64,000 nucleotides of DNA. Source: Microbacteriaceae bacterium (GTDB lineage Bacteria > Actinomycetota > Actinomycetes > Actinomycetales > Microbacteriaceae). The translations under genes were made by a program, and so were the position numbers. Of the stretch, positions 1 to 64,000 are shown in pieces (positions within the stretch are counted from its first letter, which is position 1; every line of letters starts with the position of its first letter). Below the pieces are notes generated by a model. That model was given only the letters and a program-made list of their open reading frames with translations. It searched no databases and was not told where the DNA came from. Location: the NCBI GenBank assembly GCA_027487865.1, contig JAIYCT010000007.1:62001-126000 (forward strand). Reading direction: 5' to 3'.

Positions 1-705
1 ACCACATCATGGATTGTGTTGATGGCTGTTGGATTCGTATCTTGGGCATTGATGGCCTGGGCATTGGTTGTCTACCGCCGACGCAAGGGCGAGACCGGGA
101 TGCCGGCGCAGCTTCGATACAACATGCCAATCGAGACCCTCTTCACCGTTGTGCCACTGATTTTGGTATTGGGCTTCTTCGCTTTTACCGCTCGTGACAT
201 GCAGGCCATTGAGGCCAAGAATGAGAACCCGGATATTTCCATTTCGGTCATTGCTAAGCAGTGGAGCTGGGACTTCAACTACGTAAACGAGCAGGTCTAC
301 TTCTCGGGCATCCAGGCTCAGTTCACCGGCGAAGAAGAGAACATCTCTGAGACGCTTCCAACCCTTTACCTCCCGGTCAACAAGACCGTAAAGATCGACC
401 TGAGTTCGCGAGACGTGATCCACTCCTTCTGGGTAATTGACTTCTTGTATAAGAAAGACATGTTCCCCGGTCTTACTAACCACATGTATTTCACTCCTAC
501 CAAGGAGGGCACCTACGCGGGCAAATGTGCGGAGCTTTGTGGCGAATACCACTCAATGATGTTGTTCCAAGTAAAGGTCGTCTCTGAACAAGAGTATGCC
601 GCTTACATTGCTGAACTAGCGGCCAAGGGTAACGTTGGTCAGCTCTCAAATGATTACGACAGAAACCAAAACCTACCTGGCAATAACCCAGAGATAAGGG
701 GATAG
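1..705 (+). CDS. ctaC: Cytochrome c oxidase subunit II, 5' truncated by window edge
   Basis: Frame open from base 1; CuA-type C-terminal motif [12 protein letters not shown]; followed directly by subunit I. Confidence 0.95.
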
Positions 706-710
706 GGCAA

Positions 711-2402
711 ATGGCAACCACACTCACTCCAACGCTGACGAATCCAGTTTCGTTCACTCCTAAGCGTTCCAAGGGTCAGATCTTGGTCGACTGGCTAACC
801 ACCACCGACCACAAGAAAATCGGTTACCTGTACCTGATCACCTCTTTCCTTTACTTCATGATCGGTGGCGTCATGGCGCTGATCATTCGCGCCCAGCTCA
901 CCTTGCCTGGCCTTGACATCGTCGCTTCCAAAGAGCAGTACAACCAGCTATTCACCATGCACGGCACCATCATGCTTTTGATGTTCGCAACCCCACTTTT
1001 TGCCGGTTTTGCAAACGTTTTGATGCCGGTCCAGATTGGTGCACCAGATGTTGCCTTCCCTCGACTAAACGCAATCGCTTACTGGTTCTATAACTTCGGT
1101 AGCTTGATAGCCGTTTCCGGCTTCTTCACCCCGCAGGGTGCTGCGTCGTTTGGTTGGTTTGCCTACGCGCCACTTTCAAACACCACTTTCTCGCCGGGAA
1201 TTGGTGGAGATCTGTGGGTATTCGGTCTAGCGCTCTCTGGATTCGGAACAATTCTGGGTGGTGTGAACTTCATCACCACAATCATCACCATGCGAGCTCC
1301 TGGTATGACCATGTGGCGCATGCCGATCTTTACCTGGAACACCTTGGTGACTTCGATTCTGGTAATCATGTGTTTCCCACCGCTAGCGGCGGCGCTATTC
1401 GCTCTCGGTGCCGACCGTAAGTTCGGTGCACACATCTTCGATCCTGAGAACGGTGGAGCCATGCTGTGGCAGCACCTGTTCTGGTTCTTCGGTCACCCAG
1501 AGGTTTACATCTTGGCCTTGCCGTTCTTTGGAATTGTTTCTGAGATTTTCCCGGTCTTCAGCCGCAAACCAATCTTTGGTTACAGGACCTTGGTTTACGC
1601 AACGATCTCGATTGCGGCTCTTTCGATGACGGTGTGGGCTCACCACATGTACGTCACCGGTCAGGTACTACTGCCATTCTTCGCATTCACGACGATGCTG
1701 ATTGCGGTCCCCACCGGTGTGAAAATCTTTAACTGGATTGGAACGATGTGGAAGGGATCAATTACCTTCGAGACGCCAATGCTTTTCAGCTTGGGCTTCC
1801 TAGTGAGCTTCGTGTTCGGTGGACTAACCGGTGTGATCTTGGCATCTCCTGTTTTGGACTTCCACCTATCCGACAGCTACTTCGTGGTGGCACACTTCCA
1901 CTACGTGGTCTTTGGAACAGTGGTCTTTGCGATGTTCGCGGGCTTCTACTTCTGGTGGCCAAAGTTCACCGGCAAGATGTTGAACGAGCGCCTAGGAAAG
2001 ATTCACTTCTGGTTGCTCTTTATCGGCTTCCACGTCACGTTCTTGATCCAGCACTGGTTGGGTGTAATTGGCATGCCTCGTCGTTACGCTACCTACCTGC
2101 CAGAAGATGGCTTCACCGAGATGAACATGATTTCAACCCTCGGTGCTGCGATCCTCGCGCTGTCGATGATCCCATTCCTCTGGAATGTTTGGATTACCGC
2201 TCGCAAGGGCGTTAAGACAGAGCTGAAGGACCCTTGGGGTTACGGAAGATCTTTGGAGTGGGCAACTGATTCACCATTCCCACGTCACAACTTCCACTCG
2301 ATCCCTAGGATTCGTTCTGAGTCTCCAGCGTTCGATTTGAACCACCCTGAGTATGCCTCTGCTGAGGCCAAGGAATCATATGCCAAGGAGGGCCGCATCT
2401 AA
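711..2402 (+). CDS. ctaD: Cytochrome c oxidase subunit I
   Basis: 563 aa; HHMYVTGQ and WLFGHPEVY-like heme-copper oxidase motifs ([15 protein letters not shown]). Confidence 0.97.
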
Positions 2403-2815
2403 TGCGTTCCAATGTTGTCATTCTGCTAGTGATGGGCGCGTACTTTACGATCGCCGACATCGCCTACGGCATCTGGAGCCACCTGGCATTTGGCCAGGTG
2501 GAGCCAATTGGCACCGCTGCTATTGCTCTTTTGGTAATTCTCTCCGTGTTCATCGCCTACTACCTATGGTCCGGCATGAGACGCTCGGGAACCTTGCCCG
2601 AGGACAACCTATTGGGCAACATTGAAGACGAGACCGGCGAGGTTGGTTTCTACTCACCGTGGAGCTGGTGGCCACTAATGCTAGGCGTTTCATGCGCTAT
2701 GGCATTTGCATCTTTGGCCGTTGGTTGGTGGCTATTCTTCATCGCCTTCCCATTCGCAATCGTTGCGCTGGTTGGCTTTGTTTACGAATACAGTCGCGGC
2801 GCACACGCTCACTAA
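2402..2815 (+). CDS. ctaF: Actinobacterial cytochrome c oxidase subunit IV
   Basis: 137 aa, multi-TM, ATG overlaps ctaD stop; context. Confidence 0.85.
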   Translation: MRSNVVILLVMGAYFTIADIAYGIWSHLAFGQVEPIGTAAIALLVILSVFIAYYLWSGMRRSGTLPEDNLLGNIEDETGEVGFYSPWSWWPLMLGVSCAMAFASLAVGWWLFFIAFPFAIVALVGFVYEYSRGAHAH

Positions 2816-2891
2816 GTCATTCATAACCTCTGGTCCGGTTCTAGTCGTCATCGACTCCCCAAAAGTACTGCACCCGTTCTAACTCAGCGCA

Positions 2892-2914
2892 TTGTCAGCG
2901 GGTGCTGTTAGTAT
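2892..2914 (+). promoter_or_regulatory. RecA-NDp/PafBC-like promoter upstream of ssrA
   Basis: TTGTCAGCG-N8(GGTGCTGT)-TAGTAT versus recalled consensus TTGTCRGTG-N8-TAnnnT; 44 bp upstream of mature tmRNA start. Confidence 0.55.
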
Positions 2915-2958
2915 TGTGGCCTTGGAAGGTCCAAGACGTTACTACAAAAACTAAACAT

Positions 2959-3327
2959 GGGGATGATCGGTTTCGACACTGCAGTGTTTGCGTGAATGAA
3001 GCGGGTCGAGGATGCACAGTTATCTCGTAAACGATCTGTGTAAAACAATAGGTGCCAATACAAAGCGCGCCGACTTCGCCCTAGCCGCATAAGCTAGCCC
3101 CGAAGTCCGTCTGACTAGGTTTGATTTCGTCCTAGACCCAGACGTCATTTAGAAATCTTGCTGGTTGAGCGCGTCACAGGATCAACCGGGACTTTTACTG
3201 TGACTGGGCCTGTCTGCGTAGTTGCTTCAGACAAATTCAGGGGCCGAGTAGAACGACTTATGAAGCTACACCCGTAGAAGAGTCACAATCTTTGCAATGG
3301 ACGGGGGTTCAATTCCCCCCATCTCCA
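2959..3327 (+). ncRNA. ssrA: tmRNA (ssrA), tag peptide ANTKRADFALAA
   Basis: 5' GGGGAUG pairs with 3' CAUCUCC; T-arm GGGGGTTCAATTCCCCC; tag reading frame GCC AAT ACA AAG CGC GCC GAC TTC GCC CTA GCC GCA TAA at 3054-3092; CCA not encoded. Confidence 0.95.
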
Positions 3328-3333
3328 CGTTAG

Positions 3334-3363
3334 AAAGCCCCGGGCTAATACCTCGGGGCTTTT
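3334..3363 (+). terminator. Rho-independent terminator of ssrA
   Basis: AAAGCCCCG...CGGGGCTTTT stem with T tract. Confidence 0.85.
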
Positions 3364-3400
3364 GCCCTTAAGGCTTTCTTGCTTACTAACTTGAACAATG

Positions 3401-3434
3401 AAAAACCCCCGATCAATTGACCGGGGGGTTTTTC
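3401..3434. terminator. Bidirectional terminator between ssrA and qcrB
   Basis: AAAAACCCCC GATCAATTGACC GGGGGGTTTTT. Confidence 0.85.
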
Positions 3435-3443
3435 AATCAGCAA

Positions 3444-5099
3444 TTACTTTTTGCCGACCAGTTCTCGTGGCTTACGCTTTGGCTTCTCCACGCTTGGGGC
3501 AGGGGAGTGGTCAGCGTGTGCAAGTTCGTACTCGGCCTTCGATACCGGAGCAATGCGGTCTTCGAAGTAGAAACTCGACAGTGCTGCACGGATCTTGCTA
3601 CCAAGGGTGATCTTGCCCTGAGCATTTGGACGAGCAAGAGTTGGCTGGTAGTCCTTGAAGTCAACCAGCTTCCATAGCTCGTACTTATCTACCTGCTCGT
3701 GAACCTCGATGTATTCACCGTGTGGCAAGCGCACTACGCGACCGGTCTCGCGACCGTGTAGCGCGATCTCGCGGTCCTTGCGCTGAAGCGCAATGCAAGC
3801 ACGCTTGGTCACCCAGAATGCGATTACCGGTCCGATGATGAGCAGAATCTGCATGCTGGTTAGCACCTGGTTCAGGTTCATCTGGAAGTTGGTAGCAATC
3901 AAGTCGGTAGATGCTCCAGCCCATAGCACCGCATAGAACACAACTCCGGCAGCGCCGATACCTGTTCTGGTTGGTGCGTTACGTGGGCGGTCTAGTACGT
4001 GGTGCTCGCGGTCGTCGCCGGTAACCCACTTCTCAATGAATGGGTAAGCGGCAACCACTGCAAGGAACGCAAGTGAGATAACCAACGGCAGTAGCACACC
4101 GAATGGAAGAACGACGCCCAACAGCTCGACATCCATTCTCGATGGGGCTAGGCGCAATGCACCATCCAACCAACCGATGTACCAGTCAGGCTGGGTACCG
4201 GCGGAAACTGGTGAAGGGTCGTAAGGCCCGTAGTTCCAGATTGGGTTGATGGTAAAGGTTGCGGCAATCGCCATCAGAACACCGAAGACTAGGAAGAAGA
4301 ATCCACCAGCCTTAGCAACGTATACCGGCATCAGTGGGAAGCCGACGACGTTCTCGTCGGTCTTTCCAGGTCCCGAGTAGTGAGTGTGCTTGTGGATGAT
4401 AACCATCATCAAGTGAACGGCCAGCAACACAATGATCAGCGCTGGGATGATCATGATGTGAAGGCTGTAGAGGCGCGCAACAATCTCATCGCCTGGGAAC
4501 TCGCCACCGAAGAGGCCAGAAGAGATGGATGGCCCAATGAACGGGATTGCCTTGAGCATTCCATCGATGATTCGAAGGCCGTTACCGGATAGCAGGTCAT
4601 CTGGCAGGGAGTAGCCGGTGAATCCACCACCCATAGCGGCAAGGAATAGGAAGAATCCAACTAGCCAGTTCAGCTCGCGAGGCTTGCGGAATGCTCCGGT
4701 GAAGAATACGCGAAGCATGTGAAGACCCGCAGCAGCAACGAACAACAGCGCTGCCCAGTGGTGAACTTGACGCATAAGCAGGCCACCGCGGATGTCAAAG
4801 CTGATGTCCAAGCTCGATGCGTACGCAATCGACATCTCAGCACCCTTGAGCGGTGCGTAGCTGCCCTCGTAGTGGACCGAAGCCATTGATGGCTGGTAGA
4901 AGAAGGTTAGGAAGGTGCCAGAAATCAGTAGCACCACGAATGAGTACATCGCCACCTCACCGAGCATGAAGCTCCAGTGATCTGGGAAGACCTTGCGGCC
5001 GAAGTTCTTTAGAACTCCTCCGAGGCTTAGGCGCTCATCGAGGTAGTTTGCGGCTCCACCAATGAAGGTGGTTGGCTTCTGTTCAGTATTAGTGCTCAT
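3444..5099 (-). CDS. qcrB: Cytochrome bc1/bcc complex cytochrome b subunit
   Basis: 551 aa, cytochrome b N-terminal and C-terminal membrane signature; operon context. Confidence 0.95.
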   Translation of the reverse strand: MSTNTEQKPTTFIGGAANYLDERLSLGGVLKNFGRKVFPDHWSFMLGEVAMYSFVVLLISGTFLTFFYQPSMASVHYEGSYAPLKGAEMSIAYASSLDISFDIRGGLLMRQVHHWAALLFVAAAGLHMLRVFFTGAFRKPRELNWLVGFFLFLAAMGGGFTGYSLPDDLLSGNGLRIIDGMLKAIPFIGPSISSGLFGGEFPGDEIVARLYSLHIMIIPALIIVLLAVHLMMVIIHKHTHYSGPGKTDENVVGFPLMPVYVAKAGGFFFLVFGVLMAIAATFTINPIWNYGPYDPSPVSAGTQPDWYIGWLDGALRLAPSRMDVELLGVVLPFGVLLPLVISLAFLAVVAAYPFIEKWVTGDDREHHVLDRPRNAPTRTGIGAAGVVFYAVLWAGASTDLIATNFQMNLNQVLTSMQILLIIGPVIAFWVTKRACIALQRKDREIALHGRETGRVVRLPHGEYIEVHEQVDKYELWKLVDFKDYQPTLARPNAQGKITLGSKIRAALSSFYFEDRIAPVSKAEYELAHADHSPAPSVEKPKRKPRELVGKK

Positions 5100-6127
5100 T
5101 ATGACTGCCTTATGTCCCAGAATGAAGGCCCTACGGGCTCGGTGAAGTCGCCTTGTGCGACCAGGTATCCCTCAGCATCAACCTCAATGGCCAGCTGGGG
5201 GAGAGGCCTTGACGCCGGTCCGAAAATGACTCGGCAGTGATCTGCTAGGTCAAATGTGGACTGGTGGCAAGGGCAGAGCAGGTGGTGGGTTTGCTGCTCG
5301 TAAAGAGCAACTGGGCAACCCACGTGGGTGCAAATCTTTGAGTAGGCGACGATACCGTCGTAGCTCCAGGAAGCCTTGGCTGGATCTTCTTTTAGATCAG
5401 AAGGCTCAACGCGGACCAACAACACCGCTGCCTTAGCTTTCTGGTTCAGCTTCTCGCCGTGATCCTCGATGTCCTTTAGGTTCTCGGGGACGACGTGGAA
5501 GACCGAACCAATAGTTACTTCGGAAGCCTTGATAGCAGTGCCACCCTCTGCAGAGTCTCGAACCAGTCGGACACCCTTCTTCCAGATGGTGTGCTTCAGG
5601 GTGTCGCCAACCTGAGGCCCGAGGTCTCCAAAGATTACTAGCGCTGGAATCGGGAAGAACGCCAGCGCGCCGTAGAGCGAGCGTCTAATTAGCTTGCGGC
5701 GAGTGAAACCTGACTCTGCGTCTGCGGTCTTGATGATTTCGATTGCCTTGGCACGAGACTCGTCATTGCTGCGCGCCTGGTGGCGGGCCTCGGAAACCTC
5801 GTGGTCTGGCATCAGGGTTTTGGCCCAGTGCACCGCACCAAAACCGATACCCAAAAGGCTTAGGCCCATGCCGATACCCATCCAAAGGGTGTTGTTTCTG
5901 GTGTCGGCCAAATCGGCGATTGGGAACGCTACGAATCCCCAGATTGCGATGATCGCGCCAATAATTGAGATTCCAAACATCACAGCAATCTGCTGCTCGG
6001 CCCCCTTGGCTGCCTTCTCGCTCTTGTCCGTCAAGCGGACGCGGTGGGGCTCGATTCCTGGGTCAGCGATTGGCTTTTGGATGTTGGTGGCAAGACCCGC
6101 TGGGTAGACCTTCTCGACTTCACTCAT
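5099..6127 (-). CDS. qcrA: Ubiquinol/menaquinol-cytochrome c reductase Rieske iron-sulfur subunit
   Basis: Rieske motifs CTHVGC and CPCHQS; N-terminal TM segments. Confidence 0.95.
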   Translation of the reverse strand: MSEVEKVYPAGLATNIQKPIADPGIEPHRVRLTDKSEKAAKGAEQQIAVMFGISIIGAIIAIWGFVAFPIADLADTRNNTLWMGIGMGLSLLGIGFGAVHWAKTLMPDHEVSEARHQARSNDESRAKAIEIIKTADAESGFTRRKLIRRSLYGALAFFPIPALVIFGDLGPQVGDTLKHTIWKKGVRLVRDSAEGGTAIKASEVTIGSVFHVVPENLKDIEDHGEKLNQKAKAAVLLVRVEPSDLKEDPAKASWSYDGIVAYSKICTHVGCPVALYEQQTHHLLCPCHQSTFDLADHCRVIFGPASRPLPQLAIEVDAEGYLVAQGDFTEPVGPSFWDIRQS

Positions 6128-6138
6128 TCGAATTCTCC

Positions 6139-6936
6139 CTAGTTAGCCTTGGCGCCAAGCCAAACGGTGATGGCAATGATGAAGCCCAAGCCAAAGATCC
6201 AAACAAACAGACCCTCGGCAACCGGACCGATTGACGCAAGTTCATAACCACCAACAGAGTCAGCTTCTTCCACATACTTCAAATAAGCGATGATGTCGCG
6301 TTTGTCTTCTGGGGTTAGGTTCGCATCGTTGAAAACTGGCATGTTCTGCGGACCGGTAACCATGGCCTCGTATATGTGCTTCTCGGTTACACCGCCAAGA
6401 GCAGGTGCAAACTTGCCCTGGGTGAGTGCACCACCAGCACCAACAGCGTTGTGACACATTGCACAGTTGATGCGGAACAGCTCGCTACCGTGAGTCATGT
6501 CGATGTCATCACCGGTTGTTTTAAGGTACTCGGCGTCCGGGATTGCAGGGCCAGGTGCCAAAGAGGCAACATAAGCGGCCATTGCAGAAATCTGCTCTTC
6601 GGTGAACTGAACTGGCTTTTTGTAAAGCTGAGGTCCCGATGCCTGTCCGGGCATGCGTCCGGTACCAACCTGGAAGTCAACTGATGCTGCTCCCACACCG
6701 ATCAAGCTTGGGCCACCAATAGCACCCTCACCATTTGATCCGTGGCAGCTTGCACAGTTTGCCAAAAAGAGCTTGCGGCCCTCGGCAACCTGGTCGGCAC
6801 TGGATACCTCAGCCTGCACGACGTTGGTTGCGGCTGCGTAGCCACCACCAGATAGCACGAGCCCTAGAAAGATTACGAAGCCAATCGCCCAAGGGCGACG
6901 GCGCATCGGCTTTTCCTGGTTCAACAGTTTCTCCAT
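6139..6936 (-). CDS. qcrC: Diheme cytochrome c subunit of bcc complex
   Basis: Two CxxCH motifs (CASCH, CAMCH); terminal TM segment. Confidence 0.95.
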   Translation of the reverse strand: MEKLLNQEKPMRRRPWAIGFVIFLGLVLSGGGYAAATNVVQAEVSSADQVAEGRKLFLANCASCHGSNGEGAIGGPSLIGVGAASVDFQVGTGRMPGQASGPQLYKKPVQFTEEQISAMAAYVASLAPGPAIPDAEYLKTTGDDIDMTHGSELFRINCAMCHNAVGAGGALTQGKFAPALGGVTEKHIYEAMVTGPQNMPVFNDANLTPEDKRDIIAYLKYVEEADSVGGYELASIGPVAEGLFVWIFGLGFIIAITVWLGAKAN

Positions 6937-7563
6937 TTATTTCAAGATGTAGACGACTACGAATAGTCCGATCCACACCACATCGACGAAGTGCCAGTAG
7001 TAAGAGACCACGATGGCGCTAGTGGCTTCCTTGTGGCCGAAGTTCTTGGCTGCATAGGCGCGACCAATAACAAGCAAAAATGCGATCAGACCGCCGGTTA
7101 CGTGAAGTGCGTGGAAGCCGGTGGTGATGTAGAAAGCCGAACCGTAGGAGTTGGAACTCAGGGAAACGCCCTCTGAGATCAAAACTGCGTACTCCCAAAC
7201 CTGACCTGCAACGAAGATTGCTCCCATTACGTAGGTTAGGAAGAACCACTCAACCATTCCCCACTTCGAAGGGGACCAGCCGGTGCGTCTTGGCTGTAGT
7301 CGCTCTGCCGCGAATACACCGAACTGCGCGGTAAACGAACTTGCAACCAAGATCAAGGTGTTCACCAGTGCGAATGGCACGTTCAGAATCTGCGTGTCAT
7401 TGGCCCAAAGGTCCGGAGCGCCCGCGCGGAGGCTGAAGTACATTGCGAATAGGCCAGCGAAGAACATAACCTCGCTACCAAGCCAAACGATTGTGCCAAC
7501 GCTGGTGGCGTTTGGCCTGTTGATGGTCCCGCCGTACACGGCAGGCAAAGTGGTTGCTGACAT
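6937..7563 (-). CDS. ctaE: Cytochrome c oxidase subunit III
   Basis: 208 aa heme-copper oxidase III signature ([23 protein letters not shown]). Confidence 0.95.
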
Positions 7564-7668
7564 ATCTAAAGTTTACCCCACGAACTTCGTCCGAGGCCCG
7601 CTGTAACAAGGGAAATTCGAACTTTTTTTTGGACTGGTGACCGCAAATTGCCTCGGTAGACTGCTGGC

Positions 7669-8727
7669 ATGACCGAACAAAGCTGGCCGATAACCCTAAG
7701 CGCTCTTTTAGCGGGGGAGGACCTCTCTAGAACTGCTGCAAGCTGGGCGCTGCGCGAAATCATGTCTGGAGAGGCATCTGAGGGTCAAATCGGTGCATTC
7801 ATGATGGCTTTGCGATCGAAGGGGGAGACCGTCTCGGAGCTTGCCGGTTTAGTCGACGTAATGCTTGACAACGCGGTGCTACTCAACACCGGCAATGACG
7901 CTGTTGACATCGTTGGAACCGGGGGAGACCTGGTCGGAACCGTGAACATCAGCTCAATGGCCTCGGTAGTAACCGCAGCAGCTGGAATTCCAGTGCTAAA
8001 ACACGGCTCAAGATCAGCGTCCGGAAAGACTGGATCATCCGAAATGCTGGAAGTTTTAGGGATTCGCCTGGATCTTGCACCTGCACAGGTGGCAGAAGTC
8101 TTCAAGGAAGCGGGCATAACTTTCTTCTTCGCACCTGTTTTCCATCCCGCTATGCGGTTCGTCGCACCAGTAAGAAAGCAGCTAGGAGTTCCCACTACAT
8201 TCAACTTCCTAGGACCACTGGCAAACCCGGCGCAGCCAATAGCAACTGCCTTGGGTGTTTCGAACCCTGTAATTGCGCCTCTGATGGCACAAGAGCTTGC
8301 TCAGCGCGGTCGCACTGCGCTGGTCTTTAGATCCCTAGACGGCTTGGATGAGATCTCAGTCACCGCTCCAACTCAGATTTGGCAGGTTTCGGGCGGTCAG
8401 GTGCAGGAATTCAGGGTTGAGAGGTTTGTAAATCCAGATATCAGGCTCGATCAGCTCCTTGGTGGCGATGCCAAGCACAACGCTGAGGTGGCAGCAGCAC
8501 TATTCGCCGGTGAACTAAGCGGCAACTTCAGGGCGATCAAGGAAGTTGTCCTACTCAACAGCGCAGCTGGTATCGCAGCCTACGAGTTAGCCAAAGACCC
8601 GAACCTGGCGAGTAAGTCAATTGAAGACCGACTTCAGAGCGGATTTGACTTGGCTAAGGGCGCCTTGGAATCCGGTGCAGCGCACGAGAAGCTCGTGCAG
8701 TGGTCCCACGCTACACAAATCAAGTAA
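7669..8727 (+). CDS. trpD: Anthranilate phosphoribosyltransferase
   Basis: GTGGD, KHGSRSASGKTGSSEMLEVLG, NFLGPLANP motifs. Confidence 0.95.
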   Translation: MTEQSWPITLSALLAGEDLSRTAASWALREIMSGEASEGQIGAFMMALRSKGETVSELAGLVDVMLDNAVLLNTGNDAVDIVGTGGDLVGTVNISSMASVVTAAAGIPVLKHGSRSASGKTGSSEMLEVLGIRLDLAPAQVAEVFKEAGITFFFAPVFHPAMRFVAPVRKQLGVPTTFNFLGPLANPAQPIATALGVSNPVIAPLMAQELAQRGRTALVFRSLDGLDEISVTAPTQIWQVSGGQVQEFRVERFVNPDIRLDQLLGGDAKHNAEVAAALFAGELSGNFRAIKEVVLLNSAAGIAAYELAKDPNLASKSIEDRLQSGFDLAKGALESGAAHEKLVQWSHATQIK

Positions 8728-8817
8728 TTCAAATCCTCAGCTGTGGGGAGCGGCATCGATAAACGCTAGTTGACATAATGTTAATTATCGGCTTTATGAA
8801 CCGAGACCTGGCGCGGG

Positions 8818-9282
8818 CTACAGTCCCTGGATCCGTAAGCGTTCAATCAACAAATCAATTGCACCCTGTGGCCCAACCCAGAGTTGCTCACCTATTACTT
8901 CATCGAGTGTCAACCAGCGGTGCATAACGGTGTCGCGATGTTCGTTTGCTGTCCAGTTTTCTGAACTTGGTTCAAAAGGCTCTGAAACGCTCAGCTCGAA
9001 AAAGTGAGCTTCTCCAGAATCATGCAGCCGGACATCGTCCATTAGATGGTGGATTCTTGTAATTTCCAAGAAATCATCTGGATTGAAAATCTTCCCGGTC
9101 TCCTCAAAGACCTCGCGGATTATGCCCTCTAGTGGCTCCTCGCCAGTTTCTAATCCGCCACCTGGAAAAACCCACTGCGGTGGCAATCCAGACCCTGGGT
9201 CAAAGTGTGAGAGAAACAGCAAGAACTTGTTCTCTGGGGTGATGATTAGCGCTCTGGTTGAGATTCTGTGCCGCGGATTCAC
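8818..9282 (-). CDS. NUDIX hydrolase
   Basis: Nudix box GGLETGEEPLEGIIREVFEETG. Confidence 0.9.
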   Translation of the reverse strand: MNPRHRISTRALIITPENKFLLFLSHFDPGSGLPPQWVFPGGGLETGEEPLEGIIREVFEETGKIFNPDDFLEITRIHHLMDDVRLHDSGEAHFFELSVSEPFEPSSENWTANEHRDTVMHRWLTLDEVIGEQLWVGPQGAIDLLIERLRIQGL

Positions 9283-9884
9283 AGCTTTCCTTTTTTGTCG
9301 ACCAATTTAAACAGCCTGAGCCCAAGCTGGTTTAGATAGCCAATGGCAAAGGCGAAGATCAGCGTTCCTTCTCGAACCTGTCCGCCAAGTGCGAAACCAA
9401 CCACAACAACCAGAACTTCGACAATTGACCTGGCCTGCCAAAACGGCAACTTAAAGCGTTGAGCGATACCGGTGTTTAGCCCATCACGTGGACCTTTACC
9501 CATGCCACAGGAGATGTAAAGCCCTGTCGCAAACGACACAACCACTAAACCGAGTACAAACCAGATCAGTTGAGCCAAGTAACTGTCAAGGTTTGGCATC
9601 AGAGGCAGCCAGAAATCCGCGTAAACACCGAGTAGAACGGCATTGAGAATTGAACCTATGCCTGGTTTCACCCGAAGTGGAATCCACGCCAACAGCACCA
9701 TGACGCTCACGGCGATAGTTGACTGTCCAAAACTCAATCCGGTTTGTTTGGAAACACCTTGCGCTAGCACATCCCATGGGGCTAGTCCGATCGATGCGTG
9801 AACCAGCATTGCAATGCCAATGCCGTAGACAAATAGCCCGACATTTAGCTTCAGGAAGCGATACACGAAATTAGACTGAACCAC
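9279..9884 (-). CDS. YczE/YyaS/YitT-type integral membrane protein
   Basis: 201 aa; G-I-GMGKGPRDGLNTGI-type motif; several TM segments. Confidence 0.7.
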   Translation of the reverse strand: MVQSNFVYRFLKLNVGLFVYGIGIAMLVHASIGLAPWDVLAQGVSKQTGLSFGQSTIAVSVMVLLAWIPLRVKPGIGSILNAVLLGVYADFWLPLMPNLDSYLAQLIWFVLGLVVVSFATGLYISCGMGKGPRDGLNTGIAQRFKLPFWQARSIVEVLVVVVGFALGGQVREGTLIFAFAIGYLNQLGLRLFKLVDKKGKL

Positions 9885-9905
9885 GTCTAAAGATTAGGGG
9901 TCGCC

Positions 9906-10664
9906 TTGCCAGATTCAGCATTAAAGCAGTATTTCGATACTGCTCGCCCACATCTTTTGGCCCATCGCGGACTCAATCAGCACCAGATGGGCATCGACGA
10001 AAACTCAATTGCTGCATTCGAGCAGGCATTGAAATTTGGGGCAACACACATCGAGTCCGATGTGCACGCCACCAAAGACGGCGTCGCCGTCTTGTTCCAT
10101 GACGACGATCTGGAGCGAGTGGCCGGACTCCCCCTAAAAATTAGCGATTTGACCTTTGCCGAGCTAAGCGAAATACAGCTGGCAAACGGATCCAGAGTTC
10201 CAAGCCTCAAAGAAGTACTCGAGCACTTCCCCAGCCTGAGACTGAATCTGGACGTAAAGGCTGAGGCCGGCTGTGCAGCGACAGCCCAGGTGCTAAATGA
10301 GTTCAAGGCCTTCGACCGGGTCCTGGTGTCTAGCTTTTCCAAGGCTCGAAAGATTAAGACCCTGAGACTGTTGGACGCCAAGGTGGCCACCAGCGCAGCC
10401 AGCACCGAGGTGCTTGGGCTTTGGCTCACGCACAAGCTCTTTGGCATTGGCTTTGGACTAATTGCGAAGAACTTTGATGCGATTCAAATACCACGCAGCT
10501 TTGGCCTAATTCAGCTAGATACCAAAAGCTTTATCAAGCGAGCCAGAAAGCACGGGCTCGAGGTCCACTTCTGGACCGTGAATGACCCCGCTGAGGGAAA
10601 AGCTCTGCTTGCCCTAGATGCCACCGGTATCGTCTCTGACCGGGTAGATCTCTTCAAATTCTGA
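9906..10664 (+). CDS. Glycerophosphodiester phosphodiesterase family protein
   Basis: LLAHRGLNQ, ESDVHATKDGVAVLFHDDDL; TTG start. Confidence 0.9.
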   Translation: MPDSALKQYFDTARPHLLAHRGLNQHQMGIDENSIAAFEQALKFGATHIESDVHATKDGVAVLFHDDDLERVAGLPLKISDLTFAELSEIQLANGSRVPSLKEVLEHFPSLRLNLDVKAEAGCAATAQVLNEFKAFDRVLVSSFSKARKIKTLRLLDAKVATSAASTEVLGLWLTHKLFGIGFGLIAKNFDAIQIPRSFGLIQLDTKSFIKRARKHGLEVHFWTVNDPAEGKALLALDATGIVSDRVDLFKF

Positions 10665-10690
10665 ACGCTTCCTGTGAATCGGCGAGATTA

Positions 10691-10716
10691 GGAATTACCC
10701 CATAGCCTGTGGGGTT
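10691..10716 (+). promoter_or_regulatory. SigR/SigH-like promoter of rbpA
   Basis: GGAAT (10691-10695)-N18-GTT (10714-10716), ATG at 10726. Confidence 0.6.
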
Positions 10717-10725
10717 GGGACTCGT

Positions 10726-11085
10726 ATGGCTGAATCTATGCGCGGTATGAGACTAGGAACACAATCCCTCGAATCAGATCGTGGTGTGGCCCTTTCCAGC
10801 AGGCAAACTGCTGAGTTTCGTTGCGCACAAGGGCACCAATTCCCCGTTGTTTTCTCCAGCGATGCAGAACTCCCACAAACTTGGGAATGCGCAGCCTGCA
10901 GTTCTGTCGCCATTCGCTTCGAAAATGGTGCCGAAATTGAGGTTACCGGCCTAGATGTCGAACCAAAGCGCTCACACTTTGACATGGTGTTAGAGCGCAG
11001 GACTCGCGACGAGCTTGAAGAGCTGCTGGCCGAAGTGCTAGCCGAGATGCGCGATCGCCGCTCGAAAGGCCGACTTACCGCCTAG
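10726..11085 (+). CDS. rbpA: RNA polymerase-binding protein RbpA (canonical, Mtb Rv2050-like)
   Basis: MRGMRLGTQSLESDRG..., HFDMVLERRTRDELEELL; next to Ppm as in M. tuberculosis. Confidence 0.92.
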   Translation: MAESMRGMRLGTQSLESDRGVALSSRQTAEFRCAQGHQFPVVFSSDAELPQTWECAACSSVAIRFENGAEIEVTGLDVEPKRSHFDMVLERRTRDELEELLAEVLAEMRDRRSKGRLTA

Positions 11086-11785
11086 TCAGGCGAGTTATCC
11101 CCCACTTAGTCGCCAATACAAATGCCTCCAGAACAATGGCCAGCGTCATTTTGCTGACCCCGTTCTCGCGCTCTACGAACTCAATCGGAACCTCAGTCAC
11201 TTTGCTGCCGATTGCCAGCACGTTCTTTGTCATTTCAACTTGAAACCCATAACCCTGAGCGGCAACACTTTCCAGCGGAAGTTTTAGTAGCAGTTCTTTG
11301 CCGTAGACCCGAAACCCCGCTGTTAGATCTCCGAGGTTAGAACCCAGCATTCTGGCCGCATAAAAGTTTCCAAACCTTGAAATCAACATTCGGTACCAGG
11401 GCCAGTTCCGCACCGCTCCCCCGGGAACCCAACGGGAGCCAATCACCAGCTGATCAAAGCCAGCACGCTCTAAAAGTTTTGGTAGGTCCTGAGCGCGGTG
11501 GCTGCCATCGGCGTCCATTTGCACAAACAGCTCAAAACCATTGGCTATCCCCCAGTGAATGCCGGCAAGGTAAGCCTTCCCAAGACCCTCTTTGCCGCCT
11601 CGGTGCAGCACATGCATTGCGGTAAGCGAGGCAGCGAGTCTATCGGCGAGAGCTCCGGTGCCATCCGGAGAGTTGTCATCAATCACCAACAGCTCGACAT
11701 TGGGATTGTGTCTAAAGAGGTCGGCTACCGATTTCTCCAAGGTCTCAATCTCGTTATAGGTCGGCATCATGACCAAGGTCTTCAT
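11075..11785 (-). CDS. Polyprenol monophosphomannose synthase (GT2)
   Basis: MMPTYNEIETL, VIDDNSPDGTG, QMDADGSH, DLTAGFRVY. Confidence 0.9.
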   Translation of the reverse strand: MKTLVMMPTYNEIETLEKSVADLFRHNPNVELLVIDDNSPDGTGALADRLAASLTAMHVLHRGGKEGLGKAYLAGIHWGIANGFELFVQMDADGSHRAQDLPKLLERAGFDQLVIGSRWVPGGAVRNWPWYRMLISRFGNFYAARMLGSNLGDLTAGFRVYGKELLLKLPLESVAAQGYGFQVEMTKNVLAIGSKVTEVPIEFVERENGVSKMTLAIVLEAFVLATKWGITRLTRR

Positions 11786-13281
11786 CGCTTGCGCCTAATC
11801 CCAAGTGCCAAAAAGCTAAGCGCGAGGGCTGCGTTTAGGCCATCAAACCAAAGGCCCAATCCAGTTGCTGGAGTGTTTCCATCAATAAGGGGAACGTTCT
11901 GCACCATGGCATCAGCGGTGTACCACTCAAGCTCATCAAGCACAGCACCATTGGGTAGGTAAATAGCACTCAGTCCAACGGTAGAGATGTTTACCACTGC
12001 CCTACCGGTTTCAATTGCGCGCAATCTTGCAATCGCGGCCTGCTGATAGGTCTCGTCGCTGTAGCCAAAGTCTGCGTTGTTGGTTTGAGAAAGAATTAGC
12101 TGCGCACCATCGAGCACCAAACCACGAGGAATGTCATCCTCCGCTATTTCAAAGCAAATAAGACTTCCGGCAGTGAACTGGGAGTTGGTAAAGATGCCGT
12201 CTCTGGTGCCAAAGGAATAACCCCTTGGGACCAGGTCGATTAAATCTGGAGCAAGACTGCGCCAAAACGCGCGGTCTGGAACGTACTCAGCGAATGGCAC
12301 CGGCCGCTTCTTATCGTAAAAATCTGTCGGCCCAATGCCCGGTTCCCAGAAAATCGTTGAGTTGAAAGCTTCCTCACCTCGGTAGGTGATGGTTCCAAAC
12401 GCCAGTGGTGCTTGGTATTTCTCAACCAGAGTGTCGATCTCTGCCCTGGCCCCAGCTGAATCCAGCGGAGAAATATCGGATGCATTCTCAGGCCAGACAA
12501 TAAGGTCCAGCTCTTCTTCGCTAGGTATCTTTGCGTAGCTGGCATCCAGGTGATTCTGCAAGATCGAACCACGCTCTTGGTTTGAAAAAAGCCCTGCCAG
12601 AGCATTGCCCTGCACCGCAGCGATCCTGATTTCACCGACCTGCTCAGTCCCAAGACCAATCGGGGTTATTGCTGGAACTAGGGCTACTGCTGCAGCGATA
12701 GCAGCCATGGGAATTAGCTTTGCTGGCCTTTTCTTGATCGATTCAAGCGAGATCAATACCAGCAGCATGGAGATAAGCACCAGCGCAAAACCTATAAGTG
12801 AAATCCCACCCCACCACGCGTAGTTCGCAAACCAACCATCGGCCTGGGTCATGCCCAATCGCGACCATGGAAATCCGCCGTAGGGGAAGTTTGAGCCAAC
12901 CCACTCGCGCAAGGTCCAGATGCTGGAAGCGGCGAATGCGAAACCAACCAAGCCGTAACCCTTGGGTTTCAGCCTTCGGTATAGCCAGGCGGTTGCCCCA
13001 ACCCCAAGGGCGAAGAAGAAGGACATCAGAGTGCTCAGCGCAATCAGCGGCACCGGACCCAGGTAAAGCGCCAGCCACTCAATGTGAGAGATGTAGTAGG
13101 CCTGACCGGCGATAAACCCAACAGCGCTTGCGACCCAAAATCCGAGCCCTCGGGTTGCTAAGAAGATCAACCCTGGAATCAATACCGCAAGGATCCAAAC
13201 GCCTTCGGTCGGAAACGCATACAGCGCTAAACCAGCGGCAATAATCGCTAGCGGGATTCGCCAGAGCAGTTGAATCATCAC
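11782..13281 (-). CDS. lnt: Apolipoprotein N-acyltransferase
   Basis: Nitrilase-type domain WPENASD, KKRPVPFAEYVP, ICFEIAEDD; N-terminal TM region. Confidence 0.92.
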   Translation of the reverse strand: MMIQLLWRIPLAIIAAGLALYAFPTEGVWILAVLIPGLIFLATRGLGFWVASAVGFIAGQAYYISHIEWLALYLGPVPLIALSTLMSFFFALGVGATAWLYRRLKPKGYGLVGFAFAASSIWTLREWVGSNFPYGGFPWSRLGMTQADGWFANYAWWGGISLIGFALVLISMLLVLISLESIKKRPAKLIPMAAIAAAVALVPAITPIGLGTEQVGEIRIAAVQGNALAGLFSNQERGSILQNHLDASYAKIPSEEELDLIVWPENASDISPLDSAGARAEIDTLVEKYQAPLAFGTITYRGEEAFNSTIFWEPGIGPTDFYDKKRPVPFAEYVPDRAFWRSLAPDLIDLVPRGYSFGTRDGIFTNSQFTAGSLICFEIAEDDIPRGLVLDGAQLILSQTNNADFGYSDETYQQAAIARLRAIETGRAVVNISTVGLSAIYLPNGAVLDELEWYTADAMVQNVPLIDGNTPATGLGLWFDGLNAALALSFLALGIRRKR

Positions 13282-13297
13282 TTGAGAAGCCTAAAAC

Positions 13298-15742
13298 CTA
13301 GACGTAGTAGCTGTAGGCAACAATGCCGCGTTTGACCTGATCCATCGCGTCATAGGCGGTCTTCGCAACCTCTGGGTCGGCACCCTTTGAGATTTGATCC
13401 AAAAGGTCAATTAGCTGCTTGGTCCACCTAATAAAGTCACCTGGCAGTTGCCCAGAGAGTTTCAGCACGTCATCTAGCCGGGCACCGGATGCCCAGCGGT
13501 AAATCGCCCATGACATTCCAAGTTCTAATTGCGTCTCTTTTGGAAGTCGATACTTGGTTTGTAATTCCAAAAGCTCTTCTTGAATCTCTTCGGTCTGGGC
13601 TAACACCTCTGCGAAGTTGCCCTTGGGGAGCTTTGGCTCGTATTCATTTTCTTCGCGACGCGCCTCATAAACCAGAGAGATTGCCATCGCCGCAAGGCTT
13701 GGCGCATCGAGCGTGCTCCAGACGCCACGGTTTAAGCACTCCGCAATTAGCAGGTCTCGCTCACCGTAAATCTTTGCCAGACGATTGCCCTTGGCTGTGA
13801 TTTCAAGGTCTTCGCCGTCCTGCACCATGTATTCCAAGTCAGTGAGTAGCAGGCAGATGCGCTGGAAGGTTTTGGCAACCTGGTTGGTGCGACCCTCGAT
13901 TGCTGCGATGGTGCCCTCAATCTCTTTGCGCAGCTTCTGGTAGCGCTCCCCCCACCTCGCGTGGGCTTCGCGATCCGAGCAGCCGTGGCAAGGGTGAGCT
14001 CGCATAGTCTTCTTCAAATCGGCAATGTCGTTATCAATGCGACGAAGCGAACGCGAGTTACGGATGTCTTTACCGGCCTTGTGCTTGCCGCTCACTCCGC
14101 TGCGCTCAAGATCGCTCAAATCGCGACGAAGTGCGGAATACTCCACAAAGTCACCCAGGTGGCATTGCATCGACTCCTCGTAGCCTTCGAGTGACTCTTG
14201 CTTTTCAGAGATAGACCTAGCAAGCCCCACCACTGATCGGTCGGCCTGGAATTGCGCAAAGGACTTCTCGAGAATCTTGCTGGCGCGATTAGCTCCAAAG
14301 GCTGCTGTTAGATTCACCGCCATGTTGTAGGTGGGTCGGAAGGAGCTGTTCAAGGGGTAGGTGCGCTTCGATGCAAGACCAGCGACCACTGTTGGATCCA
14401 GTTGTGCCCCCCACAAAATCACGCTGTGACCCTCGGTGTCGATACCACGACGACCGGCGCGACCGGTGAGCTGGGTGTACTCCCCCGGTGTGATTGCCAC
14501 GCGAGACTCACCATTGAACTTATCTAGCCGCTCCAACACCACTGTTCTGGCCGGCATGTTGATACCGAGAGCCAAAGTCTCGGTGGCAAAGATAACCTTG
14601 ACCAGCTTTCTGAGAAATAACTCCTCAACCACTTCCTTGAAGGCAGGCAGCATTCCAGCGTGATGAGCGGCAAATCCACGCTCCAAAGAGGCAAGCCAAT
14701 CGAAGTAGCCAAGGGTGTCGAGGTCTTCGTCCTGGATCGATGAACAGCGCGCGTCAACCAGTCGCCTGATCTCTAGCTGCTCTTCTTTGTTAGTGAGTCT
14801 TATTCCATAGCGACGGCAGGCTTCAACGGCCTTTTCGCAGCCTGCGCGAGAGAAGATGAAGAAGATTGCCGGTAATAGCTCAAGAGTTTCTAGTTCTAGG
14901 ACAACATCTGGCTTTTCCAGCTTTGGGAAAGCGCTCTGATTTCGGTTACGGTCAGTCGGCGAGTATTGCTTGCCACCCCATTTACCGGTGCGCTTGATTG
15001 GACCCCTAGCTCTGGCCTGGTGCTTGCGCAGTAGCTCCGGGTTCACGATCCCCTTATTTGATCCAGATTCAAAAAGCTCCAGGATCTCATCGCCGAGCAT
15101 TACATGCTGGTGCAGCGGAACCGGTCTGATCTCGGAGACAATAATTTGGGTGTTACCTCTGACCTCAGCAAGCCATGCCCCAAACTCCTCGGCGTTTGAG
15201 ACGGTGGCAGAAAGTGAAACCACCTTGACGTCTTTGGGAAGGTGAAGAATCACCTCTTCCCAAACTGCTCCGCGGAACCGGTCGGCCAGGTAGTGAACCT
15301 CATCCATCACCACATAGCCAAGATCTCTAAGTGAGGTCGAGGTGGCATAGATCATGTTGCGCAATACCTCGGTGGTCATGACCACAATCTGGGCCTCGGA
15401 GTTGTTGTTGGCATCTCCGGTCAGAAGGCCTACCTTGTCCTTGCCGTAGCGTGCTGCAAGCTCCGCAAACTTCTGATTGCTTAGCGCTTTAATCGGTGTT
15501 GTGTAGAAGACCTTTTGACCACTGGCAACAGCCAGGTGGATTGCAAACTCTCCAATAATGGTTTTACCAGCACCGGTTGGGGCTGCAACCAAGACTCCGG
15601 AACCGCTCTCGAGGGCAAGACAGGCTCGTTCCTGAAAGTCATCTAGGGGAAACTTCAGGCTTGAGATGAAACTTGTGAGCTCTTTGCCCTTGGAGCGGGT
15701 CTTAGCTCGCTGATACCGCTCAGCAGGTGATAGGTCAGTCAA
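13298..15742 (-). CDS. helY: SKI2/MTR4-type DEAD/DEAH-box RNA helicase (HelY-like)
   Basis: APTGAGKT, MDEVHYL, TGRAGRRG motifs; TTG start at 15742 overlaps the tatC stop; the longer ORF to 15907 lies inside tatC. Confidence 0.88.
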   Translation of the reverse strand: MTDLSPAERYQRAKTRSKGKELTSFISSLKFPLDDFQERACLALESGSGVLVAAPTGAGKTIIGEFAIHLAVASGQKVFYTTPIKALSNQKFAELAARYGKDKVGLLTGDANNNSEAQIVVMTTEVLRNMIYATSTSLRDLGYVVMDEVHYLADRFRGAVWEEVILHLPKDVKVVSLSATVSNAEEFGAWLAEVRGNTQIIVSEIRPVPLHQHVMLGDEILELFESGSNKGIVNPELLRKHQARARGPIKRTGKWGGKQYSPTDRNRNQSAFPKLEKPDVVLELETLELLPAIFFIFSRAGCEKAVEACRRYGIRLTNKEEQLEIRRLVDARCSSIQDEDLDTLGYFDWLASLERGFAAHHAGMLPAFKEVVEELFLRKLVKVIFATETLALGINMPARTVVLERLDKFNGESRVAITPGEYTQLTGRAGRRGIDTEGHSVILWGAQLDPTVVAGLASKRTYPLNSSFRPTYNMAVNLTAAFGANRASKILEKSFAQFQADRSVVGLARSISEKQESLEGYEESMQCHLGDFVEYSALRRDLSDLERSGVSGKHKAGKDIRNSRSLRRIDNDIADLKKTMRAHPCHGCSDREAHARWGERYQKLRKEIEGTIAAIEGRTNQVAKTFQRICLLLTDLEYMVQDGEDLEITAKGNRLAKIYGERDLLIAECLNRGVWSTLDAPSLAAMAISLVYEARREENEYEPKLPKGNFAEVLAQTEEIQEELLELQTKYRLPKETQLELGMSWAIYRWASGARLDDVLKLSGQLPGDFIRWTKQLIDLLDQISKGADPEVAKTAYDAMDQVKRGIVAYSYYV

Positions 15743-16523
15743 CTTCCAGCTCCTCGCCCAGTAGCTTGGCATCGCGTCGAGCGCGGCGCTTGTCGTTGAG
15801 CACCGCAATCCCGACTGCGATGAAGTAAAAAGCGGCCAAAGGGCCCATAAGTAGGAACATCGACATCGGGTCCGCTGTCGGGGTTGCGAGAGCAGAAACC
15901 AATGCAATTACCAGAACAGCTACGCGCCAGCCCTTAAGAATTGCTTTACCGGTAACGATGTTGGCGAAGTTCATCAGAACCAGCAGTACCGGCATTACAA
16001 AGGCCAAGCCAAAGACCAGCACGATGCGAATTGCAAACAGAATGTAGTCGCTGGCATTGATCACGTTCGAGCTGCCCTCGGGGGTGAAGCCAATCAGGAC
16101 TATCACAAAGCTAGGTAGCGATGACCAAGCGATGTAGGCACCAGAAAGAAACAGCGGCACCGAGCTAAAAAGAAAACCTAAGGTGAAACGGCGCTCGCGA
16201 GTTTTGAGGCCTGGGGACACAAAGGCCCACAGGTTGTAGAGCCAAAATGGCGAGGTGATTATCACACCGAGAAATATCGACACCTGGACGCGTAGGTCAA
16301 AAGCCGAAACAACGGTGCCGAAATTTACGACTGCCTCAATGCCACGAGCCTTCGTTACCTCAAGTAGAGGTGCTTGCAGAATCTTGAATACCGGTTCAAA
16401 TAGGAACCAACCAACGGCGGTTCCTACAACTATAAAGCCCGCCGACCACGTAAGTCTTACACGCAGCTCTCTAAGGTGAGAGCCAAGGGACATGCGGCGC
16501 TCTTTATCTTTGCGCCCAAACAT
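15735..16523 (-). CDS. tatC: Sec-independent translocase subunit TatC
   Basis: MSLGSHLRELRVRL N-terminus; six-TM TatC pattern. Confidence 0.95.
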   Translation of the reverse strand: MFGRKDKERRMSLGSHLRELRVRLTWSAGFIVVGTAVGWFLFEPVFKILQAPLLEVTKARGIEAVVNFGTVVSAFDLRVQVSIFLGVIITSPFWLYNLWAFVSPGLKTRERRFTLGFLFSSVPLFLSGAYIAWSSLPSFVIVLIGFTPEGSSNVINASDYILFAIRIVLVFGLAFVMPVLLVLMNFANIVTGKAILKGWRVAVLVIALVSALATPTADPMSMFLLMGPLAAFYFIAVGIAVLNDKRRARRDAKLLGEELEVD

Positions 16524-16729
16524 TAGCCTTGCTTCTGCTCGCCCTCAGGTGTGGTCTCAGCCTGAGGCTTTGCCTCGCTGGCTTTCGGCTGGCCTTCGGT
16601 ACCAATTTCCTTCCTAAAGATTCTCAACGACTGAGCCATGCTCTTTGCAAGACCTGGGAGCTTGGGAGCACCCCAAAGAAGCAATACGATCGCCAGAATA
16701 ATGATCCATTCCCAGCCCTGAAGTCTCAT
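16523..16729 (-). CDS. tatA: Sec-independent translocase subunit TatA
   Basis: WEWIIILAIVLLLWGAPKLPGLAKSMAQSLRIFRKE; internal ATG at 16729 preferred over ORF start 16747. Confidence 0.92.
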   Translation of the reverse strand: MRLQGWEWIIILAIVLLLWGAPKLPGLAKSMAQSLRIFRKEIGTEGQPKASEAKPQAETTPEGEQKQG

Positions 16730-16733
16730 TGAA

Positions 16734-17045
16734 TTACCTCTTGTCAATATCCATGTGTTCTAAACGTGCAATCAGTCTATTCGTTCTGGCTTCCTCGGCA
16801 TCCTGCTTTGCACGAATGCGTTTCTTACTAGTCACTAACACCTCGCTAAGGTCTTCAGCCGTGGTGTTTTTGGCCGCTGTGAATTCTCTCTCGATTGGTT
16901 CTGCCAACAGGTGCATTGATGCTTGAAGTGGCAAGGCTGCGGCCTGCAGTCCCTTCAAACTCAGGAATAGTCGGTAGCCAACTAAAACCAGCCAGTAGAG
17001 GCTGGCAGCAATCGCGCCGATCCCAATGATCCATGCCCAACTCAC
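16734..17045 (-). CDS. Small single-TM hypothetical protein between pafC and tatA
   Basis: 103 aa; N-terminal TM then charged helix; tightly packed in operon. Confidence 0.7.
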   Translation of the reverse strand: MSWAWIIGIGAIAASLYWLVLVGYRLFLSLKGLQAAALPLQASMHLLAEPIEREFTAAKNTTAEDLSEVLVTSKKRIRAKQDAEEARTNRLIARLEHMDIDKR

Positions 17046-17992
17046 TCTTCGGTCACCACGTCCCCATCTAGGCTTCTGGCGGCAAAGTCCCGAACCGCAT
17101 CACGAGCGGTAGAAGGTGCGATTACCTCAACCGCTCCCCCGTAGCGAACCACATGCCTGGCAATCGCCGCGATGTTTCCCACCTTGATAAAGCCATGAGT
17201 TCTGCCATCAACTTTGGTTAGCTGACCCTCAACCGGGAAGTTCCAGAAAATCTCTGCGGCCGAGGACTCTGCTGCAATCTCGACAACCTCACCAACCCCT
17301 GTCCCATAGACCTCGTCAGGGATGACCTCTTGAGTTGCCTCTTTGGAAATTGGCAGCTTGGTATCGGATAGGTTCGAGGTGCGCTCGATGCGGAAACTTC
17401 TTAGCTCTTTCGCATCCAGGCAATACCCGCGCAGATAGTGCTTGTTTCCAACCAGGTCAATCCTCAGTGGGTCAACGCTTCTGTGGGAGTGCTTCCCCAA
17501 CTGGTTTATGTAGTCAAACTCCACCCGGTGTGACCCCAAAATGGCGTCTCGCAGAACCCCGAGCTGGTCGAGGTTCAGGTTTGCATTGACGACAATCCGC
17601 TGCGTGACACTGCCGCTGAGCGCTGTGCGAAGCTCGGTTAGATCCTTGTTGGACTCAAACTCCGGAAGGCTCGCCAAATACTCCAGACCGATTGCCAGCG
17701 ATGTTTGCTGGTAGCGACTTAGCACCGGGGCTTGGTCAAGGTGAGAGGACCCACGATTGAAGGCAACAATGCCCTCGTCAAAGGAATCAAAATCTAAGTA
17801 GAAGTGCGACTGCGGGGAGGTTAGGTCCTCGCTGTTGGTGATGGCATGGACGGCCTTGGCAATTGCCTTTTCGCTGACGTTGAAGTGCTTAGCCAGTTCA
17901 GCAATTTCAATGCCACCTTCTTGCATCACGAGTCCAACTATGGCTAGTGCCAGATTGAAAACTCCATCGCCGTCTATCTCCTGCTTAGGCAT
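17042..17992 (-). CDS. pafC: WYL-domain transcriptional regulator PafC
   Basis: HTH N-terminus, WYL-type core (YLRGYCLDAKELRSFRIERT); tandem with pafB, adjacent to tatAC. Confidence 0.88.
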   Translation of the reverse strand: MPKQEIDGDGVFNLALAIVGLVMQEGGIEIAELAKHFNVSEKAIAKAVHAITNSEDLTSPQSHFYLDFDSFDEGIVAFNRGSSHLDQAPVLSRYQQTSLAIGLEYLASLPEFESNKDLTELRTALSGSVTQRIVVNANLNLDQLGVLRDAILGSHRVEFDYINQLGKHSHRSVDPLRIDLVGNKHYLRGYCLDAKELRSFRIERTSNLSDTKLPISKEATQEVIPDEVYGTGVGEVVEIAAESSAAEIFWNFPVEGQLTKVDGRTHGFIKVGNIAAIARHVVRYGGAVEVIAPSTARDAVRDFAARSLDGDVVTEE

Positions 17993-18923
17993 GCTGCTTC
18001 ATCACCGCCTTCAGGGAAGCTCGCATCCGGCGCTTGAGCGACTCAGGCTCAATCACCTCGACATCTGTCCCAAACTCCAAGAGGTCCTCGGCCAGCAGTG
18101 CTTCGTCCATGTAGTTCAACTTGGCAATGCCGTCATCGGAGGGGCTGAGCGCAAGCTCCGCCTCGGTGTCGCCGGTCACCTTGATGGTTGCAAGGTTTCC
18201 AAGCACGAAGTCGTTGAGCTCCTGCTCGACCTGTTGCAGTTCCGCATTGGTGAGTCGCTTAGCCTCAGCCTCCAAGATTTCGACCTCGGAGACGATTCGA
18301 CGAAGTAAGAAATTTTTGCTTTGCCCCTCGTGAACCGCGAGCAGTACCCACTGGCCCTCTATTTGACGCAAGCGTTGAGGAGAGACGAGTCGGTCAGATA
18401 GTCCACCATCGGGTTTTTGGTATTTGAATGCGACCTGTAAAGAGTCTTCGATGGCCTTGGCAATTGGCGCAAATGCCGAATGCCTGGTTAGTAATCTCGG
18501 GGTGAATGGGTTCAGGTCGGTGTTACTGGCTACAAGTCCTAGGGACTTGAGCCTGGTTAGTCCACTCTGTGCGCTACCTTCGAGAACCTGGTTGTTCCAG
18601 GCTTTGGCTGCAAGCTCCAACAGCTGCATTTTGGCGCTATTGAGAGTGAGCTCTTTTGGCCATCGGAAGGATTCTTTTGCAATTCGATAGCGAGCAACCT
18701 CAGCGTCTTCGAAACCGAAGTTGTTGATTACCTCAAGCTGGATGCCCGCCTCTTTAAGGGAGGTTTTATCACGCTCGAACAGCCTGTTGGCTGCCTCTTC
18801 AGTCTTCGAATCCTGATATCCGGGGACAGCTCGAAAAATGTCCTGCTTACTAAGCCCCTTGATCTCGGTGCTGAGCAGGTAGCAGGTAAGCGTGAAGAGT
18901 CGCTCGGCGGGAGATTGCTTCAT
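17985..18923 (-). CDS. pafB: WYL-domain transcriptional regulator PafB
   Basis: ERLFTLTCYLLSTEIKGLSKQDIFRAVPGY...NRLFERDKTSLKEAGIQLE N-terminus. Confidence 0.9.
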   Translation of the reverse strand: MKQSPAERLFTLTCYLLSTEIKGLSKQDIFRAVPGYQDSKTEEAANRLFERDKTSLKEAGIQLEVINNFGFEDAEVARYRIAKESFRWPKELTLNSAKMQLLELAAKAWNNQVLEGSAQSGLTRLKSLGLVASNTDLNPFTPRLLTRHSAFAPIAKAIEDSLQVAFKYQKPDGGLSDRLVSPQRLRQIEGQWVLLAVHEGQSKNFLLRRIVSEVEILEAEAKRLTNAELQQVEQELNDFVLGNLATIKVTGDTEAELALSPSDDGIAKLNYMDEALLAEDLLEFGTDVEVIEPESLKRRMRASLKAVMKQHA

Positions 18924-18941
18924 AACAAACCCCCGATCTTG

Positions 18942-19913
18942 CTATTCCTTGCCCAATACGTCAATTACAAAGATAAGGGTTGAGCCCGCAGGAATCGAGC
19001 CCTGAGCAGTGTCGCCGTATCCCAATTCTGGCGGAATCACTGCGACCACCTGTGAACCGATCTTGATTCCCTCAAGTGACTGCACAAAGCCCTGTATCAC
19101 ACTCTCGGCCGATACCTGGAAGGAAGTCGGGGCCATGTTCTCCCAAGAGCTGTCGAACTGCTCACCTTCCCAGGTCCAACCCGAGTAGTGAACCACCACG
19201 GTGTCGCCAATAGCGATTTCTGCTCCGGAACCTTCAATCAGCACGCTGCGCTCGAATTCGGTAGGAGCTTCTCCAACTGGAATCTGAATTCCAGGCTGCC
19301 CGTTTGGCGCAAGAATTACGGTAGGTAGCCCGGCAACTGGTGCCTTGGTCTCTCCAACGGCGCGCTGCAGGTAGGCGTCTACTACGTCAAAGATGAAGAC
19401 AATTGAATCATCTGGGCCAATTGCAAGGCTCTCAACACCCTGACCCTGGTGGGCGTTCTCGGCATCAAGCAGAACCGCAACGCGAGAACCCACTTCAACA
19501 CCGGTTAGCGCCTTGCAGAAGTTTGGAATGCTGTCCACCATGATGTCTTGAATGATGTAGTCCTCGGTGCCAAATTCGCTGCCCTGGAACTGCTTGCCGG
19601 TGCTCGCGTTGTAACCGGTGAAGTGCAATGCGACTCGCTGGTTTCCTACCAACTTGCCACCGGTGCCCACACTGATGACCTTGGTCTCAATACCGGTACC
19701 AACAAGTGGGGTTGGGAAAGTTGTGGTTGGCTCTTCGCCGAAAGCGCCCTCAACCTTGATTTGGTCAACAGCTTCGCCGCCCTTATAGGCCTCACAGGCG
19801 GCAACGCTTCCCGCGCTCATGGCGGCATAGGAACCAGGCTCAGCAGCCGGAGCTTGCGAGCATCCTGCCAGCAGTAAAAGCGAGACAAGGGCTAATGGGG
19901 TTAGTTTGCGCAA
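18942..19913 (-). CDS. FKBP-type peptidyl-prolyl isomerase lipoprotein
   Basis: Lipobox LLLAGC; two FKBP-like domains (VVHYSGWTWEGEQFDSS, VIPPELGYG). Confidence 0.9.
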   Translation of the reverse strand: MRKLTPLALVSLLLLAGCSQAPAAEPGSYAAMSAGSVAACEAYKGGEAVDQIKVEGAFGEEPTTTFPTPLVGTGIETKVISVGTGGKLVGNQRVALHFTGYNASTGKQFQGSEFGTEDYIIQDIMVDSIPNFCKALTGVEVGSRVAVLLDAENAHQGQGVESLAIGPDDSIVFIFDVVDAYLQRAVGETKAPVAGLPTVILAPNGQPGIQIPVGEAPTEFERSVLIEGSGAEIAIGDTVVVHYSGWTWEGEQFDSSWENMAPTSFQVSAESVIQGFVQSLEGIKIGSQVVAVIPPELGYGDTAQGSIPAGSTLIFVIDVLGKE

Positions 19914-19937
19914 TTGATTTCTTTCTTTCGGCAGCGT

Positions 19938-20897
19938 CTAATTCTCTCGCTGGTTTGCCTCGTTGGTGACCTTTCGGACAGTTTTTCTAAGTTTTTTCTC
20001 ACTGATTGGTCTCTGGCCGATCGCGTCCGGCAACCAAATCTCAAAGTCTTCATCGGTGTATTCGGTCTTGGAGGCACGTTTTGCCTTGAATTGCGGCAAT
20101 ACCGTGCTGGGTGCAAGCCTGCGCGCAGAAAGTAAAAATCCAGTGTGACCAATCATTCGGTGATCTGGCCTGACGGCTAGGCCCTCGACGTGCCAACCCC
20201 TAACAATCGATTCCCAAGCTGTCGGAACGGTGAACTCACCCTGGTCCTTGATCGCCTCTATGGTTCTGGAGAGCTGGGTAACGGTCGCCACGTAGCAAAT
20301 CAGCAAGCCACCGGGCTTTAGGGCTTGGGCTACTTCGCCAATGCACTCCCAGGGGGCAAGCATGTCCAAAACTGCGCGGTCCGCGGTGTGCGAGGCAATA
20401 ACCTCGGGCAACTTGTCCTGTAGGTCACCAATGGTTACCGTCCAGTTCTTAGGTGCTTCCCCGAGGTGGTTCTTCACATTCGCCATTGCAATCTGGGCAA
20501 ATTCCTCGCGACGCTCAAACGAGAACAACTTGCCCTCTTGGCCGATTGAGCGAAGCAGGTAGCTCGAGAGAGCTCCGGATCCAACGCCGGCTTCGATGAC
20601 AGTCGCACCAGGGAAGATATCTCCCTCAACAATGATTTGACCAGCATCCTTGGGGTAGACAATTGCTGCGCCTCGCGGCATTGAGAGCACATAGTCGGTT
20701 AGTAGTGGTTTGAGCGCGAGATACTCAACGCCGCTTTGATTTGCGATAACCGAGCCATCGGGCAGGCCGATGATGTCATCGTGCATTAGGTCACCCTTGT
20801 GGGTGCCAAATCTCGCACCTTCAACCAAGGTGATGGTGTTTAGCCGGCCTTTGGGTCCAGTTAGTTGAACGCGGTCCCCCGCTTTGAATTCGCTCAC
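19938..20897 (-). CDS. trmI: tRNA (adenine-N1)-methyltransferase TrmI
   Basis: YPKDAGQIIVEGDIFPGATVIEAGVGSGALS. Confidence 0.92.
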   Translation of the reverse strand: MSEFKAGDRVQLTGPKGRLNTITLVEGARFGTHKGDLMHDDIIGLPDGSVIANQSGVEYLALKPLLTDYVLSMPRGAAIVYPKDAGQIIVEGDIFPGATVIEAGVGSGALSSYLLRSIGQEGKLFSFERREEFAQIAMANVKNHLGEAPKNWTVTIGDLQDKLPEVIASHTADRAVLDMLAPWECIGEVAQALKPGGLLICYVATVTQLSRTIEAIKDQGEFTVPTAWESIVRGWHVEGLAVRPDHRMIGHTGFLLSARRLAPSTVLPQFKAKRASKTEYTDEDFEIWLPDAIGQRPISEKKLRKTVRKVTNEANQREN

Positions 20898-21553
20898 ATC
20901 AAACCTCGCAGTGCATCTAGGTTCATTTCGGTCAAACTGTGTCGGATCACACGAGTGCCAGATTGTTCAAGTGGCATCATGTTGACGATTCCTAGCGGGA
21001 GGCATCCAGCGGCCTCGGCAGATCTAAGCCCAGTGACCGAATCTTCAATTGCTATGCATTCAGCCGGCTCAAAACCGAGTAGCGCAGCTGCCTTCTGGTA
21101 TGGCTCCGGGTGAGGCTTGCCGAAGGTGACATCATCACCTGCGACCACCACATCAAATGCTTGGAAAGGAATTGCTTCAGCCACCGCTAACGCCATGCGT
21201 CGCATCGACATTGTGACCAGAGCGGTCTTGACTCCTGCTTGCTTGAGCTCCATCAGTAGCTCTAGAGCACCGGGCCGCCAGGGCAGTGAGTGTTGCAGTT
21301 TTGAAAGAACCGAGTCGGTTAGTCGATCAACAATTTGCTGAGCACTTAGATCCTTGATGTCCAGGAGGTCCTTGAGGAAGGCGGAGGATTCATAAAGCGA
21401 CTTACCAATAAGGTCATTGCCGTTTTCCTGGGTCCAAACTTTCCCATAGTCTTTGGCTAGGGCTGTTTCGCTCAGTAACCAATAGGGTTCTGAGTCAACT
21501 AGCGTGCCATCCATATCCCACAGCACGGCTTTCGGAAGGCTCAATGTGGACAT
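20894..21553 (-). CDS. HAD-family hydrolase
   Basis: WDMDGTLVDSEPYW, VVAGDDVTFGKPHPEPY, AIEDSVTGLRSA. Confidence 0.92.
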   Translation of the reverse strand: MSTLSLPKAVLWDMDGTLVDSEPYWLLSETALAKDYGKVWTQENGNDLIGKSLYESSAFLKDLLDIKDLSAQQIVDRLTDSVLSKLQHSLPWRPGALELLMELKQAGVKTALVTMSMRRMALAVAEAIPFQAFDVVVAGDDVTFGKPHPEPYQKAAALLGFEPAECIAIEDSVTGLRSAEAAGCLPLGIVNMMPLEQSGTRVIRHSLTEMNLDALRGLM

Positions 21554-21612
21554 TGGCCTAAAGTCTAGTTGCGCTCTGAATTAGAGTTTGTAATTATCAA
21601 AAAAGGAGCCGC

Positions 21613-22461
21613 TTGCTAACTGGTCGCGTATTACTAATTGCTTTCGAGGGCTGGAACGATGCCACCGAGGGTGCTTCAGGCGCGCTGAAGGCTATTGCTG
21701 AGCAAATCGGGGCTCAAACCCTAGAAGCGGTCGACCCAGAGGATTACTACGACTTCCAGTTTTCTCGGCCCATGGTCGAAATAGACGAAGAGGGTAACCG
21801 CACAATCTCCTGGCCAGGTTCGGAGTTCATGCAGGCCGATCGCGAGCACATCGAAGCAAACCCTTCCCTTGAGCGCTTGTATCTGCTGATTGGTAGCGAA
21901 CCATCCAGACGTTGGCTCAGCTTTGGTGCAGAGGTCTTGGAGATGGTTCAAGATCGTGAGATTGAAGCGGTAGTCATGCTCGGGTCGATGTTGGCGGATG
22001 TCCCCCACACCAGGCCGATGCCAATCTTCAAGTCGAGCCAAAACGAAGCATTCAGATCGCGCTTTGACCTAGAGCCCTCCACCTACGAAGGCCCGGTTGG
22101 CATTTTGTCCATTCTTGCTCAAGCCTTTGAAGCCGAAGGCATTCCGGTGCTATCGCTCTGGGGTTCGGTCCCGCACTACGTTCACAACACTTCGAACCCA
22201 AAGGCCGCTCTGGGCTTCTTGGGAGAACTGACCACCTTGATTGGCATCAACTTTGACACCACAGCGCTTGCCGAACAGGCCTTTGAGTGGGAGCGATCGA
22301 TTGATGATGTCGCCGAGGGTGATGAAGAGATGACCACCTATGTCTCGCAGCTTGAGTCCAACCGCGACCAGCTCGAAAGCGAACAGGCATCCGGCGATGC
22401 GCTCGCGAGAGAATTCGAGCGCTACCTAAACGAACGTAAAGACGGGGCTGGCGAAGGCTAG
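21613..22461 (+). CDS. PAC2-family protein
   Basis: IAFEGWNDATEGASGAL, MLGSMLADVPHTRPMPI; TTG start with AAGGAG RBS. Confidence 0.88.
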   Translation: MLTGRVLLIAFEGWNDATEGASGALKAIAEQIGAQTLEAVDPEDYYDFQFSRPMVEIDEEGNRTISWPGSEFMQADREHIEANPSLERLYLLIGSEPSRRWLSFGAEVLEMVQDREIEAVVMLGSMLADVPHTRPMPIFKSSQNEAFRSRFDLEPSTYEGPVGILSILAQAFEAEGIPVLSLWGSVPHYVHNTSNPKAALGFLGELTTLIGINFDTTALAEQAFEWERSIDDVAEGDEEMTTYVSQLESNRDQLESEQASGDALAREFERYLNERKDGAGEG

Positions 22462-23285
22462 ATAACTCCGGCCGCTAGCCCAACAAGCAAAAGCGAACCC
22501 ACTGAAATTCTCCAGATCACAAAAGGCATGTATGAGCCTTTGACCAGGTATTTCAATAGCCAAGCAATCACCGCGTAGCCGACTAGAAAACTCACCAAGG
22601 TCGCTGCAATGGTCGCCAATAACAGATCCTGTGGCAGGTCCTGATAGGACTTTAGAAACTGATATCCCCCGGCAGCTAGGACCGCCGGTATCGCAAGCAG
22701 AAAGCTATACCGAGCGGCTGCCTCGCGGGTAAAGCCCATCATCAAACCAACCGTGATGCTGCCTCCGGATCGGGAAACTCCAGGTATTAGCGCAAGGGCC
22801 TGGCCAAGTCCAAAGACCAAACCGGATTTCAGGTCGAGGTCCTCAATGCGGCGTTCCTTTTTGGCAAGGCGATCTGCTAGGCCCAAGACAATTCCAAAGC
22901 CGATCAACATAACTGCGATCACCCAGAGCTGTCGAAGTTGATTCTCAATCAGGTCTTGGAACGCCAGACCTAAAACGACAATCGGCAAGGTGCCAATGAT
23001 GATTAGCCAGCCCATTTTGGATTCGCTGGATTGGCTGGAGAAAGTTCTAAACCCTTGCGTGAAAAACGCCTTCAGGATTTCGATAATCGTCTTGAAGAAG
23101 TAGACAATGACCGCAAGTTCGGTTCCAATTTGGATGGTGGCAATAAAGGCGGTTAGTTCCGGTTTGCTGAGTTCACTGAGCCCCAAAAGCTCCTGTGCGA
23201 TTTGCACGTGTGCCGATGAGGAGATTGGAAGGAACTCGGTTAAACCTTGAATGATTCCGAGCAGAATCGCTTCAAGCGGACTCAT
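22458..23285 (-). CDS. uppP: Undecaprenyl-diphosphatase UppP (BacA)
   Basis: GIIQGLTEFLPISSSAH, GVSRSGGSIT. Confidence 0.96.
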   Translation of the reverse strand: MSPLEAILLGIIQGLTEFLPISSSAHVQIAQELLGLSELSKPELTAFIATIQIGTELAVIVYFFKTIIEILKAFFTQGFRTFSSQSSESKMGWLIIIGTLPIVVLGLAFQDLIENQLRQLWVIAVMLIGFGIVLGLADRLAKKERRIEDLDLKSGLVFGLGQALALIPGVSRSGGSITVGLMMGFTREAAARYSFLLAIPAVLAAGGYQFLKSYQDLPQDLLLATIAATLVSFLVGYAVIAWLLKYLVKGSYMPFVIWRISVGSLLLVGLAAGVI

Positions 23286-23506
23286 TCATCCTCTGCAACG
23301 ATCGGGAGATACTCCCCATAAACCGATTCCAAGACGTCTTCATATTTCTCGAAAGTCTGCGCTACCTGATCGTACGCCTCTTGAATTTCTTGGTCAGAAC
23401 CAGGGCGCTTTGTTGCGCAAGTGTCGAGGTGACGCTCAAGCGCTGCTATCAGTTGCCTTAGGGCCAGTGCTGGTTCTTCATGCATGTTTCTTACGCTATC
23501 GCCCAA
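23282..23506 (-). CDS. Small acidic hypothetical protein upstream of uppP
   Basis: 74 aa, 4 bp overlap with uppP start. Confidence 0.6.
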   Translation of the reverse strand: MGDSVRNMHEEPALALRQLIAALERHLDTCATKRPGSDQEIQEAYDQVAQTFEKYEDVLESVYGEYLPIVAEDE

Positions 23507-23592
23507 ATGCCAATTCTCAAAGAACCCCGCAATGGATTGCTCAGGAAGTTCGTGATAGATTATTGGCTTGCTCGGCCTAGGTCGAGTGCATT

Positions 23593-23675
23593 GTCCGGGT
23601 GGCGGAATGGCAGACGCGCTAGCTTGAGGTGTTAGTCTCCGAAAGGAGGTAGGGGTTCAAGTCCCCTTTCGGACA
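23593..23675 (+). tRNA. tRNA-Leu (anticodon GAG)
   Basis: GTCCGGG/TTCGGAC acceptor; anticodon loop TTGAGGT; long variable arm; GGGGTTCAAGTCCCC T-arm; CCA not encoded. Confidence 0.93.
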
Positions 23676-23712
23676 CAATGCTCCAAAGGAATTTCTTTTG
23701 CTAAATCTTCAG

Positions 23713-23727
23713 GTTTGGTAACCAAAC
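23713..23727. promoter_or_regulatory. 7-1-7 palindrome abutting sir2 -10 element
   Basis: GTTTGGT-A-ACCAAAC followed immediately by TAGAAT (23728-23733) and 6 nt to ATG. Confidence 0.5.
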
Positions 23728-23739
23728 TAGAATTGGCAA

Positions 23740-24573
23740 ATGCCCTCCGAATCAATCTCTTCTGCCATGGAATATGGCGTCGAGCAAGCCCGCAATCTTT
23801 TGCGCGGCAAGGCGGTTCTAGCGCTCACCGGAGCAGGCATCTCAACCGACAGCGGCATCCCTGACTATCGTGGCGAGGGCCGAGTCGTTCGACACCCGCT
23901 TACTTTTGATGACTTTATGGGCTCCAAGCAAAATCAAGCCAGGTACTGGGCAAGATCGTATGTCGGCTGGAGTCGAGTCGAGAAAGCTGTTCCTAACCCC
24001 GGCCACCTAGCCCTTGCCAAGGCAGAACTTTCAGGTCGAGTCTTTTCGACTATCACTCAAAATGTCGATGGTCTTCATCAAAAGGCGGGATCCAAGAAGG
24101 TTCTAGAACTTCACGGGCGATTGGATCAGGTGCTCTGCACCGGTTGCGGGGACATCCTTTCAAGGTCTGAATTTGACTCCCGAATTGCGAAGCTAAACCC
24201 AGAGGTAAATCGTTCGCAGGATGTTGAATTCACCCCCGATGGTGACGCCGAGGTAGAGGTCGGCAAAAACTTTAGAGTCCCTGACTGTGGCTCTTGTGGC
24301 GCGCACTACAAGCCAGATGTGGTCTTTTTTGGAGAACAGGTTCCACTCTCCAGAGTTGAGGCTGCCGAGGGGCTGTTGAATAGCGCCGAGGCTGTGCTGG
24401 TTGCCGGCACTTCGCTAACTGTGAATTCTGGTTTGAGGCTTGTGAAGCGAGCTCAAAAACGTGGCATTCCAATTGTGATTGTGAACTTAGGTGAAACCAG
24501 AGCGGACCTGTTTGCAAATGTAAAACTTTCCGCTTCAACATCGAATTTGCTGGAGGCAATTCTCAATGACTAA
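23740..24573 (+). CDS. Sir2-family NAD-dependent protein deacylase
   Basis: [30 protein letters not shown], zinc CTGC...[12 protein letters not shown]. Confidence 0.94.
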
Positions 24574-25153
24574 CAGCACCCTGGGTCTATTGCGTCATGG
24601 CCAGACCGACTGGAACATCGATCTTCGCCTGCAGGGCACAACCGATATTGCTATGAACCAGATTGGCATCGAACAAATCCAAACCGCCAGCAAGCACTTA
24701 GATCAGGGCTGGGATGTGATTTTGAGTTCCCCGATTGGGAGGGCGCGGCAAAGCGCTGAGATTGTTGCGGCACAAATTGGAATTAGCGAGATCGCAATTG
24801 AGCCGCTGCTCTTAGAGCGAGCATTCGGCATTGGCGAAGGTCTCACGTATGCCGAGTGGGGTGAAAAATTCTCCAAATTGGACGACATTCCAGGCGCTGA
24901 GTCCAAGGCCAGTGTAGAAAAAAGAGCTCGCGACCTGCTGGCTCACATCGAATCAAACTATTCGGGTGCCAGGGTGCTGGCAGTGTCCCACGGGGCATTG
25001 ATTCGCTTTGTACTAAGCGAAGTCTCCAACGGAACAATTCCGCCCGCTGGAGAAAGGTTGCAGAACGCTTCGCTGCACCTTTTACATCACCGCGGATCTT
25101 GGGAGCTTGAAGGCTGGAAGCCACAGCCGCTGGGGTCAGACTCGGTTCAGTAG
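24566..25153 (+). CDS. Histidine phosphatase family protein
   Basis: LLRHGQTDWN, SHGALIRF. Confidence 0.93.
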   Translation: MTNSTLGLLRHGQTDWNIDLRLQGTTDIAMNQIGIEQIQTASKHLDQGWDVILSSPIGRARQSAEIVAAQIGISEIAIEPLLLERAFGIGEGLTYAEWGEKFSKLDDIPGAESKASVEKRARDLLAHIESNYSGARVLAVSHGALIRFVLSEVSNGTIPPAGERLQNASLHLLHHRGSWELEGWKPQPLGSDSVQ

Positions 25154-26203
25154 CTCAAACAAGTCCGATGCGGACTTTTGCCAAGAGAACTTAGCTGCCT
25201 GCGCAATTGATTTTTGTGACGCGCTCCGCCAGGCACCCTCTTGCCCGAGGCGATTGATCTGATCGACAAATGACTGCGGATCCGCAGAATTGAAATAGCT
25301 GGCGGCATCACCACCGATCTCTTTGAAGATCTCAAGATTCGACACCACTGCAGGTGTGCCGCGTTCCATGGCTTCAATAACCGGAATACCAAATCCCTCA
25401 TCCTTGGATGCCGTCACAAGGGCCTGGGCACTTATTAGCCACTGGTGATATTCGGCTTCGCTCACGCCGTTTTCGAATTGAACCCGAGCCCCAAGGGAAT
25501 CCGCCAGTGCGGTGAGTTCTGCTTTTCGAGCAGGGGATATGCGAGACAGGCAAACCAATGTGTGCTCAGGAAGCAGCGAGACTCCCCTGATAAGCGCCTC
25601 AACGTCCTTGTAGCCGATAAAACTGCCCATGTAGACCAGGATTCGCGATCCAGAATTATCGCGCTCTGGAACCGCCTCTGCCGCGTCAGCCGCGTTGTAG
25701 ATAACACTTATTGGTCTTTTGGTTAGTCGATGCTTGAGCATTTGATTTTTGGTGGTGTTTGAAACAGTGACCACCGCATCAGCACCATTCAGCACCATTC
25801 GCTGCGGTGTGAAGCTGAGGTGATAAAGCCACCATATAGCCCGAACCAGCGGATTGAATTCCTTTGGTGGTGTGCGGTGACGGTAGTAAATCAAATCGTG
25901 AAGCGTGAGAACCAATTTGAATTTTCTGCCAAGTCCGGAGGTGGTTTGCATTGGGCTGAATAGCACGTCGATGCCGGTCTCATTAAGCCTTCTGGCGGTA
26001 AAGATTTCCATGGCCGAGGTTGGGTCACCGGCCCAGACGACCGCTACCCCTTTTGGAAGTTTTGCTTCAACCCTTGCGTCACAAACCACAACCGTGAGGT
26101 CAGTCAACTTCGAGAGCTCTGCTAACAGCCCGAGGCTGAACCTGGAGATGCCATCCGGATGCTCCGGCTTTATAAACCTTGCGTCAAATGCAATCTTTCT
26201 CAA
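25136..26203 (-). CDS. Glycosyltransferase family 4 (group 1)
   Basis: VSNTTKNQML, ASKDEGFGIPVIEAMERGTPAVVSN. Confidence 0.9.
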   Translation of the reverse strand: MRKIAFDARFIKPEHPDGISRFSLGLLAELSKLTDLTVVVCDARVEAKLPKGVAVVWAGDPTSAMEIFTARRLNETGIDVLFSPMQTTSGLGRKFKLVLTLHDLIYYRHRTPPKEFNPLVRAIWWLYHLSFTPQRMVLNGADAVVTVSNTTKNQMLKHRLTKRPISVIYNAADAAEAVPERDNSGSRILVYMGSFIGYKDVEALIRGVSLLPEHTLVCLSRISPARKAELTALADSLGARVQFENGVSEAEYHQWLISAQALVTASKDEGFGIPVIEAMERGTPAVVSNLEIFKEIGGDAASYFNSADPQSFVDQINRLGQEGAWRSASQKSIAQAAKFSWQKSASDLFELLNRV

Positions 26204-27069
26204 AGCTCACCCAAGAATTTGTCTATTGCCATGCCAACTTCGGCGGAAGATTCGTAGTGCGTTAGGTGGCCAACCGAGGGCATGATCTCCAGCTTGGAGC
26301 CGGCAATCAGTCCCTGAAGCTTTATCTGGTTTGCCAATGGAGCGATCAGGTCCTTCTCGCCCGCAATCAACAAAGTCGGAACCTTAAAGTCTTTGGCAAA
26401 ATCCATGACGCTCGATGCGGATGCCGCCGCGAATCCCTCGTGAGCGACTCGGTCACTTCGATAGGTAGAGAAGTGCTGGTGGTGTTGATTGTGAATCCAG
26501 GAGCGCAGTTTGAAGCTCTTTGATGTTGCCATCGCGACCGACATCACGCGGACCACCAGCCAGCTTCGGAGAAGCCCCGACCCGAGTCTTCCAAGGGATG
26601 TGGCAAGTGAGTAGAAGCTGCGTGCGATTTTGTTTGCAAGATCGTTCTGTTCGCTGGCTTTGGTGGTAATCGGGTTTTGAAGAACAATCGCCCTAGCCCT
26701 CATGCCCTGACTAACCGCCCTTGAGACCACGAGGGATCCAAAGCTGTGGCCTATCACGACCACACCCGAGCCGATCTGATCAACCAGTACGGTTAGCCAA
26801 TTCGCATAGCTTTCTAGGTCGTGTTTTTCAAGTTCCGGGGTCTTGCCATAGCCCGGTAGGTCTGGGATTAGCACCTCGTAGTCAACAAGTGCTCCAGCGA
26901 TGGCTGCTAGACCGTGGTGGTCGCCTCGAAACCCATGAATAAAGAGCAACTTGCCCTTAGGTTCTGATGAGGGGTAGTGCCAAATTGCGGTCGTCCCAAT
27001 ATCGGCCCGGTGACCGCGTTCCGCTGCCAGAGTGGCAAGGGTCGGGGCAGGAAGATTTAGAACCGGCAT
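26200..27069 (-). CDS. Alpha/beta hydrolase
   Basis: FIHGFRGDHHGL, VIGHSFGSLV, VGHLTHYE. Confidence 0.9.
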   Translation of the reverse strand: MPVLNLPAPTLATLAAERGHRADIGTTAIWHYPSSEPKGKLLFIHGFRGDHHGLAAIAGALVDYEVLIPDLPGYGKTPELEKHDLESYANWLTVLVDQIGSGVVVIGHSFGSLVVSRAVSQGMRARAIVLQNPITTKASEQNDLANKIARSFYSLATSLGRLGSGLLRSWLVVRVMSVAMATSKSFKLRSWIHNQHHQHFSTYRSDRVAHEGFAAASASSVMDFAKDFKVPTLLIAGEKDLIAPLANQIKLQGLIAGSKLEIMPSVGHLTHYESSAEVGMAIDKFLGEL

Positions 27070-27124
27070 GTGTCAAGTCTAAGAGTGTCGGTAAGCCTCG
27101 GTAGTCTGGGCGCAAGGAGAAGCC

Positions 27125-27838
27125 TTGTTAGATTTTGATTTTGATCCAAACCGCCCAGCCTGGAGTAAGCAACTCGCGGTTTTTGACCTCGAAACCACCG
27201 GTCTAGATCTCGACACCTCGAGGATCGTGACTTCCACGGTCGCGGTTATCGATTCCAACGGCGAACCTACCGAGGTCCACGAGTGGCTAGTAAACCCTGG
27301 AATTGAAATACCGGAGGCTGCGGCCAATGTCCATGGAGTCACGACGGAGATCGCAAAAGCCAATGGCGTTGAGCCGGGGCCTGCTATCTCCGAAATGCTT
27401 GAGGTTCTTACCCTTCTGAATAAGTCAATGCCGCTTGTGGCATTCAATGCTCCCTACGACTTTTCAATATTGAAATCCGAGGCTGAAAGATATGACTTTC
27501 AGCCACTGTCTCCATTCCCGGTAATCGATCCGCTGGTTCTCGACCGTAAGCTCGTGAAGTTTCGCTCGGGCAAAGGTTCTAGGACCTTGATTGCACTTTG
27601 CCGTGACTATGGCGTTGAGCTATCGGATGCTCACAACTCAACTGCTGATGCTGTTGCCGCAGGACGTTTGGCACAGCGCCAGGCAGCTAAGTTCCCTGCG
27701 TTGAATGTTTCTGCTGAAGAACTGCATGCGTCACAGGCTATGTGGTCAGATGAGCAGAGCTTGGAATTTGAAGCCTGGCTTAAACAACAAGACCGCCCGG
27801 ATTACCGTGCGGTCTTGGGTTGGCCAATAAAGAATTAG
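27125..27838 (+). CDS. DnaQ-like 3'-5' exonuclease
   Basis: [36 protein letters not shown] start with RBS. Confidence 0.9.
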
Positions 27839-28083
27839 CCGAAGTTCTTGTAACGCTCGTTGAAGCGCTCTACGCGACCTGCAGAGTCCATGATGCGCTG
27901 CTTACCGGTGTAGAACGGGTGGCTAGCAGAGCTGATTTCCACGTCGTAGACAGGGTAGGTCTTGCCATCTTCCCACTCAATGGTCTTTGAGCTGGTGATG
28001 GTAGCGCGGGTTAGAAATGCAACGCCAGATGCCAGGTCGCGAAATACGATTGGCTCGTAGGTTGGGTGAATTTCAGCCTTCAT
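27835..28083 (-). CDS. rpmE2: 50S ribosomal protein L31 type B (lacks zinc cysteines)
   Basis: [20 protein letters not shown]...[10 protein letters not shown]; no CxxC. Confidence 0.95.
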
Positions 28084-28155
28084 GGTTTCCTTCTTGTGAA
28101 ATCTTTTTGCTAATGAGCAACAGCGGGAAAGCTTAGCAGCAAATTCCTTTGTCGT

Positions 28156-28938
28156 CTAGGACGCAATCGCAGAGAATCTACCGTCCTGGTAGCTCACCTG
28201 CAGTGGGAAACGGAAAGTCTCCGAGATCGCAGCGCTGGTGATGGTTGCACCGATCTCTCCCCTGGCCAAAATCTTGCCATCTTGCATCAAGAGGGCGTGA
28301 GTGAATCCGGCTGGGATTTCCTCTAGGTGGTGAGTCACCATTGCCATAGCTGGAGCCTGAGGGCTTGTGGCATAGCCGCTAAGAAGTCTCAGGGTAAGTT
28401 CTCGGGCTGCAAGATCAAGGCTTGCCACCGGCTCATCCAAAAGCATCAGTTCTGGATCAGTCATAACCGAACGGGCAATTTGAACACGCTTTCGCTCGCC
28501 ATCTGAAAGGGTGCCAAAAGGACGCTGGGCAAAATCTTCGAGCTGCCACTCCCTGAGCACCCGCATTGCACGACGCTCATCAATAGCATCGTAAGTCTCG
28601 TTCCAGCGACCGGTGACCCCGTAGCTGGCGGTCATAACTGCGTTTAGAACGCTTTCGCTGTTTGGAATCTGGTTGGCCAAGGCGCTAGAGGCAAAGCCAA
28701 TTCTGGTTCTGAGCTCAAAAACATTTACTTCCCCCAGGCGCTGATCCAGGATTCTTGCCTGGCCAGAGGATGGGTGGATCTGAGCAGCGCAAACCCTGAG
28801 CATGGTGGTTTTTCCAGCGCCATTAGCGCCCAGAATTACCCAGCGCTCATTTGAATTGGCAGAGAAGGTAACGGATTCTAGGATCGCTTTACCGCTGCGA
28901 ACTACGCTGACATTTTGAAGATCAATTACCTGTGACAT
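28156..28938 (-). CDS. Stand-alone ABC transporter ATP-binding protein (YlmA-like)
   Basis: GANGAGKTT, LSDGERKRVQIARS, LLDEP; ATG at 28938 preferred over 29007. Confidence 0.85.
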   Translation of the reverse strand: MSQVIDLQNVSVVRSGKAILESVTFSANSNERWVILGANGAGKTTMLRVCAAQIHPSSGQARILDQRLGEVNVFELRTRIGFASSALANQIPNSESVLNAVMTASYGVTGRWNETYDAIDERRAMRVLREWQLEDFAQRPFGTLSDGERKRVQIARSVMTDPELMLLDEPVASLDLAARELTLRLLSGYATSPQAPAMAMVTHHLEEIPAGFTHALLMQDGKILARGEIGATITSAAISETFRFPLQVSYQDGRFSAIAS

Positions 28939-28949
28939 TGAAAAATAGC

Positions 28950-30134
28950 CTAGCTCTGAACTGCCCTGGAGTAGACCTCTATCGTGCGAGTCGCAATCGA
29001 CTCCCAACTAAATTCTTCAACCGCTCTAATGCGTCCAGCTTCGCCAAAAGATTTCAGGGTTCCTGACTCCAGCGCAGCGTTGAGGGCATTGCCCCAATCC
29101 GCAACAAACTTGTTTTCATCAACCGGTGTTCCCGATCCATCATCTACCTGCTCAATTGGCACTAGCCATCCGGTCTTACCATCGGCTACCACCTCGGGGA
29201 TGCCGCCGGTTGCAGTTGCGATTACCGGTGCGCCACAGGCCATTGCCTCGAGGTTTACGATTCCCAATGGCTCGTAAATCGAAGGGCAAACAAAAGCGTC
29301 AGCGTTACTCAGTAGCGCGGCCAACTTGGGTTGTGGGAGGTGTTCTGGAATCCAAACCACGCCCGAGCGGGTCTTAGAAAGTTCGGACACTAGGTGCTCG
29401 ACCTCGGCTTTGATCTCTGGGGTATCCGGAGCGCCAGCACAAAGCACCAACTGAACATCCTGTGGCAGTTGACTGGCAGCCCTTAGAAAGTATGGAAGAC
29501 CTTTCTGCCGGGTGATTCGACCCACAAAGATAACCGAACGCTGATCAGGGTTTACACCAAGCGAGCGAACCATGTCTGCCTCGTGAAGCGGCTGCCACTT
29601 CTGGGAGTCAATACCGTTGTAGACAACCTCAACCTTGTTTGGATCAAGTTCCGGATAAGCCTTGAGTATGTCCCTGCGCATACCGTGAGATACCGCTATG
29701 ACTCGCTTTGCCTGCTCGTAGGCTGCACGCTCAATAAAGGAGGAGACCGCATACCCTCCCCCAAGTTGTTCCGCTTTCCAGGGGCGCAAAGGTTCTAACG
29801 AGTGGGCCGTGATCACGTGAGGTATGCCGTGCAGCATCGATGCTATGTGACCGGCAAAGTTGGCATACCAGGTGTGAGAGTGCACTAGGTTTGCGCCTTT
29901 GATAGCCTGAACAATCTCGAGATCGGTAGCCATGGTTTGAATGGCTGGGTTGGCATCCGAATAGGCCGAAGGAGTGCGGTAGCCAAAGGTGTCGGCCTCT
30001 TGAACCGGTTCGCCAAATGCGTGAACTCGAGCCTGAATTCTGGATCGAAGGACCTTGACCAATTCGGTGATGTGCACGCCGGCTCCACCATAGATATTGG
30101 GCGGATACTCCTTGGTAACAAAATCCACGCGCAT
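28950..30134 (-). CDS. glgA: GT4 glycogen synthase / maltose-1-phosphate synthase (GlgA/GlgM-type)
   Basis: MRVDFVTKEYPPNIYGGAGVHITELV; CPSIYEPLGIVNLEAMACGAPVIAT; divergent from glgC. Confidence 0.88.
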   Translation of the reverse strand: MRVDFVTKEYPPNIYGGAGVHITELVKVLRSRIQARVHAFGEPVQEADTFGYRTPSAYSDANPAIQTMATDLEIVQAIKGANLVHSHTWYANFAGHIASMLHGIPHVITAHSLEPLRPWKAEQLGGGYAVSSFIERAAYEQAKRVIAVSHGMRRDILKAYPELDPNKVEVVYNGIDSQKWQPLHEADMVRSLGVNPDQRSVIFVGRITRQKGLPYFLRAASQLPQDVQLVLCAGAPDTPEIKAEVEHLVSELSKTRSGVVWIPEHLPQPKLAALLSNADAFVCPSIYEPLGIVNLEAMACGAPVIATATGGIPEVVADGKTGWLVPIEQVDDGSGTPVDENKFVADWGNALNAALESGTLKSFGEAGRIRAVEEFSWESIATRTIEVYSRAVQS

Positions 30135-30180
30135 ACCGAAATGCTAGTGTCTGCGCCAGTTGAACAACTAACATTTGGCT

Positions 30181-31422
30181 ATGGGTCGAACAAGAGTCTT
30201 CGGAATGGTTCTCGCTGGTGGCGAGGGCAAGCGTTTGATGCCGCTAACCGCAGATCGAGCCAAGCCAGCAGTGCCTTTTGCCGGAAGCTATCGACTTATT
30301 GACTTCGCTCTTTCGAATCTGATCAACTCCGGACTCAGACGAATTGTGGTGCTAACCCAGTACAAGTCACACTCACTTGACCGTCACGTCTCGCAAACCT
30401 GGCGCATGTCTCCGCTTTTGGGATCCTACGTGGCCTCGGTTCCTGCTCAGCAGCGCTTGGGCAAGCGCTGGTACACCGGCAGTGCAGACGCGATTTTGCA
30501 GTCCATGAACGCCCTCAGCGATGAGCGACCTGACTACGTGGTGGTGGTCGGAGCCGACCACGTCTACCGTATGGACTTTGACCAGATGCTGCAGTCGCAC
30601 ATCGACTCTGGTATGGAGGCAACAGTCGCTGCCATTAGACAGCCAATCGCCATTGCTCCCCAGTTCGGCGTTATTGAGGTGGATCCGGCTAACCCGGTCA
30701 AAATCTCGGCATTCCGTGAGAAGCCAGCCGACCCTCAGCCGGTGCCGGGAGATCCAACCCAAGCTTTGGTTTCGATGGGAAACTACATCTTCAATGCGCA
30801 ATCTTTGATTGATGCTATTGAACGTGATGGGGAAAACCCAGACTCATCGCACGATATGGGTGGGGACATCATTCCTTACTTTGTGAACCACGGCACTGCA
30901 GGTGCTTACGACTTCACCTTCAATGAGATTCCGGGTGCAACCGCGCGCGATAAGTCTTACTGGCGAGACGTGGGAACCATGGACTCCTACTACGACGCTC
31001 ACATGGACCTAATCTCGACCATGCCAATCTTCAATCTCTACAACTCGGACTGGCCGGTCTACAACCAGCAGATCAACTTGCCACCGGCCAAGTTCATCCA
31101 CGACTCAGAGGGCAATCAGGGTCGCACGCAGGATTCGATTGTGAGCTTGGGCGTTGTGGTTTCCGGAGGAATTGTTGATCGCTCGGTGCTATCCCCCAAC
31201 GTTCGAGTCTCCTCGAGAACACTGATCACCGAGTCTGTGCTTTTGGATGATGTTCAGGTTGGACGCGATTGCACCATTCGCAAGGCGATTCTGGACAAGA
31301 ACGTTGTGGTTTCAGATGGTGCAAGCATTGGTGTCAGCAAGGAGCGAGACCTAGAGCGCGGCTTCACCGTCACAGAGAGCGGCATAACCGTTGTCGCAAA
31401 GGGGCGCTTGGTTACACCTTGA
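30181..31422 (+). CDS. glgC: Glucose-1-phosphate adenylyltransferase
   Basis: [29 protein letters not shown] at 30181 preferred over in-frame TTG at 30175 given -10 TAACAT 6 nt upstream. Confidence 0.95.
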
Positions 31423-32048
31423 CAAAGTTCCTAGTGGTTTTTGATGTTGACTCAACCCTCATCAATGACGAAGCAATTGAATTACTGGCCGAGCGGGCTG
31501 GGAAAAGACAAGAGGTAGCCGAGCTCACAGAGCGCGCGATGCGCGGCGAACTCGACTTTGGAGACAGCCTCAGGCAGCGAGTGCTAACCCTGAAGGGACT
31601 AGATGAAGCAGTTCTAGGCGAGGTATCTCACCAGCTCTCCCCCACAACAGGTGGTAGAGAACTAATCGAAGCTATTCATAGTCGCGGCGGTAAGGCCGCT
31701 GCCGTATCGGGCGGGTTTATCCAGCTTTTGGCGCCGGTGAAAGAGCAGTTGAAATTTGATTTAGAGCGGGCAAACACCCTTGAGGTTGTCGATGGCAAGC
31801 TCACCGGCCAGGTTGTTGGCAGGGTAATTGATAGAGCCGCCAAGGCCGAAGCACTTCTGGAGTGGGCAAACCAGCTCGGTGTTAGCCTGCAGGAGACCAT
31901 TGCGGTAGGTGATGGTGCGAATGACCTTGGGATGATGGAAGCTGCTGGACTCTCGGTGGCATTCTGTGCAAAACCTGTAGTGCAGCAGAAAGCAAAAATC
32001 GCGCTCAATGAGCGCGATCTAAGCCTGCTAATTCAGTTATTGCCCTAG
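31419..32048 (+). CDS. serB: Phosphoserine phosphatase
   Basis: [35 protein letters not shown] start overlaps glgC stop; ORF upstream of 31419 is out-of-frame glgC. Confidence 0.9.
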
Positions 32049-32818
32049 GCGCCGGTCGAGTGAAGTCCGCCATCAACGTGGATCATTTCACCTGTGGTCG
32101 CTGGGAACCAGTCGCTCAATAGTGCAACCAAGCCCTTGGCAGCAGCCTCGGTGTCGGTTAGGTCCCAGCCAAGTGGTGCGCGGCCAGTCCAAAGCTCTTC
32201 CATGGTTGCAAAACCAGGGATGCCCTTCGCGGCGGTAGTGCGAAGTGGTCCAGCAGAAATCAGGTTCACGCGGATTCCCTTGTCGCCTAGGTAGCGAGCT
32301 AGGTAGCGAGCGGTTGACTCAAACGCAGCCTTGGCAACGCCCATCCAGTCGTATACCGGCCAGGAAACGGTCGCATCGAAAGTCAAACCAACCACCGAGC
32401 TTGGGTTGTTTAGAACCGGCAAGCAGGCAGTGGTGATGGCCTTGAGTGAGTAAGCCGAGACCTCAACAGCAGTTGAAACGTCCGACCAAGGGGTCTGCAT
32501 GAAATTACCGCCGAGCGCGGTTTGCGGGGCAAAAGCGATCGCGTGGACAATGCCATCTAGCGAACCAAGGTGCTCCTTGACGTGACCTGCCAGCGCATCC
32601 AGGTTCTCCTGGTTGGTGGCATCAAGCTCGATTACCTTGACCGGCTTTGGCAAGCGCTCAGCGATCTTCTGAGTGATTGGAAGCATGCGTCCGAAAGAGC
32701 TTAGAAGCACCTCGGCGCCCTCTTCCTGGGCCAGCTTGGCTGCCGTAAAGGCAATTGAAGCCTCGGTTAGTACACCGGTCACGAGTATTTTCTTACCTTC
32801 GAGAATTCCCAAAGCCAT
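32045..32818 (-). CDS. fabI: Enoyl-ACP reductase (NADH) FabI
   Basis: ILVTGVLTEASIAF, YDWMGVAKAAFEST, SAGPLRTTAAKGIPGF. Confidence 0.93.
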   Translation of the reverse strand: MALGILEGKKILVTGVLTEASIAFTAAKLAQEEGAEVLLSSFGRMLPITQKIAERLPKPVKVIELDATNQENLDALAGHVKEHLGSLDGIVHAIAFAPQTALGGNFMQTPWSDVSTAVEVSAYSLKAITTACLPVLNNPSSVVGLTFDATVSWPVYDWMGVAKAAFESTARYLARYLGDKGIRVNLISAGPLRTTAAKGIPGFATMEELWTGRAPLGWDLTDTEAAAKGLVALLSDWFPATTGEMIHVDGGLHSTGA

Positions 32819-32850
32819 CTCCTAAGTTGCGTTATGGAAAAAGTTACTAC

Positions 32851-33561
32851 CTAATGGCCCATTCCAAGACCACCGTCAACCGGAATCACCGCTCCGGAAA
32901 TGTATGCGGCATCATCGGACGCCAACCAGCAAACCACTTTTGCTACCTCGCTCGGCGCTGCAAAGCGACCGGCCGGAATCTTCGCCTTGTAGGAAGCCTG
33001 CAATTCTTCGGTTAGCTCAGCGGTCATGTCGGTGTCGATAAAGCCCGGAGCTACAACATTTGCGGTTATGTTGCGACCGCCAAGTTCGCGGGTGACTGAC
33101 CTTGCTATTCCAACCAGTGCGCTCTTGGTCGCGGCGTAGTTCACCTGCCCTGCGCTTCCCAAAAGACCAACGACGGATCCAATCAAGATAACTCGGCCAA
33201 ATCTTGCCTTGATCATGCCCTTGGTTACCCTGCGAAGCACTCGGAAGACACCGGAGAGGTTGGTGTTTACAACCTCCTCGAACTCTTCGTCAGTCATTCT
33301 CATCAAAAGGGTGTCGCGGGTGATGCCAGCATTTGCTACTAAAACTTCAATCGGTCCTAGCTGCTGCTCAACTTCTAGCAGGGCAGCATCCAAGGAAGCT
33401 CCATCGGTGACGTCGGCGCGAACGGTGAGTGAACCTATCGGACCCTGGCCAGAGCGGGCAGTTACCGCAACTTTGTAACCCTGGGCAACAAACTCCTCAG
33501 CAATTGCAAAACCAATTCCTCGGTTGCCACCGGTGACTAGAACTGTGCGGGACTGGTTCAT
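32851..33561 (-). CDS. fabG: 3-oxoacyl-ACP reductase FabG (SDR)
   Basis: TGGNRGIGFAIA, NAGITRD, YAATKSALVGI; RBS AAGGAGC before ATG at 33561. Confidence 0.93.
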   Translation of the reverse strand: MNQSRTVLVTGGNRGIGFAIAEEFVAQGYKVAVTARSGQGPIGSLTVRADVTDGASLDAALLEVEQQLGPIEVLVANAGITRDTLLMRMTDEEFEEVVNTNLSGVFRVLRRVTKGMIKARFGRVILIGSVVGLLGSAGQVNYAATKSALVGIARSVTRELGGRNITANVVAPGFIDTDMTAELTEELQASYKAKIPAGRFAAPSEVAKVVCWLASDDAAYISGAVIPVDGGLGMGH

Positions 33562-33575
33562 TATTTGCTCCTTGC

Positions 33576-33601
33576 GGGAATACCATTGTCTTAATCGCGT
33601 T
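33576..33601 (+). promoter_or_regulatory. SigR/SigH-like promoter candidate upstream of DUF3099 gene
   Basis: GGGAAT-N17-GTT, 47 nt upstream of ATG at 33649 with RBS GGAAGAAG. Confidence 0.4.
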
Positions 33602-33648
33602 ATGAATACCAAAGCCTAGCAATTGGGCCAACGGAAGAAGCGTAAGCA

Positions 33649-33942
33649 ATGGCCAAGCGGCAAAGTGCGACATCACTCGAGCTCTCCCCCGATGAAGAGC
33701 GTCGCGTTCGCATGCGCAAGTACACAATTGCGATGAGTGTGCGCATGGTTTGCATAGTTGCAGGAGTATTCACCACCGGTATTTTGATGTGGATATTCTT
33801 TGCTCTGGCAATCTTTTTGCCATACTTCGCGGTGATTATTGCCAACTCTCAAGGCGGGACCACAAAAGACAACTCCACCAAAATTGTGGCCCCGGCGGTT
33901 TCTATCCCGGCCAGCAAAATCAGAATTGTCGATGAAGAGTAA
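33649..33942 (+). CDS. DUF3099 membrane protein
   Basis: SPDEERRVRMRKYTIAMSVRMVCIVAGVF; two TM segments. Confidence 0.8.
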   Translation: MAKRQSATSLELSPDEERRVRMRKYTIAMSVRMVCIVAGVFTTGILMWIFFALAIFLPYFAVIIANSQGGTTKDNSTKIVAPAVSIPASKIRIVDEE

Positions 33943-34129
33943 GTGCTCCAGGGCGGGCTGCAGCGAGCCTGCCAAATTTCTAATCGAGTGGCGAAATCCC
34001 AAGATTCATGCTGCTGACCGCGTAAAGCTCTGGTCTGCGTGTGAATCTCATCGCAGCTATCTGATTGACTATCTTCAGACCCGCAGCATGTATTTGGGAG
34101 TAAGAGACTTTGAATCTTCAGACGATTAG
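33932..34129 (+). CDS. Small Cys-rich, possible metal-binding protein
   Basis: 65 aa CSRAGCSEPA...WSACESH; ATG overlaps preceding stop. Confidence 0.7.
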   Translation: MKSKCSRAGCSEPAKFLIEWRNPKIHAADRVKLWSACESHRSYLIDYLQTRSMYLGVRDFESSDD

Positions 34130-34916
34130 ACGATGGGCGCCTTGGCTTGCGCTGGTCGTGCTATTCGCAATCGCCACCACGCTTTTGAGCTGGTGGCAGT
34201 TCTCCCGTCGCGAAGAACGAGTTGAGAAAATCAACCAGGTGATCGAGAACTACGAAGCCGACGCAATTAATCTGGCAGATGTTTCCTGGACTCAAATTAC
34301 AGGTGGACTTAGGGCTGACGAGTGGAAACCGGTGAATCTTGAGGGTAACTATCTTCCTGCAGACGCCATTCTGGTTCGCAATCGTCCGCTGAGCGGAAGC
34401 CCTGGCTTTTTGCAACTCGTGCCATTTAGAACCACTACCGGTGAGGTGCTGGTTATCGAGCGAGGCTGGATTCCTGCCGGGTCGGATATCAAAGAGCCAC
34501 TTCTAAACCCCCTTCCAACTGACGAAATCAAGCGATTGGTCATTCGTTTGCGCCAGGGCGAATCGGATTCCGGTAAAGATGCTGTTGCTAATCGCCTGGA
34601 CACCATCGACCTAAATGAGTATTCAGCCCTTCACCCAGAACTTGATCTCGAAACCCGCTTCTACGGCAGGCTCTCAAGTGAGAGTCCACAGGCTTCCGAA
34701 GCACCAATTCCGCAGCCAAAACCTTCGCTGGATGAGGGCAATCACCTCTCCTACGCACTGCAGTGGTTGCTGTTTGGAATCATGGCGTTCGGCGCATTCC
34801 TATGGGCTTATCGAAACGACAAGCGAGTGCGACTAGAGGAGCAGGGCTTAGTCGAAAAGCGAGTCCGAAAGCGAACACAGGCAACCGACGATGCAGCCTT
34901 TGAAGACCAGAGCTAA
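34110..34916 (+). CDS. SURF1 family cytochrome oxidase biogenesis protein
   Basis: N- and C-terminal TM; VNLEGNYLPADAILVRNRPLSGSPGF, ERGWIPAG; TTG start. Confidence 0.88.
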   Translation: MNLQTIRRWAPWLALVVLFAIATTLLSWWQFSRREERVEKINQVIENYEADAINLADVSWTQITGGLRADEWKPVNLEGNYLPADAILVRNRPLSGSPGFLQLVPFRTTTGEVLVIERGWIPAGSDIKEPLLNPLPTDEIKRLVIRLRQGESDSGKDAVANRLDTIDLNEYSALHPELDLETRFYGRLSSESPQASEAPIPQPKPSLDEGNHLSYALQWLLFGIMAFGAFLWAYRNDKRVRLEEQGLVEKRVRKRTQATDDAAFEDQS

Positions 34917-34950
34917 TAGACTTTGCCAATAATCAAGTGAAGGAAATCTG

Positions 34951-35508
34951 ATGACCATTGCCGCCGTAAATCTCATCGACCGTGTGATCCCAAGATCTCG
35001 AGTAAATGACATCGTTCTAATTGCATCCGGAGCGGTGCTAACTGCCCTTGCAGCTCAGATTCAGATTCCAATGTTGCCAGTTCCAATGACCCTGCAGACC
35101 TTCGCCGTGCTGCTAGTTGCAGCCACCCTAGGTGCCGGTCGCGGAGGAATCTCAATGGCGACCTACCTTGCAATGGGTGCGGCCGGTCTTCCGGTATTTG
35201 CTTCTGCAAAGACTCTCTCCGGTGTGCTTCCAACCGCCGGTTACCTCATTGGATTCGTAGCAGCAGCCGTTCTAATCGGTGCGCTCGCCAACCGCGGTTG
35301 GACCAAGAACCCACTCAAGCTTGCACTTTCTTTCGCATTAGGGTCGGTTGTTATCTATGCCTTTGGTGTGAGCGGACTGATGATTACCCTGGGTCTGACA
35401 CTAGATCAGGCACTAGCCGGTGGCGTTTACCCATTCTTAATCGGTGACCTAGTCAAGGCAGTAGCCGCAGCAGCGCTTGTGCCAATGGCATGGAAGCTTT
35501 TGAAGTAA
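34951..35508 (+). CDS. bioY: Biotin transporter BioY
   Basis: QIPMLPVPMTLQTFAVLLVAATLGAGRG, MGAAGLPVFA. Confidence 0.95.
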   Translation: MTIAAVNLIDRVIPRSRVNDIVLIASGAVLTALAAQIQIPMLPVPMTLQTFAVLLVAATLGAGRGGISMATYLAMGAAGLPVFASAKTLSGVLPTAGYLIGFVAAAVLIGALANRGWTKNPLKLALSFALGSVVIYAFGVSGLMITLGLTLDQALAGGVYPFLIGDLVKAVAAAALVPMAWKLLK

Positions 35509-35522
35509 CCAACAAGAAGTAG

Positions 35523-35554
35523 AAAACCCCTTGGAGAGATCCAAGGGGTTTTTC
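35523..35554. terminator. Bidirectional terminator between bioY and sufT
   Basis: AAAACCCCTTGGA GAGA TCCAAGGGGTTTTT. Confidence 0.9.
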
Positions 35555-35555
35555 T

Positions 35556-35888
35556 TTAGATTGAGAATCCGATTGCCCGCATCATTTCGCGACCGTCTTC
35601 GGTGATCTTTTCTGGACCCCATGGCGGCATCCACACCCAGTTGATTCTGAAGGCTTCGACTACGCCATCTAGTGCATCACCAGTCTGCTCCTCTATAACG
35701 TCCGTCAGAGGGCAACCAGCGCTTGTGAGGGTCATGTTGATTAGCAGTGCCCCATCATCAGACTCCTGCAGACCGTAAACCAAACCTAGATCGACGATGT
35801 TGACACCGATCTCAGGGTCGATGATGTTCTTCATCGCCTCGATTACGCGGTCATACTGCTCAGCGGAGAGCTCTTTAGGTTCGCTCAT
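35556..35888 (-). CDS. Metal-sulfur cluster assembly factor (SufT/MIP18 family)
   Basis: MKNIIDPEIGVNIVDLGLVYG, TSAGCPLTDVIEEQ. Confidence 0.92.
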   Translation of the reverse strand: MSEPKELSAEQYDRVIEAMKNIIDPEIGVNIVDLGLVYGLQESDDGALLINMTLTSAGCPLTDVIEEQTGDALDGVVEAFRINWVWMPPWGPEKITEDGREMMRAIGFSI

Positions 35889-36643
35889 GCACTGGCCTTT
35901 AGGTAGCGGTCGTAGCCCTCTGCCTCTAGACGCTCAGCTAGTTCTGGACCACCCTGCTCCGCAACCTTGCCGGCTACGAATACGTGAACGAAGTCTGGCT
36001 GGATGTAGCGAAGGATACGGGTGTAGTGAGTGATGAGTAGCACACCAAGGTCAGTGTTTGCCTTGGCGCGGTTTACACCCTCAGAAACAATCTTTAGCGC
36101 GTCAACGTCAAGGCCTGAGTCGGTCTCGTCCAAGATCGCGATCCTTGGCTTTAGAAGCTCCAGCTGCAGGATCTCGTGACGCTTCTTCTCGCCACCGGAG
36201 AATCCCTCGTTCACATTGCGCTCTGTGAAGTCCGAGTCCATGCGCAGGTTCTTCATTGCGGTCTTTAGGTCCCCAACCCACTCGCGAAGCGCAGGAGCCT
36301 CGCCGCTGATTGCGGTCTTTGCGGTGCGGAGGAAGTTCGAAACCGAGACGCCTGGAACCTCAACCGGGTACTGCATGGCCAAAAACAGTCCGGCACGAGC
36401 ACGCTCGTCGACACTCATCTCAAGCACGTTCTCGCCGTCTAGCAGGATCTCACCGTCGGTGATCTCATACTTTGGGTGACCGGCAACCGAGTAGGCCAGG
36501 GTTGACTTGCCGGAGCCGTTTGGGCCCATGACGGCGTGAGTCTCACCGGAGGAAATGGTTAGGTCGACTCCCCTAAGGATCTGCTTTGGACCCTGGTCGG
36601 TGTTTACCGAAACGTGGAGGTTCTTGATTTCTAGCTTTGACAT
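35885..36643 (-). CDS. sufC: Fe-S cluster assembly ATPase SufC
   Basis: MGPNGSGKSTL, FSGGEKKRHEILQ, LDETDSGLD. Confidence 0.97.
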   Translation of the reverse strand: MSKLEIKNLHVSVNTDQGPKQILRGVDLTISSGETHAVMGPNGSGKSTLAYSVAGHPKYEITDGEILLDGENVLEMSVDERARAGLFLAMQYPVEVPGVSVSNFLRTAKTAISGEAPALREWVGDLKTAMKNLRMDSDFTERNVNEGFSGGEKKRHEILQLELLKPRIAILDETDSGLDVDALKIVSEGVNRAKANTDLGVLLITHYTRILRYIQPDFVHVFVAGKVAEQGGPELAERLEAEGYDRYLKASA

Positions 36644-36660
36644 GATTTCCTAACTAAGTC

Positions 36661-36972
36661 TTACTCTTCGATTTCTAAAAAGATGTCGCCGTTGTCGATT
36701 AGAACCTCGTAGGTTGCAACCGGCTCATAGGCAGGCAAGCTAAGTGGCTTACCGGTGTTTAGGTCAAACTTTGCTCCGTGTGCCCAGCACTCGATGGTCT
36801 CGTTATCTACAAAGCCCTCAGAGAGCGAGATCTCGCCGTGAGAGCACTTGTCATCAAGTGCCTTCACCTCACCGTTTGGGGTTCTCACGACAGCAATAGC
36901 TAAATCGCCAACCTTTACACGGATTGACTTACCGGGCTTGATGTCTTCCAGGGCGCAAATTCTCATTGCCAT
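36661..36972 (-). CDS. Rieske-type ferredoxin subunit (non-heme iron oxygenase ferredoxin-like)
   Basis: Rieske-like C.H (DKCSHGEISLSEG) and CWAHGAKFD. Confidence 0.9.
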   Translation of the reverse strand: MAMRICALEDIKPGKSIRVKVGDLAIAVVRTPNGEVKALDDKCSHGEISLSEGFVDNETIECWAHGAKFDLNTGKPLSLPAYEPVATYEVLIDNGDIFLEIEE

Positions 36973-38133
36973 TTAGACCCCTACCTTTTCTAGCTCCAGC
37001 TCGATTGCACCAATCAAGCGCTGTTCGATTTCGTCAATCTCAATCTTTTGAATGATCTCGGACAAAAAGCCTCGGACTACCAACTTCTTGGCCTCGGTCT
37101 CATTCAAGCCTCTGGCCTGTAAGTAGAACAACTGCTCGTCATCGAAACGACCCGACGCACTGGCGTGACCAGCACCTTCGATCTTTCCGGTTTCAATCTC
37201 AAGGTTTGGAACCGAGTCTGCTCTTGCACCAGCGGTTAGCAACAAATTGCGATTTAGCTCGTAGCTGTCGGTGCCTACTGCGGTCTCGCGAATTAGCACA
37301 TCGCCAACCCAAACGGTGTGAGCGCCAACGCCCTGCAGTGCGCCCTTGTAGGCCACGTTTGACTTACAGTTCTCCGCAATGTGGTCAACGTATGGGCGGT
37401 GCTCAAAGTAGTTTCCGCTCTCGGCTAGGTAAACGCCGTACATGTTGATCTCAGCGCCCGGGCTAGAAAGCTCAACCGCTGGGGTCACGCGCACTAGGTC
37501 GCCACCAAGGGATACAACAGTGTGTCGAAGATTTGAGTTGCGACCAAGCTTTGCAAACTGGGTTGAAACGTGGGTGGAGCCCTTATCCCAATCCTGAATG
37601 GTGACAAAGTTTAAGGTCGACTCATCGCCAAGCACAATTTCAACGTTCTCACCCAATACTCCAAGACCGGCGTGGTCTAGCACGATTGTGGTTTTGGCGT
37701 GGGTTCCGACGTTGATCAATACGTGAGCTGCGGTTGCGGCGTCGCTATTTGGCTTGATTACCACAAAGCTCGGCTGGGACTGCTCAAGTTCTTTTGGAAC
37801 ATCAATTACCAAAGTCTTAGAAGCGTTGGTCCAGGCAATTGCTGCAATTCGGTCCTCTGGAAGTCCTGCTGAGCCAACCTTGGCCTTGGTGGTCTCAACC
37901 CAGCTGGCAGTTACACCCTCAGCAAGCTTGATCTCAACCGAGTCCTCGGAAATCTCGCCAATGACGCTCTGGGTTAGGCCCTTTAGCTTGTCAATTGGTA
38001 GGTAGCGCCAGATCTCCTGCAGCTTTGAAACCTCTGCAAAGTCTTCAATTGAAGTAGAGCGCGGGCGTTCGTTTCTGGTCTGAATTGGAACGCCAGCACC
38101 GTGTGAATGTTCCTGAATACCGTGCTGTGCCAT
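36973..38133 (-). CDS. sufD: Fe-S cluster assembly protein SufD
   Basis: SufBD fold C-terminal SASGRFDDEQLFYLQARGLNETEAKKLVVRGF. Confidence 0.95.
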   Translation of the reverse strand: MAQHGIQEHSHGAGVPIQTRNERPRSTSIEDFAEVSKLQEIWRYLPIDKLKGLTQSVIGEISEDSVEIKLAEGVTASWVETTKAKVGSAGLPEDRIAAIAWTNASKTLVIDVPKELEQSQPSFVVIKPNSDAATAAHVLINVGTHAKTTIVLDHAGLGVLGENVEIVLGDESTLNFVTIQDWDKGSTHVSTQFAKLGRNSNLRHTVVSLGGDLVRVTPAVELSSPGAEINMYGVYLAESGNYFEHRPYVDHIAENCKSNVAYKGALQGVGAHTVWVGDVLIRETAVGTDSYELNRNLLLTAGARADSVPNLEIETGKIEGAGHASASGRFDDEQLFYLQARGLNETEAKKLVVRGFLSEIIQKIEIDEIEQRLIGAIELELEKVGV

Positions 38134-39551
38134 TAACCAACAGCCCCTTCCATCTGCATTTCGATGAGCTTGTTGAGTTCCAGCGCGTACTCCATTGGAA
38201 GCTCCTTGGCGATTGGCTCGATAAAGCCTCGAACGATCATCGCCATTGCCTCATCTTCTGCCATGCCGCGGGACTGCAGGTAGAAAAGCTGCTCTGCGGA
38301 GATAGCGGTAACGGTGGCTTCGTGACCCATCGAGACGTCATCCTCGCGGATGTCATTGGCCGGATAGGTGTCGGAGCGCGAAATGGTGTCTACCAACAGT
38401 GCATCACAGCGAACCGTGTTAGCCGAGTGGTGAGCACCTGGGTTCACGCGGATCTCACCACGGTAAGAGGTGCGACCACCACCACGGGCAATCGACTTAG
38501 AGACGATTGAGCTGGTCGTGTAAGGAGCTAGGTGAATCATCTTGGCACCGGCATCCTGGTGCTGACCTTCGCCAGCAAATGCAACCGACAGCGTTTCACC
38601 GCGAGCACGCTCACCGGCAAGAATCACCGATGGGTACTTCATGGTTACCTTCGAGCCGATGTTGCCATCGATCCACTCCATGGTTGCGCCCTCGTGCGCA
38701 ATCGCACGCTTGGTAACCAGGTTGTAAACGTTGTTCGACCAGTTCTGAATGGTCGTGTAGCGAACGCGAGCGTTCTTCTTCACGATGATTTCCACTACCG
38801 CAGAGTGCAGTGAGTCGGACTGGTAAATCGGTGCGGTGCAACCCTCGATGTAGTGCACGTAGGAATCTTCATCAGCAATGATCAAGGTTCTTTCGAACTG
38901 ACCCATGTTTTCGGTGTTGATTCGGAAGTAGGCCTGAAGTGGGATCTCAACTTTTACGCCCTTAGGAACGTAAACGAAGGAACCACCGGACCAAACTGCA
39001 GTGTTCAGGGCAGCAAACTTGTTGTCACCGGTTGGGATAACGGTTCCGAAGTACTCCTGGAAGATCTCAGGGTGCTGCTTCAAGGCCGTGTCGGTATCTA
39101 GGAAGATTACTCCCTGTGCCTCTAGGTCTTCGCGAATCTGGTGGTAAACCACCTCAGACTCGTACTGAGCCGCAACACCGGCCACCAAGCGCTGACGCTC
39201 AGCCTCTGGAATACCAAGGCGTTCGTAGGTCTGTCGGATGTCCTCTGGAAGGTCTTCCCAGGTCTGCGCCTGCTTCTCGGTCGAGCGAACAAAGTACTTG
39301 ATGTTGTCAAAATCGATTCCGCTGAGGTCAGAACCCCAGGTTGGCATTGGCTTCTGCAGGAAATACTGGTAGCCCTTCAGGCGACGCTCCAGCATCCAGT
39401 CCGGCTCACTCTTTTTACCGGAGATGTCCATCACTACGTCTTCGTTGATACCGCGTCGAGCTGATTCGCCAGCTTTATCGCTGTCTGACCAACCAAACTC
39501 GTAGTTTCCCAGCTCATCAAGCTCTGGGCGGTCGATGATTTTCTCGGACAT
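38133..39551 (-). CDS. sufB: Fe-S cluster assembly protein SufB
   Basis: YVPKGVKVEIPLQAYFRINTENMGQFERTLIIAD; ATG 39551 preceded by AGGAGG. Confidence 0.97.
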   Translation of the reverse strand: MSEKIIDRPELDELGNYEFGWSDSDKAGESARRGINEDVVMDISGKKSEPDWMLERRLKGYQYFLQKPMPTWGSDLSGIDFDNIKYFVRSTEKQAQTWEDLPEDIRQTYERLGIPEAERQRLVAGVAAQYESEVVYHQIREDLEAQGVIFLDTDTALKQHPEIFQEYFGTVIPTGDNKFAALNTAVWSGGSFVYVPKGVKVEIPLQAYFRINTENMGQFERTLIIADEDSYVHYIEGCTAPIYQSDSLHSAVVEIIVKKNARVRYTTIQNWSNNVYNLVTKRAIAHEGATMEWIDGNIGSKVTMKYPSVILAGERARGETLSVAFAGEGQHQDAGAKMIHLAPYTTSSIVSKSIARGGGRTSYRGEIRVNPGAHHSANTVRCDALLVDTISRSDTYPANDIREDDVSMGHEATVTAISAEQLFYLQSRGMAEDEAMAMIVRGFIEPIAKELPMEYALELNKLIEMQMEGAVG

Positions 39552-39575
39552 GTTCCTCCTGGTTTCAACAAGTTC

Positions 39576-39601
39576 AACCCACCTAGGCAATTGGTATTCC
39601 C
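39576..39601 (-). promoter_or_regulatory. SigR/SigH-like promoter of suf operon
   Basis: Minus strand GGGAAT-N17-GTT, then 24 nt leader containing AGGAGG to sufB ATG. Confidence 0.5.
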
Positions 39602-39671
39602 GTATCAGAAGTTGATGGGAGAATTGTCTTGGCGTTTTCAAAGAGTATCATTCGCTCTTGATTTGAAGCGC

Positions 39672-39685
39672 TTAGGTAAACCTAA
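39672..39685. promoter_or_regulatory. DtxR/IdeR-like palindrome between sufB and ctaA
   Basis: TTAGGT-AA-ACCTAA perfect 6-2-6 inverted repeat, resembles part of DtxR box TTAGGTTAGSCTWACCTAA. Confidence 0.35.
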
Positions 39686-39691
39686 CTCGGA

Positions 39692-40783
39692 GTGATGTTG
39701 CAGCTGCTGAAAAACCTTTGGTTCGACACTTTGGTGAGCCCGGCACGAGTTCGCCTCTATGTCTGGCTTTCGCTTGTGACCCAGGTGCTGATTGTTGTCA
39801 CCGGAGGCGCTGTTCGCCTCACTGCCTCTGGCCTTGGTTGCCCGACCTGGCCTAAGTGCACCGAGGACTCGCTCGTCACCACTGCGGAAATGGGTTTTCA
39901 CGGAATTATCGAGTTTGGTAATCGCCTTTTGACCTTTGTGCTTTTGGTGATTGCACTTCTGACCTACGCCACCCTGCTGCGAATGCACGCCGCCAAGGAC
40001 AGGCTGCTACTGCCAACCTTTATCTTCTTTGCCGCAGTTGTTGGACTTGCCGCTGGAATTCTGTTGCAGGCATTGATGGCCCTGAATATCTTCACTGTAG
40101 CTCTGATTGCCTTGTCGGCAGCGGTAATGCTCTTCACTGCGTTCAACATTATTGTCACTGCTCGAGCTGTAGAGCTCGGTGGCCTAGTAGCACCGGCCTT
40201 CCTACTCGGACTAGGAATCATCGCCCAGGCGGTTGTTGGCGGAATTACGGTTCTAACCGGCTTGAACTCCTGGATTGTTGGGATTCACTTTGTGATCTCT
40301 ATCGGCCTTATTGCTATCGCAGCGATTTTGGTCTGGCGAGCCCGTCCTAAGCCAATCGGTGAGATTGCACCGCTGAATAAGTTTCTCGCTTGGCCAACTG
40401 CTGTTGTGAGCCTGATCACCATTTTGTTTGGCGTGGTGGTCACCGGTGCTGGGCCTCACGCCGGAGACATTGATACGCCAAGAAATGGCTTAGATCTCGA
40501 GATCTGGCAGCACTATCACTCCTGGCCTGGCTATCTGATGCTCGGACTGATCACCATGCAGTTTTTCAGCCAGTGGCTGGTTAGTCGGAAGCTGTGGGCC
40601 GACCTCGCAACTCGAATCCTGCTGCTGACTTTGGTTTTCTCCATACTTCAGGCGGTCGTGGGAATTTTGCAGGCCCGCATGGGGGTTCCAGCTCTTCTAG
40701 TTGGACTACACATGTTTGGAGCTGCAAGCCTGAGTGCACTGGTCACCTTCCAGTTGCTGTCAGCTCGCAAAATAAATAGATGA
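39692..40783 (+). CDS. ctaA: Heme A synthase (COX15/CtaA)
   Basis: VTGGAVRLTASGLGCPTWPKC, GPHAGD, multiple TM. Confidence 0.93.
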   Translation: MMLQLLKNLWFDTLVSPARVRLYVWLSLVTQVLIVVTGGAVRLTASGLGCPTWPKCTEDSLVTTAEMGFHGIIEFGNRLLTFVLLVIALLTYATLLRMHAAKDRLLLPTFIFFAAVVGLAAGILLQALMALNIFTVALIALSAAVMLFTAFNIIVTARAVELGGLVAPAFLLGLGIIAQAVVGGITVLTGLNSWIVGIHFVISIGLIAIAAILVWRARPKPIGEIAPLNKFLAWPTAVVSLITILFGVVVTGAGPHAGDIDTPRNGLDLEIWQHYHSWPGYLMLGLITMQFFSQWLVSRKLWADLATRILLLTLVFSILQAVVGILQARMGVPALLVGLHMFGAASLSALVTFQLLSARKINR

Positions 40784-42132
40784 CCGTAATCTTTTGGTTT
40801 CGCAGGGACCTTAGAGTCCAAGACAACGAAGCGTTGCTTGCTGCAGTAAAGCGCGCGAGTAGCGATAACACCAAGCTGGCCGCCGCCTATGTCTTTGGCA
40901 GCGGTTTTGACGAGCTCTCCCCTATCCGCCGTAACTCCCTAATCACCTCGGTCTCATCACTCTCGCAGTCTCTGCCAAGGGGGTTACAACTAGTCAGCGG
41001 CGAGGCAGGCAAGAACCTTCTGGAGCTTTCGCGAGAGCTTCAAGCAAAAGTGGTTTATGCAACCCGAAGCTTTGACACTCACGGGATGTTGGAGCAATCC
41101 TCGGTTGCAGAACAGCTATACGCCCATGGCATCTCGCTGCAGTTGGTCGGGTCGAACTATGCCGTAGAGCCGGGAACTGTGAGAAAGGACGATCTCACTC
41201 CCCTGAAGGTCTATACGCCGTTTTATAAGCGCTGGTTAGGGCACCTAGGGCAGCGTCCCTTCCAGCTGGATACCAGCGTTGTTGATTGGGTACCGGGAAG
41301 TGGTGAGCTACCGACACTCTCCCCCGACTGCAAGATGCCGATAAAGGCTTCTGAGAGTTTCGCTTTAGAGACCTGGCAGAGGTTCAAAAAGCGTGCGGTG
41401 CATGATTACTCAGAGAATCGAAACCGAACCGATCTGTCGGGAACCTCTCACCTAAGCCATGCTCTTGCTCACGGCGAGATTCACCCTCGAACTCTGTTGG
41501 CAGAGTTGGGTGATTCTCCTGGTGAAGAGGTATTCCGCAAGGAGCTCGCCTGGCGAGAGTTCTATGCCGATGTGCTATTCCACAACCCACACACCTATGA
41601 CTCTTACTACGAACCCAAGTTTGAGAAGCTGCGCTACGACTCGGAGTTTGATAATCCAAAGCTAGAGGCGTGGAAAGAGGGCAAGACCGGGTACCCAATA
41701 GTTGATGCCGCCATGAGGCAGCTCTTGACCACCGGTTGGATGCACAATCGAGCCCGCATGATTGTTGCGAGCTTTCTGGTAAAGGACCTACACCTCGAAT
41801 GGCAGGTCGGCGCTCGCTGGTTTGAAAAGTGGCTAACCGATTTTGATCCGGCTTCAAACTCTCACGGTTGGCAGTGGACTGCTGGTTGCGGCACTGATGC
41901 CAGTCCCTACTACCGAGTATTCAACCCAACTCTGCAGGGTTATAAGTTCGATCCAAATGGCGATTACGTTCGCAAGTACATTCCCGAGCTGAGTCACATC
42001 TCAGGGCCTGAGGTGCATGAGCCTTGGAAGCTAATCGATGGGCTGCAAAATGGCTACCCCGCGCCAATCCTTGATCACTTTGTCGAGCGTGATGAATCGC
42101 TTGCTCGGCTTGAGGAAATTAAAGGGCGATAA
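40780..42132 (+). CDS. phr: Deoxyribodipyrimidine photolyase
   Basis: [54 protein letters not shown]. Confidence 0.96.
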
Positions 42133-43036
42133 ACAAAAGCGGATCGATCGCAACCGCCAAGAACAAAAGCGTTAGGTGAGTGATCGAAAGGTGGAAAAGC
42201 TTCATCGGATTCTTAGGGATGCCGCGCTTAGCCTCGTTGTAAAGACGGTGTGACTCGAAGCTGAACCAAAGACCTGTAACAACTGCCACAGCCGTGTAAA
42301 TCCACCCCATTGGTGCAACTGGAATCAGTAAAAGGGTGGACGCGAAGTAGGCCCAGGCGTAGAGGATGATTTGTCTTCCGACAACCTCGTTTTTCGCCAC
42401 CACCGGAAGCATCGGGACACCCGCATCGCGGTAGTCCTCCAAGTACTTCATCGACAGCGGCCAGTAGTGCGGCGGAGTCCAGAGGAAGACAATCAGGAAC
42501 AATACCCAGGCTGCGGCAGAAACCTCATTGGTGACAGCGGCCCAGCCGATTAGTGCCGGCATGGCACCTGCTGCCCCACCCCAGACGATGTTTTGCGGAG
42601 TGCGACGCTTGAGGCCAAGGGTGTAGACAAAGACGTAGAACAAAATCGCAGCCAGCGACAAGACCGCGCTGAGCCAGTTGATTAAGAAACCAAACCATAG
42701 GACGCTCAGCACACCAATTAACCAGGCAAAGACCAGGGCTTCGCGCTGAGTGAGCTCACCGGTAACCAATGGGCGGTTCTTGGTTCTGCCCATCAGCTTG
42801 TCGATGTCGGCATCGATGTAGCAGTTAAAGGCGTTAGCACTGCCGGCGGAAAGTGCACCACCGAATAAAGTCGCGAGAATTAGCCAGATCGACGGCATGC
42901 CCTTTTCGGCAAGAATCATCGCTGGAACGGTGGCAATTAGAAGTAGTTCAATAACCCGAGGCTTTGTGAGGGCAAAGTACGCCTTCAGCTTGGCTAGAAA
43001 GCGCGATTTAGCAGGGCTTTTAGTGTCGGGAGTCAT
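42119..43036 (-). CDS. ctaB: Protoheme IX farnesyltransferase
   Basis: [39 protein letters not shown]. Confidence 0.95.
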
Positions 43037-43156
43037 TTCGAGAAATAGTCTAATCGGGGCGGGTCAAAACCCCAATTCGGTATAGAGTTGAGAAACTCGC
43101 GTAGGCACCGTCGCCACGGCAATCCCCTGAAAAATCTGAAGAATTGGGCTCATTAA

Positions 43157-45214
43157 ATGTTCGAATGGAACGAGATTGACGACCTGGCGGTAAAAACCGC
43201 CAAAGTTTTGGCTGCGGACGCAGTGGAGAAGGTTGGCAATGGCCACCCAGGTACTGCTATTTCACTTGCCCCAGCGGCATACCTTTTGTTTCAGAAGGTC
43301 ATGCGCCACGACCCAAAGGATGACCGCTGGATCGGTCGAGACCGCTTTATCCTTTCTGCCGGCCACTCCTCTCTAACTATCTACAACCAGCTTTACCTGG
43401 GCGGATTTGGCCTAGAGCTGGATGACATCAAGTCACTAAGAACCTGGGGCTCTAAGACTCCTGGTCACCCAGAGTTTGGTCACACCGCCGGAGTCGAAAT
43501 CACCACCGGCCCATTGGGACAGGGACTTGCCTCGGCAACCGGCTTTGCAATGTCCGCGCGTTTTGAGCGCGAGCTTCTAGACCCAAATGCCAAGGCTGGC
43601 GAGTCGGTATTTGATCACTTCATCTATGTCATCGCAGGCGATGGCGATGTGCAAGAGGGCGTTTCCGCTGAGTCGGCATCTATTGCCGGTCACCTTGGGC
43701 TGGGAAACCTAGTTGTGATCTATGACGCAAACCAGATCTCAATCGAGGATGACACCGACATCTCGTTCACCGAGGATGTTGCTGCTCGCTACCGTGCCTA
43801 CGGCTGGCAAACCCTTGAGGTTGACTGGCGCAAGAACGGCAACTACCACGAGGATGTTGCAGCTTTGTACCAGGCGATTCAGGATGCGAAAGCCAATACT
43901 GATCAGCCAACTTTGATCACACTGCGCACCATCATCGGCTGGCCTTCCCCGAGCAAGCAGAACACCGGCAAGATTCACGGTTCCAAACTCGGAGGCGAGG
44001 AACTTGCCGGCTTGAAGCAGGCACTGGGATTTGATCCAGCTAAGAACTTTGAGGTTTCAGACGAAGTTATCTCGCACACCCGTGCTTTGTTCACCCGCTC
44101 AGCGGTTGTCAGAAGCGAATGGGAGCAGAAGTTCTCCAGCTGGAAAACCCAACACCCCGAGAACGCAGCGCTACTAGAGCGGCTAGTTTCCGGTGAATTG
44201 CCTGGCGGCCTCGAGGCAGCTCTACCAGTGTTTGAAGCTGGCACCGAGATTGCAACTCGAGCTGCAAGCGGCAAGGTAATCAACGCTATTGCAGCTGTTA
44301 TGCCTGAGCTCTGGGGTGGTTCTGCAGACTTGGCAGAGTCCAACAACACCACCATCGAGGGCGGTGGCTCATTTGTCCCTGCTAAGTGGCAGGTTGCGCA
44401 CTGGACTCCTACCAAGGCAGGTCGCATTTTGCACTTTGGTGTTCGCGAGCACGCCATGGGGGCAATCCTGAACGGAATCACACTTTCTGGTCACACCAGG
44501 GTCTTTGGCGGCACCTTTTTGGTGTTCTCCGACTACATGCGCCCGGCGGTTCGATTGGCAGCACTCATGGGTGTGCCAGCAACCTACGTTTGGACTCACG
44601 ACTCTGTCGCCTTGGGTGAAGATGGCCCAACCCACCAGCCGATTGAGCACCTAACCGCGCTGCGCGCAATCCCAAACCTTGCTGTCGTTCGTCCGGCTGA
44701 CGCCAACGAAACCTCATACGCATGGTTGGAGATTCTGAAGCGCAAGAACGCCCCTGCCGGAATCATCCTTACTCGTCAGAACCTCCCTGTCTTCCAGCGC
44801 GATGCGAGCTCCGGTGCCGAGCAGGTGGCTAAGGGTGCCTACATCCTGCAAGAAGCCTCTAACGGCAAGCCAGATGTGATTCTGATTGCAACCGGCAGTG
44901 AGGTGCAGTTTGCCGTGGCGGCTCGCACCGAGCTAGAGAGTCAGGGCATCTCCACTCGAGTTGTCTCAGCACCTTGTTTGGAATGGTTCGAAGAACAGTC
45001 GAGCGAGTACCGCGAGAGCGTGCTACCAAGCTCGGTAAAGGCTCGCGTCTCAATCGAGGCTGGATTGACCATGGGCTGGAGAAAGTACGTCGGCGACCAG
45101 GGTGCAAGCATCGGCATCGACCACTACGGAGCATCTGCGGACTACGCGACTCTCTACCGCGAATTTGGAATTACCACCGAGGCAGTAGTTGCTGCTGCGA
45201 AGAACGCCCGCTAG
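43157..45214 (+). CDS. tkt: Transketolase
   Basis: [48 protein letters not shown]. Confidence 0.97.
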
Positions 45215-45222
45215 GAGCCAAG

Positions 45223-46317
45223 ATGACCAACCCACTTGCAAATGCAACCGCCAACGGAGTCTCAATCTGGCTGGATGACCTCTCTCGCCAGCGAATCGAA
45301 TCTGGAAACCTCAAGCACCTAATCGATAACTACAGCGTCCGGGGTGTAACAACTAACCCGAGCATTTTTGCCGCTGCCCTAAAGGATCCTTTCTACTCGA
45401 AGGCTCTGGCCGAGGAAGCAGCACTTGGTCACAATGCCCTGCAGGCAATTGTGAACATCACTTCAACAGACGTGGCAGCAGCTTGCGATATCTTCCGTGG
45501 CATCTACGACAGCTCAAATGGCGTTGACGGCAGAGTCTCAATCGAGGTTGAGCCGGGTCTGGCTTTTGACACCGAGGGAACCATTGCTCAGGCACTTGAT
45601 CTTTACAAGCTGGTGAATCGCGAGAACGTGATGATCAAGATTCCTGCGACCAAAGCCGGATTACCTGCCATCACAGCTGTTACTGCGGCCGGAATTAGCG
45701 TCAATGTCACCTTGATCTTCTCGGTGGAGCGCTACCACGAGGTTATGGACGCTTACTTCGAGGGGCTTCGCCAAGCTCAAAACAACGGCAAGGACCTAAG
45801 CAAGATTCACTCGGTGGCATCATTCTTCGTCTCACGTGTTGACACCGAGGTTGACAAGCGCTTAGTGGCCCTTGGAAAGCCTGAACTCAAGAGCAAGGCC
45901 GCTTTGGCTAATGCTCGCCTTGCTTACGCGGCCTTCCTAGAGCGCACCGCAAGCGATGAGTGGAAGGCATTGGAAGCTAACGGAGCTCGCTACCAGCGTC
46001 CACTGATGGCATCCACCGGAGTCAAAGACCCAGCGCTTCCAGACACTCTGTATGTCACAGAGCTGATCGCCAAGAACCTGGTCAACACCATGCCGGAAAA
46101 GACCATGATGGCGACCTTCGACCACGGTGTTATTCCGCAGGATTCCATCACTTCCCTAATCCCTGCAGCACATGAGTTCATGGCTGAATTGGCGACCGCG
46201 GGAGTTGACATTGTTGATGTCACCAACTTGTTGGAAGAAGAGGGCGTTGAGAAGTTCATCGTCTCTTGGAACGAGCTCGTTGAGTCAGTTGCGCAGGCCT
46301 TGGAGGCCGCTAAGTGA
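45223..46317 (+). CDS. tal: Transaldolase
   Basis: [43 protein letters not shown] at 45223. Confidence 0.95.
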
Positions 46318-47891
46318 AGCTAACCCTCTCTGCCGGTAATCAAGCTGCTCTTGGGGTAGAGGTCCAAAAACTCATTTCCGCATCGGTCGCATCGCGTATT
46401 GCTTCGAAAGACAACTCGCTCTGGGGTGCAGCTGCTCAGCCGGAGGCTTCGATTCGTTTGGGCTGGATTACAAGTGCCCGTGACTCGCAGGAATTGCTCC
46501 CAGAGATTTTTGCCCTGCGCGATGAGTTTGCGGCCAAGGGTGTAAACCGCTTTGTGCTTTGCGGCATGGGCGGATCTTCACTAGCCCCCGAGGTAATCAC
46601 CAAGAACGCGAACGTTGATCTTGTGGTGCTGGATGCAACAGCTCCTGATCAGGTCGCTTCGGCATTGATTCACCTTGAAAGAACTGCAGTAGTGGTTTCT
46701 TCAAAGTCTGGATCTACCGTCGAGACCGACTCGCAGAAGCGTGCATTTGAGTCCGCATTCAAAGCAGCCGGAATCGACCCTACCGAGCGCATTGTGATTG
46801 TTACCGATCCGGGTTCTCCGCTAGATGTGGCAAGTCGCACGGCTGGTTACCGGGTATTCAACGCTGACCCCAATGTCGGCGGTCGCTACAGTGCGCTGAC
46901 GGCTTTTGGTCTTGTGCCTTCTGGGCTCGCGGGAGTAGACGTCACGGAGCTATTGAGCTCAGCAGTTTCAGCAGCGGCCCTGCTGGGTTCTGATTCGAGT
47001 GAAAACCCTGGGCTATGGCTTGGAGCGATGCTTGGACGCTCAGCGAATGGTTCTGGTCTCAAGGACAAGTTCCTGATCGAGTGTGATGGGCTAAACGGCT
47101 TTGGTGACTGGGTAGAACAGTTGGTCGCAGAATCATCCGGCAAGGAAGATAGGGGCATCCTTCCGGTTGTCGTTACTGCCAACGCCCCTGAGATTTCAAG
47201 CTTGCCGGCTGACACTCTGCTGATTCGCTTTGGAACTGAAGTTTCTGGCAACACCGATGCAGTCTTTAGTGGCAGCCTTGGCGAGCTTTTCTTGCTTTGG
47301 GAGTATGCCACCGTAATCGCCGGTTACCTGCAGGGAATCAATCCTTTTGACCAGCCAAATGTCGAAAGCGCAAAGATTGCGGCCAGGGCACTGCTTGACT
47401 CCCCCGCATCTTCTGCCTCAGTCGACTTTGTTGACGGCGGCATCGCTGTCAAGAGCTACGGCTTTGAGCTTTCGGGATCCACTTTGGATTCTGCGGTTGA
47501 GCAGCTTTTGAGTCTTGTAAATGATTCAAGCTACATCTCGGTGCACGCCTATTTGAACCGCATGGCATACCCGCAGCTCGAAACCCTCAGGGATGTTCTT
47601 GCCAAGCGATCTGGTCGTCCAGTTACATTTGGTTGGGGCCCTAGGTTTTTGCACTCCACCGGTCAGTATCACAAGGGTGGTCCAAAGCAAGGCGTATTCC
47701 TGCAGCTAACTTCTGACTTCGCAAGCGATCTAGCTATCGAAGGTCGCCCATTTAGCTTCGGAAGCCTGATTCAGGCCCAGGCTGCTGGAGATGCAAACGT
47801 CCTGAAAGACAACGGCTTACCGGTATTGACCCTTCGCGTTAGCAATCCGCTTGCCGATCTCGAGCGGCTAAAGAAGGTAATTGCTTCGTGA
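46314..47891 (+). CDS. pgi: Glucose-6-phosphate isomerase
   Basis: [27 protein letters not shown] start overlapping tal stop. Confidence 0.92.
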
Positions 47892-49408
47892 CCCAAAACC
47901 CACTCCGCGACCCATTTGATCGCCGCATGCATAAGATTGCCGGACCTTCCGGCTTGATTATGTTTGGTGTAACCGGTGATCTTTCGCGTAAGAAGCTACT
48001 TCCTGCCATCTATGACTTGGCGAACCGCGGGCTATTGCCGCCAGCCTTCTCGCTGGTTGGTTTTGCCCGTCGTGACTGGAGTGAAGAAGACTTTGAGCAA
48101 ATTGTTTACGAGGCAGTAAAGGCAAACGCCAGAACTACTTGGTCAGAGGATGTTTGGCAGCAGCTAAGTAAGGGAATTCGTTTTGTCGCCGGCCGTCACG
48201 ATGACCCGGAAGCATTCAAGAAACTGCGCGAGACCGTTGATGAGCTTGACCGCGAACGCGGCACCGCGGGCAATCACGCTTTCTATCTCTCAATTCCACC
48301 GCGCGATTTCCCTTTGGTTGTCAACCAGCTAGAGGCAGCCGGACTCACTCAAGCTGCCACCGGTCAGTTCCGCAGAGTTGTTATTGAGAAGCCATTTGGT
48401 TCAAACCTTGAAACCGCTAAAGAGCTAAACAGCGTTGTTGAGCGAGTCTTCCCTGAGGACTCGGTGTTCCGAATTGACCACTACCTAGGCAAAGAGACCG
48501 TTCAAAACATCTTGGCACTTCGGTTTGCAAACCAAATGTTTGAGCCACTTTGGAACTCCAAGTACATCGACCACGTGCAAATCACCATGGCCGAGGACAT
48601 CGGCATCGGTGGTCGAGCAGGTTATTACGACGGTATCGGCGCCGCCAGAGACGTAATTCAAAACCACCTGCTCCAGCTTTTGGCGCTAACTGCAATGGAG
48701 CGTCCTGAAACTTTTGACGCCGCAGATCTTCGAGCTGCAAAAGAGCGAGTTCTGGCAGAAGTTGAGATTCCTGCGGATCTTACGCAGCACACCGCACGCG
48801 GGCAGTATGCCGGTGGCTGGCAAGGCGGCAGCGAGGTGCTTGGCTTTTTAGGTGAAGAGGGCATCAACCCGGAGTCAGTAACCGAGACCTATGCCGCCAT
48901 GCGACTGGACATCAATAACCCGCGTTGGCAGGGTGCCCCGTTCTACCTGCGTGCCGGCAAGCGACTCGGAAGACGAGTTACTGAAATCGCTATCGTCTTC
49001 AAGCGCGCCGGTCAGCAGCTTTTTGCACAAAACCAAATGTCGCTGCTTGGTGAGAACGCCCTAGTAATCAGGGTTCAACCCGATGAGGGTGTGACCATGA
49101 GATTTGGTTCGAAGGTCCCAGGTCCGGCAATGCAAGTTCGAGACGTCACCATGGACTTTGGCTACGGTCACGCCTTTACCGAGGACTCCCCTGAGGCTTA
49201 CGAGCGTTTGATTTTGGATGTCTTGCTAGGTGAACCACCACTTTTCCCTCGCCAGCGCGAGGTGGAATTGAGTTGGGAAATTCTGGACCCGATTGTTTCT
49301 CACTGGGAGGCGTCCGGGCAGCCCGAGCAGTATGCACCGGGTAGCTGGGGACCAAGTTCTTCAGATTCGATGCTTGAGCGCGATGGCAGAAGCTGGAGGC
49401 GTCCATGA
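47888..49408 (+). CDS. zwf: Glucose-6-phosphate 1-dehydrogenase
   Basis: FGVTGDLSRKKLLPA, RIDHYLGKETVQN. Confidence 0.97.
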   Translation: MTQNPLRDPFDRRMHKIAGPSGLIMFGVTGDLSRKKLLPAIYDLANRGLLPPAFSLVGFARRDWSEEDFEQIVYEAVKANARTTWSEDVWQQLSKGIRFVAGRHDDPEAFKKLRETVDELDRERGTAGNHAFYLSIPPRDFPLVVNQLEAAGLTQAATGQFRRVVIEKPFGSNLETAKELNSVVERVFPEDSVFRIDHYLGKETVQNILALRFANQMFEPLWNSKYIDHVQITMAEDIGIGGRAGYYDGIGAARDVIQNHLLQLLALTAMERPETFDAADLRAAKERVLAEVEIPADLTQHTARGQYAGGWQGGSEVLGFLGEEGINPESVTETYAAMRLDINNPRWQGAPFYLRAGKRLGRRVTEIAIVFKRAGQQLFAQNQMSLLGENALVIRVQPDEGVTMRFGSKVPGPAMQVRDVTMDFGYGHAFTEDSPEAYERLILDVLLGEPPLFPRQREVELSWEILDPIVSHWEASGQPEQYAPGSWGPSSSDSMLERDGRSWRRP

Positions 49409-50325
49409 TCGTTGACATGCCAAATACAACTTCCAGCAAAATCGGTAAGAAGCTTCAGGAGCTCAGGGAATCCGGCGGAGTTGTAGCTCTTGGGCGCGTG
49501 CTAACGCTTTTGATCGAAACAGATTTCGCACATATCGAAGAGGCAGTGAAGGCTGCAAACAGCGCAAGTCGACTTCACCCTTCGAGAATCATTTTGCTAG
49601 CCGATGACGATGAGCCTCAGGGCGCTGCTTCATACCTGGACGCCGAGATTCGAGTTGGCGGTGACGCTGGTGCTTCTGAGGTGGTTATTCTCAAGGCTCA
49701 CGGCGCGGCCGCCAGCAACCCTGAATCACTGGTTATGGGACTTCTCCTCCCAGATGCGCCTGTCGTGGCCTGGTGGCCATCCTCATGTGATCCAAACCCA
49801 TCCGAGAGCGCAATCGGCAAGATTGCAACTCGTCGCATCGTAGATTCGGCCGAGCAGGCCGATGCACCCGCATTTTTGGCGGCATTTGCCAAGCACTATC
49901 GCCCGGGTGATGGTGATATGGCCTGGACCCGAATCACGCTTTGGCGCGCACAAATAGCAGCGCTTTTTGATCAGCACCTCAATCGCCAGGTAAGCGCAAT
50001 CGAAGTCATCGGTTCTGACCTATCGCCAAGCGCTGCACTTCTTGCCAATTGGCTCAAGCTGCGTTTAGGTGTTTCTGTAAAGATCGAGCACAGGCTTGAC
50101 GGTGAGAATGTTGAAGGAATCGCCGGCGTAAGAATTCACTTCGCTGATGGGCAGTTGCAGATAATTCGCCAGGGTGAGGTTGCCGAGATAAACCAGACCG
50201 GTGCTCCGAACTCATCTGTCCTACTCCCCCGTCGATCTAACCAAGACTGCCTAGTTGAGGACATGAGGTTCCTTGGCGAGGACGAAGTCTTTGGTGAGGT
50301 CCTTACCAAAGGCTACGGTCGATGA
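49405..50325 (+). CDS. opcA: Glucose-6-phosphate dehydrogenase assembly protein OpcA
   Basis: HPSRIILL, LLLPDAPVVAWWPS; zwf-opcA-pgl order. Confidence 0.93.
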   Translation: MIVDMPNTTSSKIGKKLQELRESGGVVALGRVLTLLIETDFAHIEEAVKAANSASRLHPSRIILLADDDEPQGAASYLDAEIRVGGDAGASEVVILKAHGAAASNPESLVMGLLLPDAPVVAWWPSSCDPNPSESAIGKIATRRIVDSAEQADAPAFLAAFAKHYRPGDGDMAWTRITLWRAQIAALFDQHLNRQVSAIEVIGSDLSPSAALLANWLKLRLGVSVKIEHRLDGENVEGIAGVRIHFADGQLQIIRQGEVAEINQTGAPNSSVLLPRRSNQDCLVEDMRFLGEDEVFGEVLTKGYGR

Positions 50326-51020
50326 TCGAAGTTCAGGCTTTCGCCTCAGACCAGGCACTAACCGCTCAGGCAGCGAGTGACATCGCTGTATTGCTGGAGC
50401 AGGCAATCGCATTGCGCGGCAAGGCGAGACTTGTTCTAACCGGTGGCACTCTAGGCATAAAGATTCTTGGTGATTTCAAGACACTAGGGCTGGATCTCTC
50501 GAATGTTGAAATCTTCTTTGGCGATGAGCGCTTTGTTGATCTGGAACACCCTGATCGAAATGAGCACCAGGGCATTGTTGCCTGGCCAGAACTCTCGGCA
50601 GCAAAGTTACTCCGGTTCCCTGCAGCAGATTTGCCGGTCGAGGAAGCGGCTAAAGAGTTCAACTTGCAGATTGAATCGCTACTGGGGCCACTTAGCGACT
50701 CGCCACCAGTATTCGACGTGGTGATTTTGGGAATGGGGCCGGACGGTCACGTTGCTTCGCTGTTTCCTGGTCACCAGCAGGCACAGAGCTGGATCATTGC
50801 GGAGCAGGAATCGCCTAAGCCACCTTCGGAACGGTTATCTTTTAGCTACTCGGCGCTCAACCGATCCAGAGCAGTGATTTTCTTGGCATCAGGAAGCTCC
50901 AAAGCAGAGGTGGCTAAGTGCGCGATTCAGGACAAAGCTTGCGATTTGCCAGCGGCAAAGGTCAAGGGATTAGAGCTAACTCGCTGGTATCTAGACGAGG
51001 AAATTAGCCGCGAGCTTTAG
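50322..51020 (+). CDS. pgl: 6-phosphogluconolactonase
   Basis: LVLTGGTLGIKI, FFGDERFVDLEHPDRNE, LGMGPDGHVASLFPG. Confidence 0.95.
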   Translation: MIEVQAFASDQALTAQAASDIAVLLEQAIALRGKARLVLTGGTLGIKILGDFKTLGLDLSNVEIFFGDERFVDLEHPDRNEHQGIVAWPELSAAKLLRFPAADLPVEEAAKEFNLQIESLLGPLSDSPPVFDVVILGMGPDGHVASLFPGHQQAQSWIIAEQESPKPPSERLSFSYSALNRSRAVIFLASGSSKAEVAKCAIQDKACDLPAAKVKGLELTRWYLDEEISREL

Positions 51021-51396
51021 CAGCCGCTGCTGCGCGCTCACGACGCTCACGAATCGCCTGTAGCGCCTCGTCAAGAATTTCGGCAGCCTCTTCGTCGGTG
51101 CGACGCTCTTTGACGTAGGCCAGGTGAGTCTTGTATGGCTCAATCTTGGCAACCTGTGGTGGGTTAGCCTTGTCCATGCCAGCTGGCAGGCCACAGTGAG
51201 GGCAGTCGATCTCACTAGGAACGTCTTCAGGGTTTACAGTCGCCGCGAAGAACTGGCTGGCGTGGTGATTGTTCGAGCAAAAGAAGTCTCTGGCAATGCG
51301 CTCGACCTTGTGGCCACGGTCCTGCTCGCCCATTGGGCCAGCACCAACGCGAGCACCTCTAATGGATGCTGAATTGGTCAATTTATACCCACTCAA
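51004..51396 (-). CDS. Second RbpA-family RNA polymerase-binding protein (divergent paralog)
   Basis: IRGARVGAGPMGEQDRG..., PYKTHLAYVKERRTDEEAAEILDEAL; TTG at 51381 is an alternative start. Confidence 0.8.
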   Translation of the reverse strand: MSGYKLTNSASIRGARVGAGPMGEQDRGHKVERIARDFFCSNNHHASQFFAATVNPEDVPSEIDCPHCGLPAGMDKANPPQVAKIEPYKTHLAYVKERRTDEEAAEILDEALQAIRERRERAAAAAKARG

Positions 51397-51631
51397 ATCT
51401 GGTGAATAGGCCTAGCACGATGATTACTACAAGCCAGATTAGACCAAGCACGATAGTGATTCGGTTGAGGTTGCGCTCGGCAACACCCGAAGAGCTCATA
51501 GTTGATGACATTCCGCCACCGAACATGTCTGCAACACCGCCGCCACGACCCTTGTGAAGCAGAATGAGCAAGATTAGTAGCACGCTGGTGATTGCCAGCA
51601 GCACCAATAGTGCGGTTTGTAGAACAGCCAT
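51383..51631 (-). CDS. secG: Preprotein translocase subunit SecG
   Basis: LLILLHKGRGGGVADMFGGGMSS. Confidence 0.95.
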   Translation of the reverse strand: MAVLQTALLVLLAITSVLLILLILLHKGRGGGVADMFGGGMSSTMSSSGVAERNLNRITIVLGLIWLVVIIVLGLFTRFEWV

Positions 51632-51669
51632 GAGGTTTCCTTAGGTTTGCGTATAAAACGCCTGTCAAA

Positions 51670-52444
<775 letters not shown>

Positions 52445-52452
<8 letters not shown>

Positions 52453-53652
52453 TTAGGACCTCCAGTCCAGGCAAAACTTTTCCTTCAAGATACTCAAGCG
52501 ATGCTCCACCACCGGTTGAAATGTGTCCAAATGCCGACTCGTCGAACCCGAGCGCCCTTACAGCTGCAGCTGAGTCTCCCCCGCCAACTACCGCAAGACC
52601 CTGAACCTCGGTCAGTGCTTGAGCAACTGCCTTGGTTCCGTGTGCGAAGTTAGCAAATTCAAACACACCCATCGGGCCATTCCAAAAAACGGTAGCCGAT
52701 GAACTAACAGCCTGAGCAAATGCCTTTGCAGACTCTGGTCCAATGTCTAGGCCCAAGCCGTTTGCACCAAAGCTTGAGCCTTCAATAGCATCCGCCGAGA
52801 CAGTCTCAAACTGAGCGTCTGGCGAAAAGCTTGCTGCAACCACGATGTCGGTTGGCAAAACAACCTCCACGCCTAGCTCTTTGGCTTGGCTTAGGAAAGT
52901 CTTCACGGTTTCGATCTGATCAGCTTCCAAAAGGCTCTTGCCAACCTTGTGACCTAAGGCAGCCAAGACTGTAAACACCATTCCACCACCGATGACCAAG
53001 CGATCGACCTTTGGTAGCAAATGTCCAAGCACTCCAAGCTTGTCGGAAACCTTAGATCCACCAAGAACCACGGTGTATGGGCGCTTTGGCGACTCGGTTA
53101 GCTGCTTTAGCACCTCTAGCTCGGTAGCAATTAGGTCACCTGCGTAGCTTGGCAGAAGCTCAGCTAACTCGTAAACACTCGCCTGCTTGCGGTGCACAAC
53201 GCCAAAACCATCGGAAACCAGAATGTCTCCTAGTTCGGCAAGCTCTTTAGCGAAGGAATTGCGCTCTGCTTCGTCCTTTGATGCCTCACCAGGGTTGAAC
53301 CTTAGATTCTCTAGCAGACAGACTCCACCATCTTTCAGAATCTTCATAGCCGCCACAGCTTGCGCTCCGACGGTGTCCTGAGCGAATACCACCGGTTGAC
53401 CAAGCAGTTCTTCTAGTCGAGTCGCTACCGGAGCCAGGGAGTATTTAGCGTCCGGTGCACCCTCTGGGCGTCCAAGGTGGGAGCAGATAGCAATTCGTGC
53501 TCCGGCCGCAATCAATCGCTTGATGGTTGGCACGGAGGCGCGAATACGGCCATCGTCAGTAATAATGCCGTCCTTGAGCGGGACGTTTAGATCACAGCGG
53601 AGAATTACACGCTTACCGGCAAGATTCCCGGCGTTATCTAGACTGCGCAGCA

Positions 53653-53653
<1 letters not shown>
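52445..53653 (-). CDS. pgk: Phosphoglycerate kinase
   Basis: RCDLNVPLKDG, HLGRPEG, GGGDSAAAV. Confidence 0.97.
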
Positions 53654-54693
<1,040 letters not shown>

Positions 54694-54717
54694 CTACGCT
54701 TCATTGAGCGGACTGAG

Positions 54718-55335
54718 TCAGCCTAGCAGCAGCGAACGGCTGTTGACCTTAACGGACGCAAACCTGGCAGCAACGTCCTGCCAGTTAATGATGTTCCAGA
54801 AGGCCTTTACGTAGTCAGCTTTTACGTTCTGGTAGTCCAGGTAGAAAGCGTGCTCCCACATGTCCAGCATCAATAGCGGCATGGTTCCAATAGCTAGGTT
54901 TCCCTGCTGGTCGTATAGCTGTCCAATGATCATGCGGTTGCCAATTGAATCCCAGGCTAGGTATGCCCAGCCCGAGCCCTGAATGGTCATCGCCGCTGCG
55001 GTGAAGTGAGCCTTGAACGCGTCGTAAGAACCGAAGTACTCGCTGATTGCAGCCAGTAGCTCGCCTTCGGCATCGCCACCGTTTGGAGTTAGGTTCTTCC
55101 AGAACACGCTGTGGTTGATGTGACCACCAAGGTTGAATGCTAGATCCTTCTCAAGCTTTGGAAGGTTTGCGAAGTTGTTGGACGAGCGTGCTTCAGCCAT
55201 TGCGTCTAGCGCGGCGTTTGCGCCTGCTACGTATGCAGCATGGTGCTTGGAGTGGTGCAGTTCCATGATGCGGGCCGAGATGTGGGGCTCAAGGCTTGCG
55301 TAGTCGTAGCTGAGCTCTGGAAGGGTGTAGGTCAT
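54718..55335 (-). CDS. sodA: Fe/Mn superoxide dismutase
   Basis: YTLPELSYDYASLEPHISARIMELHHSKHH, DMWEHAFYLDY; ATG 55335 with AAGGAGC RBS. Confidence 0.95.
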   Translation of the reverse strand: MTYTLPELSYDYASLEPHISARIMELHHSKHHAAYVAGANAALDAMAEARSSNNFANLPKLEKDLAFNLGGHINHSVFWKNLTPNGGDAEGELLAAISEYFGSYDAFKAHFTAAAMTIQGSGWAYLAWDSIGNRMIIGQLYDQQGNLAIGTMPLLMLDMWEHAFYLDYQNVKADYVKAFWNIINWQDVAARFASVKVNSRSLLLG

Positions 55336-55345
55336 TTGTTGCTCC

Positions 55346-56326
55346 TTAGTTTTCATCCAATAAATCTGTAATCGCGCTCTCAGTATCTGGAATTCCCAAA
55401 TCCTGAGCCTTCCTATCGGCGGTAGCCAATAGGCGACGAATCCTGCCGGCAATCGCATCTTTGGTCATCGGCGGGTCTGCCAAACGACCAAGTTCATCAA
55501 GCGATGCATCGCGGTGCTGCAGGCGAAGCTCCCCCGCGTATTTGAGATGCTGCGGCGCATCTGGCCCCAAGATCTCAAGGGCACGCTGAACGCGAGCGCC
55601 AGCGGCAACGGCCGCCTGCGCGCTGCGGCGAAGATTCGCATCGTCGAAGTTAGCTAGACGGTTAGCCGCTCCCCTGACCTCGCGTCGGTTTCGAAGCTCT
55701 TCCCACTTGACAACCTGGTCGGTGCATCCCATTTGCTTGAGAACTTCGGTAATGCCTTCGCCATCACGAATCACTACGCGGTAGACGTTTCTTACCTCAC
55801 GTGCCTTAGCGCTAACGCCAAGGCGTCTTGCAACGCCGACTAGCGCCATTGCCGATTCATTTCCAGGGGCGGTGATTTCAAGCGATGTGCTTCTACCCGG
55901 ATCGGTCAGTGTGCCGTGAGCCAAGAATGCTCCGCGCATAATCGCACGCGCTTCGTCCATGGTCGAGCTCACCAAAGTAGCTGGCAGTCCGCGGACAGGT
56001 CGGCCTCGGTTATCAATCAGGCCGGTTTGGCGAGCCAAAAGCTCACCGTCTTTCAGGACGCGAATCTGGTAACCGCTGTGCTTGCGCAACCCTCCAGCCG
56101 AAACCACCGAGAGCTCGGAGTGAATGCCATAGAGTTCCAAGATTGCTCTGGACATGCGTCGAGCCAGCGCCGCACTGTCTAGCTCCACCTCGATCGCTAT
56201 GCGACCAGAGATCAGGTGCAGACCACCGCAGAATCGCAAAATGGTAGCCAGCTCAGACGCTCGCTCGAGACCCTTACCAAGCGGAGTGCGGGCAAGCTCT
56301 TCTTTGATCTCTTGCGTTAGTGCCAT
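55346..56326 (-). CDS. whiA: DNA-binding protein WhiA
   Basis: LAFA/HLISGR-type homing-endonuclease-like N-terminus and [35 protein letters not shown]. Confidence 0.95.
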
Positions 56327-56329
56327 TTC

Positions 56330-57202
56330 TTACTCTCTACCCAAATCTCGGTGCTTGACCGAGATTCTTACATCAGCCTCATCCGCAAGGATTTCGGCAA
56401 TTCGGTTTGCAATTGCTACTGAGCGGTGCTTGCCGCCGGTGCAGCCAATTGCGATGGTTGCAAAGCGCTTGTTCTCGGTTCTGTAGCCGGCCAAGGTGGT
56501 TCTAAGCACAGCCGCATAGTTGGTTATGAAATCCTGGACACCAGGCTGTGCCAAAACGTATTCGGACACCGGCGCATCGTTTCCGCTCATGGCGCGAAGC
56601 TCGTCTTGCCAGTGCGGGTTTGGAATGAATCTAGCATCCGCGACCAAATCAGCATCGGTTGGAATGCCGTATTTGAACCCAAAGCTCATCACATTGATCT
56701 TTAGGCCTCTCGCGTTGGTAGCAAAGGCTTCGGCTACGCGGTTTGTCAGCTGGTGAACATTCAATTCAGTCGTGTCAAAAACAATGTCAGCCATCTCGCG
56801 AAGTGCCAGTAGCTCCTGGCGCTCGGCGGCAATGCCGTCGACGATGGTTCCCTCGCCCTGGAGCGGGTGGGGTCTGCGGACCGCTTCAAAGCGCTTGACG
56901 AGTGCGCCATCCTGCGCCTCGAGGAAAAGCAAATGAACATTGACATCCCTCGTGCGCAGCTGTTCGATGTTGCCGATTAGCTCATTAAAGAACTCTCCTC
57001 CGCGAACATCGATGATTACCGCAATGCGCGGAAGATTAGCTTTGCTGAGAGAGAAGAGGTCGGAAATCGGACCTAGCAACTGCGGTGGAAGGTTGTCGAT
57101 GACATACCAACCCTGATCCTCCAAAGCGTTGCCTACGGTGGATCGACCTGCGCCCGACATGCCGGTTACGATTAGCAGCTCCGGCTTGCGTGTCGTCTCC
57201 AT
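56330..57202 (-). CDS. rapZ: RNase adapter RapZ (YvcJ family)
   Basis: VTGMSGAGRSTVGNALEDQGWYVIDNLPP, IGCTGGKHRSVAIA. Confidence 0.95.
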   Translation of the reverse strand: METTRKPELLIVTGMSGAGRSTVGNALEDQGWYVIDNLPPQLLGPISDLFSLSKANLPRIAVIIDVRGGEFFNELIGNIEQLRTRDVNVHLLFLEAQDGALVKRFEAVRRPHPLQGEGTIVDGIAAERQELLALREMADIVFDTTELNVHQLTNRVAEAFATNARGLKINVMSFGFKYGIPTDADLVADARFIPNPHWQDELRAMSGNDAPVSEYVLAQPGVQDFITNYAAVLRTTLAGYRTENKRFATIAIGCTGGKHRSVAIANRIAEILADEADVRISVKHRDLGRE

Positions 57203-57265
57203 GTCACCCCTTGTTTTATGCGCTACCCAAGGTTAGTGCTTCGGCGTGTCGCGCAAGATAACAAT

Positions 57266-59113
57266 TCAAGAATCGCTGAGTGCTTTTAGGACAATTTCTG
57301 CAATTTTTGGACCAAATCCCGGTAGCTGAGAGATCTCCTCAGCGCTAGCTGATTTGATTCGCTTCAGTGATCCAAATTTACGAAGCAGCAATCTTGCTCG
57401 TCGCTCCCCCAGCCCATCGATCTCGAGCAGTTGGCTGGAGATTGATTTCGACCTGGATGCTCGTTGCGCTGTGATTGCAAAGCGGTGAGCCTCATCACGG
57501 ATTCGCTGCAGCAAAAAAAGCTCTTCGCTGGTTCTGGGGAGAATCAGCGGGAAGTCGTCCCCGTCTGTGTAGATCTCCTCGAGGCGCTTTGCCAAGGTTG
57601 CGATGGTAATACCCTCGACACCTGAGTCCTGAATCGCCCTAATGGCAGCATTTCGCTGTGGAAGCCCGCCGTCGATAAGCATCAGGGATGGTCGGTAGCT
57701 GAACTTTTCCCCCTGATCGTCCTGGGCAAGATACTTCAACCTGCGCATCAAGACCTGGTAAATCGATTCGGTATCGTCTGCGGTTTCCAGGTTAAAGCGA
57801 CGGTACTGGTCTTTTTTCGGAAGGCCATCCTCGAAAACAACCATGGAGCCCACGGTGCCCGTGCCGCCAAGGTGAGAGATGTCGTAGCACTCGATGCGTA
57901 GCGGAGCATTTTTCATCCTGAGGCTGCGTTGGATTCCGGAGAGTGCGTCTGCTCTGGCTGTGAAGTCGGCTGAGCGCTTGAGCTTGTAGCTCTTTAGGGC
58001 GTGAGAGGCATTGGTGCCAGCTGTCTCAAGAAGCCTTGCCTTATCTCCCCTGGTCGGGTTTAGCACCTCGACCTTTGAACCGCGAAGTTCGCCGAGCCAC
58101 TGCTCCAACTCTTTAGCGTCATTTGGTTTGGTGCTGACCAATAGCTGTTTTGGAACTTCCAGGTGCTGACTGGACGTCGATGGTGTGTAGAGCTCTTGAA
58201 TCACGTACTCCATTAGCTCGGAGTTACTCCGGTCTAGCTCAAGGTCGACCACCATGGAGCGATTACCGCGGATGCGACCGCCACGAATAAAGAAAACCGA
58301 AACCGCAGCACTCAGTTCGTCCCTAGCGATGCTTATTAGATCCGCATCGGTTCTGTCGTCAAAGACCAAAGTGCTTTTCTCGAGAACCTTTTCTAGGGCG
58401 AAGACATCGTCTCTAAGCTGTGCCGCAAGCTCATAGTTTTGATCTTCGGAGGCCTTTTTCATGCGCGAGCTGAGCTCTTTTATGTAGCTCTCATCCCCAC
58501 TCGCTAAAAAGTCTCCGAGTCTTTTGGCAAGCGCCTTGTGATCGGGTTGACTAATGCGGTCAACACAGGGTGCTGAGCACTTGCCGATATCGGCGAGTAG
58601 ACACGGCCGATTCTGCTGCTTGGCTCGCTGGAAGATTCCAGCGGTGCAGCTTCGAACCGGGTAAACCTTGAGCAAGGTGTCTAAAGTCTCACGAATCGCC
58701 CAAGCCTGGGTATAGGGTCCCAAAACCCTTGCACCCTTGATTTCTCGATTGCGGGTAATGAATGCCCTTGGAACCGAATCGCTAACCGTTATCGCGAGAT
58801 AGGGGTAGCTCTTGTCGTCTTTGAAGCGAACGTTGAAGGGTGGATCGAACTCCTTGATCCACATAAATTCAAGCTGCAGAGCCTCATACTCGCTTGGAAC
58901 AATGGTCCACTTCACGTCCCTGGCAGCAAGCAACATGCGCTGGGTGCGTTCGTGCAGTGATGCCAAAGGCCCGAAGTAATTACTTAGCCTTGCCCTAAGG
59001 TTCTTGGCTTTTCCGACGTAGAGAACTCGACCTGATTCATCAACAAAGCGATAGACACCTGGTTCAGTTGGTATCTCGCCGGTTGATGGCCGAAAGGCTA
59101 GGTCGTTGGCCAT
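57266..59113 (-). CDS. uvrC: Excinuclease ABC subunit C
   Basis: GIY-YIG N-terminus (PGVYRFVDESGRVLYVGKAKNLRARLSNYF), C-terminal HhH. Confidence 0.97.
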   Translation of the reverse strand: MANDLAFRPSTGEIPTEPGVYRFVDESGRVLYVGKAKNLRARLSNYFGPLASLHERTQRMLLAARDVKWTIVPSEYEALQLEFMWIKEFDPPFNVRFKDDKSYPYLAITVSDSVPRAFITRNREIKGARVLGPYTQAWAIRETLDTLLKVYPVRSCTAGIFQRAKQQNRPCLLADIGKCSAPCVDRISQPDHKALAKRLGDFLASGDESYIKELSSRMKKASEDQNYELAAQLRDDVFALEKVLEKSTLVFDDRTDADLISIARDELSAAVSVFFIRGGRIRGNRSMVVDLELDRSNSELMEYVIQELYTPSTSSQHLEVPKQLLVSTKPNDAKELEQWLGELRGSKVEVLNPTRGDKARLLETAGTNASHALKSYKLKRSADFTARADALSGIQRSLRMKNAPLRIECYDISHLGGTGTVGSMVVFEDGLPKKDQYRRFNLETADDTESIYQVLMRRLKYLAQDDQGEKFSYRPSLMLIDGGLPQRNAAIRAIQDSGVEGITIATLAKRLEEIYTDGDDFPLILPRTSEELFLLQRIRDEAHRFAITAQRASRSKSISSQLLEIDGLGERRARLLLRKFGSLKRIKSASAEEISQLPGFGPKIAEIVLKALSDS

Positions 59114-59115
59114 TT

Positions 59116-61965
59116 TTAGCCCAGGATCTCCGCCAGGTACTTTCCGGTGTGACTCTTTTTGACCTTGGCTACAGCCTCTGGAGTCCCCTCAGCAATAACC
59201 AAACCTCCACCTGAGCCACCCTCGGGACCTAGGTCTATTACCCAGTCCGAGCATCTAATCACATCGAGGTTGTGCTCAATGACGATTACGGTGTTGCCCT
59301 TCTCGACTAGACCAGAAAGCACAATCAGGAGCTTCCGGACGTCCTCGAAGTGCAGGCCGGTGGTTGGCTCATCGAGCACGTAAATGGTTTTACCGGTCGA
59401 TCTGCGCTGGAGTTCAGTTGCCAACTTCACACGCTGAGCCTCACCACCGGAAAGCGTGGTTGCGCTTTGTCCCAGGGTCACATAACCCAGACCGACATCC
59501 ACCAGGGTATTTAGATACCTGGCTATGGAGTTGATTGGTGCGAAGAACTCAGCAGCCTCACTGATTGGCATATTCAACACATCGCCGATCGACTTCCCCT
59601 TGTACTTCACCTGCAGGGTCTCGCGGTTGTAGCGCGCACCCTTGCAGTCCTCACACATCACATAAACATCCGGTAGGAAGTTCATCTCGATACGAATGGT
59701 TCCATCGCCCGCACAGGTCTCACAGCGACCACCCTTGACGTTGAAGGAGAAGCGTCCCTGCAGGTAACCGCGAACCTTTGACTCCTGGGTATCTGCGAAT
59801 AGCTTGCGAACGTGGTCGAAAACACCGGTGTAGGTTGCAGGGTTTGATCTAGGGGTGCGGCCAATCGGAGCCTGATCAACGTGAACCACTTTGTCTAGCT
59901 GCTCAAGGCCTTCAATGCGGGTGTGCTTTCCAGCGACGCCCTTGGCTCCATTTAGCTTGTTGGCAAGCACTTCGTAGAGCACGTCATTTACAAGTGACGA
60001 CTTACCAGAACCGGATACGCCGGTAATTGCGGTCATTACTCCCAGCGGGAACTCAACATCAACATTTTGAAGATTGTTCTCGCGAGCACCAACCACCTTG
60101 ATCTTGCGAGCCGGGTCAATTGGTCTGCGTTTCTTTGGAGTCTCAATCTTGATTCGACCTGCTAGGTAGTCACCGGTGATCGACTTCTTGTTCTCCAAGA
60201 GCGCCTTGTAGCTTCCAGAGTGAACAACTTCTCCGCCATGCAAGCCCGCACCGGGGCCGATGTCCACTAGCCAGTCTGCGGTTCGGATGGTGTCCTCATC
60301 GTGCTCAACCACGATCAAGGTGTTACCTAAGTTCTTTAGCTTCACCAGGGTTTCAATTAGGCGCAGGTTGTCTCTTTGGTGCAGGCCAATAGATGGCTCA
60401 TCCAGCACGTAAAGCACGCCGGTTAGGCCAGCACCAATTTGTGTGGCCAAGCGAATTCGCTGAGCCTCTCCTCCCGAAAGTGAGCCGGCAGCTCGCTCGA
60501 GAGACAGGTAATCCAATCCAACTGCTAATAGGAAATCGAGTCTGGCTCTAATCTCCCTGAGAACCTGAGCCGCAATAGTTGCCTCACGGTCGGTTAGTTC
60601 AATGGTTTCGAAGAAGCCGTGAGCATTTCTCAGGCTCATGGCAGCAACATCGTGAATCGACTTTTCATGGACCTTCACGGCCAATACCTCAGGGCGAAGT
60701 CGCGAACCATCACACTCGGGGCATGGAATCTCTCTCAGGAACTCGGACCACTTGCCGCGTGCCCAGTCGGAGTCGGCTTCCAGGTAGCGTCTTTCAACGT
60801 AAGGAAGCACTCCCTCGAAACCCGAGGTGTAGCGCATTTCACGACCGTACTTTGAGCGCCATTTCACCTGGACCTCAAAGTCATTGCCATTCAAGATTGC
60901 TTCCTGCACCTCTTCGGCAAGCTCCTGCCAAGGCGTGTCAAGGGAGAAATCAAGATCTTGAGTCAAGCCATCCAAAAGCCTTGTGAAGTAGCTGTAGAGG
61001 CCTTTTCCTTGGGTTGACCAAGGCAGCAAGACACCCTCGTTAATGCTGGCACCCTCATCGCCAATCACAAGCTGCGAGTCAACCGCCATCTTGACACCAA
61101 GACCCGAACAAGCCGGGCAGGATCCAAATGGGGCGTTGAAGCTAAAGGTTCGAGGTTCGATCTCCGAAAGTGCGATGTCGTGCTCGTTTGGACATGAAAG
61201 TCGCTCTGAGAAGGTGCGCTGCTTTCCGTCGTCGACAAAGTCCACGATCACGCGACCGTCGGCAAGCTTGAGCGCAGTCTCAACCGAGTCCGTAAGACGC
61301 GAAATCACATCGGACTTGATTGCCAGTCGGTCTACCACAACTGCGATATCGTGCTTGAAGCTCTTCTTGAGAGGCTTAGCCTCTGATAGCACAACGGTCT
61401 CGCCATCCACCACGGCTCTTGCGTAACCCTGCGACTGCAATGAAGCGAAAAGGTCTTGGAACTCGCCCTTTTTCTGCTGGACGATCGGTGCTAGCAGCTG
61501 GAACCTGGTTCCTTCTGCAAGGGTAAGTAGCTGGTCCACAATCGCCTGTGGGGTTTGCTTTGAAATCACCTCGCCGCAGATGTGGCAGTGTGGGACTCCG
61601 ATACGAGCCCAGAGCAATCTCAAGTAGTCATGAATCTCTGTGATGGTTCCAACAGTTGAGCGCGGGTTTCTGTTGGTTGATTTCTGGTCGATAGAAACTG
61701 CAGGACTCAGTCCCTCAATGAAATCAACATCTGGGCGGTCAACCTGTCCTAGAAACTGCCTGGCGTAAGCACTGAGTGACTCAACATAGCGTCGTTGACC
61801 CTCGGCAAAGATGGTGTCGAAGGCCAGTGAGGACTTACCCGAACCGGATAGTCCGGTGAAAACAATCAGCGCATCTCTTGGAATCTCTAGGTTGAGGTTT
61901 TTGAGGTTGTGGACGCGTGCGCCCTTGATGGACAGCTTTGCGCCGGATGGGGTTTGAATACTCAC
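59116..61965 (-). CDS. uvrA: Excinuclease ABC subunit A
   Basis: [36 protein letters not shown]. Confidence 0.98.
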
Positions 61966-61974
61966 CCTAGAAGT

Positions 61975-64000
61975 TTAGGCGTGTCCAGCTGACTCGATTT
62001 GCCTAAGCTCTCGCTTCAACTCGGAAATTTCATCACGGATTCTGGCAGCAAGTTCAAACTGCAACTCTGCTGCTGCACCCTTCATCTGAGCATCGAGATC
62101 CAAAATGGTGGAAAGCAGGGCATCCTTGCCGGCAGAACCGATGTTCGGGCGGCCTCGCATCGGAACACTGGATTTGCGCTTTGGCTCTTTCTTGAGTTCC
62201 TCTATCAGCTGGGCGGTGTCAACTTCTTCGCGCATTAGTTGATCGGTGATATCTGCGATTTTCTTGCGCAATGGGGTTGGGTCAATGCCGTTGGCGAGGT
62301 TGTAGGCAACCTGCTTCTCTCGCCTGCGGTTGGTCTCATCGATTGCCTTGGCCATCGAATCTGTAACTCGATCGGCATACATGTGGACTTCACCGTTGAT
62401 GTTTCGAGCGGCTCGACCGATGGTCTGGATGAGCGAGGTGGAAGATCTGAGGAAGCCTTCTTTATCGGCATCCAAGATTGCGACCAGCGACACCTCTGGA
62501 AGGTCCAGACCCTCTCGCAACAGGTTAATTCCGACCAGGACATCGAAGATGCCCTGTCTGAGTTCGCGGAGTAGTTCAACTCTTCGAAGGGTGTCAACGT
62601 CTGAGTGCAGGTAACGGACCTTGATGCCCATCTCGGTGAAGTAGTCGGTTACCTCTTCCGCTAGACGCTTGGTGAGGGTTGTCACCAGGACACGTTCGCC
62701 TCTCTCGGTGCGGAGTTTGATCTCCTCGAGAAGGTCGTCAATCTGCCCCTTGGAAGGCTTCACGACAATCTGCGGATCGACTAGACCGGTTGGGCGGATA
62801 ATCTGTTCCACTACCCCGTCAGCCTTGGCAAGCTCATACTTTCCAGGCGTAGCAGATAGATAAAGTGTCTGACCGGTTCGCTCCAGAAACTCCTCAAACC
62901 TCAGCGGTCTGTTATCCAGCGCCGAAGGTAGGCGGAAGCCGTGCTCAACCAGGGTGCGCTTTCTGGAGGCGTCTCCGGATGACATTGCGCCAATCTGTGG
63001 GACTGTGACGTGTGACTCGTCAATAACGGTCAAAAAGTCCTCTGGGAAGTAATCCAGTAGACAAGCTGGTGGTTCGCCCGGTTCACGCTGGTCGATCTGT
63101 CTGGAGTAGTTCTCAATGCCGGAGCAGAAACCAAGTTCCCGAATCATCTCCAGGTCAAAAGTGGTGCGCATTTTGATGCGCTGAGCCTCTAGCAGCTTGC
63201 CTTGTTGCTCGAACTCGCGATAACGGCCTTCTAGCTCTTCCTCGATAGCCTCCATGGCCTGGGCCATGCGCTCGACAGGAGCGACGTAATAGGAAGCCGG
63301 GTAGATTGCCACCGACTGACGCTCCATTAAGATCTCACCGGTCAAAGGATGGATTCGGTAGATCTTTTCGATCTCGTCGCCGAAGAACTCGATGCGGGTG
63401 GCTTCCTCATCGTAAACAGCGATGATCTCAACGGTGTCACCTTTGACGCGGAAGTTTCCACGAACAAATTCGATGTCATTTCTTTGGTACTGAATCTGAA
63501 CCAGGCCACGAATCAGTTCATCGCGATCAATGTGCTGCCCAACCCGCAGTGGTAGCGACTGCGCCAAGTATTCTTTCGGAGCACCAAGACCGTAGATGCA
63601 GGAAACCGTAGAAACCACAATTACATCTCGTCTGGAGAGAAGCGACATGGTGGCTGAGTAGCGAAGACGCTCGACCTCCTCGTTGATGGTCGAGTCCTTC
63701 TCAATGAATGTGTCAGTCTGAGGGACATAAGCTTCTGGCTGGTAGTAGTCGTAATAGCTGACGAAGTACTCAACTGCGTTATCCGGGAACATCATGCGTA
63801 ATTCGCTAGCCAGCTGTGCCGCTAGAGTCTTGTTGTGAGCAATTACCAGCGTTGGACGCTGTAACTTCTCAATTACCCATGCGGTGGTGGCCGACTTTCC
63901 AGTACCAGTTGCACCTAACAGGACAACGTCGCGCTCCCCCGCAGTAATTCTCTCGGTTATCTCCTTGATAGCTTGTGGTTGATCACCGGAGGGCTCATAA
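61975..64000 (-). CDS. uvrB: Excinuclease ABC subunit B, N-terminus beyond window
   Basis: [25 protein letters not shown]; frame stays open to window edge (...[14 protein letters not shown]). Confidence 0.97.

Follow-up and report, generated by a model that had tools for sequence, protein, structure and literature searches.

A putative PafBC-type, damage-inducible promoter upstream of the tmRNA gene in a Microbacteriaceae bacterium

The gene ssrA encodes tmRNA, the RNA that frees stuck ribosomes by trans-translation, and the question raised by this locus is whether its transcription responds to DNA damage. We address it for a Microbacteriaceae genome from a window of 64,000 nucleotides (the whole stretch of DNA analyzed; coordinates count from its first letter), following up an earlier note that had read the region in front of ssrA as a RecA-NDp-type promoter and suggested damage-induced trans-translation. 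Judged from sequence, this interpretation is supported, with the computable checks largely in its favor, and we put the probability that ssrA has a PafBC-type, damage-inducible promoter over an extended −10 element at about 0.68. The region contains the following features.

2892–2900, plus strand: PafBC "−26" element TTGTCAGCG (8 of 9 RecA-NDp positions; TGTCAG constant in genomes G203, G213, and G208, flanks different)
2906–2914, plus strand: extended −10 element TGT-TAGTAT, for the housekeeping sigma factor (TG-N-TAnnnT kept in most of the genus)
2915–2958, plus strand: 44-nt leader from the −10 to the mature tmRNA 5′ end (terminal AACTAAACAT conserved genus-wide)
2959–3330, plus strand: ssrA, tmRNA with tag ANTKRADFALAA (ARAGORN, Rfam)
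3335–3362, plus strand: probable intrinsic terminator of ssrA, AAAGCCCCG...CGGGGCTTTT (by inspection)

ARAGORN places the tmRNA at 2959–3328 with tag ANTKRADFALAA, and the Rfam RF00023 match spans 2959–3330 (E 1.1e-55). Read directly from the sequence, TTGTCAGCG at 2892–2900 is followed by GGTGCTGT at 2901–2908 and TAGTAT at 2909–2914, with 44 nt between TAGTAT and the tmRNA 5′ end, GGGGATGATCGG at 2959. Against the RecA-NDp consensus, printed as tTGTCRgtg, 8 nt, TannnT (PMC5656591), the site agrees at 8 of 9 positions and at 3 of 3 positions of TAnnnT, the sole mismatch being C for T at position 8; the earlier note had thus given the motif's position, sequence, spacing, one-mismatch count, and 44-bp distance to ssrA correctly. 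TGT precedes TAGTAT, which makes the −10 an extended one. A sigma-70 −35 hexamer is absent at spacings of 15–19 nt, where CGCATT, GCGCAT, AGCGCA, CAGCGC, and TCAGCG are found, none of them resembling TTGACA. Upstream of the window's ssrA we saw neither an SOS box nor GGAAT, the SigR/SigH half.

Two observations concern the gene and its leader more generally. The leader (2915–2958) may form a hairpin, CTTGG-AAGGT-CCAAG, upstream of the conserved AACTAAACAT; its stem letters vary among members of the genus, and pairing seems to be retained. Elsewhere, ssrA occurs in three copies in genome G133 (contigs C1 and C2) and in two copies at most 2 kb apart in G074 (C7).

The activators to which such a promoter would respond are encoded in the same window.

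17042–17992, minus strand: pafC, with HTH_PafC, WYL, and WCX domains (Pfam; PafBC structure matches)
17985–18923, minus strand: pafB, with WYL and WCX domains and recognition helix RLFER (R47, R51) (Pfam; phmmer)

Their identity, asserted in the earlier note, is confirmed by Pfam domains and by similarity to PafBC chains of known structure (6sj9, 7p5x, and 9fnd). With phmmer, the window's PafB aligns with A. aurescens PafBC (6sj9, 2.7e-29) and with M. smegmatis PafB (7p5x, 9fnd). Its R47 and R51 align with R44 and R48 of 6sj9 (RLFER vs. RMFER), which the paper on that structure names as strictly conserved, so the recognition-helix arginines are retained. Of 23 genomes in the genus, 22 have PafB, and the single genome without it is only 55% complete.

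Use of the motif across the window's own genome was surveyed on both strands of three large contigs (1.37 of 1.465 Mb, with small contigs totaling ~95 kb outside the scan). Seven sites reach 8/9 plus 3/3 among 2.74 million positions. Six of them fall within reading frames or on their borders and were set aside, which leaves the ssrA site alone in being intergenic with a same-strand gene immediately downstream. Because the earlier note had surveyed the whole window, this rarity alone is not decisive, and the main weight is carried by comparative tests. In intergenic upstream regions of the genome, paired TGTC and TAnnnT peak at a distance of 12, with 8 sites of the form TGTC-N12-TAnnnT vs. 2.4 in dinucleotide shuffles and 6 of the variant with TAGnnT vs. 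0.7; the antisense count is an unclean control here, as divergent genes share DNA. Four of the eight sites precede dnaQ, gyrB, radA, and dnaX; the others stand before genes for thymidine phosphorylase, a solute-binding protein, and a protein of 775 aa, and before an Eco57I-like methylase/helicase locus. A weight matrix derived from recA sites further points to genes for an AdnAB-like helicase-nuclease pair (959 and 1025 aa), a SpoU methylase, and a member of the uracil-DNA glycosylase family. Since the genes downstream are mostly those of replication and repair, the PafBC-type motif is very likely in use in this genome. One of these sites lies in the window.

27085–27107, plus strand: second PafBC-type site, GTGTCGGTA-N8-TAGTCT, 17 nt upstream of a dnaQ-type exonuclease gene
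27125–27838, plus strand: DNA polymerase III epsilon-like exonuclease, PRK07942 family, the likely target of the 27085 site

Among the best PafBC-type sites in this genome (G000) is one 59 nt upstream of genes for an Eco57I-like methylase (1345 aa) and a SNF2/PLD-type helicase (1156 aa), at contig C7:131040-138544 (L114), perhaps a defense locus under damage control. Another strong site in that genome precedes the 775-aa protein (contig C4:16626-18953, L066), which has no match in Pfam or NCBIfam.

The reference target recA carries the element in the genus as aTGTCnnAG-N8-TAGCTT near the start codon, adjoining the SOS box TTCGAAATTTTGTTCGAAC, and in the family's other genera 22 of 28 genomes have TGTC-N12-TAnnnT at recA. 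In the copy of the window's own species, AGTC replaces TGTC (first letters AAGTC). The suggested check for the motif at repair genes was borne out in part: recA and other repair genes carry it, but the inspected upstreams of uvrA, ruvB, and recN, which lie inside operons, have no such site. Among other genes, the genome's own clpP, clpX, and clpC have no good site with strict TGTC, and smpB was not located by a simple motif search. The ssrA site scores 9.9 with the recA-derived matrix, a moderate value at about rank 60 genome-wide.

Comparison of ssrA upstreams gave the stronger test. Among 20 distinct upstreams from the genus, most retain the extended −10, and 6 have TGTC at the correct distance vs. 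0.23 in shuffles, genomes of one genus not being independent samples; the six carriers form two clades (G000, G203, G213, and G208; G212 and G197). In the alignment of the window's own clade, TGTCAG and GTGCTGTTAGTAT are unchanged amid diverged flanks and are the best kept blocks. Two close relatives of G212 and G197 lack TGTC (TTGTGG in G211, TGGCCG in G206), which shows the element to be dispensable and open to loss. Across the family, TGTC-N12-TAnnnT occurs in 18 of 121 distinct ssrA upstreams vs. 0.55 in shuffles, and counts at neighboring distances range from 0 to 4. Of 7936 tetramer-spacing pairs (256 tetramers, 31 distances), only GTTG immediately before the −10 ranks above TGTC at spacing 12. 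The sister genus has the element at ssrA in 3 of 3 genomes; conservation is patchy in the window's own genus (6/20) and strong outside it, in the sister genus and in six other genera. The motif is thus well above chance in relatives, and only at the correct spacing, but its confinement to two sub-clades of the genus means that "this lineage," for which the earlier note had proposed damage induction, is narrower than the genus.

Beyond the family, a class-wide scan of 395 genomes, in which only tmRNAs starting GGGGNTGATCGG can match and other 5′ ends (e.g., GGGGCTGAACGG) are missed, detected an ssrA site of the RecA-NDp form in the window's genome and in three genomes of one other genus (g164). 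A further family, f22, which we take to be the Mycobacteriaceae, has the looser TGTC-N12-TAnnnT upstream of ssrA in 10 of 121 genomes and 7 of 31 genera (L340–L349), against an estimated chance expectation of ~0.5 and none with a reversed-pattern control. Several of the ten sites have GGAAT or GGGAT just upstream. In f22 genus g129, the pattern was not seen in the three genomes inspected.

A second regulatory pattern meets the first at this gene. The SigR/SigH-type GGAAT-N18-GTT is widespread at actinobacterial ssrA (loci L008–L333), far beyond shuffles, being found upstream of ssrA in 26 of 121 cases in the family, 7 of 26 in the order, and 7 of 26 in the class (shuffles at most 0.2). For S. 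coelicolor, ssrA has been proposed to be under SigR control (PMC4921905). The pattern is found in 0 of 20 ssrA upstreams of the window's genus. Loss of SigH was considered as a cause of the missing GGAAT half and rejected, as SigH is present in the window's own genome and genus. In six genera (g13, g38, g46, g59, g65, and g82), the SigR/SigH-type and PafBC patterns are interlocked at ssrA. All 15 promoters sampled from them (L159, L163–L168, L170, L171, L306, L310, L312, L314, L317, and L323) fit GGAAT-N7-GTC-N-G-N6-GTT-N-TA-N2-CT with varying spacers, the exceptions being one with the first gap 1 nt shorter and two from g46 with CGTC for TGTC; the genera were picked after TGTC had been seen and with GGAAT-GTT as part of the filter, to which neither the G that always follows TGTCN nor the C in the −10 belonged. 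On a recA gene tree, the composite-promoter genera are separate from the window's genus (g65 is not on the tree). We give even odds to the broader reading, in which ssrA of small-genome Microbacteriaceae-type genera stands on a composite promoter with SigR/SigH-type (GGAAT...GTT) and PafBC (TGTCnG...TAnnCT) patterns interlocked on ~33 bp, thiol or protein stress and DNA damage would both raise ribosome rescue, and the window's lineage would have kept the DNA-damage half only.

A mechanism can be proposed from published work. In M. smegmatis, PafBC activated by single-stranded DNA bridges SigA domain 4 and the −26 element (PMC11804915), and recA P1 has been linked to PafBC (PMC5656591). What is observed here is the motif with its spacing, sites of this kind at repair genes and again at ssrA of relatives, and genes for PafBC; as the components of this mechanism are present at the ssrA promoter, basal transcription from the extended −10 together with damage induction would be expected. 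Housekeeping RNA polymerase would transcribe ssrA from a promoter lacking a −35 element, with TGT-TAGTAT setting the basal level. Upon DNA damage, the PafB-PafC heterodimer would be activated by single-stranded DNA; of its subunits, PafB would read TGTCAG around −26 and PafC would contact sigma domain 4 (sigma adaptation). Transcription of ssrA would then rise together with that of recA, the AdnAB-like nuclease, radA, dnaX, dnaQ, and others, and the extra tmRNA would rescue ribosomes trapped on mRNAs that damage has broken or cut short. PafBC binding, ssrA induction, and the benefit to the cell are what we infer; recurrence of the element in related genera suggests, short of proof, that DNA damage raises ribosome rescue.

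One alternative is that the housekeeping sigma factor simply uses an extended −10 promoter at ssrA, with TTGTC at −26 a neutral resemblance at which PafBC is inactive. It would explain why the extended −10 and not TGTC is conserved in most of the genus, and it fits the moderate score of the site with the recA-derived matrix; the AGTC of the species' own recA likewise means that TGTC is not strictly required at the reference target. We nevertheless consider it unlikely, given the spacing-specific enrichment at ssrA across the family, the invariant GTC-N-G in 15 promoters of six genera, and the retention of TGTCAG in the window's own clade amid diverged flanks. Somewhat more doubtful still is that the element functions in some relatives and is decaying in the window's genus, to the point of no longer working in this species: its patchy presence there and the lost GGAAT half would accord with this, but within the clade no blocks are better kept than TGTCAG and the extended −10, and other repair genes retain their sites.

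It is improbable, finally, that the element is read mainly by another factor or sigma, such as ClgR or SigH/SigR. ClgR was once reported to recognize the recA P1 motif in M. smegmatis (an earlier claim cited in PMC5656591), but the initiation-complex structures show PafBC, not ClgR (PMC11804915). In favor of SigH/SigR are the common GGAAT-N18-GTT at ssrA in family, order, and class, the control by SigR proposed for S. coelicolor (PMC4921905), and the SigH gene in the genome. Against them, the window's ssrA upstream lacks GGAAT, as do all 20 upstreams of the genus the full pattern. TGTC also does not belong to the established SigR/SigH consensus. Control by PafBC over an extended −10 remains our preferred reading.

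If it is correct, trans-translation would be part of the DNA-damage response in some actinobacteria, controlled at the promoter and forming a direct link from genome damage to ribosome rescue, and a single promoter would be available for studying how sigma adaptation by PafBC overlaps with an ECF sigma factor. Precedent of another kind for connecting damage with trans-translation comes from M. tuberculosis, in which a tmRNA-cleaving toxin is made from the damage-inducible higBA operon (PMC3912914; PMC2897130). We found no report placing ssrA in the PafBC regulon, and ssrA is unnamed in those parts of the PafBC/WYL literature that our search covered; an earlier mention elsewhere is possible. 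The promoter type is known, and ssrA as its target and the interlocked form in relatives appear to be new.

Among the closest known systems is RecA-NDp, the PafBC-activated recA P1 promoter of mycobacteria, with which the ssrA promoter shares TGTCAG, the 8-nt gap, TAnnnT, equal spacing, and the lack of a −35 element, as well as PafBC encoded in the genome and the same element at recA of the family. It differs in its target, a stable ribosome-rescue RNA instead of a repair gene, in one consensus mismatch, in its extended −10, and in being a prediction from sequence. Like actinobacterial LexA SOS box promoters, it would place a gene under DNA-damage control, and both kinds of element, SOS box and PafBC, stand at recA of the genus; unlike them, the window's ssrA has no visible SOS box, and control would be by activation instead of derepression. 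With the SigR/SigH-type ssrA promoter of S. coelicolor it shares putative stress control of the same gene, at which GGAAT-N18-GTT is found class-wide, whereas the window's ssrA is without GGAAT and, in six other genera, that pattern is interlocked with the PafBC element.
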